Translations under genes and position numbers: made by a program
DNA from: Cyanobacterium sp. HL-69
Lineage (GTDB): Bacteria > Cyanobacteriota > Cyanobacteriia > Cyanobacteriales > Cyanobacteriaceae
Length of the DNA: 64,000 bases
Assembly: GCA_002813895.1 (NCBI GenBank)
Contig: CP024912.1
Coordinates: 1,178,001 to 1,242,000 of the forward strand
Direction: 5' to 3'
Shown: one piece after another, positions 1-64,000 of the stretch
Numbering within the stretch: the stretch's first letter is position 1
Layout: every line of letters begins with the position of its first letter
The notes under the pieces: model-generated
Databases searched by the model: none
What the model was told of the DNA's origin: nothing
What the model saw: only the letters and a program-made list of their open reading frames with translations

Positions 1-756
1 ATCTATTCTCACCGCATCATCCATGGGTACTCCCTCCATATTGGCTGTAATGCGACTGTTACCAATACCCTCGGTGATGGAGTTGCCCTCAGCTTTCATT
101 TCTCCTGTTTTCACGTAACTATATAAACCACTTCCCATGGGGTCTGCTAGAATACATTTTACATAGGGATTTTGATCCTTCAAAAATAAAGATACCCCAG
201 CAAAAGTTCCCCCTGTACCCGTAGCGGCTACCCAAGCATCAATTTTATGGTCAGTTTGTTCCCAAATTTCTTTTCCTGTGGTTTCATAGTGCGCTCGGCG
301 ATTAGCAAGGTTATCAAATTGATTAGCCCAGATGGCGTTATCCATTTCCTCTGCAATGCGCCCCGATAGTTTAACGTAATTGTTCGGATCTCTGTAAGGC
401 ACCGCAGGAACTGCTCTCACCTCTGCCCCAAGGGTTCTAAGGGTATCCATCTTTTCTTGGGATTGGGTTTCAGGAATAACTATAATACATTTGTAACCTT
501 TTGCATTACAAATATGGGCAAGTCCGATGCCCGTATTCCCCGCCGTACCTTCTACCACGGTGCCTCCCGGTTTTAATAAGCCTTTTTCCTCCGCTTCTTT
601 GATGATATACAAGGCAGCTCTATCTTTTACCGAACCACCTGGATTAAGAAATTCGGCTTTTCCTAATATTTCGCATCCTGTTTCTTCACTGAAGCTATTT
701 AAACGAATTAGGGGAGTATTACCAATAGTGCCGACGAAGCCTTCTTTAATATCCAT
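1..756 (-). CDS. cysK: Cysteine synthase A (partial, C-terminus beyond window start)
   Basis: PLP-dependent O-acetylserine (thiol)-lyase, the last step of cysteine synthesis in the cytoplasm. The visible 252 residues begin MDIKEGFVGTIGNTPLIRL. They contain the GNTPLIRL strand, the PLP-lysine motif GGSVKDRAAL near residue 42, the substrate loop EGTAGNTGIGLA, and the glycine-rich phosphate loop ATGTGGTFAG. These are hallmarks of the cysteine synthase family. The frame is open to base 1, so the 3' end lies outside the window. A cystathionine beta-synthase-like enzyme is the main alternative, since the fold is shared. The upstream 80 bp are AT-rich and end at the IS982 remnant. Confidence 0.9.
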   Translation of the reverse strand, partial: MDIKEGFVGTIGNTPLIRLNSFSEETGCEILGKAEFLNPGGSVKDRAALYIIKEAEEKGLLKPGGTVVEGTAGNTGIGLAHICNAKGYKCIIVIPETQSQEKMDTLRTLGAEVRAVPAVPYRDPNNYVKLSGRIAEEMDNAIWANQFDNLANRRAHYETTGKEIWEQTDHKIDAWVAATGTGGTFAGVSLFLKDQNPYVKCILADPMGSGLYSYVKTGEMKAEGNSITEGIGNSRITANMEGVPMDDAVRID

Positions 757-839
757 TATGATGTACGTTGCTTTTTTTATCTTTATCTTTTCTAATTTTT
801 CTATCTTACCGAAAAATGAATAGTCTAAATTAGTAATTG

Positions 840-1155
840 ACCTGAGTTCGGGATAAGAAGAAGGACAAATAGTAAGCTAAAAATAACCACAAATTTAAGC
901 CACTACATTGTCCTATGTCTAATTTAGATAAATTATTCTGTCATGTCGATGATTGGACTCGAAAATTTGAGCTCTTATGGCAAGAAAAACTCTTATCCAA
1001 TGGTGTTGCCAGACGTTTGAGATCAAAAAGTCTTTGCTTGAGCGAAATAATGACCATTTTGATTGCTTTTCATCAAAATAGTTATCGTAATTTTAAACAT
1101 TTGTATCTCAATCATGTTCAACAATATTGGAGACTAGCTTTTCCTAAACTCCCCA
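840..1155 (+). mobile_element. IS982-family remnant, 5' part only
   Basis: The segment starts with the end-like sequence ACCTGAGTTCGGGATAAG (from 840), typical of IS982 termini, followed by the start of the transposase. It stops at the terminal repeat of the next element near 1156. No matching right end or 3' half of the transposase is present on the far side of the inserted elements (after 3400), so the copy is truncated rather than simply interrupted. Confidence 0.7.
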
Positions 1156-1193
1156 GTTATCCCTTTTTTGTCACTTTCCGAAAAGAGGAATAA
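915..1193 (+). pseudogene. IS982-family transposase, N-terminal fragment
   Basis: The first ~80 residues (MSNLDKLFCHVDDWTRKFE..., then LCLSEIMTILIAFHQ) match the conserved N-terminus of IS982 transposases, which are DDE enzymes of about 270-300 residues. After PKLPSY the frame runs into the terminal inverted repeat of an IS701-type element and stops at 1193. The catalytic domain is absent, so this is a dead fragment. Confidence 0.8.
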
Positions 1194-1233
1194 AAATGTA
1201 GAATAATAATAAAAATTAAAGGTACTCACAGCA

Positions 1234-2274
1234 ATGGATGTAGCTCAGCAAATTAGAAAACATTTACCTAGAAATCCCATGGACACGGTGCCGGTCATTG
1301 ATGATTATTGTTCTGCCTACTCTACCTTGTTTTTTGATGTGCGTAACTACGAATATTTTAAATATTTACACTTAGGATTAATTTCTGATATTAAAAGAAA
1401 ATCTCTTCCTGAAATTTCTCGCATCGTTAATGTTTCTTCTCAAAGTTTACATCATTTTCTCACTTGTGCTGATTGGAATTTATGGGAATTAGAAAAAACT
1501 CGTTTGCACTCAATCTTAAATGTTTTTATTAATATTCCTATTACAATTATTATTGATGAAACAGGAGACCGTAAAAAGCGGTGCGACCCCGCGTCGGCGA
1601 AAGACGCAAGGGAACGCGCACCAAGATAAGGAAATACTACGGATTATATATCTCGACAATATCATGGTCAAAGAAAAGAAATAACTTATTGGGAACTGAC
1701 GACAGACCCAGAAACGATGCCAAAAAATAGTACAAGTTTTGTGATGACAAATATTAAAGGAAGTAGAAATGAACAAAAAAAAACTATAGGAAATTTATAT
1801 GGTGAGCGTACATGGGTGGAGTATGGATTTCGCCAGTGTAAACAAGAACTAGGTTGGACAGATTATCGTTTAACGAAAGGAAAAGACATTTTAAAATGGT
1901 GGGAAATAATTAATAGTGTTTATTGGATGATTAGCGTAAAAACTAAGCCAGTTAAACAATTAATAAATCAGAAAAACAGAGAGGGGAACAAGGAAGAAAA
2001 AAGAATAAATAATCAAGACTGGCGTAATTTTAATAGTTGGAAAAATACATTAGTAAATTACAGAATCATGGTTCAACCAATATTAATATTTGGAGCAGTA
2101 TTGCCATGGTTAAGAATGATGAAAAATGATGTCATTTGGATAGGTTTTAATAATTTGCTCGAGTATAGTAATAATTGTATGAATTATCCCTCTTTTGTCA
2201 CTTTCCGAGAGAAAAAGTGGCAAAATAAAAAGATAGTAAAAATGAAACGCAATTATGGCAATGGATATAGCTGA
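1234..2274 (+). pseudogene. IS701-family transposase copy 1, internally deleted and with in-frame stop
   Basis: It resembles IS4-superfamily IS701 transposases: HLPRNP, RNYEYFKYLHLGLIS, the first catalytic Asp in IIDETGDRKK, then TTDYISRQY and the C-terminal ITYWELTTDPETMP, WVEYGFRQCKQELGWTDYRLT. The central segment, which should carry the second Asp, is missing: SRQYHG jumps straight to QRKEITYW. One reading frame spans 1234-2274 and is broken only by TAA at 1627-1629. That stop ends a 51-bp hairpin insert immediately after GDRKK. The last residues run into the next element, which truncates the native C-terminus. Too short and lacking catalytic residues, it should be inactive. Confidence 0.85.
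1579..1629. repeat. 51-bp hairpin insert in transposase copy 1
   Basis: This GC-rich insert sits between the codons for KK and G of the conserved GDRKKG motif. It folds as nested stems: GGTGCG (1580-1585) with CGCACC (1617-1622), CCC (1587-1589) with GGG (1610-1612), and GCGTC (1591-1595) with GACGC (1603-1607) around the loop GGCGAAA. Its length is a multiple of three. It encodes RCDPASAKDARERAPR followed by TAA. It contrasts sharply with the AT-rich surroundings. Confidence 0.8.
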
Positions 2275-3351
2275 ACAAATCAGGCAACACTTACCTCGAA
2301 ATCCCACAGAAACAGTTCCTCTGATTGATAACTATTGTTCGTTTTATCGTTCTTTATTTTCCGATGTGCGTAATTATGAATATTTTAAATATTTACACTT
2401 AGGATTAATTTCAACACTCAAAAGAAAATCTTTGCCAGAAATAAGTAAAATTGTTAATGTTTCCTCTCAAGGTTTACATCATTTTTTGACAAAATCTAAT
2501 TGGAATTCATCAGACTTGGAAAAAGTACGTTTAAAATATATTTTAAGTATACTGATTGATACACCGATTACAGTAATCATTGATGAAACAGGAGATCGTA
2601 AAAAGCGGTGCGATCCCGCGTCGGCGAAAGACGCAAGGGAACGCGCACCAAGATAAGGAAATAACACAGATTATACTTCTCGACAATATTTGGGAAGCTT
2701 AGGGAAAATAGATCAAGGTATAGTATCAGTAAATGTTTATGGTCTTTATAGAAATATTACTTTCCCTTTAGTGATGGTAAAAAAGAAGATAGATACATTA
2801 GAGAAATTATTTATGGTCTCAGAAGAGAAATAACTTATTGGCAAATTACTACTAACACAGAAACTATGCCAGAAAACAGCACTAGTTTTGTAATGACTAA
2901 CATCCAAAAAACGAGAACTCAACAGAAAAAAACCATGGGAAATTTATATGGTCAACGTACATGGGTAGAGTATGGATTTCGGCAGTGTAAACAAGAATTA
3001 GGCTGGACAGATTATCGTTTAACCAAGGGAGAAGATATAGAAAAATGGTGGGAAATTATTAATAGTGTTTACTGGATGACTAGCTTAAAAACTAAACCTA
3101 TTACAGACTTAATTAATCAAAAAAAAATAGTAGAGACTCAAGATAAGAAAATCTTCATCACAGAAGATTGGCGTGATTTTAGTAGTTGGAAAAATACATT
3201 GATTAACTATCGAATTATGGTTAAACCAATGCTCATCTTTTGCACAATGTTACCTTGGTTAAGAATAATGGAGAGCGATTTATTATGGATAGGGTTTAAT
3301 CATTTACTGAACCACAGCAATAATTGTATGATTCATTTTCTCAGTGGATAA
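2255..3351 (+). pseudogene. IS701-family transposase copy 2, internally deleted and frameshifted
   Basis: About three quarters identical to copy 1 at protein level in the shared N-terminus (MDIAEQIRQHLPRNP...IIDETGDRKK). The same hairpin insert and TAA (2654-2656) interrupt it at the same codon. Downstream it keeps more than copy 1: TDYTSRQYLGSLGKIDQGIVSVN and YRNITFPL. It then joins out of frame to DGKKEDRYIREIIYGLRREI through a deletion that removes the middle of the catalytic domain. From 2866 the C-terminal part (MPENSTSFVMTNIQ...) is open to 3351. Non-functional. Confidence 0.85.
2606..2656. repeat. 51-bp hairpin insert in transposase copy 2
   Basis: Identical to the insert at 1579-1629 except for one base (GATCCC instead of GACCCC), and placed at exactly the same codon. 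The hairpin proper is 2607-2649. The flanking transposase sequences differ far more between the two copies than the inserts do. Confidence 0.8.
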
Positions 3352-3424
3352 ATTCATTTTTTCCGATTAGTTATTTCGGAAAGTGACAAAAGAGGGATAA
3401 GTAAAATACTTCTCAATGATATTG

Positions 3425-4069
3425 TTAATCTGTTTCTTTTTCCATGGTGATGGGAGCAGATTCTTCTGTGGTGTCAGTATTGTCTTCTTTTCCTTTGAGT
3501 TTTAAATCCTCTAAAGTTTGCTCGTAATCATCCTTGATGAAATCTTTAACGATACCAATGCTTTGTCCTAGTCCTCTGCTATATTGAGGGGCATTTTCTA
3601 TGGCTTGATTATCGGCAATAACACGCTTATCGGTAATGGTAAGTATATCTTCTGGGGCAAGGGAATAAATACCTTCTTTAATACCTTTCCAACCACTAGA
3701 GCTAAATAAATAGTTAATTACTTTTCCTGTTTCTTGGGATATGATATAGTCAACGATTTTACCTGCTTTATCTCCTGAGTTTGACCATAATTGAGCCCCT
3801 ATCAAAAAAGTGTCCCATTCATCTAGTTGAATTTCTATTTCTTGATCGTAGTGGACGATGATACTATCTTTGCCGATACTTTCTATTTGTTGCCATGAAA
3901 AACCATGTTTATCTCTACCTAGTAGTCCAGCTTTTGAGATGATTCCTTTTACTTGGTGGCTTTCTAATTCTAAGACGATATTGTCTAATTTGCCTACATT
4001 TTCGGTAGTGGAATAATTGATAATTAAACGGTCAATTAACTCACTGCGTTTTAATTCTAGCTTGGACAT
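3425..4069 (-). CDS. PRC-barrel domain protein
   Basis: A 214-residue soluble protein starting MSKLELKRSELIDRLII. The pattern of two PRC-barrel-like units is visible: residues ~8-75 (NVGKLDNIVLELESHQVKGII) and ~85-150 (GAQLWSNSGDKAGKIVDYIISQETGKVINYLF), each a small beta-barrel. PRC barrels occur in photosynthetic reaction-centre H subunits and in RimM, but the cyanobacterial versions are mostly uncharacterised. The C-terminal ~60 residues are acidic and probably disordered. It lies 69 bp downstream of the GDT1-type gene on the same strand, a possible operon. No specific function can be assigned. Confidence 0.75.
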   Translation of the reverse strand: MSKLELKRSELIDRLIINYSTTENVGKLDNIVLELESHQVKGIISKAGLLGRDKHGFSWQQIESIGKDSIIVHYDQEIEIQLDEWDTFLIGAQLWSNSGDKAGKIVDYIISQETGKVINYLFSSSGWKGIKEGIYSLAPEDILTITDKRVIADNQAIENAPQYSRGLGQSIGIVKDFIKDDYEQTLEDLKLKGKEDNTDTTEESAPITMEKETD

Positions 4070-4138
4070 GATTATAAAAATATTTAATAGTTAAAATATA
4101 TGGTCATTATAACTGAAGATCCTTTAACTATTGATGCT

Positions 4139-4408
4139 TTAGTCTTGCCAAAGATTACTTAGAGCAAGGAAAATAAAACCGATTGCCGCTATACTTTTTA
4201 ATAATTTAACTGGTAAAAATTCTCCCATACCAACCCCGACAATTACCCCCAAGAAACTAGCAAGAATAAGGGCGACCACAGAGCCAAGGAATACTGCTTG
4301 AGGTGATTTAGAACTACCGCTAAGGGCGATCGCCGCTAACTGACTTTTATCACCTATCTCGGCAACAAAAACCGTAATAAAAGTCAAACTTAAAATATCC
4401 CAATTCAT
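4139..4408 (-). CDS. Half-size GDT1/TMEM165 (UPF0016) family cation exporter
   Basis: An 89-residue membrane protein with three hydrophobic segments (~1-30, ~35-60, ~65-86) and one copy of the family signature EIGDKSQ at ~17-23. Full-length GDT1 proteins, such as the cyanobacterial manganese exporter Mnx, have two such halves of six helices in total. Half-size forms are thought to pair as dimers or heterodimers, and paired half-size manganese exporters are known in other cyanobacteria. No second half-size gene is next to it here. The role as a Mn(2+) or Ca(2+) exporter is inferred from family membership. Confidence 0.8.
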   Translation of the reverse strand: MNWDILSLTFITVFVAEIGDKSQLAAIALSGSSKSPQAVFLGSVVALILASFLGVIVGVGMGEFLPVKLLKSIAAIGFIFLALSNLWQD

Positions 4409-4550
4409 ATAATATGATAACTATTTAGTTAATAAAAAATAAACGAAAAAAAACCCAATTCAAAAAAATATAAATAAAAAATAAAAATTGGCAAAAATCA
4501 AGATAACAGCTAAAATTATATAACAAATTGAAATGATTATAAATAATTAA

Positions 4551-5480
4551 ATGAAAATTTTAGTTACAGGGGGTGCCGGATTCATTGGCTCTCACCTCAT
4601 CGACTCCCTCATGAATCAAGGTCATGAAATATTATGCCTCGACAACTTCTATACAGGGGAAAAAACCAATGTAGATCATTGGCTAGACCATCATAACTTT
4701 GAATTGATTCGCCATGACATCACTGAACCCATCCGTTTAGAAGTAGATCAAATTTATCATCTTGCCTGTCCAGCCTCCCCAGTTCATTATCAATTTAACC
4801 CCGTCAAAACCATCAAAACCAATGTGATGGGAACATTGAATATGTTAGGTTTAGCAAAAAGAGTAAAAGCCAGATTTTTACTCGCTTCCACCTCCGAAGT
4901 ATATGGAGACCCTACTGTTCATCCTCAAACCGAAGAATATCGGGGTAATGTAAATTGCATCGGACCTCGTTCCTGTTATGACGAAGGAAAAAGAGTTGCT
5001 GAAACCCTAGCTTTTGATTATTACCGAGAGCATAAAGTTGATATTAGGGTGGCTCGTATCTTCAACACCTATGGGCCAAGAATGTTAGAAAAAGATGGTC
5101 GGGTAGTTAGTAATTTTATTGCTCAAGCCATTAGGGGAATTCCGCTGACAGTTTATGGCGATGGCAGTCAAACCCGTAGTTTCTGCTATGTATCCGATCT
5201 TGTGGCTGGATTAATGGCTTTGATGAATGGTGATTATATCGGCCCTGTCAATTTAGGTAATCCTGGAGAATATACTATCCTTGAATTAGCTAAAACTGTA
5301 CAAGAAATGGTCAAACCTGATAGCGAATTGGTTTATAAACCCCTACCAGAAGATGATCCGATGCAACGTCAGCCCAACATTAGTAAGGCTAAACACTATC
5401 TTAATTGGGAACCTACTATTCCCTTAAAGCATGGCTTAAAGTTAACCATTGAAGATTTTCAACAACGAATCAAAATATAA
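4551..5480 (+). CDS. UDP-glucuronate decarboxylase (UDP-xylose synthase type), extended SDR
   Basis: A 309-residue NAD-dependent sugar-nucleotide enzyme. It has the Rossmann motif GGAGFIGSH at residues 7-15, the catalytic Ser/Thr region STSEVYGDP, and the SDR pair Tyr143 and Lys147 in the motif SCYDEGKR. That motif and [10 protein letters not shown] are characteristic of UDP-glucuronate decarboxylases, which turn UDP-glucuronate into UDP-xylose. The next gene makes UDP-glucuronate from UDP-glucose, which supports the assignment. Together they would feed wall or exopolysaccharide synthesis. A dTDP-glucose dehydratase-like relative is the less likely alternative. Confidence 0.88.
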
Positions 5481-5498
5481 AATATAAATAGAGCAACG

Positions 5499-5533
5499 GA
5501 CAAGGAATTTTATAATTCTTTGTCTTTATTTTG
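5499..5533 (+). terminator. Likely intrinsic terminator after the UXS-type gene
   Basis: Hairpin GACAAGGAATT (5499-5509), loop TTAT, AATTCTTTGTC (5514-5524), with one G-U pair, followed by a T-rich run TTTATTTTG. It lies 19 bp after the stop codon and separates the two UDP-sugar genes. Confidence 0.6.
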
Positions 5534-5631
5534 TCCTTGTTTCTTCGACTTCAAACTTATAAAGAGCGCACGATACTGTTTTTTGTTATACACTTCCATA
5601 ATATGAAAGCCTTTTAAAATATTTATTTGCT

Positions 5632-7011
5632 ATGAAAGTTTGTGTTATCGGTACTGGTTATGTTGGATTGGTAACAGGAGTTTGTTTGGCCCATATTGGT
5701 CATGATGTTATCTGTATCGACAATAATGAGAATAAGGTTAATTTGATGAAACAGGGGCAGTCCCCCATTTATGAACCTGGTTTATCAGAATTGATGCGCT
5801 CTTCTATGGATTCGGGGCGGTTGTCTTTTTCGACGGATTTAGGGGCTGGGGTAAACCATGGTGAGATTCTATTTATTGCGGTGGGTACTCCTCCTTTACC
5901 CACGGGGGAAAGTGATACTCGTTATGTAGAAGCGGTAGCCAAGGGCATTGGGGCGAATTTGAATGGTGGTTATAAGGTTATTGTTAATAAATCTACTGTG
6001 CCTATCGGTTCGGGGGATTGGGTTCGCATGATTGTTTTAGATGGGCTAAAGGAAAGGTCTGGGGTTTCTCAGGGAGAAGGCTTTACCATGAGGGAAGAAG
6101 CGGAGGCTCCTTTTGATGTGGTGAGTAATCCTGAATTTTTGCGCGAGGGTAGTGCGGTATATGATACTTTTAATCCCGATCGCATTGTACTTGGTGGCTC
6201 TAGTGATCAGGCGATCTCCCTGATGACGCAATTATATCAACCTTTAATTAATCATGAATTTTCGCGGAATAAGTCTTTACCCCCTGTGCCAGTGGTGGTA
6301 ACGGATTTAAATTCTGCTGAGATGATTAAATATGCCGCCAATGCTTTCTTGGCTACTAAGATTAGTTTTATTAATGAAGTGGCGAATGTGTGCGATCGTG
6401 TAGGAGCTGATGTTACTCAGGTTGCCAAGGGTATAGGTTTAGATTCTCGCATTGGTAGCAAATTTCTCCAGGCTGGCATTGGTTGGGGTGGCTCTTGTTT
6501 TCCGAAGGATGTATCAGCCCTTATCCACACGGCGGAGGACTATGGTTATAACACGGAATTACTTAACGCCGCCGTTAATGTGAATAAACGACAACGGGTA
6601 ATGGCCATCGAGAAATTACAACAGGAGTTAAAAATCCTTAAGGGGAAGGTTGTGGGTTTGCTGGGTTTAACTTTTAAGCCTGATACCGATGACATGAGAG
6701 ATGCTCCTGCTTTAAATATTATTGAGGAGTTAAATCGCCTCGGGGCTAAGGTAAAAGCCTATGATCCCATTGTTTCTCAAACGGGTATTAGTCATGGTTT
6801 ATCGGGGGTAATCATCGAAAGTGATGCTTCTATGTTGGCTGATGGTTGCGATGCTTTGGTGTTAGTTACCGATTGGCAAGAGTTTTTAGAACTTGATTTT
6901 GAGAAGATGGCTAAGGCTATGAAACAGCCTTTAATCATCGACGGGCGTAACTTCCTTGATAAAAGGGCGATCGAGGAACTCGGCTTCCGCTATGTTGGTA
7001 TGGGCAGATAA
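5632..7011 (+). CDS. ugd: UDP-glucose 6-dehydrogenase
   Basis: A 459-residue NAD-dependent enzyme that oxidises UDP-glucose twice to UDP-glucuronate. The N-terminal Rossmann motif GTGYVGLVTG is at residues 7-16. The active-site cysteine is Cys289 in GWGGSCFPKDV. The central motif NAFLATKISFINEVAN and the C-terminal UDP-binding domain with GLTFKPDTDDMRDAP are also present. Length is normal for the family. It follows the UDP-glucuronate decarboxylase-type gene on the same strand with a 151-bp gap and a terminator-like hairpin between them, so it may have its own promoter. Confidence 0.96.
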   Translation: MKVCVIGTGYVGLVTGVCLAHIGHDVICIDNNENKVNLMKQGQSPIYEPGLSELMRSSMDSGRLSFSTDLGAGVNHGEILFIAVGTPPLPTGESDTRYVEAVAKGIGANLNGGYKVIVNKSTVPIGSGDWVRMIVLDGLKERSGVSQGEGFTMREEAEAPFDVVSNPEFLREGSAVYDTFNPDRIVLGGSSDQAISLMTQLYQPLINHEFSRNKSLPPVPVVVTDLNSAEMIKYAANAFLATKISFINEVANVCDRVGADVTQVAKGIGLDSRIGSKFLQAGIGWGGSCFPKDVSALIHTAEDYGYNTELLNAAVNVNKRQRVMAIEKLQQELKILKGKVVGLLGLTFKPDTDDMRDAPALNIIEELNRLGAKVKAYDPIVSQTGISHGLSGVIIESDASMLADGCDALVLVTDWQEFLELDFEKMAKAMKQPLIIDGRNFLDKRAIEELGFRYVGMGR

Positions 7012-7103
7012 TTATGGGGTGATAGGTGTTAGGGAAACTTTTAAATATTAAAATCATGGGGAACATAAGGGAATCAGTCTTTTATTCCCATTAAAATAAA
7101 ATT

Positions 7104-7206
7104 GGCGTTGCTTAATCATTGTATAAAATATAATTGAATGACACTGATATCGAGACACTAAAATATTATCACTATTGCCTGTTCCCCGTTCCCCGTTCCC
7201 TATTCC
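7104..7206 (+). repeat. Interspersed intergenic repeat R1, copy A
   Basis: Within the 383-bp gap 7012-7394 upstream of psbO. It begins GGCGTTGCTTAATCATTGTA, runs through AAAATATTATCACTATTGCC and ends in a heptamer-like tail (GTTCCCC repeated). Related copies are at 62330-62414 (plus) and 51869-51958 (minus). The rest of this gap is AT-rich and holds the psbO promoter region; no gene is seen. Confidence 0.7.
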
Positions 7207-7394
7207 TTATTATTACAAAACTTTAAGTTTCCTATAACGACTCTTAATTTGGTAAAGTAGATTACGACAAATCTAACTATACTTAGACGAGCTAGTTTTT
7301 TTAGTATGGCAACCAGAAAAAAATTAGCAATCATAAGTAAAACACAAGATTTAAAATTAAAAATTTAGAAAAAAATCAAAAGAGAGGTCAAATC

Positions 7395-8228
7395 ATGAGG
7401 TTTCGTAACCTATTAGTAGCTTTCTTGATTGTATGCTTAGGGTTTTTAGGAGCTTGTAGTGATGGACAAGCCAAAGCATATGATCCCAAAACAATCACCT
7501 ATGATGAAATTGTTAATACTGGATTGGCAAATAAATGTCCCCAAATTAATGAGTTTACCCGTGGTTCCATTGATATTAGCCCCGATCAGCCCCTAGCGGT
7601 GGTTGATATGTGTTTAGAGCCTGAAGAATATTTTGTCAAAGAAGAGCCTGTTAACAAAAGAAAAGAGGCTGAATATATTCAAGCAAAGGTATTGACTAGA
7701 GATACCACCAGCTTAGAACAAATCAGAGGTAGTATTGTTGCTGATGAGGAAGGAGTTTTAACCTTCAAAGAATTTGATGGTATTGATTTCCAAATTATTA
7801 CTGTTTTATTACCTGGTGGAGATCAAGTTCCTTTCTTCTTTACCATTAAAAAGTTAATTGCTCAAACTGAACCTGGTTTCACTTCTGTTAATAGTTCTAC
7901 GGATTTTAAAGGTGATTTTAAAGTTCCTTCTTATCGTGGGGCTTCTTTCTTAGATCCTAAAGGACGTGGTTTAACTAGCGGTTATGATAATGCGGTTGCT
8001 CTTCCTGCTGGTGCAGATAATTCTGAATATACCCGTAGTAACCTCAAACAAGCAGACATCATGAATGGTGAAATGTCTTTACAAATTACCAAGGTTGATG
8101 CTGAAACTGGAGAGATTGCTGGTATTTTTGAAAGTGAACAGCCTTCTTCCACTGATTTAGGTGCTGAGGAGCCTGAAGATGTTAAAATTCGTGGTTCTTT
8201 CTATGCTCGTTTAGAACCCCAAATTTAG
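7395..8228 (+). CDS. psbO: Photosystem II manganese-stabilizing protein PsbO
   Basis: Extrinsic 33-kDa protein on the lumenal side of photosystem II that stabilises the Mn4CaO5 oxygen-evolving cluster. The 277 residues include the signature TGLANKCPQINEFTRGSI, the disulfide partner cysteine in VVDMCLEP, YFVKEEPVNKRKEAEY, VPFFFTIK, and PSYRGASFLDPKGRG. The start has a good ribosome site (GAGAGG, 7382-7387). The signal peptide ends LGFLGAC with Cys21, which fits a lipobox, so the mature protein may be lipid-anchored. It is transcribed alone and ends at a strong terminator. Confidence 0.98.
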   Translation: MRFRNLLVAFLIVCLGFLGACSDGQAKAYDPKTITYDEIVNTGLANKCPQINEFTRGSIDISPDQPLAVVDMCLEPEEYFVKEEPVNKRKEAEYIQAKVLTRDTTSLEQIRGSIVADEEGVLTFKEFDGIDFQIITVLLPGGDQVPFFFTIKKLIAQTEPGFTSVNSSTDFKGDFKVPSYRGASFLDPKGRGLTSGYDNAVALPAGADNSEYTRSNLKQADIMNGEMSLQITKVDAETGEIAGIFESEQPSSTDLGAEEPEDVKIRGSFYARLEPQI

Positions 8229-8259
8229 TTTGAATCTGTCTTTAAAAATATGGGTATAA

Positions 8260-8298
8260 AAAAAGTTGGGTTTTTTTATTAATTAAACCCAACTTTTT
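8260..8298. terminator. Bidirectional intrinsic terminator between psbO and bicA
   Basis: Stem AAAAAGTTGGGTTT (8260-8273) pairs with AAACCCAACTTTTT (8285-8298) around an 11-nt loop. T-runs on both strands make it work for convergent psbO (plus) and bicA (minus). Confidence 0.85.
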
Positions 8299-8330
8299 GG
8301 TTATGTTATCTAAAATTTATTAGTTAATAT

Positions 8331-10034
8331 TTAGATTTTTTCTTCTACGTCAAGGTTAGCTCCAGAGGTTTCGTACACTTCGCTTTGTCTGTTTCTGACT
8401 GTTGCTAGTCCTTGTTGTAAGGCATAAAGGCGATCGCCCATCCAATTGTGAGCAGGAATTAATCCAGCCAAACCCAATTTTTCAAGACGATTTTTAACCT
8501 TACCTGTCGCCCCCACAATAATCACCTCATTATTTTGATCAATAGCTTCTTTGATGGCATTTTCCAAGGCAAGGGAAGATGTCACCCCCAAAATAGGAAC
8601 TTCTGATAAATCAACAATCAACACATCATAATTGTTAACTGCATTGTGTTCTCGCTCAATGGCCTTTGCCACCCCAAAAATCATTGGCCCACTGAGATGG
8701 AAAAGCAACATTCTACCTCCAGCCAAATCCAATACTTGCTTCTCTTCAGCATTCAAAACAATTTGGTCATCCGCATCACTGACCATTTTCACAGACTTAG
8801 AACGAAACTCAGATAACTTCTCAATGGTCATCACATTGGCAATAAATATTCCCACACCCACGGCTACCATCAAATCAACCAATACCGTTAAAAGAATTAC
8901 TCCATAGACAATCCCTGCGGCCTTCCAAGAAATTTTGTGAACCCTTTTCAAGAATCCCCAGTCCATAATATTAAGACCTACCTTAAAAGCAATCCCTGCC
9001 AATACCGCCAAAGGAATATTCGCCGTCAAAGGAGCAGCCCACACCACCACAATAAATAAAATAGAGGCCCTCGCAATACCCGATAAAGCAGTTCTACCCC
9101 CAGTTTGGATATTTACCACAGTTCCCATGGTTGCCCCAGCCCCAGCGATACCACCAAATAAACCAGAAAATAAGTTACCTAAACCCTGCCCAATCAACTC
9201 CTTATTAGAATTATGCTCGGTACGAGTCAAACTATCTGCTACCACGGAAGTAAGAAGCGCATCAATACAACCCAACATCCCCAATACCATAGCATCGATC
9301 ACCATTGTTCTTAATTGACTAGCTCCAAAGGTTGGTACTTGTAAAGTCGGTAAACCCGTGGGAATTTCACCGATACGACGAATATCCACATCACCAAAAA
9401 ATACCAAAGAAACTACCGTCCCTGCCACAAGAGCCAAAAGTTGAGGAGGACAATATTGACGATAACGACGAGGCACTACATACAAAAGAATGACTGTCAT
9501 TACTGCCAAAACAGTCTCTAAAGGATTGATACCACCGATGAGATCTGGAATATTTTGAAGAGTACCAATGACCCCTCCAGAGGGTGTTCCCTGCCCTAAA
9601 AAAGGAGCGATTTGCAAAATGACCAGAATCAGTCCGATACCTGTCATAAACCCAGAAATCACCGTGTAGGGCATCATGGTGACGTATTTTCCGAGCTTTA
9701 ATAAACCAAATATAATTTGAAAAACCCCTGCCAGCATTACCACGGTAAAAGCCATGGCCATGCCGTTTTCAGGGTCACTAGCGGTTAAACTAGCAATAAC
9801 GGCGGTCATGATAACTGTCATTGGACCCGTAGGCTCGGAAATGAGGGTAGGTGTACCACCAAAAAGGGCGGCAAAAAAACCTACCAAGACTGCTCCCCAT
9901 AATCCAGCACTTGCTCCAGCCCCCGAAGCGATACCAAAAGCAAGAGCCATGGGTAAAGCAATAACGGCAGCGGTTAAACCTCCTAATAAGTCTCCCCTTA
10001 CATTGCGAAAATGTATTTGATTAGTAATTTGCAT
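8331..10034 (-). CDS. bicA: SulP-family Na+-dependent bicarbonate transporter BicA
   Basis: A 567-residue inner-membrane bicarbonate uptake protein of the CO2-concentrating mechanism. The N-terminus MQITNQIHFRNVRGDLLGGLTAA..., the stretch GGTPTLISEPTGPMTVIMTAVIA, and the block LGMLGCIDALLTSVVADSLT with GLFGGIAGAGATMGTVVN closely follow cyanobacterial BicA as I remember it. A cytoplasmic STAS domain occupies roughly residues 430-550 (LLFHLSGPMIFGVAKAI). Length fits the family. It lies downstream of sbtA on the same strand but 321 bp away. A sulfate-type SulP is the alternative, but similarity to BicA is strong. Confidence 0.93.
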   Translation of the reverse strand: MQITNQIHFRNVRGDLLGGLTAAVIALPMALAFGIASGAGASAGLWGAVLVGFFAALFGGTPTLISEPTGPMTVIMTAVIASLTASDPENGMAMAFTVVMLAGVFQIIFGLLKLGKYVTMMPYTVISGFMTGIGLILVILQIAPFLGQGTPSGGVIGTLQNIPDLIGGINPLETVLAVMTVILLYVVPRRYRQYCPPQLLALVAGTVVSLVFFGDVDIRRIGEIPTGLPTLQVPTFGASQLRTMVIDAMVLGMLGCIDALLTSVVADSLTRTEHNSNKELIGQGLGNLFSGLFGGIAGAGATMGTVVNIQTGGRTALSGIARASILFIVVVWAAPLTANIPLAVLAGIAFKVGLNIMDWGFLKRVHKISWKAAGIVYGVILLTVLVDLMVAVGVGIFIANVMTIEKLSEFRSKSVKMVSDADDQIVLNAEEKQVLDLAGGRMLLFHLSGPMIFGVAKAIEREHNAVNNYDVLIVDLSEVPILGVTSSLALENAIKEAIDQNNEVIIVGATGKVKNRLEKLGLAGLIPAHNWMGDRLYALQQGLATVRNRQSEVYETSGANLDVEEKI

Positions 10035-10301
10035 CCACTTGTTTCCTTTTTATCCTTAGTGTGCTATAGAGTTATATCTATGATATTAAGCGTAAATATA
10101 TTATCACTGCTATGATAATAGAGTTTAGGCACAATAACAAATAAGTTTGACTTATCTCTTAGTACAGGATAAACAAAGAAGTTTTAGCGATGTCGAAGAA
10201 GTGGAATAGTTATTTTTTTGTGTTAGAGAATAATAGCTTTTTATTATAATATTGAAAGCAATCAGAGCCTTCGTTCTGGAAACAAAATCTCACTTTGATA
10301 T

Positions 10302-10349
10302 ACGGTATTGGTCTGCAGATTAAGGAAGCAACAGCAGACCGTAAACCGT
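10302..10349. other. Long hairpin just downstream of sbtA
   Basis: Stem ACGGT-ATT-GGTCTGC (10302-10316) pairs with GCAGACC-GTAA-ACCGT (10334-10349), with a 17-nt loop. It begins 6 bp after the sbtA stop codon. It lacks a clear T-run on the minus strand, so it may be an mRNA-stabilising or repeat structure instead of a classic terminator. The rest of the 321-bp gap 10035-10355 is AT-rich and shows no gene. Confidence 0.55.
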
Positions 10350-10355
10350 TTTAAC

Positions 10356-11474
10356 TCATCCTCCCATAAAGGCCTGGGCAAGTCCGATATATAGGGGAAT
10401 GCCTATGGCGATCGCAACGGGAGTACCCACCGCAGTAGAAGATCCGATGTAGGCGGAAGGGTTAGCGGAAGGAATACCTGCCCGTAAAGTGGGAGGGCCA
10501 GAAATATCTGAGCTAGAAGAAGCAATAACCGCTAAAATAACCACACCACCAAGACTGAATCCCGTAAGTTCATGGGCAATCATACCAAAACCAAATGCGA
10601 TGAGTCCATGGAGTAAAGGGGCAACTAAACCATATACAGCGTACCATTGAGCAACTTTGCGCAATTCCCCAAGTCTTGCGGTGGCTTCCATACCCATTAC
10701 CAACATTAAAATTGAAAGCAGACCACGGAAAAGGGGATTAAAGAAAGTCTCATAAACGCTTTCAGGTCGAGTTAACAAGCCTAGAGCCAAGCCCAATAAC
10801 AAAGCAGATAGAGCAGAGCCTTGGAGGCTTTCTTTGACGATGGGCCATATTTCTACCCGTTTATTTGAGCTACTACGTTGTTTATTGAGATACTCTTGTC
10901 TGGTACTGGGATAATCGGCATTACCACTAGAATAATCACCAGCCGCCACGGGCTGTTTTTGAGGATACTCATCTGCGAGGATGGCACGTTGCTTTTTGGT
11001 ATAAATACTTGCTAATACGATGGCGCCCACCAAAGCGGGGATGTCCATAAACGGATAGAGTGCTGCTGCCCATGCTTCATATTCTATGCCTTGCTCTTCT
11101 AATAGAGTTAATGCAGCCGCTAAGGTAGAGCCACTGACCGCACCAAATAAACCGGCAGTGGCGATCGCATCTACTACTTTAACATTGGGTAACTTAGCAA
11201 GGGTATAACGCCCAATAAAGACGATAATCAATCCTATGACCACCGCAAATATTGCGGGTAATATCATCTCCCCTAGATTGGCGTTACGGATAGCAATGCC
11301 ACCACTAAGCCCCACTTTGATGAGCAGCATAAAAACAATAAATTTATATACTGCATCTGGAATTTGAAGTTGGCTATTGAGCGCCGCTACCACCATACCA
11401 CCAATGAGAAAACCGAGGGTTGGAGACTGTAACTGCGATAGAAAGCCTGAAAAAAAACTTGATAAAAAATCCAC
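10356..11474 (-). CDS. sbtA: High-affinity Na+-dependent bicarbonate transporter SbtA
   Basis: A 372-residue inner-membrane protein of the SbtA (DUF897) family with about ten hydrophobic segments in two halves. Recognisable parts are the N-terminus MDFLSSFFSGFLSQLQSPTLGFLIGG, MLLIKVGLSGGIAIRN, TAGLFGAVSGSTLAAAL, and the C-terminal VILAVIASSSSDISGPPTLRAGIPSANPSAYIGSSTAVGTPVAIA. A hydrophilic loop at ~165-205 separates the halves, as in known SbtA. It takes up HCO3- at low inorganic carbon. The PII-like regulator SbtB is divergently encoded across a 519-bp gap instead of following it. Confidence 0.96.
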   Translation of the reverse strand: MDFLSSFFSGFLSQLQSPTLGFLIGGMVVAALNSQLQIPDAVYKFIVFMLLIKVGLSGGIAIRNANLGEMILPAIFAVVIGLIIVFIGRYTLAKLPNVKVVDAIATAGLFGAVSGSTLAAALTLLEEQGIEYEAWAAALYPFMDIPALVGAIVLASIYTKKQRAILADEYPQKQPVAAGDYSSGNADYPSTRQEYLNKQRSSSNKRVEIWPIVKESLQGSALSALLLGLALGLLTRPESVYETFFNPLFRGLLSILMLVMGMEATARLGELRKVAQWYAVYGLVAPLLHGLIAFGFGMIAHELTGFSLGGVVILAVIASSSSDISGPPTLRAGIPSANPSAYIGSSTAVGTPVAIAIGIPLYIGLAQAFMGG

Positions 11475-12308
<834 letters not shown>

Positions 12309-12430
12309 ATCAACATGATTCAAAAATCCCTGTTTAAAGCCTAATCATTAAATTTTTTCCACCTTGGAGAGCTTTACAGGGACAGTAGAGTGAGAATGGG
12401 TGGAACTCACTCGCTGATAATACTTTTATA

Positions 12431-12510
12431 CTAAATCTTGTTTCAATAATATACTAATTAGGGCAGGGAACAGGGAATAGGCAACAGATAGTAATTGTTT
12501 ATTATCAATT
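12431..12510 (+). repeat. Interspersed intergenic repeat R2, copy A
   Basis: Begins CTAAATCTTGTTTCAATAAT, continues ATACTAATTAGGGCAGGGAA with a G-rich heptamer tail, then GTAATTGTTTATTATCA. The related copy is at 27979-28060. It lies in the 379-bp gap 12309-12687, which holds no gene. Confidence 0.65.
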
Positions 12511-12563
12511 GTTACACGGTGAATAATAATAAGTAAACTTTACTAATCGGATTTGGTATTAGA

Positions 12564-12613
12564 GCCTCTGTGATAGTCTGAGTTACATAAAAAAAGTCTA
12601 TATCACAGGAGCT
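12564..12613. promoter_or_regulatory. Inverted repeat upstream of histidine kinase
   Basis: The arm with CTCTGTGATAG (12566-12576) matches the opposed arm CTATATCACAGGAG (12598-12611), about 13 bp of imperfect pairing around a 21-nt spacer. It ends about 75 bp before the kinase start. It could be an operator or an RNA hairpin in the 5' leader. Confidence 0.4.
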
Positions 12614-12663
12614 TTTAAGTGGTTTTGGATGCAAACCATATAATTTACCGTGATTCATAATAA

Positions 12664-12691
12664 AAGGAGAGTAATTATGAGTTTTTTATGA
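12664..12691 (+). promoter_or_regulatory. Ribosome site and 4-codon leader ORF coupled to the kinase start
   Basis: AAGGAGAG (12664-12671) is well spaced for the ATG at 12677, which encodes only MSFL before TGA at 12689-12691. The kinase ATG at 12688 overlaps that stop in the quartet ATGA. The arrangement suggests translational coupling or re-initiation. Confidence 0.5.
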
Positions 12692-13791
12692 AACAAAAAA
12701 TGAGTTTGGGTACAAGGCTTTTTTTATCTCACTTGGCAGTAATGGTTGTGGGTTTAAGCACTTTTATTGTCATAGCGAAGGTGTCTTCTCCTCAGTTTTT
12801 TGTGGTGAGGTTGGAGCAGTTGGAAAGGAAGGGATTTTTGACAGTGAGATCGGCTAAAACGTATCTAATTGATGGTTTTCAAACGGCTTGGAATCGTAGC
12901 GCTACTTGGTCTTTAATTTTGGGTGGGTTAACAGCGGGGGGGTTGAGTTACTATCTGAGTCGGCGAATTATGAAACCCCTTAAGCAAATAGAAAATATCA
13001 CTCATAATTTTACGGCAGGCCATTGGGAGCAAAGAATACCAGAGAGCGAGATTCCTGAGTTGAATCAGTTGAGTGTTAGTTTTAATCGCATGGCAAGTAG
13101 TTTGGAGGATGTGGAAAGAAGGCGGAGGGATTTGGTGGGAGATTTAACCCATGAGTTGCGTACTCCTTTGACGGTGGTAAGGGGTTATTTGGAGGAGTTG
13201 GCTTCGGGGGATATTGAGGCTTCTCCTCAGTTGTATGTCAATTTAATCAGGGAAACAAGGCGGTTGGAAAATTTGACCCGTGATTTACAGGAGTTGTCGA
13301 AGGCGGAGGCTGGTTATTTATCCATTGATGTTAAACCCATTAATCTTTTGCCTCTTTTGAGGGGGTTGGTGACGAGGTTTCGAGATCAGCTTTTGGATGA
13401 TGGCCCTGTGTTAAAGTTATCGTGTCCTTATAGTTTACCTTTGGTGATGGCGGATGGCGATCGCACTGAGCAAATTTTAGTTAATCTATTGGGTAATGCT
13501 ATTCGTTATACGGAGATAGGCTCTATCGAAATATCCACAAAGGTAGTCAATAAATATTTATGGATAACGGTACAGGATACGGGGGTGGGTATTGCCCCCG
13601 AAGATTTACCCCATGTATTTGAGCGATTTTGGCGGGGCGATCGCTCTCGGAACAGTTATTCTGGGGGTAGTGGTATTGGGTTAGCTATTACCAAAAAATT
13701 AGTAGAATTACAGGTAGGGGCGATCGAGGTTACAAGCCAACTCCACCAAGGTACTACTTTTCGCTTTTCCTTACCCCTAGCCAAAAGTTAA
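12688..13791 (+). CDS. HAMP-domain sensor histidine kinase
   Basis: A 367-residue membrane sensor kinase. Two hydrophobic helices (~12-31 and ~73-90) flank a short external loop of about 40 residues. A HAMP linker follows at ~90-145 (MKPLKQIENITHNF). The dimerisation domain carries the phospho-accepting His155 in DLTHELRTPL. The ATPase domain has the N box EQILVNLLGNAIRYT, the G1 box DTGVGIAPEDL, the F box VFERFWRGDRS and the G2 box GGSGIGLAIT. All catalytic boxes look intact. No response regulator is adjacent, so its partner and signal are unknown. Confidence 0.93.
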   Translation: MKQKMSLGTRLFLSHLAVMVVGLSTFIVIAKVSSPQFFVVRLEQLERKGFLTVRSAKTYLIDGFQTAWNRSATWSLILGGLTAGGLSYYLSRRIMKPLKQIENITHNFTAGHWEQRIPESEIPELNQLSVSFNRMASSLEDVERRRRDLVGDLTHELRTPLTVVRGYLEELASGDIEASPQLYVNLIRETRRLENLTRDLQELSKAEAGYLSIDVKPINLLPLLRGLVTRFRDQLLDDGPVLKLSCPYSLPLVMADGDRTEQILVNLLGNAIRYTEIGSIEISTKVVNKYLWITVQDTGVGIAPEDLPHVFERFWRGDRSRNSYSGGSGIGLAITKKLVELQVGAIEVTSQLHQGTTFRFSLPLAKS

Positions 13792-13898
13792 TGACACTTT
13801 CCGATTCATTCACGACAACCTAACTATCCATTATTCCCATGGTCTCAAAACTGATAATATAGAACAACCCCTCAAAATATATTGTTTCTGGATAAAAA

Positions 13899-14732
13899 GT
13901 GATGAATCAAATGATTAATAGACAGTGGTGGGTAGAAAAATGGTTAGAATTATTAGACTCCTACCGCTTCAAAAAAAGACTAGAAAGAGCGCGCAACTAT
14001 GCCAGAGAAGGAAACGTTTTAAACATTGAATTTAAACAAAATCATCTTATATCCGAAGTACAAGGAAGCGAATCTCAACCTTATCGAGTAACCCTTTCCC
14101 TAGAAGCATTTTCCGACGAAGACTGGGGATATGTCATTGAAACCATGTCAGAAAAAGCACTTTTAGCCGCTCAGTTGCTAGTGGGGGAAATGCCTTCAGA
14201 AATCGAACAAGTATTTATCAAAAATGGCTTAAGTCTATTCCCTTTTAACCTAACCGATGTTAAATCTCGTTGTACTTGCCCAGACAAAGCTAACCCCTGT
14301 AAACATATTGGGGCAGTGTATTATCAACTAGCTGATCGTTTTAGTGAAGACCCTTTCATTATATTTCAGCTTCGGGGTAGAAGTAAAGAACAAATTTTAG
14401 AAGCGTTGAGGATTTGTCGTGGTCTCAAATTGTCAGGAAAAGAGCCAAAGCCTGAGATGTTGGGCAAAATTAAATCCTTACCAAAAAGAAAAGCTAAAGC
14501 TAATAAAACTTCTGTACCTCTTAGTATCGATAGCTTTTGGGAATATAACGAACCATTAGACTCCTCCTTAGTTGTGATTACTCCTCCCACAGATAATAAA
14601 AATATTTTGGATGTATTGGGGGCAATTCCTCTACCCTATAATGATTCTCAAGCGGTGATGCAGTATTTACAACAGGTGTATAACGCCGTGCCTATAAAAG
14701 TAATGGAAATTGCCCTTACAGAAAATAATTAG
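13899..14732 (+). CDS. SWIM zinc-finger domain protein
   Basis: A 277-residue soluble protein with one SWIM zinc finger near residues 125-140: CTCPDKANPCKHIGAVYY, which has the C-x-C...C-x-H ligand pattern. SWIM fingers bind DNA or proteins and often accompany Swi2/Snf2 helicases. The N-terminal part begins QWWVEKWLELLDSYRFKKRLERAR, common in cyanobacterial SWIM proteins. Its 3' end overlaps the convergent helicase gene by 4 bp. Function beyond metal and nucleic-acid binding cannot be read from the sequence. Confidence 0.85.
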   Translation: MMNQMINRQWWVEKWLELLDSYRFKKRLERARNYAREGNVLNIEFKQNHLISEVQGSESQPYRVTLSLEAFSDEDWGYVIETMSEKALLAAQLLVGEMPSEIEQVFIKNGLSLFPFNLTDVKSRCTCPDKANPCKHIGAVYYQLADRFSEDPFIIFQLRGRSKEQILEALRICRGLKLSGKEPKPEMLGKIKSLPKRKAKANKTSVPLSIDSFWEYNEPLDSSLVVITPPTDNKNILDVLGAIPLPYNDSQAVMQYLQQVYNAVPIKVMEIALTENN

Positions 14733-17641
14733 ATAGGAAAACGCTTCATCTTAGCAAAAGCATCCCTTGCGGTGTCGGCAAGTCGAGCATTAACCCCCGG
14801 CACTTGAGGAATTTGCCATAAAACATCTACGGTGCGCCGTAAAATACGGACAATATCTCCTTCGTCAAGGGTAGTATTAGAACAAAGTTCATCCCATGTC
14901 ACTCCCATACACCAAGCCTCTGATAAACCAATGACATCCCTTTCTAGGTAAACGGGCATGGTAATATCTTTTTTTGTTTGGGCTTGATATAGTTTACGGC
15001 GTGTTTCTGTCAACTGCTCTTCTGGATTATATTCATCATCTATTTTTACTAAGCCCAAAGCATCTAAAACCTGCACAGAGGGTTGATAAGCCACCCAAGT
15101 ATCAAACCTTGGAGGGTCAGTAATTAGGGCTGTAATGGCAGGGGCAAGGTAGTGGGGGGGTAAAAAGTCTAAATGTCCAGAGGTTAGGGCAAGGGCTAAC
15201 CATAGCTCGTTTTCTCCTCGAATCACGGCGGCGGCTTCCCCTAGAATAGTTGGTTCAAACTCTTTTAAGGCACCAAATTCTCTTAAAATTTCCACGAGGG
15301 CAAGGAATTCTTGCCAATAATAGGAACTATGGGATTTTACTTTTTGGTATTGATTTTGGATTGTGGTTAATTCTTGTTTGAGGGTTTGTCGTTTGCTGTT
15401 GTTGCGCATCAACTGCCCAATTTTTTCTACTTTGTCGAGGGGATGTTGTTTAACTAGGTTTTCTACTGCTTCAATGCGTTTTTCTTGGGCAAGTATTTCT
15501 TCGTTGACGGGGGTATATTCTTTTTCATGTTCGCTAATTAAATCGGTAATTGCTTGGCTGGTGGCATCCCCTGCGCACAGTTGCCCGGCACAGATATTTT
15601 CTATTTCTGGTAAATAGAGGTTTTCCACTAGGTTTAGGGGCATTTTTCCTGAGTTAATATCGATGATGTCACTGATAGAGGCGATATACCAATGATTATC
15701 TTTGCCAAGACAGAGGAAGAATTCTTGGTTGTTGTTGGATATTTTGGCTATCATTACCCCTTCTGCGACGTAGGCGTTTTTCTTGCCCTGACGGTTGAGA
15801 CTGAGGATATTTCCAGGAATGAGATTGGCTATGGATGGTTTTAGGGCTTCAACTCTTTGTTGGCGCCAGTTTTTTTGGAATAGTTTGAGAATTTTTTTCT
15901 CTTGTTTTAGTCTTTCTTTTAGTTTTTCGTAGGCGCTTAAATCTTTGCTGTTGTATCCTGCTAAACCCACATCTAATCTAGTTATTTCTCTAGTATAAGA
16001 TGCGATCGCCTCTTCTTGGGGATTTAATTGTACTTGGGCTAAATATTCCGCAAAACTCAATTCCAGTAATTGTTTAGCTTCTTCGATACTATGTTTTTGT
16101 AAAAGATTTAATACCATGCCATAACTTGGGGTAAACCAACTGCGCAAGGCTTCTGGCTCTGCTTTTGCCAATTTAGAAGCAATCAATACTCCTTCATAGG
16201 GAGTTTGCACGGTGACAACATAACCCACTTCATCCATACCTCGGCGCCCTGCCCTTCCGGCAATTTGTAAAAATTCTGAGGGGGTAAGGGTGCGAATACC
16301 ATCATCCCCTCTTTTGCGTAAGGCAGAAATAACGGTGGTACGGGCGGGCATATTTATCCCTGCGGCAAGGGTTGCGGTGGCAAAAACAATTTTAATTAAA
16401 CCTTTTTCAAATAAACGCTCTACTAATTCTTTCCAAGCTGGTAAAATCCCCGCATGGTGGGCAGCAATACCCCTGGTGAGAGGCTCGATTTGACTACTTC
16501 TGACTAATTCGCTGTTATCTCCTAAAAAGCGTAAAATTCGCTCTTTTAATAAGGGCTTTTCGGTCAAAAATTCAATTAATTCTACTTCTCCGCCTTCTTT
16601 TTTAGTGATAAAACTAATGATTTTATCATAGGTAATTTCATGTTCTTTTCTAGCAAATTCAACTATTTTATCTTGTAATTCAATACTTTCTAAAAGTAAA
16701 AAACGTAATAAATAAGATAATATCTTTTTGCTCTCATCTACGGAGACTAAATTGACATAGTTTAATGATTCTACCGCTTGATCACAACCTTTACGACTAA
16801 ATATTATGTATATCGCAGGAAGCATATTTTGATTGTTTAACTGTTGGGTTAAACCTTTAACAGTAGGGCAAGTTTTGCGATCAAATCTTCCTCTTTTATT
16901 GGGTCTTAAAAGGCTTTTTAATTGTGGGTTGATTTTATCGCTTTTATCTTTAAATAAATTTTGTAATCCTTTACTATGACTAAAATAAAATTTAAGGGGT
17001 ACAGGGCGAAAATCAGAGTTAACTAACTCACAACGGCTAAAATTTCCCTGTTGAAAATGACAACGGCGCACATGGTTTACCCAGTCGCATAGTTGTTGAG
17101 GGTTGCCCACGGTGGCGGAAAGGGCAACTAATTGGATATGGGGGGGGCAATAGATAATTGATTCTTCCCACACTGTTCCCCTCCCCGGATCATTGATATA
17201 ATGACATTCATCAAGAACAACACTTTGGACGTTACGAACAGATGTACCCACTTCCCCAATGGGGGTACTGTAGAGCATATTACGGAAAATTTCTGTGGTC
17301 ATTACCACAATGGGGGCTTCGGGGTTGATAGATACATCCCCTGTTATTAAGCCGATTTCTGCGTATAATCCTGATTCAGGAACAAGGGTTTGACCAAATT
17401 TTTCTTGAAAGTCTCTAAATTTTTGGTTGGAAAGGGCTTTTAATGGGGTAGTATAAAATACCCTTTGCCCACTGTTTAAGGCACGATAGATGGCATACTC
17501 CCCGATGAGTGTTTTTCCTGAACCCGTTGGTGCAGTTACTAAGACGGATTTTCCTGCGTCCAAAAGTGCGATCGCATCTATCTGAAAATCATCCAATTGG
17601 TAAGGAAAAACGGTTTTAAAATCTAAATTCAAGGGAGGCAT
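14729..17641 (-). CDS. Ski2/Mtr4-like DExH-box RNA helicase
   Basis: A 970-residue superfamily 2 helicase. Walker A APTGSGKT is at residues 37-44, the DExH box is DECH at 144-147, motif III is LSATVGN, and motif VI is QIAGRAGRRG near 460-470. AHHAGILPAWKELVERLFEKGLIKIVFATATLAAGINMPARTTVI type motifs place it with Ski2/Mtr4 enzymes. The C-terminal ~170 residues resemble a DSHCT domain (LGEAAAVIRGENELWLAL...). Such proteins unwind RNA during maturation or decay; related plastid proteins act on chloroplast RNA. The substrate here is unknown. Note the start MPPLNLDFKT; the gene stands alone. Confidence 0.93.
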   Translation of the reverse strand: MPPLNLDFKTVFPYQLDDFQIDAIALLDAGKSVLVTAPTGSGKTLIGEYAIYRALNSGQRVFYTTPLKALSNQKFRDFQEKFGQTLVPESGLYAEIGLITGDVSINPEAPIVVMTTEIFRNMLYSTPIGEVGTSVRNVQSVVLDECHYINDPGRGTVWEESIIYCPPHIQLVALSATVGNPQQLCDWVNHVRRCHFQQGNFSRCELVNSDFRPVPLKFYFSHSKGLQNLFKDKSDKINPQLKSLLRPNKRGRFDRKTCPTVKGLTQQLNNQNMLPAIYIIFSRKGCDQAVESLNYVNLVSVDESKKILSYLLRFLLLESIELQDKIVEFARKEHEITYDKIISFITKKEGGEVELIEFLTEKPLLKERILRFLGDNSELVRSSQIEPLTRGIAAHHAGILPAWKELVERLFEKGLIKIVFATATLAAGINMPARTTVISALRKRGDDGIRTLTPSEFLQIAGRAGRRGMDEVGYVVTVQTPYEGVLIASKLAKAEPEALRSWFTPSYGMVLNLLQKHSIEEAKQLLELSFAEYLAQVQLNPQEEAIASYTREITRLDVGLAGYNSKDLSAYEKLKERLKQEKKILKLFQKNWRQQRVEALKPSIANLIPGNILSLNRQGKKNAYVAEGVMIAKISNNNQEFFLCLGKDNHWYIASISDIIDINSGKMPLNLVENLYLPEIENICAGQLCAGDATSQAITDLISEHEKEYTPVNEEILAQEKRIEAVENLVKQHPLDKVEKIGQLMRNNSKRQTLKQELTTIQNQYQKVKSHSSYYWQEFLALVEILREFGALKEFEPTILGEAAAVIRGENELWLALALTSGHLDFLPPHYLAPAITALITDPPRFDTWVAYQPSVQVLDALGLVKIDDEYNPEEQLTETRRKLYQAQTKKDITMPVYLERDVIGLSEAWCMGVTWDELCSNTTLDEGDIVRILRRTVDVLWQIPQVPGVNARLADTARDAFAKMKRFPI

Positions 17642-17735
17642 TATGATTGCTTGACTATGCTGTATATAATGATTCTAACGACTTTTTTTCGTAAAATGGA
17701 AAACAATTATTATTTTCTACACTTTTAGTCAAACA

Positions 17736-17769
17736 AAAAAACACCCCTACCATATTACTGGGGGGCTTA
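17736..17769 (-). terminator. Possible terminator downstream of petF
   Basis: Read on the minus strand, a C-run/G-run hairpin (CCCC...GGGG with a TA bulge, 17743-17766) is followed by a T7 run (17736-17742). The stem is short and imperfect, so confidence is moderate. Confidence 0.45.
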
Positions 17770-17838
17770 GGGATAAATAAGAAACAATTAATTGCCCTCA
17801 AAACGACAATCAATTGCTTCCCCTACCAAAAAAATTAC

Positions 17839-18144
<306 letters not shown>

Positions 18145-18462
18145 TTAATAAATAGTTTGCAAATGCTATTTCTTACTATAAAAGTAAGCCTATTATGAAT
18201 AGTAAAGGATAAATGTAAATTATGCTTCACACATTAGCAATGAAATTCTTATCCTCAAAAAATATAAGTTTTTTTTATATTATAATTTGAGTCTCCATAG
18301 GAACAATAAATATATTTGTTTTTCTAATAAAGTACGGTATATAGGGATTTACAGGTTCGGTTATCCCTATGAATTGCTTTTTTAGTTGCTAATGCTATAC
18401 ATTAGTTTTTTTTATTGGTAATGATAGTTTAGGTTAATATTTTGCCATAGGGCGGTGGTATT

Positions 18463-21400
18463 TTAATTTTCTGGTACTAATTGTTTGGGTTGCTTTCTGG
18501 GCAAAACTTTTTCTACCGCCATTTTGATAACTATATAAAGAATGGGAACCACAAACAAACTAAGGAAAGTAGCTACCAACATTCCCCCAAACACTGCCGT
18601 ACCAAGGGATTGACGACTACCTGCCCCTGCCCCTGAGGCAATGACAAGGGGAAAAATACCTGTGAGGGTAGAAATAGCTGTCATGAGGATAGGGCGTAAT
18701 CTTTGTTTAGATGCTTCAATGGCGGCTTTAACGGTGGACATCTCTTCATCCCGTAGCTGATTAGCAAATTCCACAATCAGGATGGAGTTTTTACTAGCTA
18801 AACCAATTAACATAACTAAACCAATTTGACAATAAATATCGTTGCTAAAACCCCTCAAACTTTGAGCCAATAAAGCCCCTAATATAGCTAAGGGTACAGC
18901 CAAAATGATGATGAAAGGATCCACATAGTTTTCATACTGAGCGGATAAAACAAGGAAAACTAAAACGATACCTAAGCTAAAAATAATGATCGCCAAATTT
19001 CCCGCACTAATTTCCTCCAAGGAAATGCCCGTCCATTCATAGCCGAAGCCCACAGGTAAGACTTGAGAGGCGATCGCCCCTACTGCTTCAATGGCATTTC
19101 CCGAACTATAACCAGGGGCAGGGGAACCATTGATTTCAATGGAACGGAATAAATTATAGTGATTAATGGTTTGCGCCCCCACCGTAGGGGTAATGGTAAC
19201 AAGGTTTGATAAAGGAATCATCTCACCGCCCCCAGAGCGCACGAAAAAGTTGTCCATACTTTCAGGATTCGCTCTAAACTCTTTGTCTCCTTGCACATAC
19301 ACTCGGTAAGACCGTTGTTGCATAGTAAAATCATTGACATAAGAACCACCCATCATGGTTGCCATAGTACTAAAAACATCATCCAAATTCACATCCAGCA
19401 CCTTTGCCCTTTCTCTATTCACCTCCACAATTAATTGAGGACTGTTAGCCGCAAATTGAGTAAAAACAGCACTTAGGGCTTCATCCTGATTTGCTGCTCC
19501 TAAAAATTGTCCCATGACTTCCACCATCGATTGTAAATCGGGATTAATGCGCCGATCCTGTAAATTGAAGGTAAAACCCCCAAAAGCCCCTAAACCTTGA
19601 ATCGCAGGGGGATTGATGGGAATAATTCTCGCTTCAGGAATCATGGCGAACTTGGGAAATAGTTGTCCGATAATGCCTTGCACAGACTGACTGGCGTTAG
19701 GGCGATCGCCCCAGGGTTTCAAGGGGGTAAAAATGATCCCCTGATTAGGGGTACTACCCCCAAAAGAAAAACCACCGATGGCAAAAGTCCCTAACACATC
19801 AGGAATCTCTAAAATTTCTTCCTCCACCTGACGCATCACATCGCTGGTATATTGTAGCGAAACCCCTTCAGGAGCTTGAATAATGGTAATAAAATAACCC
19901 TGATCCTCTTCGGGTACAAAAGCCGTTGGCACCACCGTATATAACCATCCCGTCAAAGCAATCAAAACTACAAATATTCCCACCACAAATAACTTAAAAC
20001 GGGCAAGAAATGTTAAAAACCCCTCATACTTTAGAGTTAACCAATCCAAAATAGAATTAAATCGATTAAAAAAAGGCTGTATCCAATTAGGAGGATGTTG
20101 CCCCGATTTTAACAATAAAGCACACAGAGAAGGTGTCAAGGTTAAAGCCAAGAAAGTAGAAATTACAATGGAAAAAGCGATAGTTAAAGCAAACTCCCTA
20201 TATAAAGCCCCCGTGGTGCCTGGGAAAAAAGTTACAGGAATAAACACCGCCATCAACACCAACGAAGTAGCAATAACAGCCCCCGTCAACTGCTTCATCG
20301 ACTCACTAGCCGCTCGATGGGATTCCATATTACGATCTTGAATATAACGGTAAATTTGTTCTACCACCACGATCGCATCGTCCACCACCAACCCCGTCGC
20401 CAGAGTCAAACCAAAAAGAGTAAGAGTATTGATCGAAAAATCAAAAGCCCTCACAAAAGCAAAAGTTCCTACCAAAGACAAAGGAATAGTTAACGAAGGA
20501 ATCAGAGTAGTACGCCAATCCTGCAAAAATACCAAAATGATTAGGACTACCAACGCCACCGACATAAATAAAGTTATGATGACCTCATCCAAAGACTCCT
20601 CAATAAAACCCGTAGTGTCAAAAGCCAGTTGAATATTAATTCCATCTGGAAACTGCTCTGCCAACTCAGCCATCTGGGTTTTTACATTTTGTGCAACCTC
20701 TAGGGCATTGGAACCAGGCAACTGATAAATCCCCACTCCCACAGCCTCGACTCCTCGAAAACGCACAAAAGAATCATAATTCTGCGCCCCCAATTCAACC
20801 CTACCCACATCCCGAAAACGAATTAAAGAACCCGTCTGCTCATCACTTCGCAAAATTATATCCTCAAACTCCTCTGGCTCCGTCAACTGGCTTACCACCC
20901 GTAAAGAAATTTGAAATTCCTGTCCCTCAATGGCAGGTTCAGCACCCACCGCACCAACCCCCACCTGAACATTTTGTTCTCGCAGAGCATTTTCCACATC
21001 CATCGGGGTTAAGCCACGGCTACTTAGACGATTAGGATCAACCCATAGGCGCATAGCATAACGTCTTTCTCCAAATACCGTAACATCAGCCACCCCCTCA
21101 ATTCTTTTTAGGGCATCAACCAAAAACCTTTCTGCATAATTACTAAGAAAGTCATTATCATATTGTCCATCTTCACTAAACATCCCAAAACCCATTAAAA
21201 TGTTGTTGGACTGTTGAGTCACCGTAACCCCTGTCCTCTGCACAACATCGGGCAATTGCCCTTCCACCACAGAAATTTGATTTTGAATATCAACGGCCGC
21301 CAAGTCTTTATTCCTTGAAGCATCAAAAGTGGCAGTAATACTACTGGTTCCTGAGTTGGTACTACTCGAAGAAATGTATCTTAATCCTTCTACTCCATTA

Positions 21401-21609
21401 ATTTGTCTTTCGAGGATGTTGGTAACGGTGTTTTCCACTACCTCGGCATCTGCCCCCGTATAGTTAGCGGTAATTTGGATTTGAGTCGGCGCAATATCGG
21501 GAAAACGAGCAATGGGTAAGGTAACAATACTGACGGTACCCACCAAAAGGATGATCAGGGCGCAAACGCTAGAAAATACTGGTCTTCGGATAAAAAAATC
21601 AACGAACAT
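18463..21609 (-). CDS. RND-family multidrug efflux permease (HAE1, AcrB-like)
   Basis: A 1048-residue inner-membrane proton-driven pump subunit. It begins MFVDFFIRRPVFSSVCALIILLVG, typical of AcrB-type proteins. Two sets of membrane helices alternate with large periplasmic loops. The proton-relay aspartates are in GLATGLVVDDAIVVVE, and the second-half lysine in GLASKNSILIVEFANQLRDE. It exports hydrophobic compounds with an adaptor and an outer-membrane channel. The adaptor gene lies 62 bp upstream on the same strand; no outer-membrane factor gene is adjacent. The divergent PadR gene probably regulates both. Confidence 0.95.
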   Translation of the reverse strand: MFVDFFIRRPVFSSVCALIILLVGTVSIVTLPIARFPDIAPTQIQITANYTGADAEVVENTVTNILERQINGVEGLRYISSSSTNSGTSSITATFDASRNKDLAAVDIQNQISVVEGQLPDVVQRTGVTVTQQSNNILMGFGMFSEDGQYDNDFLSNYAERFLVDALKRIEGVADVTVFGERRYAMRLWVDPNRLSSRGLTPMDVENALREQNVQVGVGAVGAEPAIEGQEFQISLRVVSQLTEPEEFEDIILRSDEQTGSLIRFRDVGRVELGAQNYDSFVRFRGVEAVGVGIYQLPGSNALEVAQNVKTQMAELAEQFPDGINIQLAFDTTGFIEESLDEVIITLFMSVALVVLIILVFLQDWRTTLIPSLTIPLSLVGTFAFVRAFDFSINTLTLFGLTLATGLVVDDAIVVVEQIYRYIQDRNMESHRAASESMKQLTGAVIATSLVLMAVFIPVTFFPGTTGALYREFALTIAFSIVISTFLALTLTPSLCALLLKSGQHPPNWIQPFFNRFNSILDWLTLKYEGFLTFLARFKLFVVGIFVVLIALTGWLYTVVPTAFVPEEDQGYFITIIQAPEGVSLQYTSDVMRQVEEEILEIPDVLGTFAIGGFSFGGSTPNQGIIFTPLKPWGDRPNASQSVQGIIGQLFPKFAMIPEARIIPINPPAIQGLGAFGGFTFNLQDRRINPDLQSMVEVMGQFLGAANQDEALSAVFTQFAANSPQLIVEVNRERAKVLDVNLDDVFSTMATMMGGSYVNDFTMQQRSYRVYVQGDKEFRANPESMDNFFVRSGGGEMIPLSNLVTITPTVGAQTINHYNLFRSIEINGSPAPGYSSGNAIEAVGAIASQVLPVGFGYEWTGISLEEISAGNLAIIIFSLGIVLVFLVLSAQYENYVDPFIIILAVPLAILGALLAQSLRGFSNDIYCQIGLVMLIGLASKNSILIVEFANQLRDEEMSTVKAAIEASKQRLRPILMTAISTLTGIFPLVIASGAGAGSRQSLGTAVFGGMLVATFLSLFVVPILYIVIKMAVEKVLPRKQPKQLVPEN

Positions 21610-21671
21610 CTTTTATTAATGGATAATTGATAATGGGTAATTAATAATAAATAAACAAATTAACCTAGAGG

Positions 21672-23231
21672 TTATTGGGGCATCTCTCCATTTTCTTCGG
21701 GGGGTAAAGGGGCAATGGGAGCACCATCACGGAGGTTCAAAATTCCTGCACTGACGATTTGTTCCCCTTCTTCTAAACCGCCTAAAACTTCGTAGTTGTT
21801 ACCCTGTAGGCTTCCTAATTCTATGGAGCGTTGTTCGGCTATTAAGGATGGTTCATCTCCTTCGCCATTTTCTGCTGGTTGAGCCACAAAAACAAAGTTA
21901 TTACCCCCCATCCTTGATACTGCGGAAGAAGGAACAACAATACCGGGGCTTTCTTGCCAAATAATTCTAGCTCGAATGGAAGTTTGATTAAAAAGACTAG
22001 CTCCCGAGGAGTTGAGGGTTGCTTTGGTTAACACTAATTGACTGTCGGGACTAACTTGGGGAGAGATAAAACTTATTTCTCCGGTGGTCAGTATTTCTCC
22101 TTGACTGTCGAGAATTTCCACGGGTAAACCTAGCCTTAGTCTTTCACTTTGTTCTAAGGGTAAGGAAAAATTTGCTTCTAGGACATCATTTTCGGTGATG
22201 GTGGTTAGTTCATCCCCAGAGTTGATAAAGTCTCCTACTTTGATGGGAATATCCCCAATGATTCCTGTGAAGGGGGCAACTATTTGGGCTTTGTCAATTT
22301 GTACTTCTATGGTGTTCACCCTAGCGGTGGCTTGGGATACTTCGGCTTCGGCTTGGTCTATTTCTTCTCTCCTTGTGCCGTTTCTGAGTAGTTGCAGATT
22401 TTGTCGGGCTTGTTCTACGGCGGCTTCTAATTCGTTTAGATCGGAGGTTCTGCCTTTAGTTTGAGCGTCTAAACGTCTTTGGGCTTGGGTAACGGCGGAG
22501 GAGGCTTGACGTTCGATGGTTACAAATTCATCAAATTCGTCTTGGGAAATGGCTCCTTCTTCAGATAATACTCGATACCTTCTGGTTCTTTCTTGGGCTA
22601 GTTCTAGCTCTGCCCTGGCGGATTCTAGTTCGGCTCTTGTTTGGGCTATTTCTTCGGGACGGGCGCCTTGTCTGGCGTTATTTAACCGTGCGATCGCCCC
22701 TGTTAACTGAGCTTGGGCTTGGGCTATTTCTTCGGGACGATTCCCTGCCCTGAGTAAGGCTAAACGGGAGCGGGCGCTATCTAATTGGGCTTGAGCTTGG
22801 TTTAATTCCGCTTCTAGTTGGTCACTGTCCACCCTAGCAATTATCTGTCCTACGGTAACTCTTTCTCCTTCTGTTCTTAAAATACTTCTAATTCTGCCGT
22901 CAATTTCTGACCTGACGGTAACAGCCCTAGGAGCATCTAATCTACCGACAATGGTGGTAGTATCTTGTACTATTCCTAGTTCTAATGTACTCAATTTTAC
23001 GGTGGAGGGTTGACCTTGCCCTGCCATGGCCCCTGATGGATCGTTACCACTTTCATTATTATTGAATAACAGCATCCCCCCACCCCCAAGGATGGCTAAA
23101 AAGGCTACTGCACCGAAAATCCACCAGGGGGAAAATGATTTTTTCTTGGATTGTGGCTTAGGGGCGATCGCACTTATTTCCTCTTCGTCAACATTTGAGG
23201 TTTCACTGGGGGCAGAGTTAGGATTAATCAT
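21672..23231 (-). CDS. RND efflux periplasmic adaptor (membrane fusion protein)
   Basis: A 519-residue HlyD/AcrA-type adaptor. A cytoplasmic tail of ~36 residues precedes one membrane helix (WWIFGAVAFLAILGGGGML, ~36-56). The lipoyl half-motifs are VRSEIDGRIRSILRTEGERVTVGQIIARV and KAQIVAPFTGIIGDIPIKVG. Between them is a long coiled coil with repeated units such as NRPEEIAQAQAQL and TRREEIDQAEAEV. A beta-barrel and membrane-proximal domain follow. It is the first gene of the operon with the RND permease. The coiled coil is longer than in AcrA. Confidence 0.94.
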   Translation of the reverse strand: MINPNSAPSETSNVDEEEISAIAPKPQSKKKSFSPWWIFGAVAFLAILGGGGMLLFNNNESGNDPSGAMAGQGQPSTVKLSTLELGIVQDTTTIVGRLDAPRAVTVRSEIDGRIRSILRTEGERVTVGQIIARVDSDQLEAELNQAQAQLDSARSRLALLRAGNRPEEIAQAQAQLTGAIARLNNARQGARPEEIAQTRAELESARAELELAQERTRRYRVLSEEGAISQDEFDEFVTIERQASSAVTQAQRRLDAQTKGRTSDLNELEAAVEQARQNLQLLRNGTRREEIDQAEAEVSQATARVNTIEVQIDKAQIVAPFTGIIGDIPIKVGDFINSGDELTTITENDVLEANFSLPLEQSERLRLGLPVEILDSQGEILTTGEISFISPQVSPDSQLVLTKATLNSSGASLFNQTSIRARIIWQESPGIVVPSSAVSRMGGNNFVFVAQPAENGEGDEPSLIAEQRSIELGSLQGNNYEVLGGLEEGEQIVSAGILNLRDGAPIAPLPPEENGEMPQ

Positions 23232-23282
23232 ATCGGCTAGAGATTAATTAATGTTGATGGTAAAGTTTTATTAAGTTCACAT

Positions 23283-23312
23283 TATATCAATAAAATATAT
23301 CAATCTGATATA
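23283..23312. promoter_or_regulatory. Likely PadR operator in divergent promoter
   Basis: A perfect palindrome TATATCA-ATC-TGATATA lies at 23296-23312. An extra half-site TATATCA is at 23283-23289, 13 bp upstream of the first arm. It sits in the 103-bp gap between the efflux operon (minus) and the padR-type gene (plus), the place expected for autoregulation. Confidence 0.6.
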
Positions 23313-23334
23313 AAAAATTGAAAAAAAAAGAAAT

Positions 23335-23856
23335 ATGTTAGAGTTAGCCACCCTTGGTTTATTACAAAAAGAGCCTTTACATGGTTATTTGCTCAAAAAA
23401 CAGATGGAATTGTTTATGAGTGGTTGTATTAGTGTCAATTATGGAGCTATTTATCCTTTATTGAGGCGACTGTTGGATAAGGGATTGATTATGGAGGAAG
23501 AAGATGGCAATAATAATCGCAAAATGTACAGTATCACCTCGGCAGGAAGAGCCATATGGTTAGAGAAAATGCTAGAACATCCCCACGAAAGTTGGGTTAA
23601 TGCTCGTTCTCGTTTTATGATTAAGTTTTTCTTTTTTAGCTACCTTGAATCTATAGATCGACTACATTTATTAGAGCATCGTTTGAGGGTGTGTCAATTA
23701 CAATTGGATGATCAAGATTTACAGATAGTTTATGATGATCGTTTCCAAGCCATGGCTTTAGAGCGTTACAAATCGGATATTAACCGTGAGATTGATTGGT
23801 TGATGGGACAGTTAGCCATAGAGAAGGAAATGGAAATGGAATTATCAAAAAATTAA
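23335..23856 (+). CDS. PadR-family transcriptional regulator
   Basis: A 173-residue regulator. The N-terminal winged helix-turn-helix (residues ~1-85) shows the PadR pattern MLELATLGLLQKEPLHGYLLKKQ, SVNYGAIYPLLRRLLDKGLI, and RKMYSITSAGRAIW. The C-terminal helical domain matches the PadR C-terminal type. PadR proteins usually repress neighbouring efflux genes until a ligand binds. Its position, divergent from the RND operon over a palindromic operator, fits that role. The inducer is not predictable. Confidence 0.9.
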   Translation: MLELATLGLLQKEPLHGYLLKKQMELFMSGCISVNYGAIYPLLRRLLDKGLIMEEEDGNNNRKMYSITSAGRAIWLEKMLEHPHESWVNARSRFMIKFFFFSYLESIDRLHLLEHRLRVCQLQLDDQDLQIVYDDRFQAMALERYKSDINREIDWLMGQLAIEKEMEMELSKN

Positions 23857-23906
23857 ATCCTTGAACCTTAGATTTCAAAATTTGATAAAAGGTGCAGATA
23901 ACCGTA

Positions 23907-23933
23907 TTAGCACTCAAGCTCGAAGAGTGCTAA
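23907..23933 (+). promoter_or_regulatory. CIRCE operator (HrcA site)
   Basis: A perfect inverted repeat TTAGCACTC-N9-GAGTGCTAA lies 46 bp before the groEL start. It is the canonical HrcA-binding heat-shock operator. Confidence 0.97.
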
Positions 23934-23966
23934 ATTTATTTATGGAGAAAAAATATATGCTCATGA

Positions 23967-25652
<1,686 letters not shown>

Positions 25653-25757
25653 TCCAAGCTATTAAGTTACAGTGCTCGTAATTTAAGGCTAAATTATCAA
25701 TTATTTATTTGATTTCGTAAGGCTTTTAAATTTTTAAGCAGAATCTATATAATTTTT

Positions 25758-25783
25758 GGGTGTACTACGGTGCGCCCTTTTTT
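25758..25783 (+). terminator. Intrinsic terminator downstream of groL
   Basis: Stem GGGTGTAC (25758-25765), loop TACG, GTGCGCCC (25770-25777) with two G-U pairs, followed by TTTTTT. Confidence 0.7.
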
Positions 25784-25805
25784 AGACTTTATTTTTTATT
25801 AGAAA

Positions 25806-27131
25806 TTATGTAAAAATAAAATCTAATTCTATTTGATATTCTTTAGAATTTTCGAGGTTAGGGATAATATAAATTCGCTCAATAAATTCTCTCAGATAAA
25901 ATCTTGTTTCCTGTTCTGAAAGGTCATACCAAAACTGTTTTAAAGATAAATTATCAATCATTTCTTTTAAGTTATTTGGGGGTAAACTATTTATTTGATT
26001 ATTTAGTTGAGAAATCTCATTTTCTATTTTTAATTTTCTAATTTTGGCTGTTTCTTCGTCTAAAATATTGCTTGAGATTAGACCCTCTAAGCTGTTAATT
26101 ATTTTTTGTTTCTCTTTAATTAAATTTTCTGTTTGCTCAATGATAATATCTATATTAGGGCTATTAATATTATTAACAATTGTGGGTAAATCAAAACAAA
26201 TTTTTTCAATGGTTTCTTTTAAGATTTGTTGGTAATTCCAAGAAGAGCAGGATTTTTTTTGAGGGCAATTCACAGGGGTAATGTATAAATATTTTGTTTT
26301 TTTTCTTCTTTGGGTAACGGAGGTTATTTTGGATGAAGAATGGCACATTTTACACTTTACTAAGCCTGAAAGACAATGGGAAGAACTGGCACTACGGGAA
26401 GGAATGCGACGATGGCTTTTTAATAAACGATCAATTTGGGAGGCTTCTTCTCTGGAAATAATGGGAGTATGGGTATTAGAAATAATATAGTTATTTTTGT
26501 AGGCTAAATCTCCTCGATACACAGGATTTTTTAACCATTGTAGGGCGGTGGAATGGGAAATTTTTTTATTATATTTTTCTTTTAAATATCTCACACTATC
26601 TCGCAAAGAAGCATATCTAAGATAGTATTCAAAAAAATCTTTGACAATGGGGGCGGTGCTACGGTTAATGATATATCCTTCTTTTCCTTTCTGATAGCCG
26701 TAGGGGCTTCTACCAGGAGGCGGAAGATTTTTTAGGCGGTTTTTACCATGACCTTTTTGTAATTTTCTTTGATAAATTACTTTTTCTATTTGTTGCCAAA
26801 TGTGGTGTAATTTCTCGGCATAAACAGGATTGTCAATAACTTTAAATTTACTAGAATTATATGGCTGATCTATGGCAATTATTTCAATATTCAAGGATTC
26901 TATAAGGGCGATCGCCCTTAATATTTCAGCAAAACTATCTCCCAATTCATGTAAACTACGAATTAAAACATAACTAGGACTATCATTTTGACAATCGTTA
27001 AATAACTGATTTAGTTGATTTCTACTATCAATATCTTGGTAACTTTTATCGACTTCTAAACCCCAAATAAAAGACTCAGGAACATCATCAATAATTGAAT
27101 CGGTGTAGCTATAGGTGACAATAAAAGCCAT
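25806..27131 (-). CDS. Serine recombinase-like protein with degenerate catalytic site
   Basis: A 441-residue protein with the layout of large serine recombinases (XisF-like). It has an N-terminal resolvase-like domain (~1-125), the recombinase domain PPPGRSPYGYQKGKEGYIINRSTAPIVKDFF..., a zinc ribbon (CKMC...CPQKKSC), and a coiled coil. The resolvase core aligns as IVTYSYTDS, where the active-site Ser and nearby Arg of the usual Y-x-R-x-S are not present. LIRSLHELGDS replaces the usual DRLxRS arginines. So strand-exchange activity is doubtful. I start at the second Met (27131), giving MAFIVTYSY; an upstream ATG at 27146 is also possible. Confidence 0.8.
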   Translation of the reverse strand: MAFIVTYSYTDSIIDDVPESFIWGLEVDKSYQDIDSRNQLNQLFNDCQNDSPSYVLIRSLHELGDSFAEILRAIALIESLNIEIIAIDQPYNSSKFKVIDNPVYAEKLHHIWQQIEKVIYQRKLQKGHGKNRLKNLPPPGRSPYGYQKGKEGYIINRSTAPIVKDFFEYYLRYASLRDSVRYLKEKYNKKISHSTALQWLKNPVYRGDLAYKNNYIISNTHTPIISREEASQIDRLLKSHRRIPSRSASSSHCLSGLVKCKMCHSSSKITSVTQRRKKTKYLYITPVNCPQKKSCSSWNYQQILKETIEKICFDLPTIVNNINSPNIDIIIEQTENLIKEKQKIINSLEGLISSNILDEETAKIRKLKIENEISQLNNQINSLPPNNLKEMIDNLSLKQFWYDLSEQETRFYLREFIERIYIIPNLENSKEYQIELDFIFT

Positions 27132-27287
27132 AGAAATAATTAACAATTAGCCATTAATATTAAAATTGTGAACCATAGGCAATGATTTTTGATATTTCAG
27201 AATCAAGCAATTTTCTCGAACAACGAAGAATCAGCAAAACAAATTTGAATGAACTTTAATTATTCATTATCAATTCTCAATTATCCA

Positions 27288-27878
27288 TTACTTTCCTAAA
27301 ACTTCCTTGCCCACTGCCGCATAATTTTTCCATGCCTGTTTAGCACGAAAATCGCCATAATCCCTCACCGTTAAACCCTGTTGAGAAGCCTTTTCAAACG
27401 CTACAAGGAGAGGAATTTCCGTCTTGAAACTAGGTAACTGATGCTCTTCCAAAAACTTCTTAGCATTTCTGCCATTAACCGTACGAGAATCAACCTTAGT
27501 TAAAAGAATTTTATAATTTGTTCCTAAATCCTTCAATATATCCACCGCCTTAACCGTGGCATCCAAATCAAGGTGATTGGGCGTAGTGGGCAAAATTATC
27601 AAATCGCTACCCTGAGCTAATTCCTTCAAATCGTCAACTTCAGGACGGGCTTTCATGTCTGTGATAACGTGCTTAAACTTACCCACCAAAGGGGCAGAAC
27701 CAGCCTGAGAAGCTACTGTAAAAGGTAATTTCTCATCCCTTGCCCATACTAGCGCCGAACGGTTGCGATCAGCGTCAATGAGTAAAGTGCGATCGTGTTC
27801 CTGTAAATAAGTTGATAAATGTATGGCGGTAGTCGTCTTACCCACTCCACCCTTCAAAGAAATAATTGCTATAAACAT
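27288..27878 (-). CDS. ParA-family ATPase
   Basis: A 196-residue deviant Walker ATPase. The motif KGGVGKTT at residues 9-16 includes the signature lysine. LLIDADRNRSALVW supplies the second Asp-containing motif, and DLIILPTTPNHLDLDA follows. Such proteins position plasmids, chromosomes or protein complexes by ATP-driven patterning on the nucleoid. No ParB partner is adjacent, and it is about 150 bp upstream of the recombinase-like gene on the same strand. The short length fits standalone chromosomal ParA proteins of unknown cargo. Confidence 0.88.
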   Translation of the reverse strand: MFIAIISLKGGVGKTTTAIHLSTYLQEHDRTLLIDADRNRSALVWARDEKLPFTVASQAGSAPLVGKFKHVITDMKARPEVDDLKELAQGSDLIILPTTPNHLDLDATVKAVDILKDLGTNYKILLTKVDSRTVNGRNAKKFLEEHQLPSFKTEIPLLVAFEKASQQGLTVRDYGDFRAKQAWKNYAAVGKEVLGK

Positions 27879-27978
27879 TTCAAAAATCAGTTTTTAAATT
27901 CCCATAACGTTGTAATTATATTACTTTCGAGGTCTATCGACAAAACAATCAGAAATACAAGCCTAATATATATTTATA

Positions 27979-28060
27979 CTAAATCGTGTTTCAATAATAT
28001 ACTAATTAGGGTGGGGAATGGGGAACAGATAAAAGATAATAGTTGTTTATTATTGGTTTT
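27979..28060 (+). repeat. Interspersed intergenic repeat R2, copy B
   Basis: CTAAATCGTGTTTCAATAAT then ATACTAATTAGGGTGGGGAA with G-rich tail and AGTTGTTTATTATTGG. Near-identical to the start of copy A at 12431-12510. Confidence 0.65.
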
Positions 28061-28066
28061 CCCTAA

Positions 28067-28086
28067 CAAGGAGTTAAAACCCCTTG
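28067..28086. repeat. 20-bp dispersed palindrome
   Basis: CAAGGAGTTAAAACCCCTTG, a member of the family with consensus CAAGRGGTTTAAACCCCTTG. It lies in the gap between the ParA gene and the binding-protein gene. Confidence 0.6.
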
Positions 28087-28135
28087 CCGTATGATATAAT
28101 TCCCTGCCGAATAACAAAAAAGATAGATATTCTAT

Positions 28136-29449
28136 CTAATTAATAATAGGTTCAATTTTATCAACCACTTCCAGAGTACCATCAGAGTTCACCTGCCAAA
28201 CATCATAGACTCCGACAACATCACCATTTTCATCAATATCAACATTACCACTAGCACCCTGATAATTAATAGCCTCCCCATTGCGAATTAATTCCATGGC
28301 CTCACAGGGATCTGTTACCTCTACACCATCACCCCCAGCAACCGCTAAAAGGTTATCTTTGATGACTTCACCGCTATTACTTCCCCCAACTTCCGCCGCC
28401 AACATTAATAACACCGTAGCATCCCAAGTATGAGGCACAAAAGCAGTTAATTCAGAGCCTACTTCCTCTTGCCACAGGGTTCTTAAACTATCCAAAGCCA
28501 GACCATCAGCCCCCGGCACAGTACCCAAAGCCCCTGCAATGATAGAGCTACCATCAGTGGTGGTGCCGACCTGTTTCGTAAAGTCTTCAGAATAAACCCC
28601 ATCGGTTAAAAGAATGGTAACACCATCGGTTAAACCTTGTTGGAAAGCCGACTGCAGTAATAAACTACCTGTTTCAGCATATAAAATGGCTGCCACAGCG
28701 TCTGGACTATTACCAAAAGCCGCCGCCGCTTCACTATCAAGGGTTGTGGCTCTGGGATCATATCTTACCCCTTGTTCTTGATTTAGCACAGTACCTCCCA
28801 AATCGGTGAAGGATTCGTTAAACTGTCTTTCAAATCCTACTCCATAATCATTGTTAATCACCACCGTAGAAACATTGTTAAATCCTCTTTGTCTAGCAAG
28901 GGCGGCAAGGGCTTGAGCTTGATAGGTGTCGGGGGGAGCGGTACGCGCCCAAAACCCATTAAATTCACCATTAGCGGCTCTTTCGGTAAATACGGGGCTA
29001 GTACTTCCTGGGGAAATCATCATCACCTGATTTCTGACGGCAACATCAAGAGCGGCGGTGGAAACACTACTGGCAAAAGAACCTACTACGGCATGGACTC
29101 GATCTACTTCGGCTAGTTTTGTCATGGCGGCACTACCAGCCGCAGGATCGGTTTGATCGTCTTCGTTGACAAGGGTTACAGGCTCACCGTTTACCCCTCC
29201 ACAGGCGTTGATAGTATCTACGGCTAGTCGAGCGGCTACGGGCATATTTTGACCAATGGAGGCCAAATCTCCTGTGGTGGGAAAAAGAGAACCTAATCTT
29301 AAGCCACCTTCTTGGGATACGGGAGTTTGAGGGGAAGTTTCTCCGTTGTCCACGGGGGCTTCGGTGGTGCCAAAAATTCCGCAACCCACGGTGAACCAAT
29401 TTAAGCTAATGGCAAGGGTTAAAAATAGTTTTATTTTACTGTTTTTCAT
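28136..29449 (-). CDS. Amino-acid ABC transporter substrate-binding lipoprotein (HAAT type)
   Basis: A 437-residue periplasmic binding protein of the LivJ/Peripla_BP_6 family. The signal sequence ends LNWFTVGCG, a lipobox with Cys at about residue 23. The binding core starts GLRLGSLFPTTGDLASIGQNMPVAARLAVDTINACGG, followed by LVNEDDQTDPAAGSAAM and VVGSFASSVSTAA. It resembles cyanobacterial NatB, the binding protein of a neutral amino-acid permease, but I do not assign that name firmly. No ABC permease or ATPase genes are adjacent, so the transporter parts must be elsewhere. Confidence 0.88.
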   Translation of the reverse strand: MKNSKIKLFLTLAISLNWFTVGCGIFGTTEAPVDNGETSPQTPVSQEGGLRLGSLFPTTGDLASIGQNMPVAARLAVDTINACGGVNGEPVTLVNEDDQTDPAAGSAAMTKLAEVDRVHAVVGSFASSVSTAALDVAVRNQVMMISPGSTSPVFTERAANGEFNGFWARTAPPDTYQAQALAALARQRGFNNVSTVVINNDYGVGFERQFNESFTDLGGTVLNQEQGVRYDPRATTLDSEAAAAFGNSPDAVAAILYAETGSLLLQSAFQQGLTDGVTILLTDGVYSEDFTKQVGTTTDGSSIIAGALGTVPGADGLALDSLRTLWQEEVGSELTAFVPHTWDATVLLMLAAEVGGSNSGEVIKDNLLAVAGGDGVEVTDPCEAMELIRNGEAINYQGASGNVDIDENGDVVGVYDVWQVNSDGTLEVVDKIEPIIN

Positions 29450-29522
29450 ATTTGTTTTTTATAGTGGTTAAGATTTAGTTAAAATTTTATCCCTAAATGT
29501 GATTTTATGAACATTTCCAAGG

Positions 29523-29542
29523 TAGGGGGTTTAAATCTCTTG
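29523..29542. repeat. 20-bp dispersed palindrome (degenerate)
   Basis: TAGGGGGTTTAAATCTCTTG, matching the family consensus with a few changes. It lies between the binding-protein and methyltransferase genes. Confidence 0.5.
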
Positions 29543-29600
29543 TTAAATGATAGGTGTATTTGTTTTTACTATTGTTAAAAATTTGACAAAAAACAAAGAG

Positions 29601-31451
29601 CTATTGTGCTTTGTTAATTAGTTTTTCTTTGTCCTTGATTCTGGGTGCTTGGTTTGGGTTAAATTTTTGATAACGAACTCTCAAGTCACTTAGGTTAATG
29701 GTCATATTTGCTTGTACTAATGGTTCTTTTTCTGTGTCGAATTGGGCTACGTTTAAGTAACCTATCTGGGGAATATTAAAGTAAAATCGAATTAGGGTTG
29801 CTCCTTCCATTCTGCCGATGGTACGACTGGCACAACCTTCATATAACCTTAGTAGGGTAGGTAAGTTATCTAGTTCGTTAATGTGTACTAAAAAACTTTT
29901 TTCAAATACTTTTCCTACAGGGCAATTTTTTTGACAAATTTGTTTAATTATCTCTAAATTTCTAAGACTAATTAACATTTCATCTGCTAAAAAACAAGCA
30001 GCTTGATAGTTGCCAAATAGAGCTTTTATATCTTCTTTTAGGGGGGCTGATAGTTGTCTGATGGTTGGTCTTTTTTCAAATCTACTTAGGGCTAAATATA
30101 GTAATATGTCTTGTCGGCGTTGATCGGCGATCGCCTCCCATTCTTCCTCTTGAGTTACTTGTAAAATCACCTTAAAAGCCCGTTTAAATGAGCCAAACTC
30201 CTCTTTAATCGCTCCTTCTTGAGAAATTTCTCCTTTAACGGGCGATCGCCCCCTTAGAGCGTAAAATTCCATGAGGGGTTGTAATAACTCTTGGTAATCA
30301 GCAAATTTTTTGAGGGGAGACCAAATTCGAGGAGCTCTTACCCTAGAATGAAAACGGGAAGCTCGAAAACTGTTGGCTTTAGTGCCATCCCGAAACACAA
30401 AATAAACCCCCAAACCAGCAGGAATTGCCTCTGTTTTCAAGATTTGTTCGATATATATTTTTAATTCTTCCTGCTCATAATATTTCTGAAAGGTGTTGCG
30501 CTCGGTGATAATACCATCAGCATAGGCCATAAAACCCCGTTGACGGTCATCTACTAACACTTGGGCAGAAACAATCAAGATTTCCTTAGTTAACTGCCAT
30601 GCTTTTACTAAAGATTCTCGTCTTTCTTGTAAATTTTCAATGACATTAATAATATAACCAAGGTTGACAATATCAGCAGTTTTTACCTCATTTGTTGGTT
30701 GATAATAGGGATCCCATCCTGCACTTTGAAAACCATTTCTCGCCATTTCTTCTACATCTTTTCCATGACCACAACCATAATCAAAAAAAGTATATTCAGA
30801 CAAAAATAAACCAGCTTCAAGGGCTAATCTAACAGGGCGAGAAAGTCGATTTCTTACCATAGCGGCTCGATGACGGTCAACTTTGTATAAATCTTCTTCT
30901 GTTTTATTTAAAAAACAAACTAAATTGTGTTCAATAAATGAAAGATTATGATCTCTTAATAGATTTTGCCATTCTTTCTGAGTACCTATATATTTTGAGT
31001 TGTCTAGGAGTCCTAGTCTTTCCTCTATATTTGTTAAATGAGCGAAGGTTTGATAATAAGGATATTTTGTTGTAACAAAAGTTTCTTTTCTGTGTAAAAT
31101 AGCAGGATTTTGTGAAGAGTTATAGTTATATATTTTGCTAGTTTTTTCTTGTAAATTGATTAAAATACTTTTCTTAATAGGAGGATGAGGATTTATATCG
31201 AAATCAGGATAAAAAAGATAAGATATTTTTGGTTCTTGAAGATTAAATTTAACCAAGGTAAAATCATCTATATTATTAATAATTTCTCTTGCCTTTTTTT
31301 CGTATTCTTGTAAATTAATATCGAGTAATTGTAGAGCCGAAATATGGACATAAAGATGATTCGGCAAGTGTTTACCGATCGCACTTTGACGAGCTAATTG
31401 AGTTATTTTGACAAAATCATTAACCCAATCTAAAGACAGATTAATTGTCAT
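29601..31451 (-). CDS. DNA phosphorothioation-associated putative methyltransferase (orphan)
   Basis: A 616-residue protein. The central part MVRNRLSRPVRLALEAGLF, TFFDYGCGHGKDVEEMARNGF, GWDPYYQP, and ADIVNLGYIINVIENLQERRESL matches the family found beside dnd phosphorothioation genes. YGCGHGKD is the SAM-binding loop. An N-terminal ~190-residue region and a C-terminal ~300-residue helical region flank it. In this window there are no dndA-E, pbe or other DNA-modification genes near it. Whether it acts on DNA is not established for the family. Family placement is from memory and should be confirmed with a profile search. Confidence 0.8.
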   Translation of the reverse strand: MTINLSLDWVNDFVKITQLARQSAIGKHLPNHLYVHISALQLLDINLQEYEKKAREIINNIDDFTLVKFNLQEPKISYLFYPDFDINPHPPIKKSILINLQEKTSKIYNYNSSQNPAILHRKETFVTTKYPYYQTFAHLTNIEERLGLLDNSKYIGTQKEWQNLLRDHNLSFIEHNLVCFLNKTEEDLYKVDRHRAAMVRNRLSRPVRLALEAGLFLSEYTFFDYGCGHGKDVEEMARNGFQSAGWDPYYQPTNEVKTADIVNLGYIINVIENLQERRESLVKAWQLTKEILIVSAQVLVDDRQRGFMAYADGIITERNTFQKYYEQEELKIYIEQILKTEAIPAGLGVYFVFRDGTKANSFRASRFHSRVRAPRIWSPLKKFADYQELLQPLMEFYALRGRSPVKGEISQEGAIKEEFGSFKRAFKVILQVTQEEEWEAIADQRRQDILLYLALSRFEKRPTIRQLSAPLKEDIKALFGNYQAACFLADEMLISLRNLEIIKQICQKNCPVGKVFEKSFLVHINELDNLPTLLRLYEGCASRTIGRMEGATLIRFYFNIPQIGYLNVAQFDTEKEPLVQANMTINLSDLRVRYQKFNPNQAPRIKDKEKLINKAQ

Positions 31452-31541
31452 AATACTTTAAGATGTGACCTGTTATATTTTTTTTAGGCTAGAATAAAAG
31501 ATTGATTCTAAAACATTAATTTTTATAAACAGTCTTTAAAA

Positions 31542-32447
31542 ATGCCCTACGCTAGAACTATTAGTACAATAATTGCGATCGTCCTTGCCCTTGTCATGAT
31601 TATTGTAGGCGGATGGTACTTTACCGTAGCCTTTGGCGTACTGGTATTTTTAGCACAACTAGAATATTTTAAGCTAGTAAAAGCAAAAGGCATCGAACCT
31701 GCAGTAAAAACAACCCTCGTAGTTTCCCAACTACTTATCATTACCGCCACAGTTGTACCCAGTTTAACAGATGCCGTATTCGCCTTGGCAGGGGGATTAA
31801 TTTGTTTTTATCTCCTCTTTCAACCCAAACTCGCCACCATTGCCGACATTTCCACCTCTATACTAGGCTTATTCTATGCAGGATACCTTCCTAGCTACTG
31901 GATTCGTCTTCGAGTTAGTCTAGGAGAAAACTCCACCTACGCCCACACCATCCCCAACATTCATAACCTTCCCCTCGATGGTTATTTTCCTCTCAACCCC
32001 CTCGACTTAAATAGTTTTCCTGATGCCCTTAAAATTACCTTTATCGCCATGGCTTGTATTTGGGCAGCAGACATCGGCGCTTATCTTATCGGTAAAAACT
32101 TCGGTAAAACAAAACTATCCCCCATTAGCCCCAAAAAAACCGTAGAAGGCAGTTTATTCGGAGTCACAGGTAGTATCCTCGTAGGAATGTCAGGAGCATG
32201 GTTTTTACATTGGAGTCATTGGATTTTAACAGGCATTATCCTAGGGCTTCTCATCGGTGTCGTAAGTCTCTTGGGTGACTTGATGGAATCTATGATGAAA
32301 AGAGACGCAGGAGTAAAAGATTCAGGAGAATTAATCCCCGGTCATGGTGGTATTCTAGATCGTACTGACAGTTATATCTTCACCGCCCCAGTAGTTTATT
32401 ATTTCATTACCTTATTTTTACCCTTCTTTACTCAGTGGCAAGGATAA
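31542..32447 (+). CDS. cdsA: Phosphatidate cytidylyltransferase
   Basis: A 301-residue membrane enzyme that makes CDP-diacylglycerol from phosphatidate and CTP, the precursor of phosphatidylglycerol. It has about eight hydrophobic segments. The family signature appears near the C-terminus in GDLMESMMKRDAGVKDSGEL then IPGHGGILDRTDS. An earlier conserved motif is SPKKTVEGSLFG. Phosphatidylglycerol is essential for photosystem function in cyanobacteria. The gene is transcribed alone, divergent from the methyltransferase gene. Confidence 0.96.
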   Translation: MPYARTISTIIAIVLALVMIIVGGWYFTVAFGVLVFLAQLEYFKLVKAKGIEPAVKTTLVVSQLLIITATVVPSLTDAVFALAGGLICFYLLFQPKLATIADISTSILGLFYAGYLPSYWIRLRVSLGENSTYAHTIPNIHNLPLDGYFPLNPLDLNSFPDALKITFIAMACIWAADIGAYLIGKNFGKTKLSPISPKKTVEGSLFGVTGSILVGMSGAWFLHWSHWILTGIILGLLIGVVSLLGDLMESMMKRDAGVKDSGELIPGHGGILDRTDSYIFTAPVVYYFITLFLPFFTQWQG

Positions 32448-32633
32448 TTTGTTCTCAAATTCTCTCTTTAGTTCTAAAAATAGGCAATATTGCATGGCTA
32501 CCTTGCATCATCCCTTTCCAAAATTGGTGGTTTTAGGGGGTTAAAAGTCATTTCTAAATTCAGTAACGCTTTAATTTGATAGCATAGAAGAAGAAATTTT
32601 AACAAAAGTTAACACAATCAATTTTCAACAATT

Positions 32634-33032
32634 ATGACTGCTAAAGTAAAAAAAACCGATGCTGAGTGGAAAGAAATTCTTACTCCCGAACAATTTGAAG
32701 TAACCAGAAAACACGGTACAGAAAGAGCTTTTACGGGTAAATACCACGACAATAAAGAAAAAGGAATCTATAAATGTGTCTGTTGTGGCACAGAGTTATT
32801 TTCCTCCGACACTAAATACGATTCTGGCACAGGTTGGCCTAGTTTCTGGCAACCTTCTACCGAAGAAAATATCGCCTACAAAAGTGATGTTAGTTTTTTC
32901 ATGAGACGCACGGAGGTATTATGTGCCAATTGTGACGCTCATTTAGGTCATGTTTTTAATGATGGCCCAGCGCCCACAGGGAAGAGATACTGTATGAATT
33001 CAGCCTCCTTAGACTTTGTCAAAGCTGAGTAA
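32634..33032 (+). CDS. msrB: Peptide-methionine (R)-S-oxide reductase
   Basis: A 132-residue repair enzyme for oxidised methionine (R form). Zinc ligands are Cys48/Cys51 and Cys97/Cys100 (CVCCGTELF and [10 protein letters not shown]). The catalytic cysteine is Cys120 in [21 protein letters not shown] is the substrate-loop signature. Start and length are standard. A small hairpin GGTGGG...CCCACC (33041-33061) follows the stop but has no good T-run. Confidence 0.96.
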
Positions 33033-33134
33033 TGCAACAAGGTGGGTAGTTCATGCCCACCCCACAAAAATGAATTAATTATTGCTTTTTTTTATTCTAT
33101 GTGTTACCATAGTCAACTGATGTTCAATCATCAA

Positions 33135-33208
<74 letters not shown>

Positions 33209-33209
33209 T

Positions 33210-34412
33210 TTAATCCATAGGTAATACAAGAGTAAAGCAACTTCCTTTGCCTATGTCAGAAGTGAAGGTTATATCTCCTCCGTGCAGTTTAGCCAATTCC
33301 TGAGAAATAACTAAACCTAACCCTGTGCCTTTTTCTTGATCATGGATACAGGTTTTTATTTGAGCAAAGGGCTGAAATAATTTATCATGGTCTTCTGGTT
33401 TTATTCCTATGCCTGTATCAATTACAGAGAATTTAATATTTTTATTTTCTGAGGATACTTTTAGAGTAACGGAACCTTGTGTGGTAAATTTAACCGCATT
33501 GGAAAGTAAGTTAATTAATATCTGCTTAATCTTTCTTTCATCAGCATAAATATAATTAATATTGTCTTCTATAATTAATTGAAAGTCTAAGTTTTTATGT
33601 AGTATTTTGACATGGATAAAGGATAAACAAGATTGACATAAATTTTTGACAAGTAATTTTTCCAGGTACAATTTTTCTTTATTGGCCTCTAGTTTTGCTA
33701 TGTCTAATAAGTCAATAACTAATTCTAAAAGATAATTAGCTGATTCATAAATGGCATTGGCATATTGTAGCTGTTTGGGGTTTAATTCTCCGTATATTTG
33801 TTGTTTAAGCATTTTCGAGAATCCTATAACCGAAGCAATAGGAGTTCTAATTTCATGATTTATTTTTGATAAATAGTTATTTTGAGTCTCTTTTTCTTTG
33901 ATTAAGTTTTCTTGTTTTTTCTGAATATCAAGATTGATAAATAATAGGGCTAAATTTTGAAAAATTACTTTTATTAACTTACTTTTATTAAATAAAGATA
34001 ATTCTTTTTTAGGTATTTCTACATAAATGATCGAAATTATTTGACTTCGATAAAAAATAGGGAATAGGTAAAGTTTATTAGTTTTTTCTTGATAAAATGA
34101 TGATAGTTTATTAAGAGAAATTTCTTGATATGTTTTCTCTATACTTAGGCTATAAAGATATTGTTTTACAGTAGGACATTGATGAATATTTGTGATAATT
34201 TCTTGGTTATGAACAACATTGTCGCCATAAACTAATTCATCATCAAGGTGTTTAAATCCTTGACTACAGTAGGTAATTATAAAAGTTTTTAAGGAGTATT
34301 GTTGGGCTATTAAACCATGAATATATTTATAAAATATCTCTGGTTTATCCCCTTCTAAGGCTAAAAATAATTTTTCTTGAATTTCGCTGAAGTCGCTGTA
34401 TGGAGGTTGCAA
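33210..34412 (-). CDS. Soluble sensor histidine kinase with GAF-like N-terminus
   Basis: A 400-residue kinase without obvious membrane helices. Residues ~1-165 look like a GAF-type sensor (…KLYLFPIFYRSQIISIIYVEIPKKEL). A short coiled coil follows, then HisKA with the phospho-accepting His in YLSKINHEIRTPIASVIGF. The ATPase domain has KQILINLLSNAVKFT, DTGIGIKPEDHDKLFQPF and KGTGLGLVISQEL. All catalytic boxes are present. It starts 18 bp after the ABC-2 permease gene, suggesting an operon. No response regulator is adjacent. The stop codon almost touches tRNA-Arg. Confidence 0.9.
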   Translation of the reverse strand: MQPPYSDFSEIQEKLFLALEGDKPEIFYKYIHGLIAQQYSLKTFIITYCSQGFKHLDDELVYGDNVVHNQEIITNIHQCPTVKQYLYSLSIEKTYQEISLNKLSSFYQEKTNKLYLFPIFYRSQIISIIYVEIPKKELSLFNKSKLIKVIFQNLALLFINLDIQKKQENLIKEKETQNNYLSKINHEIRTPIASVIGFSKMLKQQIYGELNPKQLQYANAIYESANYLLELVIDLLDIAKLEANKEKLYLEKLLVKNLCQSCLSFIHVKILHKNLDFQLIIEDNINYIYADERKIKQILINLLSNAVKFTTQGSVTLKVSSENKNIKFSVIDTGIGIKPEDHDKLFQPFAQIKTCIHDQEKGTGLGLVISQELAKLHGGDITFTSDIGKGSCFTLVLPMD

Positions 34413-34430
34413 TTAAATTTCTCTAATTTC

Positions 34431-35204
34431 TCAAAATTGTCGGCGGGAAAAAATTGTAATGCTGATGGTGAGTAGCAATACTATATATAACAACGCATAA
34501 ATTAAACTGTTTATTAATTCTCCTGTGGGCGGTAGGATGTTATAAACGGCTTCATTTTTTAGGTTAAGTCTTTCTAAATCTGGCAAAATTAGAAATAAGG
34601 TGCGAGTTAAATTTTCAATACTCTCATTTTCTGTAATTTTACCCAATTCTAGTAAGTCTCGGCTCAAATGCCCCATGATGTACACCCCAAAACTAAGGAG
34701 AGTCGCTAAGATTGAGCTAGTGAAAACCCCAAAAGTTATGGCGAAGGCGGTTAATAGGGATAATTCTAAGACGATATAAACTAGGGCAATTAATAAACTA
34801 CCAAGAGGATATTCTACCCCAGAAATTGTCATGATGCCTAGATATAATATAGTCATGATGGCGACAAGAATAGTTAAGACTGCCACTAAACCTATATGTT
34901 TGCCGATGATAAATTCGGCGGTGTTGATGGGTTTTGGTACTAGGATGAGGACAGTTTTTTTCTCTATTTCTTTGTTAATTAATCCTGTGCCGACAAATAT
35001 GGCGACGATAACTCCGAGTAAGTTTATAGCCCCAATGCCTAAGTCTAATAATATTTTTTCATCGGCACTGACGGCGATGGATGGTAGGATGCGGGAGGCG
35101 AGTAGTAATAGTAAGGCAAAAAAACCGATAACATATAATATACGATCTCTAATTACTTCTCTAAAACCGTTATGGGCGATCGCAATTATTCTAGTTATAT
35201 TCAT
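34431..35204 (-). CDS. ABC-2 type transporter permease
   Basis: A 257-residue membrane protein with six hydrophobic segments. It begins MNITRIIAIAHNGFREVIRDRILYVIGFFALLL, the usual start of cyanobacterial ABC-2 permeases, and contains TGLINKEIEKKTVLILVPKP. I choose the Met at 35204. An upstream in-frame ATG at 35324 would add 40 residues of aromatic-rich sequence that looks non-coding. The matching ATPase is not next to it. The histidine kinase gene follows after 18 bp. Confidence 0.85.
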   Translation of the reverse strand: MNITRIIAIAHNGFREVIRDRILYVIGFFALLLLLASRILPSIAVSADEKILLDLGIGAINLLGVIVAIFVGTGLINKEIEKKTVLILVPKPINTAEFIIGKHIGLVAVLTILVAIMTILYLGIMTISGVEYPLGSLLIALVYIVLELSLLTAFAITFGVFTSSILATLLSFGVYIMGHLSRDLLELGKITENESIENLTRTLFLILPDLERLNLKNEAVYNILPPTGELINSLIYALLYIVLLLTISITIFSRRQF

Positions 35205-35556
35205 ATTTCGATAATAATAAATTTTACCGATTAGTAGATGATAAATAAAAGAAAAGAATTTGTCTCTCAATAGATAATAATAGTAAATTTTGGCACATAC
35301 TTGACCATAAATTAGTAAACTCACTCAAATTTAACCATAAAAAATAAATTTTCCTCAAAATCAAAGAATTATCCTGCCTTATCAAGTTCAGCGATTCGGG
35401 GTACAATGTCATTAAATGTAAGATCTATTCCCCTATCACTTTTGATTCATAATCCCTAGAACGAAAATAACTAAAATTAACCTCAGTTATATTACTAGAA
35501 ATATAATGACGAAAAAAGCTCAAGGAATAACCTGAAATTAAGTATCAATAAATTAG
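35205..35556. other. Gene-free region between permease and GH13 gene
   Basis: About 350 bp of AT-rich DNA between divergent genes. It should hold both promoters. I see no further gene, RNA or clear repeat. Confidence 0.5.
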
Positions 35557-35595
35557 TTGAGGGCAAAAGTAAACAAATTATTACAAAAAATTACC

Positions 35596-37050
35596 ATGAA
35601 TATTCAAACCCCAGATTGGGTAAAAGATGCAGTTTTTTATCAAATATTTCCCGACAGATTTGCCGTCGGTAAACCAGAAAAACCATACCCCAATTATTGG
35701 CAATCATCGAATCTTCAACCATGGAAAACCCCTCCCACGCTACAAAAATATAAAGGGGGAAACTTTTGGGGGGTGATTGATAAGTTAGATTATTTACAAA
35801 ATTTGGGCATAAATGCCATCTATTTTACCCCGGTATTTCAATCTACTTGTAATCATCGTTATCATACCCATGACTATTATCAAATAGATCCTCTTTTGGG
35901 GGGAAATTATGCTTTTCAAGAGTTTTTAACTCAAGCCCATAAACGTAATATAAAAGTGGTTTTAGATGGTGTTTTTAACCATGTAGGAAGGGGTTTTTTC
36001 TTCTTTAATGATATTTTAGAAAATGGGCCTCATTCCCCTTGGTTAGATTGGTTTAAGGTAGAAAAATGGCCTATTTCTGCTTACAATGGTGGATTTCCTG
36101 CTAATTATGCTTCTTGGGTAAATAATCGAGCTTTGCCCCAGTTTAACCACAGTAATCCTGAAGTGAAGGAATATATCATGCAGGTGGCAGAATATTGGCT
36201 TCATCAGGGCATTGATGGATGGCGTTTGGATGTGCCTAATGAGATTGAGGAGGAGGGTTTTTGGGAAGAGTTTAGGACTAGGGTAAAAGCTGTGAAATCC
36301 GATGCTTATATTGTTGGGGAAATTTGGACGGATGCTCGTCAGTGGCTCGATGGTAGTCAATTTGATGGGGTGATGAATTATTTGTTTACCGCACCGACAA
36401 TGGCTTTTTGTGGGGGCGATCGCATTTTACGAAAATATGTAGAAATACCCTGTTATGAGCCTTATCCTGCCATCAAAGCCGAAGAATATCAGAACAAAAT
36501 GGAAAAATTATTGGAGATGTATAACTGGGAAATAAACTTAACCCAACTAAATCTCCTTGCTAGTCATGACACCGCCCGACTACTAACCATTGCAGGAGAC
36601 GACAAAAAAACCGTTGAACTATGCACCCTATTACTACTCACATTTCCCGGCGCCCCCAGTATTTATTATGGTGATGAAGTAGGTTTACCAGGAGGATTTG
36701 ATCCCGATTCCCGTAGAGGCTTCCCTGATGAAGACTTATGGGACAAAAATCTTTTACACTATCACCAAGAATTAATTAAACTACGTCATCAATATCCAGC
36801 CCTGAGACGGGGTAAATATCAAGTTTTATTTGCCAAAGAAGATATTTATATATTTACCCGTACTTTGGATGAACAAAAAATAGTCATAGCCATTAACAAT
36901 GGTACTCAATCCCAAACCATTACCATCCCCATAGACCATAAAATTGGTAACACCATATTCGGAGATGGCACATTTTCCCATGAGCAAGAAAATGATCAAA
37001 ACTATCTTACCGTTGCTCTCTATGCCCGTAGTGGTTTGATTTTGACTTAA
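35596..37050 (+). CDS. GH13 alpha-amylase-family glycosidase (cyclomaltodextrinase/neopullulanase-like)
   Basis: A 484-residue cytoplasmic enzyme acting on alpha-glucans. The (beta/alpha)8 barrel shows the four GH13 regions: DGVFNHVG, GWRLDVPNEI (nucleophile Asp), GEIWTDA (acid/base Glu) and SHDTARLL (third carboxylate). It begins with PDWVKDAVFYQIFPDRFAVG, typical of neopullulanase/cyclomaltodextrinase-like enzymes. It lacks their usual N-terminal extra domain. I start at ATG 35596; a TTG at 35557 would add 13 residues with no better support. Probable role in glycogen or maltodextrin turnover. Confidence 0.9.
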   Translation: MNIQTPDWVKDAVFYQIFPDRFAVGKPEKPYPNYWQSSNLQPWKTPPTLQKYKGGNFWGVIDKLDYLQNLGINAIYFTPVFQSTCNHRYHTHDYYQIDPLLGGNYAFQEFLTQAHKRNIKVVLDGVFNHVGRGFFFFNDILENGPHSPWLDWFKVEKWPISAYNGGFPANYASWVNNRALPQFNHSNPEVKEYIMQVAEYWLHQGIDGWRLDVPNEIEEEGFWEEFRTRVKAVKSDAYIVGEIWTDARQWLDGSQFDGVMNYLFTAPTMAFCGGDRILRKYVEIPCYEPYPAIKAEEYQNKMEKLLEMYNWEINLTQLNLLASHDTARLLTIAGDDKKTVELCTLLLLTFPGAPSIYYGDEVGLPGGFDPDSRRGFPDEDLWDKNLLHYHQELIKLRHQYPALRRGKYQVLFAKEDIYIFTRTLDEQKIVIAINNGTQSQTITIPIDHKIGNTIFGDGTFSHEQENDQNYLTVALYARSGLILT

Positions 37051-37060
37051 ACAAATTAGA

Positions 37061-37090
37061 CAAGGGGGTTAAATCCCTTGTTAAACAAGG
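37061..37090. repeat. 20-bp dispersed palindrome with adjoining small palindrome
   Basis: CAAGGGGGTTAAATCCCTTG (37061-37080), then a second palindrome CCTTGTTAAACAAGG overlapping it at 37076-37090. It lies between the convergent GH13 and CNNM-type genes and could serve as a bidirectional terminator. Confidence 0.6.
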
Positions 37091-37109
37091 CTTTATCACC
37101 ATTCTCCAC

Positions 37110-38153
37110 CTAACTATCAATCAAACCCTTAGAAATTAATAAACGCTCTCTTTTTTTCCGAGCAATTTCTTGTAAATTAATCGTTTTATCAGTCTCATCC
37201 ACAATATCCCCCGTTAAGACTTCTAAAACATCCTCAAGGGAAACCACCCCTGCTACTCCCCCATATTCATCAATTACTACCACTAAATGCTGTCTAATAT
37301 CTTGAAATTTTTTCAGTAAATAGTCAGCTTTGATGGTTTCTGGGACAAAATTGGCAGGACGTGCCAACTGAGCAATGGTTTGATCTTTTTTTCCCTCAAT
37401 AATAGCTGTAAGAAGTTCTTGTTTAAGGGCTGTACCAATTACATTGTCAATGTTTTCTTGAATGATCAAAATACGGGTATGTTCAGAATTAATAATAAAA
37501 TCTTGACATTCTCCCAGTGTTAAATCCCCTTTCAGATAAGTAAGCAAAATGCGAGGAGTCATTAAATCCGATGCCGATAAGTCATTGAGATGAAAAACTC
37601 GGTGTATCATCTCCGCTTCATCTGCTTCGATAACTCCTTCAGTTCTACCAATGCGGGTTAAAAACCTAATTTCTGTTTCATTGGTGGTGGGTAAAACCTG
37701 CCCTTTGGTGAGGGGTTGAGTCGCTTTTTCCAGTAACCAAACTATGGGGCTAAGGATAAGGGTTAGATACCTAATCGGTATGGCAAGGAATAAAGACAAT
37801 GGCTCTGCGTATCTTTGTCCTAGGGTTTTGGGTACTATTTCTCCAAAGATAATAATTAAGAAGGTTAAGACACCAGAAAAAACCCCTAACCATTGATCTC
37901 CTAATTGTTGAGTAACCGTACCACCAATGACGATACTACCGACAATATTAAATACGTTATTTAAGATAACGATGGTGGCAATGGGACGATTTATTTTTTG
38001 CTTGATTCTTAGCAGGGCTAATGCTGGAGGCTTTTTAGATTGGGCCCATTGTTTTACTTTGAGTTCGGATACTGATAGTAGCACCGTTTCAGATAATGAA
38101 CAAATGGCCGAACCTAGTAAGACGATTAAAACGACAAATATAAGAGTGAGCAT
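37110..38153 (-). CDS. CNNM/CorC-type membrane protein with CBS pair
   Basis: A 347-residue protein. The N-terminal DUF21 membrane domain (about residues 1-180, four hydrophobic segments, with IVPKTLGQRYAEPL) is followed by a CBS pair (~200-325, LVVVIDEYGGVAGVVSLEDVLEVLTGDIVDE). The family includes Mg2+/Co2+ efflux regulators (YhdP, CNNM); older annotations call it hemolysin-like. The usual CorC C-terminal domain is short or missing here. It starts 3 bp after ilvN stops, so the two are almost certainly cotranscribed. Confidence 0.9.
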   Translation of the reverse strand: MLTLIFVVLIVLLGSAICSLSETVLLSVSELKVKQWAQSKKPPALALLRIKQKINRPIATIVILNNVFNIVGSIVIGGTVTQQLGDQWLGVFSGVLTFLIIIFGEIVPKTLGQRYAEPLSLFLAIPIRYLTLILSPIVWLLEKATQPLTKGQVLPTTNETEIRFLTRIGRTEGVIEADEAEMIHRVFHLNDLSASDLMTPRILLTYLKGDLTLGECQDFIINSEHTRILIIQENIDNVIGTALKQELLTAIIEGKKDQTIAQLARPANFVPETIKADYLLKKFQDIRQHLVVVIDEYGGVAGVVSLEDVLEVLTGDIVDETDKTINLQEIARKKRERLLISKGLIDS

Positions 38154-38156
38154 TCC

Positions 38157-38675
38157 TTAAACTTTAGTCTCTAAGGATTTTAGATACTCGGTATTAACTC
38201 CCGACTCCCTTGTCAGGGCAATTTTTCCAGTGCGAGAAATTTCTTTAATCCCAAATTTACTGACCATGGAAATGATGGCAACCATTTTTCCCGGATCTCC
38301 TACTACTTCTAAGGTTAAGCTATCTTCTGCTATATCTACAACTCTAGCTCTAAATACTTGAGCCACTTGTAATAGTTCGCCCCTGTTGTTGCTGTTGGTG
38401 CTAACTTTTACTAACATCAATTCTCTTTCTACACAGGGAATTTTGGTAATATCGGTAACTTTGATGACGTTAATTAATTTGTGGAGTTGTTTGGTTAGTT
38501 GTTCGATGGTGTCGTCATCCCCCGGTACTACCATGACAATTCTTGATACCCCTACTTGTTCGGTGGGGCCTACGGCTAGACTTTCTATGTTAAAACCACG
38601 TCTGGCAAATAATCCTGCAATTCTGGTCAATACTCCGGCTTCATCTTCTACTAAGACAGAAATGGTATGCTTCAT
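38157..38675 (-). CDS. ilvN: Acetolactate synthase small (regulatory) subunit
   Basis: A 172-residue regulator of acetohydroxyacid synthase, the first enzyme of branched-chain amino-acid synthesis. It confers valine feedback. The ACT domain (~1-80) reads [39 protein letters not shown]. The second conserved part has [10 protein letters not shown] and the C-terminal domain. The symbol ilvH is also used. It is the first gene of a two-gene unit with the CNNM-type gene. Confidence 0.96.
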
Positions 38676-38800
38676 TATTGATGTTTATAACTCTTGACAA
38701 TAAACGACACTTTTTGTTTTGGTGGACAGGTTGTTTCTTAATATGTCCTGACATCCCTATTATTTTACCGTAGTTTTTGTTTCTGGGGGGAGGTGTGTTA

Positions 38801-40150
38801 TTAATTGGGACATAGGGGGCCTGGGCAAATACATAATACATTGGGGGGACAATCTACACTTTGTCTTTCATAGGTTTGAGTCCAATCTTCTATGAGAGTA
38901 TTTGCTTCTTGGTAATGGGGATTCTGAGGGGGAATTGCTTGGATAATGGCGATCGCCCTTTGATAATCTTCCTGTTGAGCTTGTTGTCTAGCATATCCGA
39001 GGCGACACTGACCAATATATTCATCTAAAACAGAAGGAGAAATTTTATCGGCTATATTTGACTCTGTAAGCTCAATACACTCTTGAAAATTTTGATTAAC
39101 CAGAGAAAATTGTAGTTTATCTATAGTCGCCTCCACTCGACGACTGCCATAATAAAAAAATCCTACCCCAATAATGCCAAACACAAGAAACAACAAAAAC
39201 CCAAGACTCAAAGAATACCCCTGAGTCACAGTTTTAAGAATTGTCGGATTTTTGGTAAGGAAAAAATTTGTTGTTGATTGATGCTGATCAATCTCAACAC
39301 CATCCTCTAACATTAAATTACCCTTGTGGTCTTTCAAGGTTTCATACCAACGAATATACTGTCGTAAATCTTGTAAAACTAAGTGTGCAGAATGATAACG
39401 CTTCGTATAATCAGTGCGAACCATCTGAGCTAGAATATCTCCCAAATAGGAATGAACATCAGCAAACTGCCTCCAAATAATCTCCGTACTTTGTTCATCT
39501 TCCTTCAAACTAATGGGATTTTTACCCGTGAGGGCTTGAATGGCAATCATCCCTAAACTATAAATATCGCTATTTTTACGGGGTTTTCCCCTCGCTTGTT
39601 CACTGGGCATATAACCATGGGTACCAATAGCAACCGTGGGATTTATAATATGACTTTGTTCCACATTAAAATGTTTTACCGCCCCAAAATCAATTAAAAC
39701 AATTTTTTGGTCATCTTGACGACGAATAAAATTATCAGGCTTTATATCTCGGTGAATTACCCCCTGACGGTGGATATAATCAAGAATTTCTAATCCTTGC
39801 TCCAAAAAATCCAATACCTTTGTTTCAGTCCAAGGCTTATGCCCCCTAAGTTCCAAACTAAGAGTTTCCCCCGCAACATACTCCTGTACCAAATAAAAAT
39901 CTTGATCCCCATTACAAAAATCAATCAGTCTAGGAATTTGAGGATGATCCAACTTTTCTAAAATCTTGATTTCTTCGTAAAACAAGCGCTTGACAATATC
40001 CGTATTTTCAAGGTCAGAATGAAGTTGTTTAATGACACAATGCTGATTCGTTTTTTTATCTTTCGCCAAATAAACTACCCCAAAACCACCCTCTCCCAAC
40101 TTATGGAGAAGCTGATAACGAGAATTAACAATAACTAGATTATCACTCAT
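38801..40150 (-). CDS. Membrane Ser/Thr protein kinase with cysteine-rich tail
   Basis: A 449-residue Hanks-type kinase. The glycine loop is GEGGFGVVYLAK (19-30), ATP lysine Lys41 in CVIKQL, catalytic loop HRDIKPDNF, DFGAVK, and the APE-like MPSEQARG. One membrane helix (SLSLGFLLFLVFGIIGVGFFYYG, ~325-347) follows, then a ~100-residue external helical region. The protein ends SVDCPPNVLCICPGPLCPN with five cysteines in 17 residues. Its substrate is unknown. The cysteine-rich end would lie outside the cytoplasm. Confidence 0.93.
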   Translation of the reverse strand: MSDNLVIVNSRYQLLHKLGEGGFGVVYLAKDKKTNQHCVIKQLHSDLENTDIVKRLFYEEIKILEKLDHPQIPRLIDFCNGDQDFYLVQEYVAGETLSLELRGHKPWTETKVLDFLEQGLEILDYIHRQGVIHRDIKPDNFIRRQDDQKIVLIDFGAVKHFNVEQSHIINPTVAIGTHGYMPSEQARGKPRKNSDIYSLGMIAIQALTGKNPISLKEDEQSTEIIWRQFADVHSYLGDILAQMVRTDYTKRYHSAHLVLQDLRQYIRWYETLKDHKGNLMLEDGVEIDQHQSTTNFFLTKNPTILKTVTQGYSLSLGFLLFLVFGIIGVGFFYYGSRRVEATIDKLQFSLVNQNFQECIELTESNIADKISPSVLDEYIGQCRLGYARQQAQQEDYQRAIAIIQAIPPQNPHYQEANTLIEDWTQTYERQSVDCPPNVLCICPGPLCPN

Positions 40151-40287
40151 CTTGAAAAGCTAAAACATCTTACATTGGTTGTAGTATAAAAGGGAGAAAG
40201 GCTAAAACATTAATATGATAGCCGTCCTAGTTATTCCTAATAATACCCACAATCAGTATCCAATCTGACTTTCATTCTTAAATTCCT

Positions 40288-40941
40288 ATGATTAATAGTC
40301 GCCCAATTCTCAAAGAGAAACTACTTTCAACCATCAAAAATACAGCCTTAAACATTGACATTAATCCCGACTATCCCATCACCGACACCATGATTAAGGA
40401 TGAGGAAGCCCAAACCATCGAAAATCTAACCACAAATCTCGAAGCCCTCAACCCTTTTCCCAATCCCCTACAATTCGCCACCAACTTACTCGATGGCATC
40501 TGGCAACTACAATATTCCTCGGCACGGGAAATACGCTCACTAAATAAACTTCCCCTCGGTTTTCAACTCAGACAGGTATATCAAATAATTAACATCCAAG
40601 ACGTATCTTTTTTTAACATCGCCTTTGTGGAACATAGCTCTAAAATGGTTAACGGTTATGTAAAAGTTACCGCTAGTTTTGCTCCTAAAATTGCTCCCGA
40701 CAAAAGCCTACCCACCAACACCATCAATGTCAACTTTGAAAAAAGATATTTATCTATCAAAAAAATTGGACCAATAAAAACTCCCATGCTAGATCCTATC
40801 AAAGAATTTGATGCCCGTAACCCTCAAGGAAGAGTCCCCAGTTTAGCAATTACCTATATTGACAAAGATTTAAGAATTGGCAGGGGAGGAGACGGCAGTT
40901 TGTTTATTTTGTCAAGACGAGAAAAAATGAGTGAAAGTTAG
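40288..40941 (+). CDS. PAP/fibrillin-family protein
   Basis: A 217-residue soluble protein of the plastid lipid-associated protein (fibrillin) family. It has NLLDGIWQLQYSSAREI near residues 65-85 and the hallmark ending DKDLRIGRGGDGSLFILSR near 195-212. Fibrillins bind lipids and prenyl compounds at thylakoid membranes and plastoglobules. Cyanobacterial members affect photosystem stability. The exact ligand is unknown. Confidence 0.9.
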   Translation: MINSRPILKEKLLSTIKNTALNIDINPDYPITDTMIKDEEAQTIENLTTNLEALNPFPNPLQFATNLLDGIWQLQYSSAREIRSLNKLPLGFQLRQVYQIINIQDVSFFNIAFVEHSSKMVNGYVKVTASFAPKIAPDKSLPTNTINVNFEKRYLSIKKIGPIKTPMLDPIKEFDARNPQGRVPSLAITYIDKDLRIGRGGDGSLFILSRREKMSES

Positions 40942-40965
40942 TTTAAACTTTGTTTTAGCAAATAT

Positions 40966-41499
40966 TTATTTCCAGCGACGAGGTTTTTTATTAGAAGTAT
41001 TCATAAAATGATTGAAAGGATAATAAAGTAGTGGTGTCCATAAACTGGTAATTATGGCTGAAGCGAGGGAATTTTGTTGATATTTTAACCAAATATCGCT
41101 CAAAGGAATAGATGTTTGTAGGCTATATTGAAGGGCGGTAATGGTGTCACTGATAATGGCCATACCAAAGACAATGATAACGATAGAAATAACATCTTCT
41201 TTGATGTATTCGTCTTCATAAACATTACTGGTAAGAAGGGTAACTACCGCTAATCCTAAAACGTGGGTAGGAAAATCTCCACTCATGCCATCCCAAATTA
41301 AACCCAAGGAAATCCCTGCCACCATACTCTGCCATAAGTTTCTTTTGACACTCCACACTACTAACCAAATTAGTAGCCAATTGGGGGTAACTCCTACTAA
41401 TTCCATTCCAGGGATTCGCCACATTAGTAGTAGGCAAGAGCTAAAAATGGAGATGGAAATGACGAGGATAGGTTGAATTATTTTAGTTTTGAGAATCAT
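40966..41499 (-). CDS. mreD: Rod shape-determining protein MreD
   Basis: A 177-residue membrane protein with five or six hydrophobic segments. The family pattern is visible: PNWLLIWLVVWSVKRNLWQSMVAGISLGLIWDGMSGDFPTHVLGLA. MreD links MreC to the cell-wall elongation machinery. No mreB or mreC lies within the window next to it; upstream (41500-41613) is a short gap with a tRNA-like scrap. Confidence 0.85.
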   Translation of the reverse strand: MILKTKIIQPILVISISIFSSCLLLMWRIPGMELVGVTPNWLLIWLVVWSVKRNLWQSMVAGISLGLIWDGMSGDFPTHVLGLAVVTLLTSNVYEDEYIKEDVISIVIIVFGMAIISDTITALQYSLQTSIPLSDIWLKYQQNSLASAIITSLWTPLLYYPFNHFMNTSNKKPRRWK

Positions 41500-41556
41500 T
41501 GAATTGTGGGCTGAGGGGAAAATTAATTATTGACGATGACAAAATAATATTACTTG

Positions 41557-41582
41557 GTTGCGCGTAGCTCAATGGTAAATTG
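41557..41582 (+). pseudogene. Possible tRNA 5'-end relic
   Basis: GTTGCGCGTAGCTCAATGGT continues AAATTG. It resembles the acceptor 5' strand plus D arm (GCTC...GGTA) of a tRNA. No anticodon or T arm follows. It sits 32 bp before the methyltransferase start. Confidence 0.35.
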
Positions 41583-41613
41583 TTATTGGTTTACTTATTT
41601 ATGATGGGCGATT

Positions 41614-42807
41614 ATGTCTGAAGTTAGAAACGCAGTTCAAAAATTATATAATACTTATCCTTTTCCTCCTGATCCTCTTTTGGATGAGCCACCTCCAGGG
41701 TATAATTGGCGATGGCATTATCAATCAGCCTATAGTTTTTGTAAGGGTAGAAAGCCTCATAAAAAACAGGTTAGAATATTGGATGCTGGTTGTGGTACTG
41801 GTTCTAGTACGGAGTATTTAGTTTTGCACAATCCTACTGCTAGTATTTTGGCGGTGGATATTAGTGAGAATGCTTTGGCGACTGCCCAAAGACGATTGGA
41901 GAAGTCTGGAGTTTTAAAAGATTTTCAGGGTAGTATTGAGTTTCGCCAGTTTAATTTGGAAAATGCAAGGGAGCTGGAAGGCTCGTTTGATTTTATTAAT
42001 TCGGTGGGGGTTTTGCATCATTTACCTAATCCAGTCATTGGGATTCAAGCCTTGGCGGATAAGTTGGGAGATGATGGTTTATTCCACATTTTTGTATATG
42101 GGGAGTTGGGTAGATGGGAGATTTTGTTGATGCAAAGGGCGATCGCCCTTATCCAAGGAGATAAAATAGGAGATTATCGAGATGGTGTGGCGGTAGGTAG
42201 GAAATTATTTGCAGGATTACCCGAATATAGCCGTATTCTACAACGGGAAAAGGAACGATGGGCATTGGAAAATCAACGGGATGAATGTTTTGCTGATATG
42301 TATGTTCACCCCAATGAGTTTGATTACAATATTGATAGTCTATTCGAGTTTATCCATACTTCTGGGTTGGAATTTGTAGATTTTTCTAACCGTGATTTTT
42401 GGCAAGTAGAAAGGTTAATCAAAAGTGAAGATTTACTACAACGGGTACAACAATTAACCACCCAAGAACGTTATCGTTTAGTAGAATTATTAGATCCTTC
42501 CAATGTAACCCATTATGAGTTTTTCCTTGCAAAATCCCCCCATCATCGGGAAACATGGCAAGATGATCAATTACTATTAGGTGCTAAACCAGAGTTAAAT
42601 CCTTGTATGTTGGGTTGGGAGAGCAAAAGTTTACTCGATTATAACTATCAACCCGTTACTCTCACGGATGGGGAGTTTGAGTTCATGAAATTAGCTTCCC
42701 AAAATCCTAATGAAAATTTGACAGTAGAACATATTCTATCTCAAGTTAATGGTACTTTAGATCAGGTGCGATCGCTCATTAACCGTCAACTAATCATCAT
42801 GGGATAA
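41614..42807 (+). CDS. Class I SAM-dependent methyltransferase
   Basis: A 397-residue protein. The Rossmann methyltransferase domain spans ~40-180: motif I ILDAGCGTGSSTEYL, acidic strand AVDIS, and motif IV SVGVLHHLPNP. The N-terminus SEVRNAVQKLYNTYPFPPDPLLDEPPPGYNW is shared by a group of cyanobacterial methyltransferases. The C-terminal ~200 residues are unassigned helical sequence. Substrate is not predictable. Confidence 0.88.
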   Translation: MSEVRNAVQKLYNTYPFPPDPLLDEPPPGYNWRWHYQSAYSFCKGRKPHKKQVRILDAGCGTGSSTEYLVLHNPTASILAVDISENALATAQRRLEKSGVLKDFQGSIEFRQFNLENARELEGSFDFINSVGVLHHLPNPVIGIQALADKLGDDGLFHIFVYGELGRWEILLMQRAIALIQGDKIGDYRDGVAVGRKLFAGLPEYSRILQREKERWALENQRDECFADMYVHPNEFDYNIDSLFEFIHTSGLEFVDFSNRDFWQVERLIKSEDLLQRVQQLTTQERYRLVELLDPSNVTHYEFFLAKSPHHRETWQDDQLLLGAKPELNPCMLGWESKSLLDYNYQPVTLTDGEFEFMKLASQNPNENLTVEHILSQVNGTLDQVRSLINRQLIIMG

Positions 42808-42819
42808 GCCATAATATAA

Positions 42820-42839
42820 CAAGGGGTTAAAAATCCTCA
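42820..42839. repeat. 20-bp dispersed palindrome (degenerate)
   Basis: CAAGGGGTTAAAAATCCTCA, a decayed member of the family, 13 bp after the methyltransferase stop. Confidence 0.4.
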
Positions 42840-42885
42840 TACTCAATCTGATTTATAAACCTTACTTTTATTTACTGTTTATGGG

Positions 42886-42905
42886 CAATGGGCTTAAGCC
42901 CATTG
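42886..42905. repeat. 20-bp dispersed palindrome (perfect)
   Basis: CAATGGGCTTAAGCCCATTG is perfectly self-complementary over 20 bp. It lies in the gap between the methyltransferase and pentapeptide genes. Confidence 0.65.
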
Positions 42906-43099
42906 TTAGTTTCATTCCCTTACTTTTATTTGCAGAGCCCGTATTACCCCATCAAACTCCATTCCCCCCAGAAAGTTGGTCCATCGTTTGGTTAAACAAA
43001 AGTTATTTCTGTTACAAAACTACACAATCTTTGTTAAGTTATGTTAACCTTAGATTAAGGAAGCAAAACATACTCAAAACAAAAGTTTTAAAAACAACC

Positions 43100-43927
43100 A
43101 TGACTACTCAAATTCAACACCTAAAAATGTTAACATCTGTTCAGAAGTGGAATTTGTGGCGTAAAGCAAATCCTGACATCGTTCCAGAATTAAGGGCAGT
43201 TGATTTGAGTCACCGTAATTTAGATGGTATTAACTTTAAAGGAGTAAATCTAAGAGAAGCCAACCTCACAGGTGCAAGTCTTAATAATGCCGATTGTACA
43301 GGGGCTAACTTTCATCGTGCCAACCTAAGTAAAATAACCATGAAAGATGCGGAAGCGCACAAAGCATCATTTAATGACACTAACTTTTATCAAGCAGTAT
43401 TAAATGGCAGTGATTTGAGTCAGGTAAGTATCCGCAATTGTAACCTAGTGGAAGCAAAAATGGTGGGATGTTACTTCATTAAAACTGACTTCACCGATTC
43501 TAGGTTAAATGAAGCGGATTTAAGTAATTCTTATCTTACCGAAGCAATTTTAGTTAGTACCAAATTAATTGATGCGAATTTGAGTCAAGTTGATTTGAGT
43601 GGTGTTAACGCCACTTCTGCCCAATTTACAGGGGCAAACCTAACTGGGGCAAACATCGAAGATTGGATTATTGATGAGACAACCCACATAGACAGAGTTT
43701 TCTGTGACTATTTCTATGCTAAAGTTCATGAAAAAGTTGACTTAAGTGATTGTAACTCCTATACTCTCAATGATGTTGTCAATTCACCAGATGGCAGTAA
43801 TATGGACGGAAATATTGTTCCTAACTCTTTTGTAAACTCTAGTCTCCCTGGTGTAAATGGTTTTAATAATATTAGACAAACCCAAAACTGTTTTGAGTTA
43901 GCTATCAAAAAATCTCAACAAGTTTGA
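43100..43927 (+). CDS. Pentapeptide-repeat protein
   Basis: A 275-residue protein. After an N-terminal helix (LTSVQKWNLWRKANPDIVPELRAVD), residues ~30-190 are tandem A(D/N)LXX pentapeptides such as LREANLTGASLNNADCTGANF. These form a right-handed quadrilateral beta-helix. The last ~85 residues are non-repetitive (HIDRVFCDYFYAK...). I start at ATG 43100 (MTTQIQH). An in-frame ATG at 42881 overlaps the dispersed palindrome and would add sequence that looks non-coding. Function of most such proteins in cyanobacteria is unknown. Confidence 0.88.
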   Translation: MTTQIQHLKMLTSVQKWNLWRKANPDIVPELRAVDLSHRNLDGINFKGVNLREANLTGASLNNADCTGANFHRANLSKITMKDAEAHKASFNDTNFYQAVLNGSDLSQVSIRNCNLVEAKMVGCYFIKTDFTDSRLNEADLSNSYLTEAILVSTKLIDANLSQVDLSGVNATSAQFTGANLTGANIEDWIIDETTHIDRVFCDYFYAKVHEKVDLSDCNSYTLNDVVNSPDGSNMDGNIVPNSFVNSSLPGVNGFNNIRQTQNCFELAIKKSQQV

Positions 43928-43989
43928 AATATTTAATATAAACCTGTTAACCTATAAGGTGGTTTAAAAAATTGTAGGGATAATTAGTG

Positions 43990-44892
43990 ATGACAATAAT
44001 GGGATTTATTAACCTCCACAAGCCCAAGGGGTTTTCGTCCCATGATTGTGTTGCTAGGGTGAGAAGGATATTAAACACAAAGAAAGTAGGTCATGGTGGT
44101 ACATTAGATCCCCTCGCTACGGGGGTTCTACCCATTGCCGTAGGTAGGGCAACTCGTTTATTACAGTTTTTACCTACCAAAAAGGCATATCGGGCAAAGG
44201 TTAGATTTGGGTTAACTACTACCACCGATGATTTAGAAGGAGAGATAATTACCCAAGAAAAATGTCCTGATTTAAGTGTAGAAATAATTTCCAATTTTAT
44301 TCCTGATTTTATCGGCAATATAGAACAAATACCGCCCATTTATAGTGCCATTAAGCAAAATGGTAAGAAGTTATATGAATTGGCAAGGCAAGGGAAAGAG
44401 GTTAATATTCCTAGTAGAAAGGTAGAAATATTTGATATAAAAATTATTAGTTGGCAGTCAGGGGATTATCCAGAATTAGATTTAGACATCATCTGTGGGG
44501 CTGGTACTTATATAAGGGCGATCGCCCGTGACCTTGGGCAAAAAGTAAGGACAGGGGCAACTTTAGCTAAATTAGAAAGGACATTAAGCTGTAATTTAGA
44601 GATAAAAAATAGTATTAATTTAGAATTATTAGAACAGCAAAAAAATAACAATCAACTAACCTTAATTACCCCCGATTTACTCCTACAAAATTTACCTATC
44701 ATAAACCTAAATGATCAAGAAAGTTGGAGATGGCAACAAGGACAAAAATTAAGCTATCAAGGAGAAGATAATAATAACTTTTATCGTACTTATAATAACC
44801 AACAACAATTTATGGGTATTAGCGAAATTAAACAAGGGCAAGAAGGATTCATCATTCAACCCAAAGTCGTTGTCACAACTACCGATGAATAA
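43990..44892 (+). CDS. truB: tRNA pseudouridine-55 synthase
   Basis: A 300-residue enzyme that makes pseudouridine 55 in the T loop of tRNAs. GFINLHKPKGFSSHDCVARVRR opens the domain. The catalytic Asp40 is in GHGGTLDPLATGVLPI. KAYRAKVRFG and GAGTYIRAIARDLG are further family motifs. I start at ATG 43990 because AGGGA (43976-43980) is well spaced; GTG 43987 and ATG 43999 are alternatives. Confidence 0.95.
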   Translation: MTIMGFINLHKPKGFSSHDCVARVRRILNTKKVGHGGTLDPLATGVLPIAVGRATRLLQFLPTKKAYRAKVRFGLTTTTDDLEGEIITQEKCPDLSVEIISNFIPDFIGNIEQIPPIYSAIKQNGKKLYELARQGKEVNIPSRKVEIFDIKIISWQSGDYPELDLDIICGAGTYIRAIARDLGQKVRTGATLAKLERTLSCNLEIKNSINLELLEQQKNNNQLTLITPDLLLQNLPIINLNDQESWRWQQGQKLSYQGEDNNNFYRTYNNQQQFMGISEIKQGQEGFIIQPKVVVTTTDE

Positions 44893-44910
44893 CGTATTCA
44901 AACTATTCAA

Positions 44911-44930
44911 CAAGAGGTTTAAACCCCTTG
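44911..44930. repeat. 20-bp dispersed palindrome
   Basis: CAAGAGGTTTAAACCCCTTG, 18 bp after truB. It is nearly the consensus and has a PmeI-like GTTTAAAC core. A heptamer-like run (GATACCCGATACCTGACACC) follows to ~44958. Confidence 0.65.
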
Positions 44931-45083
44931 CCTCCCTGATACCCGATACCTGACACCTTCACAAGACTATAAATGTTATTCCGAAATCAAGTTAATTATT
45001 AATAATTATGGGGAAAGTTGAAATCATCCCTTAAACTCAAGATATATTAGTCATTAATCTGTTAACCATAGGCAAAATACTTA

Positions 45084-45782
45084 ATGTTAGACCAAGTTTT
45101 ACATCCGTCCATTGATTTTGGTATTGAAACCGTATTTATTTTAGTGATATTAGTAGCCCTAGAAGCGGTTTTATCCGCCGATAACGCCATCGCCCTTGCC
45201 TCCATAGCCCAAGGGTTAGAAACCGAAAAAGAACAACAGTACGCCCTTAACGTGGGCTTAGTTTTAGCCTATATATTGCGTATCACTCTCATTATCACCG
45301 CCACATGGGTAATTAAATATTGGCAATTTTCCGTAGCGGGGGGACTATATTTATTATGGCTCGTTTTTCGTTACTACACCAACAAAAGTGACGACTCGGA
45401 AGGAGTATCGAATCTAAACTTTCAAGGACTTTGGCAAGCCATTCCCATGATAGCGGTTACTGACTTAGCCTTTTCCCTCGATAGTGTAACCACCGCCATT
45501 GCCGTCGCCGATGAGATATGGTTAATTATCGCAGGGGGGACCATTGGAGTTATTGCCCTACGGTTTTTAGCGCAACTATTTATCCGTTGGATAGAAGAAT
45601 ATACCCACCTAGAAGATGCAGGATTTATTACCGTAGGTTTAGTGGGATTGAGATTAATCGTCAAAGTAATTGAGCCTAGTTTAGTACCCCCAGAATGGGT
45701 CATGATAATAACTATTATTAGTATTTTTACTTGGGGATTTTCTGCCAAAAATGCCATCAAAGAAGAAAGTCCAGAAGGGTGA
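45084..45782 (+). CDS. TerC-family integral membrane protein
   Basis: A 232-residue protein with seven hydrophobic segments. Family motifs are VALEAVLSADNAIALASIAQGL and TDLAFSLDSVTTAIAVADE, each with the paired acidic residues typical of TerC. TerC members are linked to metal handling (manganese export in some bacteria) and, in plants, to thylakoid biogenesis. The specific role here is not known. Confidence 0.9.
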   Translation: MLDQVLHPSIDFGIETVFILVILVALEAVLSADNAIALASIAQGLETEKEQQYALNVGLVLAYILRITLIITATWVIKYWQFSVAGGLYLLWLVFRYYTNKSDDSEGVSNLNFQGLWQAIPMIAVTDLAFSLDSVTTAIAVADEIWLIIAGGTIGVIALRFLAQLFIRWIEEYTHLEDAGFITVGLVGLRLIVKVIEPSLVPPEWVMIITIISIFTWGFSAKNAIKEESPEG

Positions 45783-45851
45783 TTAAAACAAAAAAACAAC
45801 GTAGAATTAAACAGATAATACTAGCCATAAAATAATCACATCCATAAGTTT

Positions 45852-46928
45852 ATGAACGAATCAAGACTAAAAATATCCCTCAGTAGTCTTGCAATATTAA
45901 TCTCATTAATTTTATGCTTAATTCTACTTTGGCATCTGCGAGGGCTTCTTGTCACCCTGATGATAGCGGCAGTATTAGCCGCCACCCTTGCCCCCATTGT
46001 TGACTCCGCTGAAAAATTTGTCCCCCGTTGGTTAGGGGTTGTCCTTGCCTACCTCATCATTATTGGTATCCTTGTAGGAGGGGGATTGGTAATTGGCCCC
46101 ACGGTATTTACTCAACTACAAAGACTAATACAAAAGTTTCCTTTGTACCTAGATATTCTTAGTAACACTGCTGAAAGTTTAGTCATGCGCTTTGGTATTA
46201 CTGAACCTAGAGCATTGGAATTAATTGACCAACTTCTTGATTTACAGGCCCTCATCTCTTGGGGGGTCAGATCGAGCCAAAAGTTGCTTCTAAGCTCATT
46301 AGGGGTCACTAGAGGTATCGTAGGGGGAACACTTAACCTGATCCTTTCTATTTTATTATCAGCATATCTCCTTGCGGGTTCTGATAAACTAATAAAAGGA
46401 TTTGTGAGAATATTTCCTGAGCCATGGGATAAGAAAATTAAAGCTCAATTTGATCCTGTCACCGAAAGAATGGGTAAATATATTCAAGGTAGAATCTTAG
46501 TCTCCCTTGTGTTGGGTGTAACCATTACCATCGGTTTAAAGGTTTTAGGTATTAATGAATTTGCCCTCGGTTTAGGGGTAATTGCAGGGTTTACTAACCT
46601 GATACCATTTTTTGGACCCGTTTTAGGTTCTATTCCCGCCCTTATTGTAGCTGTTGCTCAGGGGGGATGGGTATTTTTGTGGGTGTTACTTCTATTCCTT
46701 GTTATCCAAAACTTAGAAACCTATGTACTAGATCCTCTCTTGGTTGGTTCTAGTGTTAAGGTTGAGCCTTTATATCAACTCCTTGCGGTGTTGGGAGGGG
46801 TGCAGGTGTTGGGCATTATCGGGGCGTTGATTGTACCTCCTTGGATTGCGGCGGCTGGAGTAGTTTTGGAAAATCTTTACATTGAACCAAAACAGAAGGC
46901 ACAGATAACTGAGAATTGTAGTAAATAG
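45852..46928 (+). CDS. AI-2E/UPF0118-family transporter
   Basis: A 358-residue membrane protein with about eight hydrophobic segments and the family motifs LAPIVDSAEKFVPRWLGVVLAYLI and GFTNLIPFFGPVLGSIPALIVA. Members include the AI-2 exporter TqsA and Na+/H+ antiporters. The substrate cannot be decided. It follows the terC-like gene after 69 bp in the same orientation, possibly cotranscribed. Confidence 0.88.
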   Translation: MNESRLKISLSSLAILISLILCLILLWHLRGLLVTLMIAAVLAATLAPIVDSAEKFVPRWLGVVLAYLIIIGILVGGGLVIGPTVFTQLQRLIQKFPLYLDILSNTAESLVMRFGITEPRALELIDQLLDLQALISWGVRSSQKLLLSSLGVTRGIVGGTLNLILSILLSAYLLAGSDKLIKGFVRIFPEPWDKKIKAQFDPVTERMGKYIQGRILVSLVLGVTITIGLKVLGINEFALGLGVIAGFTNLIPFFGPVLGSIPALIVAVAQGGWVFLWVLLLFLVIQNLETYVLDPLLVGSSVKVEPLYQLLAVLGGVQVLGIIGALIVPPWIAAAGVVLENLYIEPKQKAQITENCSK

Positions 46929-47087
46929 GGTTTGATTTTCCCTCATCCCCCTTGTGATAAGGGGGGAATAAAGCGTTGATTTTCCCTCAACCCTAACCCC
47001 CCTCAATAAGAGGAGAATTTAAGGGCGATTGTCAAGAAAAAAAGGGCGATTAGGTGAAATTTACCACTCTGCGATCGCACAAAAACC

Positions 47088-48380
47088 CTAAAAAAGAGGA
47101 TTACTAAAAACTTCTTGGGGGTCAAATTTTTCCTTAATTTTTTTCATCATAGTTAAACCATTGCCCACATATCCCCAAGGTTCGATTTGTTTTTTTAGTT
47201 CTAGGGGCGCTTGTATTATGGATAAATAACCGCCATTGTCTTCACAAAATTGACGCATCGCCCTAACCTGATGGCTTCGGATATTTTGTTCAAGGAAAAC
47301 AAAGCCAACTCCGCTACTAATATTAATAAATCCCTGACTCTCGAAAGTTGCCAAAAAATCTACAATCCTATTACCCAAAATTCCTACCTTACAAAGAATA
47401 GGAGCATCAGTTATTTTAATATCCTTCCAAAAATCAAGCTCTTGGGAGTCAGAAAAAACCAGAGAAGATAAGCCCAAATTCTTTGTCCAACTTTGTACCT
47501 GCTCAATTTGTTGCTCTACACTAGGCTTAATGCTCTCAAAGCGCATTGCCAAACCAAAACCATCATCACTACCCAAAACCTTCGAGCAGGAATGAGAGAC
47601 AAAATCTGCCATGGTGGGAGTTAATCCTGATTTAGTCACCGTATCCCTTAATATTTTTAACCCTTCCTTTTCCCCCCCTACAAAAATAGAACTAGAATGG
47701 GCAACAAGGGGATAAAGACGAAAAGTAACCTGAGTAATAATTCCTAAACTACCATAGGATCCTGTAAACAGTTTCATCAAATCATACCCCGCCACATTTT
47801 TTACTACCTTGCCCCCAGCCTTAACCACTTCGCCATCAGCACGGACAAAAGATAAACCCAAAATTAAATCCCTCACGCCACCATACCGTTGACGCCAAGA
47901 AAGATTATTCGCCGTTGCCACCACTCCTCCCACAGTGGCCTCCTCCTCAAAAAATGGGTCAATGGGCAAAAACTGACCTTTAGAGGCTAAAAAGTTATTT
48001 AAATCTTTAATTTTCATCCCTGCTTGAACGGTAATAACCAAATCTTCCTCTCCATGTTCTACCACTTGATTAAGGTTAGCCATGCTAATTAAGAGATTAA
48101 CTGGTTGCCGCACTCCCCCCCAAGACAACTTCGTGGCTTCACCAGTGGGGATAACTCGCCAATGATTTCTATAGGCAAAACTTACTAATTGTGATAGCAT
48201 GGCGGTGGTATTTGGAAAAACTAAGTAACGAGGAATACAATCCGCCAACCCAGCCATTTTAATTTTATTTTGCCATTTTGGATTTTTATCCCATTCTATT
48301 ATTTTTATAGAATTAACATTACAAAAGTCTAATATTTCTTTGATTTGTCTTGGAGAAGAAGCCTGAAAAATTTGGTTCAT
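47088..48380 (-). CDS. glcE: FAD-binding oxidoreductase, glycolate oxidase subunit GlcE-like
   Basis: A 430-residue flavoprotein. The FAD_binding_4 domain (~50-225) includes NTTAMLSQLVSFAYRNHWRVIPTGEATKLSWGG, FLPIDPFFEEEATVGGVVATAN, and DLILGLSFVRADGEVVKAGGKVVKNVAGYDLMKLFTGSYGSLGIITQV. Such proteins oxidise glycolate formed in photorespiration. The symbol rests on family resemblance; another FAD-linked dehydrogenase is possible. No glcD or glcF gene is adjacent. Confidence 0.82.
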   Translation of the reverse strand: MNQIFQASSPRQIKEILDFCNVNSIKIIEWDKNPKWQNKIKMAGLADCIPRYLVFPNTTAMLSQLVSFAYRNHWRVIPTGEATKLSWGGVRQPVNLLISMANLNQVVEHGEEDLVITVQAGMKIKDLNNFLASKGQFLPIDPFFEEEATVGGVVATANNLSWRQRYGGVRDLILGLSFVRADGEVVKAGGKVVKNVAGYDLMKLFTGSYGSLGIITQVTFRLYPLVAHSSSIFVGGEKEGLKILRDTVTKSGLTPTMADFVSHSCSKVLGSDDGFGLAMRFESIKPSVEQQIEQVQSWTKNLGLSSLVFSDSQELDFWKDIKITDAPILCKVGILGNRIVDFLATFESQGFINISSGVGFVFLEQNIRSHQVRAMRQFCEDNGGYLSIIQAPLELKKQIEPWGYVGNGLTMMKKIKEKFDPQEVFSNPLF

Positions 48381-48710
48381 TTTGAAAAGATATTAAATAA
48401 ATTTTTAAACGAGTAATTCATAACTTATACTAAGTCGAACTTACTCCATAGAAATAGAAGGATAATACTAATATGCCATTGTAAATTATAATTTGATACT
48501 ATCAGTGGATGATATATAATTTATTAACACTGACATCCATGTCAAAATAACAAACTGGGAAAATTGGTAGTTATATACCAATACAAATACCTGTTTTGTA
48601 CTTGTCCGATGAGTTTGAACGAAAGTTTAAGATTAAAATTTTGAAAACTTCTTCCATTGACAAGATATGAAAATAAAATAAGTAAAGAATAGTCGAGTTC
48701 TAACATAAAA
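48381..48710. promoter_or_regulatory. Divergent glcE/desC promoter region
   Basis: A 330-bp AT-rich gap between divergent genes. I see no small gene or strong hairpin; it must hold both promoters. Confidence 0.4.
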
Positions 48711-49541
48711 ATGACAGTTTCAACTTCAGAAAAAGCGCCACTAGCGTGGAATATAATTATATACATGGCTACTATTCATTTAGCAGCCCTTTTTGCCTTT
48801 TTACCTAGCAATTTTAGCTGGGGCGCAGTGGGCATTTTTTTCGTACTTTATTGGTTAACTGCCTGTATTGGTATTACCCTCGGATTTCATCGTTTGGTAT
48901 CTCACCGTAGCTTTGAAACTCCTAAATGGCTAGAATACATTATCGTATTGTGCGGCTGTTTAGCTTGTCAAGGTGGACCTATTCAATGGGTTGGTTTACA
49001 CCGAGTCCACCACAAATTTTCTGACCATGAAGGCGATCCCCATGATTCTAATAAGGGTTTCTGGTGGAGTCACATGGGTTGGATGTTTATTAAAAACCCT
49101 GCTAATAAACTTGTACCTAAATATACTAAGGATATTCAAAATGATCCTTTTTATAAGTGGTGCGATAAATATTTTATTCCTGTTCAGGTTGCCCTAGGAT
49201 TATTACTATTCTGGTGGGGTGGATGGTCTTTCGTGGTTTGGGGTATCTTTTTACGCCTAGTGGTGGTATTCCACGTAACTTGGTTTGTAAACAGTGCTAC
49301 CCATAAGTTTGGCTATGTGAGCCATGATTCTAATGATCATTCTCGCAATTGTTGGTGGGTTGCTGTCTTAACTTTTGGAGAAGGTTGGCACAATAATCAC
49401 CATGCTTATCAATACTCTGCTCGTCATGGTTTACAGTGGTGGGAAGTGGATTTAACTTGGATGACCATTAAACTTTTATCTTTGTTTGGACTAGCTAAAA
49501 ATATCAAGTTAGCTCCTACGACATTGCCCACTAAGGCATAA
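48711..49541 (+). CDS. desC: Acyl-lipid delta-9 desaturase
   Basis: A 276-residue membrane di-iron desaturase. The three histidine boxes are HRLVSH (60-65), HRVHH (97-101) and HNNHH (227-231). Four hydrophobic helices are placed between them. Compactness and the order of boxes match cyanobacterial DesC, which puts the first double bond into membrane glycerolipid acyl chains with ferredoxin as donor. Often cold- and light-responsive, but no regulatory motif is visible here. Confidence 0.92.
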   Translation: MTVSTSEKAPLAWNIIIYMATIHLAALFAFLPSNFSWGAVGIFFVLYWLTACIGITLGFHRLVSHRSFETPKWLEYIIVLCGCLACQGGPIQWVGLHRVHHKFSDHEGDPHDSNKGFWWSHMGWMFIKNPANKLVPKYTKDIQNDPFYKWCDKYFIPVQVALGLLLFWWGGWSFVVWGIFLRLVVVFHVTWFVNSATHKFGYVSHDSNDHSRNCWWVAVLTFGEGWHNNHHAYQYSARHGLQWWEVDLTWMTIKLLSLFGLAKNIKLAPTTLPTKA

Positions 49542-49563
49542 TAAATATTTCACTGTAGTTACG

Positions 49564-49597
49564 AAAAATCCCTCTTTTTTTTAAGGGGGATTTTTTT
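49564..49597. terminator. Terminator between desC and recJ
   Basis: AAAAATCCC (49564-49572) pairs with GGGATTTTT (49587-49595) and is followed by T's. A-rich upstream strand makes it able to act on both the desC and recJ transcripts. Confidence 0.75.
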
Positions 49598-51752
49598 ATT
49601 TGTTTAGTAGTAGGGTTTGTAGGTATTCTTCTTTTATTATGGCGATGGTTTTTTGAAGATTTTTTAAGTATTCTTTTTCGTTTATGGTTGTTTTTATGCT
49701 TGAAAAATAAATATTATTATTTTCTATGGTGTGAATAAAGCCTAAGTGTTCAATGGTTCTTAAGCTATATTCTAAGGTGCGATCGCCCATAGCAACTTTT
49801 TCTTGAAATATTGTTATGTCAATAGATTGTTGATGGTTAATTAAATATTTTACTATTCCTAAAAAGTTTATCCACTTCTGTTTATGAAAATCTTTATTAA
49901 ATAATGTTTCTGAATTATTATTAGTTTTTAAAACAATATTATTTTTAACAGTAGGAGACTCACTAACATTTAAATTTAATTCAGAGTGACTGGTTTTTAT
50001 GTCAACTATTCTGGGTTCGTATTGCTTATTAAATTTATTATAATCAAACTCAATTACCACATCATAGTTCTGATTTGAAAGAATTTCACTGCTACTGTGT
50101 CCCCACCAACTGCCAAAAATTCCATCAGGTTTACTGCTATCACAAAGTTTAAAAGAAGTCACTAAATATTTAATAGTTTTATTTTTCTTTTTAGAAGAAA
50201 TATTTTTATTACGTACATCAGTAAACCAACAATTTTTAACTAAATATTTAGGGGCAGAATTACCCATGCCACAAGGCTCAATTAATTTTAATTCCTTAAA
50301 TAACTCTTGGGTTAATTGAGAAACTGTAACGGTCAAATCTATATCAATAATGGGCTGTAATTTGGTTATATCTAACTTTTGCTTTAATTTTTGATTGATA
50401 CCATCTCGAAATAGAGGTACATTTTCTATGGGTAAAGCCATACCAGCGGCGAAGGGATGTCCCCCAAAACCTGATAAAAGATGCTTTTGAGAGAAAACTA
50501 AGTCATATAAATTGATGCCACTGACCGAACGAGCCGAACCCCGTGCTAAATTGTTAGAGTCACTGGTTTTCATGGTGCTAAGGAGAATGCAGGGGCGCCC
50601 ATATTCCTGACTAATGGCGCTGGCAACTAATCCTAAAACTCCTGTTTCCCACTGATTATCTTCCAAGACGATAACGGCGGTGGTGGATAAGTCTAAATCA
50701 GCTACTTTTTTATGGGCTTGTTTTAATACGGTTTGTTGTAATTCTTTGCGGTTAAGGTTGGCTTCTTCTGTTTGGTTGGCGAAGGTGATGGCTTCTTTGA
50801 GATTTTTGGTTGTTAGTAATTTGACGCAAAAACTAGCGTCTCCGTGGATGCGACTCACAGCGTTGATACGGGGTGCAATACCGAAAGAAATGTCCATGGG
50901 GCGATCGCCATTACCTTTACATAATTGTAGTAATTGTTTAACCCCACAACGGTTAGTATTTTGTAATTTCTTGATCCCTTCTTGGGCAAGATAACGACAA
51001 TCTCCCTTCAACTCCACCAAGTCAGCAATTAAGCCAATGGCAACCAAATCTAGTAAATCTTCTACGGGTTGGGTAGGAATATCAGGAAAAGCCTCATACA
51101 AAGCCTCTACTAGCTTATAAGCCACCGCTACCCCCGACAGATGATAAAGGGGATGAGTATTTTTAAAATAACGAGGATTGATAATGGATACCACCTGAGG
51201 GCGATCGTCTGGTAAGGTATGATGATCAGTAACGATTATATCTATGCCCAATTCATTGGCGTAGTCGATTTCTTTTAAATTAGTGCTACCCGTATCGCAG
51301 GTGACAATCAAACTTATACCCTCTTGGGCTAATCTATCAATACCCTCACAATTTAACCCATGAGATTCCTTGAGACGATTGGGGATATAGTAACTTAACT
51401 GTAACTCCTGAGCAAAAAACTGTCCTAACCCTTCCCACAAAACCGAAGTAGAAGTAATGCCATCCGCATCAAAATCACCCCAAATACAGACTTTTTCCCC
51501 CTTCTCCCATGCTTGATTAAGGCGAATTACCGCCCTTTTCATCTCCTGTCCAAAATCAAAAGGTGATGTAGGTTTATAGTTACGACTATCTAAAAAAGTG
51601 TGTAATTCCTTTTCTTCCCTTATGCCCCGATGCCATAGGAGTTGAGACACAAAATCTCCCTTTGTGGGAATATTCTTGGTGTATTCCTGAACAATATCTT
51701 GAAACCATTTAGGAATATCGTAGATGGGGGCAATGTTCCATTGATTAATCAT
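49596..51752 (-). CDS. recJ: Single-stranded-DNA-specific exonuclease RecJ
   Basis: A 718-residue DHH-family 5'-3' exonuclease used in recombination and repair. Metal-binding motifs are WGDFDADGITST, VTCDTGSTN and VTDHHTLPD. The DHHA1 part has LLSGFGGHPFAAGMAL. The C-terminal ~190 residues are AT-rich in codons, Asn/Lys-rich and contain an additional helical region not typical of E. coli RecJ, as is common in cyanobacteria. The stop codon overlaps the end of the desC terminator. Confidence 0.93.
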   Translation of the reverse strand: MINQWNIAPIYDIPKWFQDIVQEYTKNIPTKGDFVSQLLWHRGIREEKELHTFLDSRNYKPTSPFDFGQEMKRAVIRLNQAWEKGEKVCIWGDFDADGITSTSVLWEGLGQFFAQELQLSYYIPNRLKESHGLNCEGIDRLAQEGISLIVTCDTGSTNLKEIDYANELGIDIIVTDHHTLPDDRPQVVSIINPRYFKNTHPLYHLSGVAVAYKLVEALYEAFPDIPTQPVEDLLDLVAIGLIADLVELKGDCRYLAQEGIKKLQNTNRCGVKQLLQLCKGNGDRPMDISFGIAPRINAVSRIHGDASFCVKLLTTKNLKEAITFANQTEEANLNRKELQQTVLKQAHKKVADLDLSTTAVIVLEDNQWETGVLGLVASAISQEYGRPCILLSTMKTSDSNNLARGSARSVSGINLYDLVFSQKHLLSGFGGHPFAAGMALPIENVPLFRDGINQKLKQKLDITKLQPIIDIDLTVTVSQLTQELFKELKLIEPCGMGNSAPKYLVKNCWFTDVRNKNISSKKKNKTIKYLVTSFKLCDSSKPDGIFGSWWGHSSSEILSNQNYDVVIEFDYNKFNKQYEPRIVDIKTSHSELNLNVSESPTVKNNIVLKTNNNSETLFNKDFHKQKWINFLGIVKYLINHQQSIDITIFQEKVAMGDRTLEYSLRTIEHLGFIHTIENNNIYFSSIKTTINEKEYLKNLQKTIAIIKEEYLQTLLLNK

Positions 51753-51868
51753 AGGGCTTAGGTGGTAGGGTTTAGGTTTTGCTTAATGATGGTTTGAAAT
51801 ACTGTTACATTACGATAAACATTCAATATTTGGTATTGCTGAATTTAGATATGATTCTTGGTTTGGGT

Positions 51869-51958
51869 GGGGAACAGGGAACAGGGAATGGGCAATGGTA
51901 ATAAGATAGGATATTTACTGTAATTTGATAATATTTCATACCATGATTAAGCAACGCC
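51869..51958 (-). repeat. Interspersed intergenic repeat R1, copy C
   Basis: On the minus strand it reads GGCGTTGCTTAATCATGGTA TGAAATAT..., has a divergent middle, and ends in CCATTCCCTGTTCCCTGTTC (heptamer tail). A tail-like piece AAATATTATCATCATTGCC follows at about 51969-52001 in the other orientation. It fills most of the 375-bp gap 51753-52127 between recJ and ndhD, which has no gene. Confidence 0.65.
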
Positions 51959-52127
51959 CAATATTTTAAATATTATCATCATTGCCAATTCTCCATTGCC
52001 ATGTTGATGAAAAACAAAAATTTACATTACGAAATGTTAGATCTCCGAAAATAGTTGTTAGATTGTTGTTAGAACTTATGTATATAACCAGTTTAGATAA
52101 CAAGTATAAATATTTCTCAAGTTACAA

Positions 52128-53714
52128 ATGGATTTAACAAACTTTCCTTGGCTAACGACAATCATTCTTTTACCGATTGTTGCCTCTCTTCTCGTTTTTG
52201 TCATACCAGACAAAGACGGTAAAACCATAAGATGGTTTGCCCTCACTGTGGGCTTAATAGACTTCGTTTTAATCGTTTATGCCTTCTATCAAGGTTATGA
52301 CTTAAATAACCCCAATCTACAGATGGTGGAAAGCTATACATGGATACCAGACATTGACCTAAAATGGTCGGTGGGTGTAGATGGTTTATCCATGCCCCTT
52401 ATTTTGTTAACGGGCTTTATCACTACCCTCGCCATTATGGCGGCATGGCCTGTAACCCTCAAACCTAGGTTGTTTTACTTCCTGATGTTGGCAATGTATG
52501 GGGGACAAATCGCCGTTTTTGCTGTGCAGGATATGTTACTTTTCTTCCTTGTGTGGGAATTGGAATTAGTACCTGTTTACCTCATCCTGTCTATATGGGG
52601 CGGTAAGAGACGACTTTATGCGGCTACCAAATTTATCCTTTATACTGCTGGAGGCTCGTTATTCATTCTTGTAGGGGCTTTAACTATGGCTTTTTACGGG
52701 GATACCGTCACTTTCGACATGAGTGCGATCGCCCACAAGGACTACGGCTTAAACCTCCAACTATTACTATACGGTGGTTTCTTGATTGCCTACGGTGTCA
52801 AACTACCCATTTTCCCCCTCCACACATGGCTACCCGATGCCCACGGAGAAGCCACTGCCCCTGCCCATATGCTCTTGGCTGGAATTTTGCTCAAGATGGG
52901 TGGTTACGCCCTCATCCGTATGAATGCGGGAATGTTACCCGATGCCCATGCAGTTTTTGCCCCTATCCTGATCATTTTGGGGGTAGTAAACATAATTTAC
53001 GCTGCCTTTACCTCCTTTGCCCAACGTAACCTGAAACGAAAAATTGCCTACTCCTCTATTTCTCACATGGGGTTTGTCTTAATTGGTATCGCCTCCTTTA
53101 CCGAAATTGGTATGAGTGGCGCCATGTTACAGATGATTTCCCATGGTTTAATCGGGGCGAGTTTATTCTTCATGGTTGGAGCTACTTATGATCGCACCCA
53201 TACCCTCATGTTAGATGAAATGGGGGGAGTTGGTAAAAGCATGAAAAAAATCTTTGCCATGTGGACAACCTGTTCGATGGCATCCCTTGCCCTGCCAGGA
53301 ATGAGCGGTTTTGTGGCAGAATTAATGATCTTTATCGGACTTGCCACTAGCGATGCCTATGGCACAATTTTCAAAGTTATTATGGTATCCCTAGCCGCCG
53401 TCGGAGTCATTTTAACCCCCATTTACCTCCTTTCTATGCTCAGAGAATTGATGTATGGCCCAGAGAATAAAGAATTAGTATCCCACAGCAAATTAATTGA
53501 TGCCGAACCCAGAGAGGTATTTATTATCACTTGTTTACTCATTCCTATCATCGGTATTGGTTTATATCCCAAGATTGTCACCCAAATTTATGACAGCACC
53601 ACCAACCAACTTACGGCATTACTCAGAAACTCCGTACCTAGCTTGGTAGAGACTAAAATTGCTGATAAAACCGAAAATCAATTTGTAACCCTCCGGGCTC
53701 CAACCATTGATTAA
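52128..53714 (+). CDS. ndhD: NAD(P)H-quinone oxidoreductase subunit 4 (NdhD)
   Basis: A 528-residue antiporter-like membrane subunit of the NDH-1 complex, with about 14 helices. Conserved parts are [20 protein letters not shown], the half-channel lysine region [19 protein letters not shown]-like [19 protein letters not shown], and [14 protein letters not shown]. It works in respiration and cyclic electron flow around photosystem I. Which paralogue (D1 to D4) it is cannot be settled without alignment; the sequence looks like the D1/D2 type. No ndhF is adjacent. Confidence 0.93.
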
Positions 53715-53738
53715 TAATTTATCTGTAAATAATTTTAA

Positions 53739-53768
53739 CCCCTCTTTTAACGGAGGGGATTTTTTTTG
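53739..53768 (+). terminator. Intrinsic terminator after ndhD
   Basis: CCCCTC (53739-53744) pairs with GAGGGG (53753-53758), then ATTTTTTTT. A classic rho-independent form. Confidence 0.85.
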
Positions 53769-53830
53769 TTATCAGTTCTCCATAGCTTTTCCGTTTCCTT
53801 CAACAAAAATAAATGGTAAGATCTAACCAT

Positions 53831-55312
<1,482 letters not shown>

Positions 55313-55328
55313 ATTTTGCTATAAAAAT

Positions 55329-55353
55329 ATATCTCCCCATTGTGGGGAGATAT
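55329..55353 (+). terminator. Probable terminator hairpin after thiC
   Basis: ATATCTCCCC (55329-55338), loop ATTGT, GGGGAGATAT (55344-55353), a perfect 10-bp stem 16 bp after the stop. No T-run follows, so it may act as an RNA-stabilising hairpin. Confidence 0.55.
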
Positions 55354-55418
55354 GAGAGGCACATATCAATTGTTAATATAAAATGTTTAAACTCTAAAGT
55401 TAGTCACAACCGAGAATG

Positions 55419-55771
55419 TTATTTACTGTTATTGAGATGAGCATTTTTTTCTTTTAACACTTTTTCCACAGCCTTTTCTAAATACCACTCGATGGAGTGA
55501 TCAACATTAAAATTAACCAAAGTTTTTAATATAGCCTCGGCTTTGTTTGCATCATTGTCCAGTAAACATAACAATTCTTCTGTTAATTGCCTTGCCACTT
55601 TTCCTGCAGGCTTAATACTTTTTCTTTTTTGAAAAGCGAACCCTTCTAATAATACATCATCTATTAAATCATTTTTTTCTCTGCTTCTATCGATAATCTT
55701 TTCAATTTCTTCTTCCGGATGAAATTTTTCTTTCCATAGCATTGAGCGATTTTTTGTTGCAGAAATAATTA
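55419..55771 (-). pseudogene. C-terminal part of a small gene split by IS630
   Basis: The region encodes SMLWKEKFHPEEEIEKIIDRS..., a charged helical protein of about 110 residues ending KNAHLNNSK. Upstream coding enters the IS630 end at 55772. The other side of the element carries an open fragment on the same strand (56719-56928) that is cut by the IS. An independent start at ATG 55742 is possible but lacks a ribosome site. No family is recognised. Confidence 0.55.
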
Positions 55772-55773
55772 TA

Positions 55774-56719
55774 GTCACTTTACTTAAGTATGAACCAATC
55801 AAGGGTAAAATAATGGATGAAGTAATTATTTTTATATTTAAGTATAATGCCCCATGATATAGAATTAAGACAAAAAGTAATTGACTATGTAGAAAATAGA
55901 GGTAACGTAACAAAAGCATCGAGAATATTTGGAATATCAAGAGCATCAATATATAGATGGTTGAATAGAAAAGATTTAAGACCAACAGTGGTCAAAACTC
56001 GTCAAAGAAAATTAGATAAATCAGCACTATATGAAGATGTAGTGAAAAATCCAGATGATAAATTAATAGATAGAGCGAAAAAATTTGGAGTAACAATGTC
56101 AGCAATATCTCATGCATTCAAAAAAATGAACATAACAAGAAAAAAAAACAGTTACGTTATAGAGAAAGAAATAGAAAACAAAGAATAGAATACTTACAAA
56201 AATTAAGAGAATTAGTCAAAAAATACGGAAGTAAGAGTATGGTATTTATTGATGAGTCAGGATTTGAGGAAATAAGTACTTGCATTTATGGGTGGTCAAA
56301 AAAAGGAAAAAAAATTTATGATGAGAAACAAGGAAAACGAGGAAAAAGAGAAAATTTAGTAGCAGGAAGAAGAAAGAAAGAAAAAGATTTTATTGCTCCA
56401 ATGATCTTTACAGGAAGTTTAAATGCAGAAAGTTTTGAATCATGGCTAAAAATGTATTTATTACCATCACTAAAACAATTTTCAATACTAATAATGGATA
56501 ATGCACCAATCCACCGAAAAAATATGATAAAAGAATTAGTAGAAGAAGCAGGTCATCTAGTAATGTTTTTACCAACTTATTCACCAGATTTAAATGATAT
56601 TGAACACGATTTTAGTGCTTTAAAAAGAGCAAAAATGTATAGCGATAGTACAATAACTTTATATGAAATAATTTATAATTATTGTACTAGCTAAATGTCT
56701 CAGTCTTATTTTGATTGAC
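55774..56719 (+). mobile_element. IS630/Tc1-mariner family insertion sequence
   Basis: It is bounded by TA dinucleotides at 55772-55773 and 56720-56721, the expected duplicated target. The ends begin GTCACTTTACTTAAG and, on the other strand, GTCAATCAAAATAAG, an imperfect inverted repeat. The 946-bp element carries one transposase read in two overlapping frames. Size and TA target fit the IS630 family. Confidence 0.8.
55847..56694 (+). CDS. IS630-family transposase, two frames joined by A9 slippage
   Basis: Frame 1 (55847-56188) holds the helix-turn-helix part: MPHDIELRQKVIDYVENRGN, VTKASRIFGISRASIYRWL. Frame 2 (open through 56694) holds the DDE part: SMVFIDESGFEE, LIMDNAPIHRKN, and YSPDLNDIEHDFSALKR. 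The needed join is a -1 shift at the run of nine A's (56140-56148), after which KQLRYRERNRKQRIEYLQKL restores the usual IS630 sequence. This could be programmed frameshifting, known in the family, or a plain frameshift mutation. All three catalytic acids are present. Confidence 0.78.
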
Positions 56720-56928
56720 TATAATTCTTGAAATTTTTGAGGTTTTTCTTGACCAATTGACGTTTTACAAAGGAGTATATAGTAATCTTTTCTTTTTTCT
56801 TCATTAGCAGATTTACTAAAATCGAGATGAATATGTAATTTATTATTATTCATCTCCAAAGAGGCAACGATCTTTTTAAAAGATAAAGTCCTATTTAATT
56901 TATTTTCTAAACTGTCTAAAACATTCAT
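56719..56928 (-). pseudogene. N-terminal part of the gene split by IS630
   Basis: A 69-residue frame MNVLDSLENKLNRTLSFKK...QKFQEL. Its stop codon TAG (56721-56719) uses the first base of the IS630 end, so the insertion created the stop. Removing the element and one TA leaves the two halves one base out of frame. A +1 slip in the A6 run at ~55750-55755 would explain this, giving one original protein of about 185 residues. Confidence 0.5.
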
Positions 56929-57061
56929 AAATTTTAATTAAAAACCAATGTTATTATTATCGAACATCCTCAAACTAAATTAGTATTAATTAATCCAATA
57001 TATGGAACAAATTACTCATCATTACTTTTCTAATAAACGCTATATTAAAGGGTATCCCAAT

Positions 57062-59914
57062 TTACAAGATTTCCACAATACCTTTTTGTCCGTCAAGGCG
57101 CACTCGTTGATTGTTGCGTAAAATTCTGGAGGCTTGGGGAATGTTCATCACTGCAGGAATACCATATTCTCTAGCTATAATTGCCCCGTGGGATAGTTGT
57201 CCTCCAATTTCGATGATGATGCCTCCTGCTTGGGCAAGAATTAATGACCAACTGGCATCGATATAAGGGACTATGATGATAGTTTCTTTGTCAATGTTGA
57301 TATTTTGGGTTAAGGTACGAACAATTTTGATTTTTCCTTCTATGATGCCCATACTGCCTGGAATGCCTTGGAGTTTATTTTGGGAGGTTTTGGGAGATAT
57401 TTTACTATCAATATTAATTTTGGGACTTTTGCCATATATCAGGTAAGGAATTTTTTTAATTTCTTTGTATTCTTGGCATTTTTGTTGACGTTTATCGATG
57501 ATACTGATAGTTTGTTGGTGATCAGTTTTTTGGTTTACTAATTGCTTGATTTCGGAGATTTTAAGGAAGAAAATATCTTTTTCATCTAATAAAAATTGAT
57601 CTTGGTATAGTTTTTCTCCTAAAGCGGTAAAGGTAAATCTAAGATGAGAAAATAGCTTATTATTTATATCTACTATTTCTCCTTTTAATTCATATCTTTT
57701 TTGTACTATTTTTTGTTGTATATTTTGTATTTTTAACTTATTATTAGTTATAGTTTTTATGGAGTTATCAGCGACAAATTTAGTAAACATTATCTTCATA
57801 ATACGATGATTTTCTGACCATCGAGGTACAGATATATCTGTTGTAATTTCGCTCAAATAACCATATTTTTCTAACCATTCATTAAGTCTTTTTATGACTG
57901 ATTCGCCGTCGCTTGATTCGGAAAGGGTAGCAAAAAAGGAGGGGTAATTTTGGGGTTCTAATTCTTGTAATTGAATACCAGAGAAAAGATTGCGGGTATC
58001 GATCGCAATTTGTTTTAGTTCTTCAATGGCTCTTATTTCTGTTATGTTTTGATTGTCTAAATCTTGCGCATTGACCTTGAAAAGTGTTTGACGAATAATG
58101 TAGCTTAAATAAGCTAACGTTTTAAAATAAGTAGTAGTTTTTAAACCCTCTAAAATATCGTCTATTCTTTGTAATAATTCTTGATTACTTAATTCTTGAG
58201 GGTTTATTTCTTCTAGTTCGTCTAATAGGGGATTAAAAGTGCGATCGCTCTTAACTTGAAAATCTTTAAATAAAGTCCACTCTTTGACTAACAATCGCCA
58301 TAATGTAGGGATGTTTTTGAGGATAGAAGAAAGAGAAGGTTTAGCAAATTTTTCGCCATCGGTTAAATACTGTAAACTTTCGGGAGGTAATCCTATTAAA
58401 AGGAAAATTTCCCCTAATAAAGTTGCATTAAAATAACCATAACTATAGTGTAAAATTGCTATTTTACTAAACTCTAAATCCTTCCTTTTATCTTGTAAAA
58501 TAATAGAAACAATATCCCTAGCAACAGCAGAGATTAAAATATTATGGACTCCCCAAGACAAATGAGGTAGAGGTTTGGGGAAAATCTCCTGAGCAATTTT
58601 CCTTGTCCAAAGGGGATAGAGAGTACTTATGGGACGATTTTGTAAAATCCATAGGGTTTGCCCATCGTAACTCCATTCTATATCTTGAGGGATATTCTTA
58701 TGGGTTCTTTCAATTTCTCTAGCAATTTTTGCCACGGAAAACAATACCGATGGCGGTATATTCCCGCGCCCTTTTAGCACATCATCAGCAAGATAAACTT
58801 GATATTTTTCAGGAGAAACTTGCCCTGATACCACTTTCTTCGTATCTCCTGCTACCCCTTCAATGCAGATACAATCATCAAGTTGATTGATAGGATTGCG
58901 ACTAAAAGCAACCCCCGAAAACTCTCCCTTGATTTGCTTTTGCACAATTACCATCAAAGATTTTTCTTTGGTACCTTTATTTTGGCGATAATTAAGGGCG
59001 ATCGCGCTGTGATAAGATGATAAACAATCGATGATTCTATGCTTGAGGGTAGCCACATCAGTAATATTGAGATAACTCTTATAGATTCCTGCCGCCGACA
59101 CCGTCAAAGAATCCTTATCCAAAACCGAAGGACGCACCACCAAAGGATTTTGTATAGAAGGGTTAGCAAAATCACAAAAAGTATCCAAATCATCCCCCGC
59201 CCTAATTACCCAACCATCAGGCACACTATAACCCCATTGCTTCAGCAAAGAAAGATTTGCCGCCTTATACCCCACCTTTTCAGGATTTAGCTTCTGAGAA
59301 AGAGAAGTTACCCCACTATCGCCCCGAAAAAAAGAAAATACTTGACTAGATTTAAACTCCCCCTCATCAGAAATCTGATCAAAAACCCACAATAATAACG
59401 CAGCTAAGCCAATGGTGACAAAAATATATTCTGGGGAATTAATATTTTGAGCCGATAACACCACCACCATTAAACCCAAAAAACCAACTTGCCCCCCTTT
59501 ACGGGTACGAAAAATCGTAAAACTAATACCCCCTAACAACAAAATCAACAATCCTGCTAGGGGATTATGGGCGATGATACCCCAAGTAACATTAGTTAAA
59601 CCAGCGCCCTTACCTACCCAATAACGCCCCATGACAAGGGCAATTAAAGCCATTATCTCCCATGATGAGCCAAGGGGAAAAAATGCCCTAGTCATTAAAA
59701 CCACCGCAACACCTTTTCCTGCCTCCGATAAAAACGCCAAAATTCCTGCCGCCCTACCACCGTGATAAAAAGCCGCCGACACGGAAATATTACCATTCCC
59801 TAATTTTTTTAACTCTTTTCCTGATACGGCATAGGTAAACCAATCCACCAGAGGAATAGCCCCGATAATGGGGGATACCACAAAAACAATAATTGCTCCC
59901 CAAATTTCTGTCAT
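57062..59914 (-). CDS. PlsY-like / PEP-synthase-like fusion protein
   Basis: A 950-residue three-part protein. Residues ~1-185 are membrane helices resembling the acyltransferase PlsY (IIGAIPLVDWFTY, GNGNISVSAAFYHGGRAAGILAFLSEAGKG). Residues ~200-440 resemble the PEP synthase/PPDK ATP-binding domain (GYKAANLSLLKQWGYSVPDGW, LVVRPSVLDKDSLTVSAAGIY, GEFSGVAFSRNP, DIEWSYDGQTLWILQNRP). A ~400-residue linker is unassigned. The end is a PEP-utiliser mobile domain with the phospho-His motif GGQLSHGAIIAREYGIPAV. The combination suggests membrane-linked phosphotransfer, but the reaction is unknown. Confidence 0.85.
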   Translation of the reverse strand: MTEIWGAIIVFVVSPIIGAIPLVDWFTYAVSGKELKKLGNGNISVSAAFYHGGRAAGILAFLSEAGKGVAVVLMTRAFFPLGSSWEIMALIALVMGRYWVGKGAGLTNVTWGIIAHNPLAGLLILLLGGISFTIFRTRKGGQVGFLGLMVVVLSAQNINSPEYIFVTIGLAALLLWVFDQISDEGEFKSSQVFSFFRGDSGVTSLSQKLNPEKVGYKAANLSLLKQWGYSVPDGWVIRAGDDLDTFCDFANPSIQNPLVVRPSVLDKDSLTVSAAGIYKSYLNITDVATLKHRIIDCLSSYHSAIALNYRQNKGTKEKSLMVIVQKQIKGEFSGVAFSRNPINQLDDCICIEGVAGDTKKVVSGQVSPEKYQVYLADDVLKGRGNIPPSVLFSVAKIAREIERTHKNIPQDIEWSYDGQTLWILQNRPISTLYPLWTRKIAQEIFPKPLPHLSWGVHNILISAVARDIVSIILQDKRKDLEFSKIAILHYSYGYFNATLLGEIFLLIGLPPESLQYLTDGEKFAKPSLSSILKNIPTLWRLLVKEWTLFKDFQVKSDRTFNPLLDELEEINPQELSNQELLQRIDDILEGLKTTTYFKTLAYLSYIIRQTLFKVNAQDLDNQNITEIRAIEELKQIAIDTRNLFSGIQLQELEPQNYPSFFATLSESSDGESVIKRLNEWLEKYGYLSEITTDISVPRWSENHRIMKIMFTKFVADNSIKTITNNKLKIQNIQQKIVQKRYELKGEIVDINNKLFSHLRFTFTALGEKLYQDQFLLDEKDIFFLKISEIKQLVNQKTDHQQTISIIDKRQQKCQEYKEIKKIPYLIYGKSPKINIDSKISPKTSQNKLQGIPGSMGIIEGKIKIVRTLTQNINIDKETIIIVPYIDASWSLILAQAGGIIIEIGGQLSHGAIIAREYGIPAVMNIPQASRILRNNQRVRLDGQKGIVEIL

Positions 59915-59963
59915 AGAATTTTATTGATTGTAATAATCATTGTTCAATTTTAAGGGTAAAAAA

Positions 59964-61241
59964 CTATTCCCCATTATCCATTCCTCTCTTATTCAGAAAT
60001 TCTGTCACATAATCAAATTGATTATATTCTGCTAAACTAGCGGCAGTATAACCGTTATGGTTGCGATGATTGGTATTAATTCCCTCTACCTCTAATAACA
60101 GTTTAACCCCTTCTAAATGTCCTCGGTGCGCTGACCACATCAAAGCCGTGCCTCCCCCTTTATCCTCAAGGTTTACATCAGCACCAAAGTGCAATAAACA
60201 GCGAATCATATCGAGATTATTTTGGTCACATACTTTCATTAAAACGGTTTTTCCATCGGCTAAACGCACATCAGGATTTGCCCCTGCTTGGAGTAAATAA
60301 TAGGCTATTTCTTGCCAATTGTTGATGATGGCGAGGGTTAGGGGATAATCATGGCCATTGACATAGTTGGGATTTGCTCCATTTTTAAGTAATTCGGCAA
60401 CAATTTCACTATGCCCCTGTAAACAGGCGATGAGTAAAGGACTATCTTTTTCAGCGTTGATGGCGTTAACGTCTGCCCCTTTTTTGATGAGGGCTTCGAC
60501 AATTTGAAAGTGTCCTTCTAAACAGGCTAAATGGAGCGCTGTTTCTTGATAACTGTCTTTTAGGTTTACTTGGGCTTCAGCATTGAGTAATACTCTAACA
60601 ATTTCTATGTTTCCTTGGGCGCAGGCATTCATGAGGGGGGTAAAGCCGTCTTTATTTCCTCTGTTTACATCCACGGACTGTTTTAAGAGGGTTTTAACTA
60701 CGTCTAGTTTATGGTAGTCGATGGCGAGATTTAATGCTCCTTCGTCTTGGTATAAGTCGGCGCCATGGCTGACTAATAGCTCGATGATGGGGCTATGATT
60801 TTTTTTGATGGCTACTTGTAAGGGGGTTTCTCCATCTATGTCTTGGGAGTTTACCCTTGCTCCATTTTTTAATAATAGTTCGGCTATATCTCTATGGCCT
60901 AAGTAACAGGCTATCATTAATGGTGGGGTGCGATCGTCGTTACTTAGGTTTACATCAGCACCCGATGTGATTAATAATTCACAAATAGGTAAATAGTTTT
61001 TGGCACAGGCAAACATCAGTGCTGTCATTTTATGGGGATGGTTTTGATAATTGACATTAGCCCCTTTATCAATCAGTAAATGTGCGATCGCACCATTGCC
61101 CCCTTGTACCGCATAAATCAAAGGAGTATTATGATTGACATCAATATTGTTAACAATATTATTATCCTGAGCTAGAATTATTTCAACCATAGGCAAATTT
61201 TGCTGTCTTACCGCTTGATGGATGTTAGAAAGATTGTTCAT
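59964..61241 (-). CDS. Ankyrin-repeat protein
   Basis: A 425-residue protein made almost wholly of about 12 ankyrin repeats, each near 33 residues, with TPLxxAxxxGxxxIxxLLLxxGAxVN signatures such as GFTPLMNACAQGNIEIVRVLLNAEAQVNLKD. No signal peptide or catalytic domain. A protein-binding scaffold; partners unknown. The repeats show full-length consensus conservation with no obvious break. Confidence 0.93.
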   Translation of the reverse strand: MNNLSNIHQAVRQQNLPMVEIILAQDNNIVNNIDVNHNTPLIYAVQGGNGAIAHLLIDKGANVNYQNHPHKMTALMFACAKNYLPICELLITSGADVNLSNDDRTPPLMIACYLGHRDIAELLLKNGARVNSQDIDGETPLQVAIKKNHSPIIELLVSHGADLYQDEGALNLAIDYHKLDVVKTLLKQSVDVNRGNKDGFTPLMNACAQGNIEIVRVLLNAEAQVNLKDSYQETALHLACLEGHFQIVEALIKKGADVNAINAEKDSPLLIACLQGHSEIVAELLKNGANPNYVNGHDYPLTLAIINNWQEIAYYLLQAGANPDVRLADGKTVLMKVCDQNNLDMIRCLLHFGADVNLEDKGGGTALMWSAHRGHLEGVKLLLEVEGINTNHRNHNGYTAASLAEYNQFDYVTEFLNKRGMDNGE

Positions 61242-61509
61242 AAATGGTCAAATCACACATTATGGAGGATAATAATTCAGACAGTCTTGGGAAGAAACTT
61301 TAATTCATCAATACCATAATCACTATTATGGAGCTTTTTTCTTTATCATTCTAGGAGTAAGGCTCAACAATCACCAATTTTTGATGCTCAATTTTATTGT
61401 TTTTTTGATAAGCAATATTAGCAATTGAGTACAAATTTTAGTATCATGGTATAGGTCAATTAAATCTTAACCCATCAACTAGGATTAACAGTACACTAAA
61501 ATTATTACT

Positions 61510-61758
61510 ATGATTAAAATACGCTTAAAAAGATTAGGTAAAAAAAGAGAAGTTAGTTATCGTATCGTTGCTATCAATAGCCGCAGTCGCCGTGACGGTA
61601 GAGCATTAGAAGAATTAGGATTCTACAACCCTCGTACCGATGAAACCAGATTAGATGTCCCTGCTATTGTTACCCGTTTAAAAGATGGCGCCCAACCCAC
61701 CGAAACCGTGCGTCGTATTTTAGACAAAGCAAAAGTTTTTGAACAGGTAAATGCTTAA
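61510..61758 (+). CDS. rpsP: 30S ribosomal protein S16
   Basis: An 82-residue ribosomal protein beginning [43 protein letters not shown], the full family signature. It overlaps the next gene by 8 bp, typical of the rpsP-KH-domain pairing. Confidence 0.98.
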
Positions 61759-62179
61759 TAAACAACCTTATCTTGATTTAGATAATGCTACTAGCCCTGA
61801 TTATGATGGGCTAATTCGTTTTCTCGTTGAGCCATTATTAGAATCTCCCGAATTACTCAGTTTTAACTGTGAATACATCCCTAGTACCAAACGAATTTGG
61901 ATTCGTCTAGCCTTAGAAGAAAAGGAAAAAGGTAGGGTTTATGGTAAAGGGGGACGTAACATTCAGGCTATTCGTACTGTGTTACAAACCGCAGCCCAGA
62001 TGGTTGGGGATACCCTGTATCTTGAAGTCCACGAAGATCAAGAACGTGGTAGATTTAGATCCAATCCCCGCCGCAAGTCTAATAATAACACTAATTTTAC
62101 TCCTAAGTCTCATTCTAATGGTACTCCTCGCCCTCCCATTAAGAGACGTGGGCAAGTTAGTAAGCCTATTATCGAGTAG
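61751..62179 (+). CDS. khpA: KH-domain RNA-binding protein KhpA-type
   Basis: A 142-residue protein. The KH domain is at ~15-95 with the GxxG loop in [19 protein letters not shown]. The C-terminal ~45 residues are basic, Asn- and Ser-rich and probably disordered. KhpA proteins bind many RNAs and help with cell division and translation control in other bacteria. The start overlaps rpsP by 8 bp, so translational coupling is likely. Confidence 0.92.
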
Positions 62180-62197
62180 TTTTTCGGCTTTTCTTTG

Positions 62198-62226
62198 CCC
62201 AACAGCATTTACTGTTGGGTTTTTTG
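62198..62226 (+). terminator. Intrinsic terminator after khpA
   Basis: CCCAACAG (62198-62205), loop CATTTA, CTGTTGGG (62212-62219), then TTTTTTG. Confidence 0.88.
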
Positions 62227-62329
62227 TTGTCACCGACTTTAGGTTATACCATTATTGCTAAAATCAAACTCTCTCCCGTCCAAATCTTTGCCATGGGGGT
62301 GTGTACCAGTACCAAAAATTTAAACATCA

Positions 62330-62414
62330 GGCATTGCTTAATCATGGTATGAAACATAATTGAATGATGCTAGAAATTAAAACATTAAAATATTATCACT
62401 ATTCCCTGTTCTCG
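62330..62414 (+). repeat. Interspersed intergenic repeat R1, copy B
   Basis: GGCATTGCTTAATCATGGTA, then ACATAATTGAATGATGC and AAAATATTATCACTATTCCC. Closest to copy A at 7104-7206. It fills part of the 420-bp gap 62180-62599, which also has the khpA terminator and no gene. Confidence 0.68.
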
Positions 62415-62599
62415 GCTTAAATGAGAAATCATATCTAAAATCAGCAATGTCAAATGTCATTTATTAATTTTTGATAACATTTCATTCTAATTTACTTTAT
62501 ATTTTGTATTCTGATATACAGAAGTTTATTTAATTTTGCATGGTGAGTGTAGACTACAAACTTCGTAATCACAAGACTTTATATTTATGGAGTGCAGAG

Positions 62600-62833
62600 A
62601 TGTTAGTTAAATTAGCTACCACAACGGACAAGGTAAAATCGGATACTCCTTGTTGGAGTCCAGTATGTCATATCACCTATAATCGTGATTCATGGGTAAA
62701 ACTGAATGAAGCCCCCAGTGATTATAGTCAAGAGGAAGCGTTGTTATTATGTGAAGAAAAAGCTGGTATTTGGGTAAGTTGGGTTCCGGGTTATGGTGAA
62801 GTTGTTTTGGATAAAAGTGAGTTTTACTGTTAA
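62600..62833 (+). CDS. Small conserved-looking protein of unknown function
   Basis: A 77-residue soluble protein MLVKLATTTDKVKSDTPCW... rich in Trp, Glu and Ser, ending SEFYC. I start at ATG 62600 because GGAG (62589-62592) is well placed. An upstream in-frame ATG at 62540 would add 20 residues. No family is recognised and there is no operon partner, since both neighbours are terminated or on the other strand. Confidence 0.6.
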   Translation: MLVKLATTTDKVKSDTPCWSPVCHITYNRDSWVKLNEAPSDYSQEEALLLCEEKAGIWVSWVPGYGEVVLDKSEFYC

Positions 62834-63121
62834 ACCTTATTTCAGTATTTATGAATAAAAAAATATTGCTGTGAGGATATTTGTTACCTTGCAGTTTTTT
62901 TGTTAAAGTGCGATCGCACCTTATCTTTACCTAAACAAAAAATTATCACTAAATTTAGCAACGACAAATAAATAAGAGAGTAATAAACCTACATTCGGAA
63001 TAAGCTGAAAGTATTATTTTCTCCTAGTCTGTAAACCTGGTAATTTCGTAGAAAGAAGGATAAAATAGCCTTAATACGAATAGAGTTTAAATTGTAATTA
63101 AGTTTTGGTTAGACAAATCTA

Positions 63122-64000
63122 TTAATTTTTACTTTGGTTATCCCATGCTTGTAAATAATATTGATACCGCTGTTTAAATTGATTAAAAGTCAAATCTTTG
63201 CTCCAAAATTCTACTAAACCATGTCCTAATGCCCAGGCTTCTTGATCAGGGGTGCCGTTATTTTCCACTAAAATTGTCCAAAGAGAGAGTAAATCAAAGG
63301 ATATTTTTTCATTATCATCACTGAGTAGATTGAATAAGTCATAGGCCAGTTGTAGTTTACCTATCACCACGGGTAATTGCTCTACGGGGATTCTTTCGGC
63401 TAGGATGTAGGCGAGTTGAGGGGAGCCTGTGGTGAGGGTAGAGACAAACTGTAATACTGGGCTTTTGAGCAGGGCAGTTAAACCTTGGCTAGTAGCCATT
63501 TGGAGGGTATATTTATCGATAATTTTGGCTGCGGCTAGGCTTCTGGCTTCTAGGTTACGGAAAAAACGAGCTAATCTGATTTGTTTGGCAGGGGCGATCG
63601 CCTTTAGAATATGAATAGCTAAAATATCATCATGCCAGGGCGCTCGGGAAATTTCCCCATAATTAGCGGTAACGATGGGTAAAACCTCCTCACAAAATGA
63701 GCCTAAATTTTCCTGACGATAACTCACCGCCGCCCGAATAGAAATCTCCTTTGGTTTATTGCCCCCTTGCCAATCATAGGGAGGTTGCCATTCCCGCACT
63801 GGACGCAGTCGATCAACTTGGGTTATCACGGTAAAAATAGGAATATCCTGCCCATCTTCTTGTAATTTAAGCAAAAAATCTTGATCCATTTGCAAAGCAG
63901 GATCAAGGGCTGGATTTAAAAGCAAAACAATATCTGCACGGCGAGAATAATCCAACACTTTTTCGAGGTATTCAGGACGATTTATTTGCTCATAGCCTGG
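63122..64000 (-). CDS. Dynamin/Era-like GTPase family protein (partial, N-terminus beyond window end)
   Basis: The visible part begins PGYEQINRPEYLEKVLDYSRRADIVLLLNPA, so the G3-like DxPGYE is just at the window edge. The G4-like motif TQVDRL follows near 40 residues later. A C-terminal helical region of ~170 residues continues to NQSKN. It is a P-loop GTPase related to Era/EngA-type proteins in cyanobacteria. The start and Walker A lie outside the window. The reading frame is open to base 64000. Confidence 0.78.
   Translation of the reverse strand, partial: PGYEQINRPEYLEKVLDYSRRADIVLLLNPALDPALQMDQDFLLKLQEDGQDIPIFTVITQVDRLRPVREWQPPYDWQGGNKPKEISIRAAVSYRQENLGSFCEEVLPIVTANYGEISRAPWHDDILAIHILKAIAPAKQIRLARFFRNLEARSLAAAKIIDKYTLQMATSQGLTALLKSPVLQFVSTLTTGSPQLAYILAERIPVEQLPVVIGKLQLAYDLFNLLSDDNEKISFDLLSLWTILVENNGTPDQEAWALGHGLVEFWSKDLTFNQFKQRYQYYLQAWDNQSKN

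Follow-up and report, generated by a model that had tools for sequence, protein, structure and literature searches.

A PlsY-family membrane domain fused to an RPH-type dikinase in cyanobacteria: loss of the glycerol-3-phosphate clamp and a possible membrane-tethered kinase

The dikinases of the rifampin phosphotransferase (RPH) type and the acyltransferase PlsY are the closest described relatives of the protein reported here. RPH of Listeria (5fbs, 5hv1) needs K22, R117 and T136 for resistance, and its E297A variant kept activity (PMC4844700). The two-component phenolic dikinases HpeHI, CreHI and PpsAB work by the same principle, as small-molecule dikinases that use a swivel His (PMC12167813). 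ATP-grasp and swivel domains also occur in PEP synthase and PPDK. In PlsY of Aquifex (aaPlsY, 5xj5), S35, R45, K104 and N180 contact the phosphate of G3P, S142 and H177 contact its 2-OH, and the acyl-phosphate is bound through the backbone at residues 104-107 together with the T41 and H92 side chains; T41S reportedly loses about half of the activity (PMC5700162).

One open reading frame in the window, by which we mean the whole stretch of 64,000 nucleotides analysed from Cyanobacterium sp. HL-69, brings elements of these systems together in a single chain. Its features are as follows.

57062..59914, minus strand: dikinase-PlsY fusion gene of 950 aa, ATG start, no internal stop (PlsY-like membrane domain, ATP-grasp, RPH-type substrate domain, His swivel)
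59384..59875, minus strand: PlsY-like membrane domain, residues 14-177 (PF02660)
59756..59800, minus strand: motif 1, residues 39-53, GNGNISVSAAFYHGG (family GTGNxSVSAAFYHGG), replacing PlsY GSGNxGATNxxR
59579..59629, minus strand: motif 2 region, residues 96-112 (GRY....GAG.TNV.WG), replacing PlsY GH...F.GGK
58610..59314, minus strand: ATP-grasp domain, residues 201-435, with K217, R261, E413, Q425 and R427 invariant
57389..58609, minus strand: predicted RPH-type substrate (R) domain, residues 436-842, aligning with 5fbs from residue 560 onward
58514..58615, minus strand: signature of the R domain, residues 434-467, with the family form P.WTRKIAAEVIPG.IRPLTWSINRPLTCGVWG; the window copy has it in eroded form
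57065..57388, minus strand: phosphohistidine swivel domain, residues 843-950 (PF00391 and match of the family profile)
57188..57190, minus strand: codon of H909, the predicted phospho-acceptor (His825 of Listeria RPH), aligned to 5fbs and invariant in 36/36 orthologues

The initial annotation of this DNA had seen a membrane acyltransferase, a PPDK-type ATP-binding domain and a phospho-His domain in one 950-residue protein, and this three-part composition is real, since each Pfam domain lies above its cut-off: G3P_acyltransf (PF02660) over residues 14-177 with 54.7 bits against 24.1, PPDK_N (PF01326) over residues 253-377 and a second stretch with 114.9 against 27, and PEP-utilizers (PF00391) over residues 875-945 with 70.9 against 23.1. 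The suggested likeness to RPH also holds up well. The C-terminal 750 residues show the RPH layout of ATP-grasp domain, substrate domain and C-terminal His swivel, and K217, R261, E413 and H909, the equivalents of RPH K22, R117, E297 and H825, are invariant in all 36 aligned orthologues, with position 280, corresponding to T136, being Ser or Thr in the family. The middle of the protein was described earlier as long and unassigned, which is correct for residues ~436-560 only, where there is no PDB match and the strong family signature lies; residues 560-950 align with Listeria RPH (5fbs, i-E 3.8e-27), and the family profile, over its positions 650-965, matches RPH at 7.9e-42 (RPH chain overall 3.2e-79). 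Judged by these alignments, the middle from about residue 560 is an RPH-type substrate domain. Within it, R740 and K744 are conserved in 35/36 orthologues at the spacing of RPH R666 and K670, an equivalence by spacing only, HMMER having aligned the region differently, and Glu667 of RPH has no clear equivalent among the aligned orthologues, the Glu not being conserved.

The protein is nevertheless distinct from each of these dikinases. Unlike RPH it has an extra N-terminal PlsY-like membrane domain and its own R-domain signature, and it scores only 206.9 bits with NCBIfam RIF_Ptrans_rph against a cut-off of 999. Unlike HpeHI, CreHI and PpsAB, which consist of two proteins without a membrane domain, it is one chain that has one. 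It differs from PEP synthase and PPDK in that its swivel is C-terminal, no PEP/pyruvate barrel is matched in the 950 residues, and the NCBIfam PEP synthase models score far below their cut-offs (at best 230.9 against 945; TIGR01418, 137 against 740). We suggest that the family represents a further member type of the RPH-type dikinases, with a membrane domain added.

The N-terminal domain is homologous to PlsY, as the initial annotation had it, since in addition to the PF02660 match a profile-profile comparison with 29 cyanobacterial PlsY sequences gave an E value of 4e-7 at 18% identity, and the order of the loops is shared with aaPlsY and with the PlsY of the same genome (L001). The acyl-phosphate:G3P acyltransferase activity ascribed to it, which was to be given up if catalytic residues were lost in all orthologues, is not borne out: residues of the G3P clamp are missing from all aligned orthologues. 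The position of aaPlsY R45 is Tyr in 36/36, that of S35 is Thr in 34/36 and Asn in the window copy, T41 is replaced by Ser in 34/36, N42 by Ala in 35/36 and H92 by Arg in 35/36. The PlsY loop GGKGVA reads GAGxTN in the family, a Gly being aligned to K104, and the HRxNI motif carrying H177 and N180 is absent from all 36. A stretch at about the distance of HRxNI reads IY..IPDDL with an invariant D183, an equivalence that is by spacing only, and R45 is likewise lost in the deepest relatives with a retained motif 1. It is thus on residues (R45, S35, the HRxNI motif) that an active GPAT was ruled out. That the protein is nonetheless a true GPAT joined to a regulatory PEP-synthase-like module, for which the PF02660 score above cut-off would speak, we consider highly improbable, given these losses and the fact that a canonical PlsY is encoded separately in the same genomes (176 bits with PF02660 for L001), so that G3P acylation is covered elsewhere. 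To name these proteins glycerol-3-phosphate acyltransferase from PF02660 alone would be wrong.

The residues that replaced the PlsY active site are themselves conserved, with Y50, T107, W111 and D183 invariant and R97 nearly so. In the 36-sequence alignment the PlsY-like domain equals the ATP-grasp domain in conservation (58.6% against 56.7% mean pairwise identity), and it therefore appears, as far as conservation can tell, to be under selection for something other than G3P acylation. This bears on a simpler explanation, namely that the domain merely anchors a dikinase whose substrate is an ordinary small molecule in solution, as with RPH and the phenol kinases. RPH-type dikinases indeed act on soluble aromatics and antibiotics without any membrane part (PMC4844700, PMC12167813), but 25 of the 180 positions of the domain are invariant, several of them at the former PlsY active-site loops, which is unexpected for a mere anchor and makes this explanation rather unlikely in our opinion. 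Structure prediction was of low confidence both for the N-terminus, where the seven-helix PlsY fold would be expected (AlphaFold2, pLDDT 39.8 from a shallow alignment of 2 sequences), and for the full length (pLDDT 44.9, also from a shallow alignment).

Another way to account for the conserved pocket is a bifunctional enzyme, in which the dikinase product, an acyl-phosphate or phosphorylated acceptor, would be used by a PlsY-like acyltransferase with a new acceptor. The acyl-phosphate side of the site is partly kept or conservatively changed (T41 to Ser, H92 to Arg, GAGxTN for GGKGVA), and, apart from fragmented copies, a scan of 40 cyanobacteria showed no such remodelled domain without a dikinase. 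However, the acceptor site is gone, no residue clearly corresponds to K104, and to our knowledge no dikinase of the RPH family phosphorylates a carboxylate, so that we regard a bifunctional enzyme as very doubtful.

The explanation we favor, at a probability of roughly one half, is that the protein is not a lipid acyltransferase but a dikinase tethered to the membrane, which acts on a small molecule or lipid and carries a repurposed PlsY fold. ATP would be bound by the ATP-grasp domain, and His909 of the swivel would accept the beta-phosphate with release of AMP and Pi, after which the swivel domain would shift to the R domain and phosphorylate the acceptor bound there. The N-terminal PlsY-family domain would anchor the enzyme in the membrane, and its remodelled pocket, having lost the G3P site, would most likely bind or present an amphipathic or lipid acceptor, or the product. 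The first steps of this cycle are the best supported, since the residues involved are conserved and belong to a characterised family, and we infer the acceptor, its lipid-like nature and the role of the membrane pocket. A coupling of phosphorylation to lipid headgroup or acyl chemistry, as proposed initially, may exist. A particular form of it, in which the swivel dikinase makes an activated phosphate (an acyl-phosphate or phospholipid precursor) for the repurposed PlsY site in a lipid-modifying or lipid-salvage reaction peculiar to no described pathway of cyanobacteria, is in our estimate quite unlikely. If the favored explanation is true, the RPH-type dikinases, which are known to act on antibiotics and aromatics in soluble form, have members in photosynthetic bacteria that operate at the membrane, and the PlsY fold has been put to a use other than phospholipid synthesis.

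The fusion is kept across cyanobacteria. All three Pfam families match in 36/36 aligned orthologues, an architecture in common that rules out a chance or assembly fusion, and at a threshold of E<=1e-30 85 of 291 genomes sampled from the phylum contain a member of the family. Most close relatives of the window species have it as well. The genome is cyanobacterial also by its gene content (ThiC, an NDH-1 subunit) and by its relatives. When 40 cyanobacterial genomes were scanned with PF02660, the matches comprised a canonical PlsY of ~210-270 aa and, for most genomes, the fused protein as well, and there was no third kind of match; in G024 the fused copy is broken into several frames and the assembly is incomplete. 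The fusion was not seen in ~440 genomes of two other phyla, which are samples and do not prove that it is absent there. Of these, the 299 genomes from the phylum of L038 gave only short frames with the N-terminal query, nearly all PlsY-sized and one of 416 aa, and the 144 from the phylum of L037 gave RPH-like frames only, none over residues 1-170. No viral relatives were found in IMG/VR by the two patterns tried, and in phage and plasmid collections all matches were RPH/PEPS-like and covered less than 80% of the query. In the open-access literature searched, no title or abstract pointed to a paper on this protein. This is a conserved cyanobacterial family, so far seen only in cyanobacteria and apparently uncharacterised.

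Several members depart from the common architecture. The orthologue L133 is in two frames, split at the PlsY/ATP-grasp boundary at about 1740-1800; we rejected a natural fission into two genes, as the split has the look of one frameshift where the two domains meet rather than of a clean fission. A second copy in G201 (L130, 601 aa) has the PlsY-like, ATP-grasp and swivel domains without the substrate domain. The His motif, invariant in the 36 aligned orthologues, is changed from SHG to SQG in three divergent copies outside that set (L120, L121 and L122, from G042, G122 and G238), in which the ATP-grasp Lys is changed as well; because His to Gln abolishes the activity of the related HpeH (PMC12167813), these copies look like pseudo-enzymes. 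Outside the cyanobacteria, the marine gammaproteobacterial MAGs G325, G326 and G327 (L038-L040) carry many long RPH/PEPS-like dikinase genes per genome, which is a lineage expansion.

The copy in the window is a poor representative of its family, belonging to a fast-evolving species pair with an eroded substrate-domain signature. Among positions that are the same in 93% or more of the other sequences, it departs at 42; the copy of its sister species (G004) does so at 73, and the median is 6. The changes fall largely within the R domain and above all in the signature, which here reads WTRKIAQEIFPKPLPHLSWGVHNILISAVAR. In the tree the pair has a stem of 0.14 followed by branches of 0.14 and 0.34, longer than the 0.066 of the sister G003, and R-domain dN/dS is ~0.38 for the pair compared to ~0.17 for L011 and L012. 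These values, along with the loss of the catalytic His in the divergent relatives G042, G122 and G238, could mean that the gene of the window species is a relaxed or decaying copy, or one changing its specificity, with a function that differs from that of the family. We find such a difference in function unlikely, as the open reading frame is intact in both species, overall dN/dS is well under 1, and the window copy retains all ATP-grasp and His residues. Since frame and catalytic residues are intact, the window copy seems to be relaxed or to be changing its specificity and not to be a dead gene; the specificity in this species may have been altered or relaxed through its fast-evolving substrate domain.

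No conserved neighbour was found outside the genus across 20 loci, and the neighbourhood points to no pathway. An ankyrin-repeat gene lies ~50 bp upstream on the same strand (59964-61241, minus strand), an arrangement seen only here and in G004 among these loci, and it is possibly co-transcribed with the fusion gene. On the other side, at 55847-56694 on the plus strand, an IS630-type transposase in two open reading frames, its DDE part matched, adjoins thiC.
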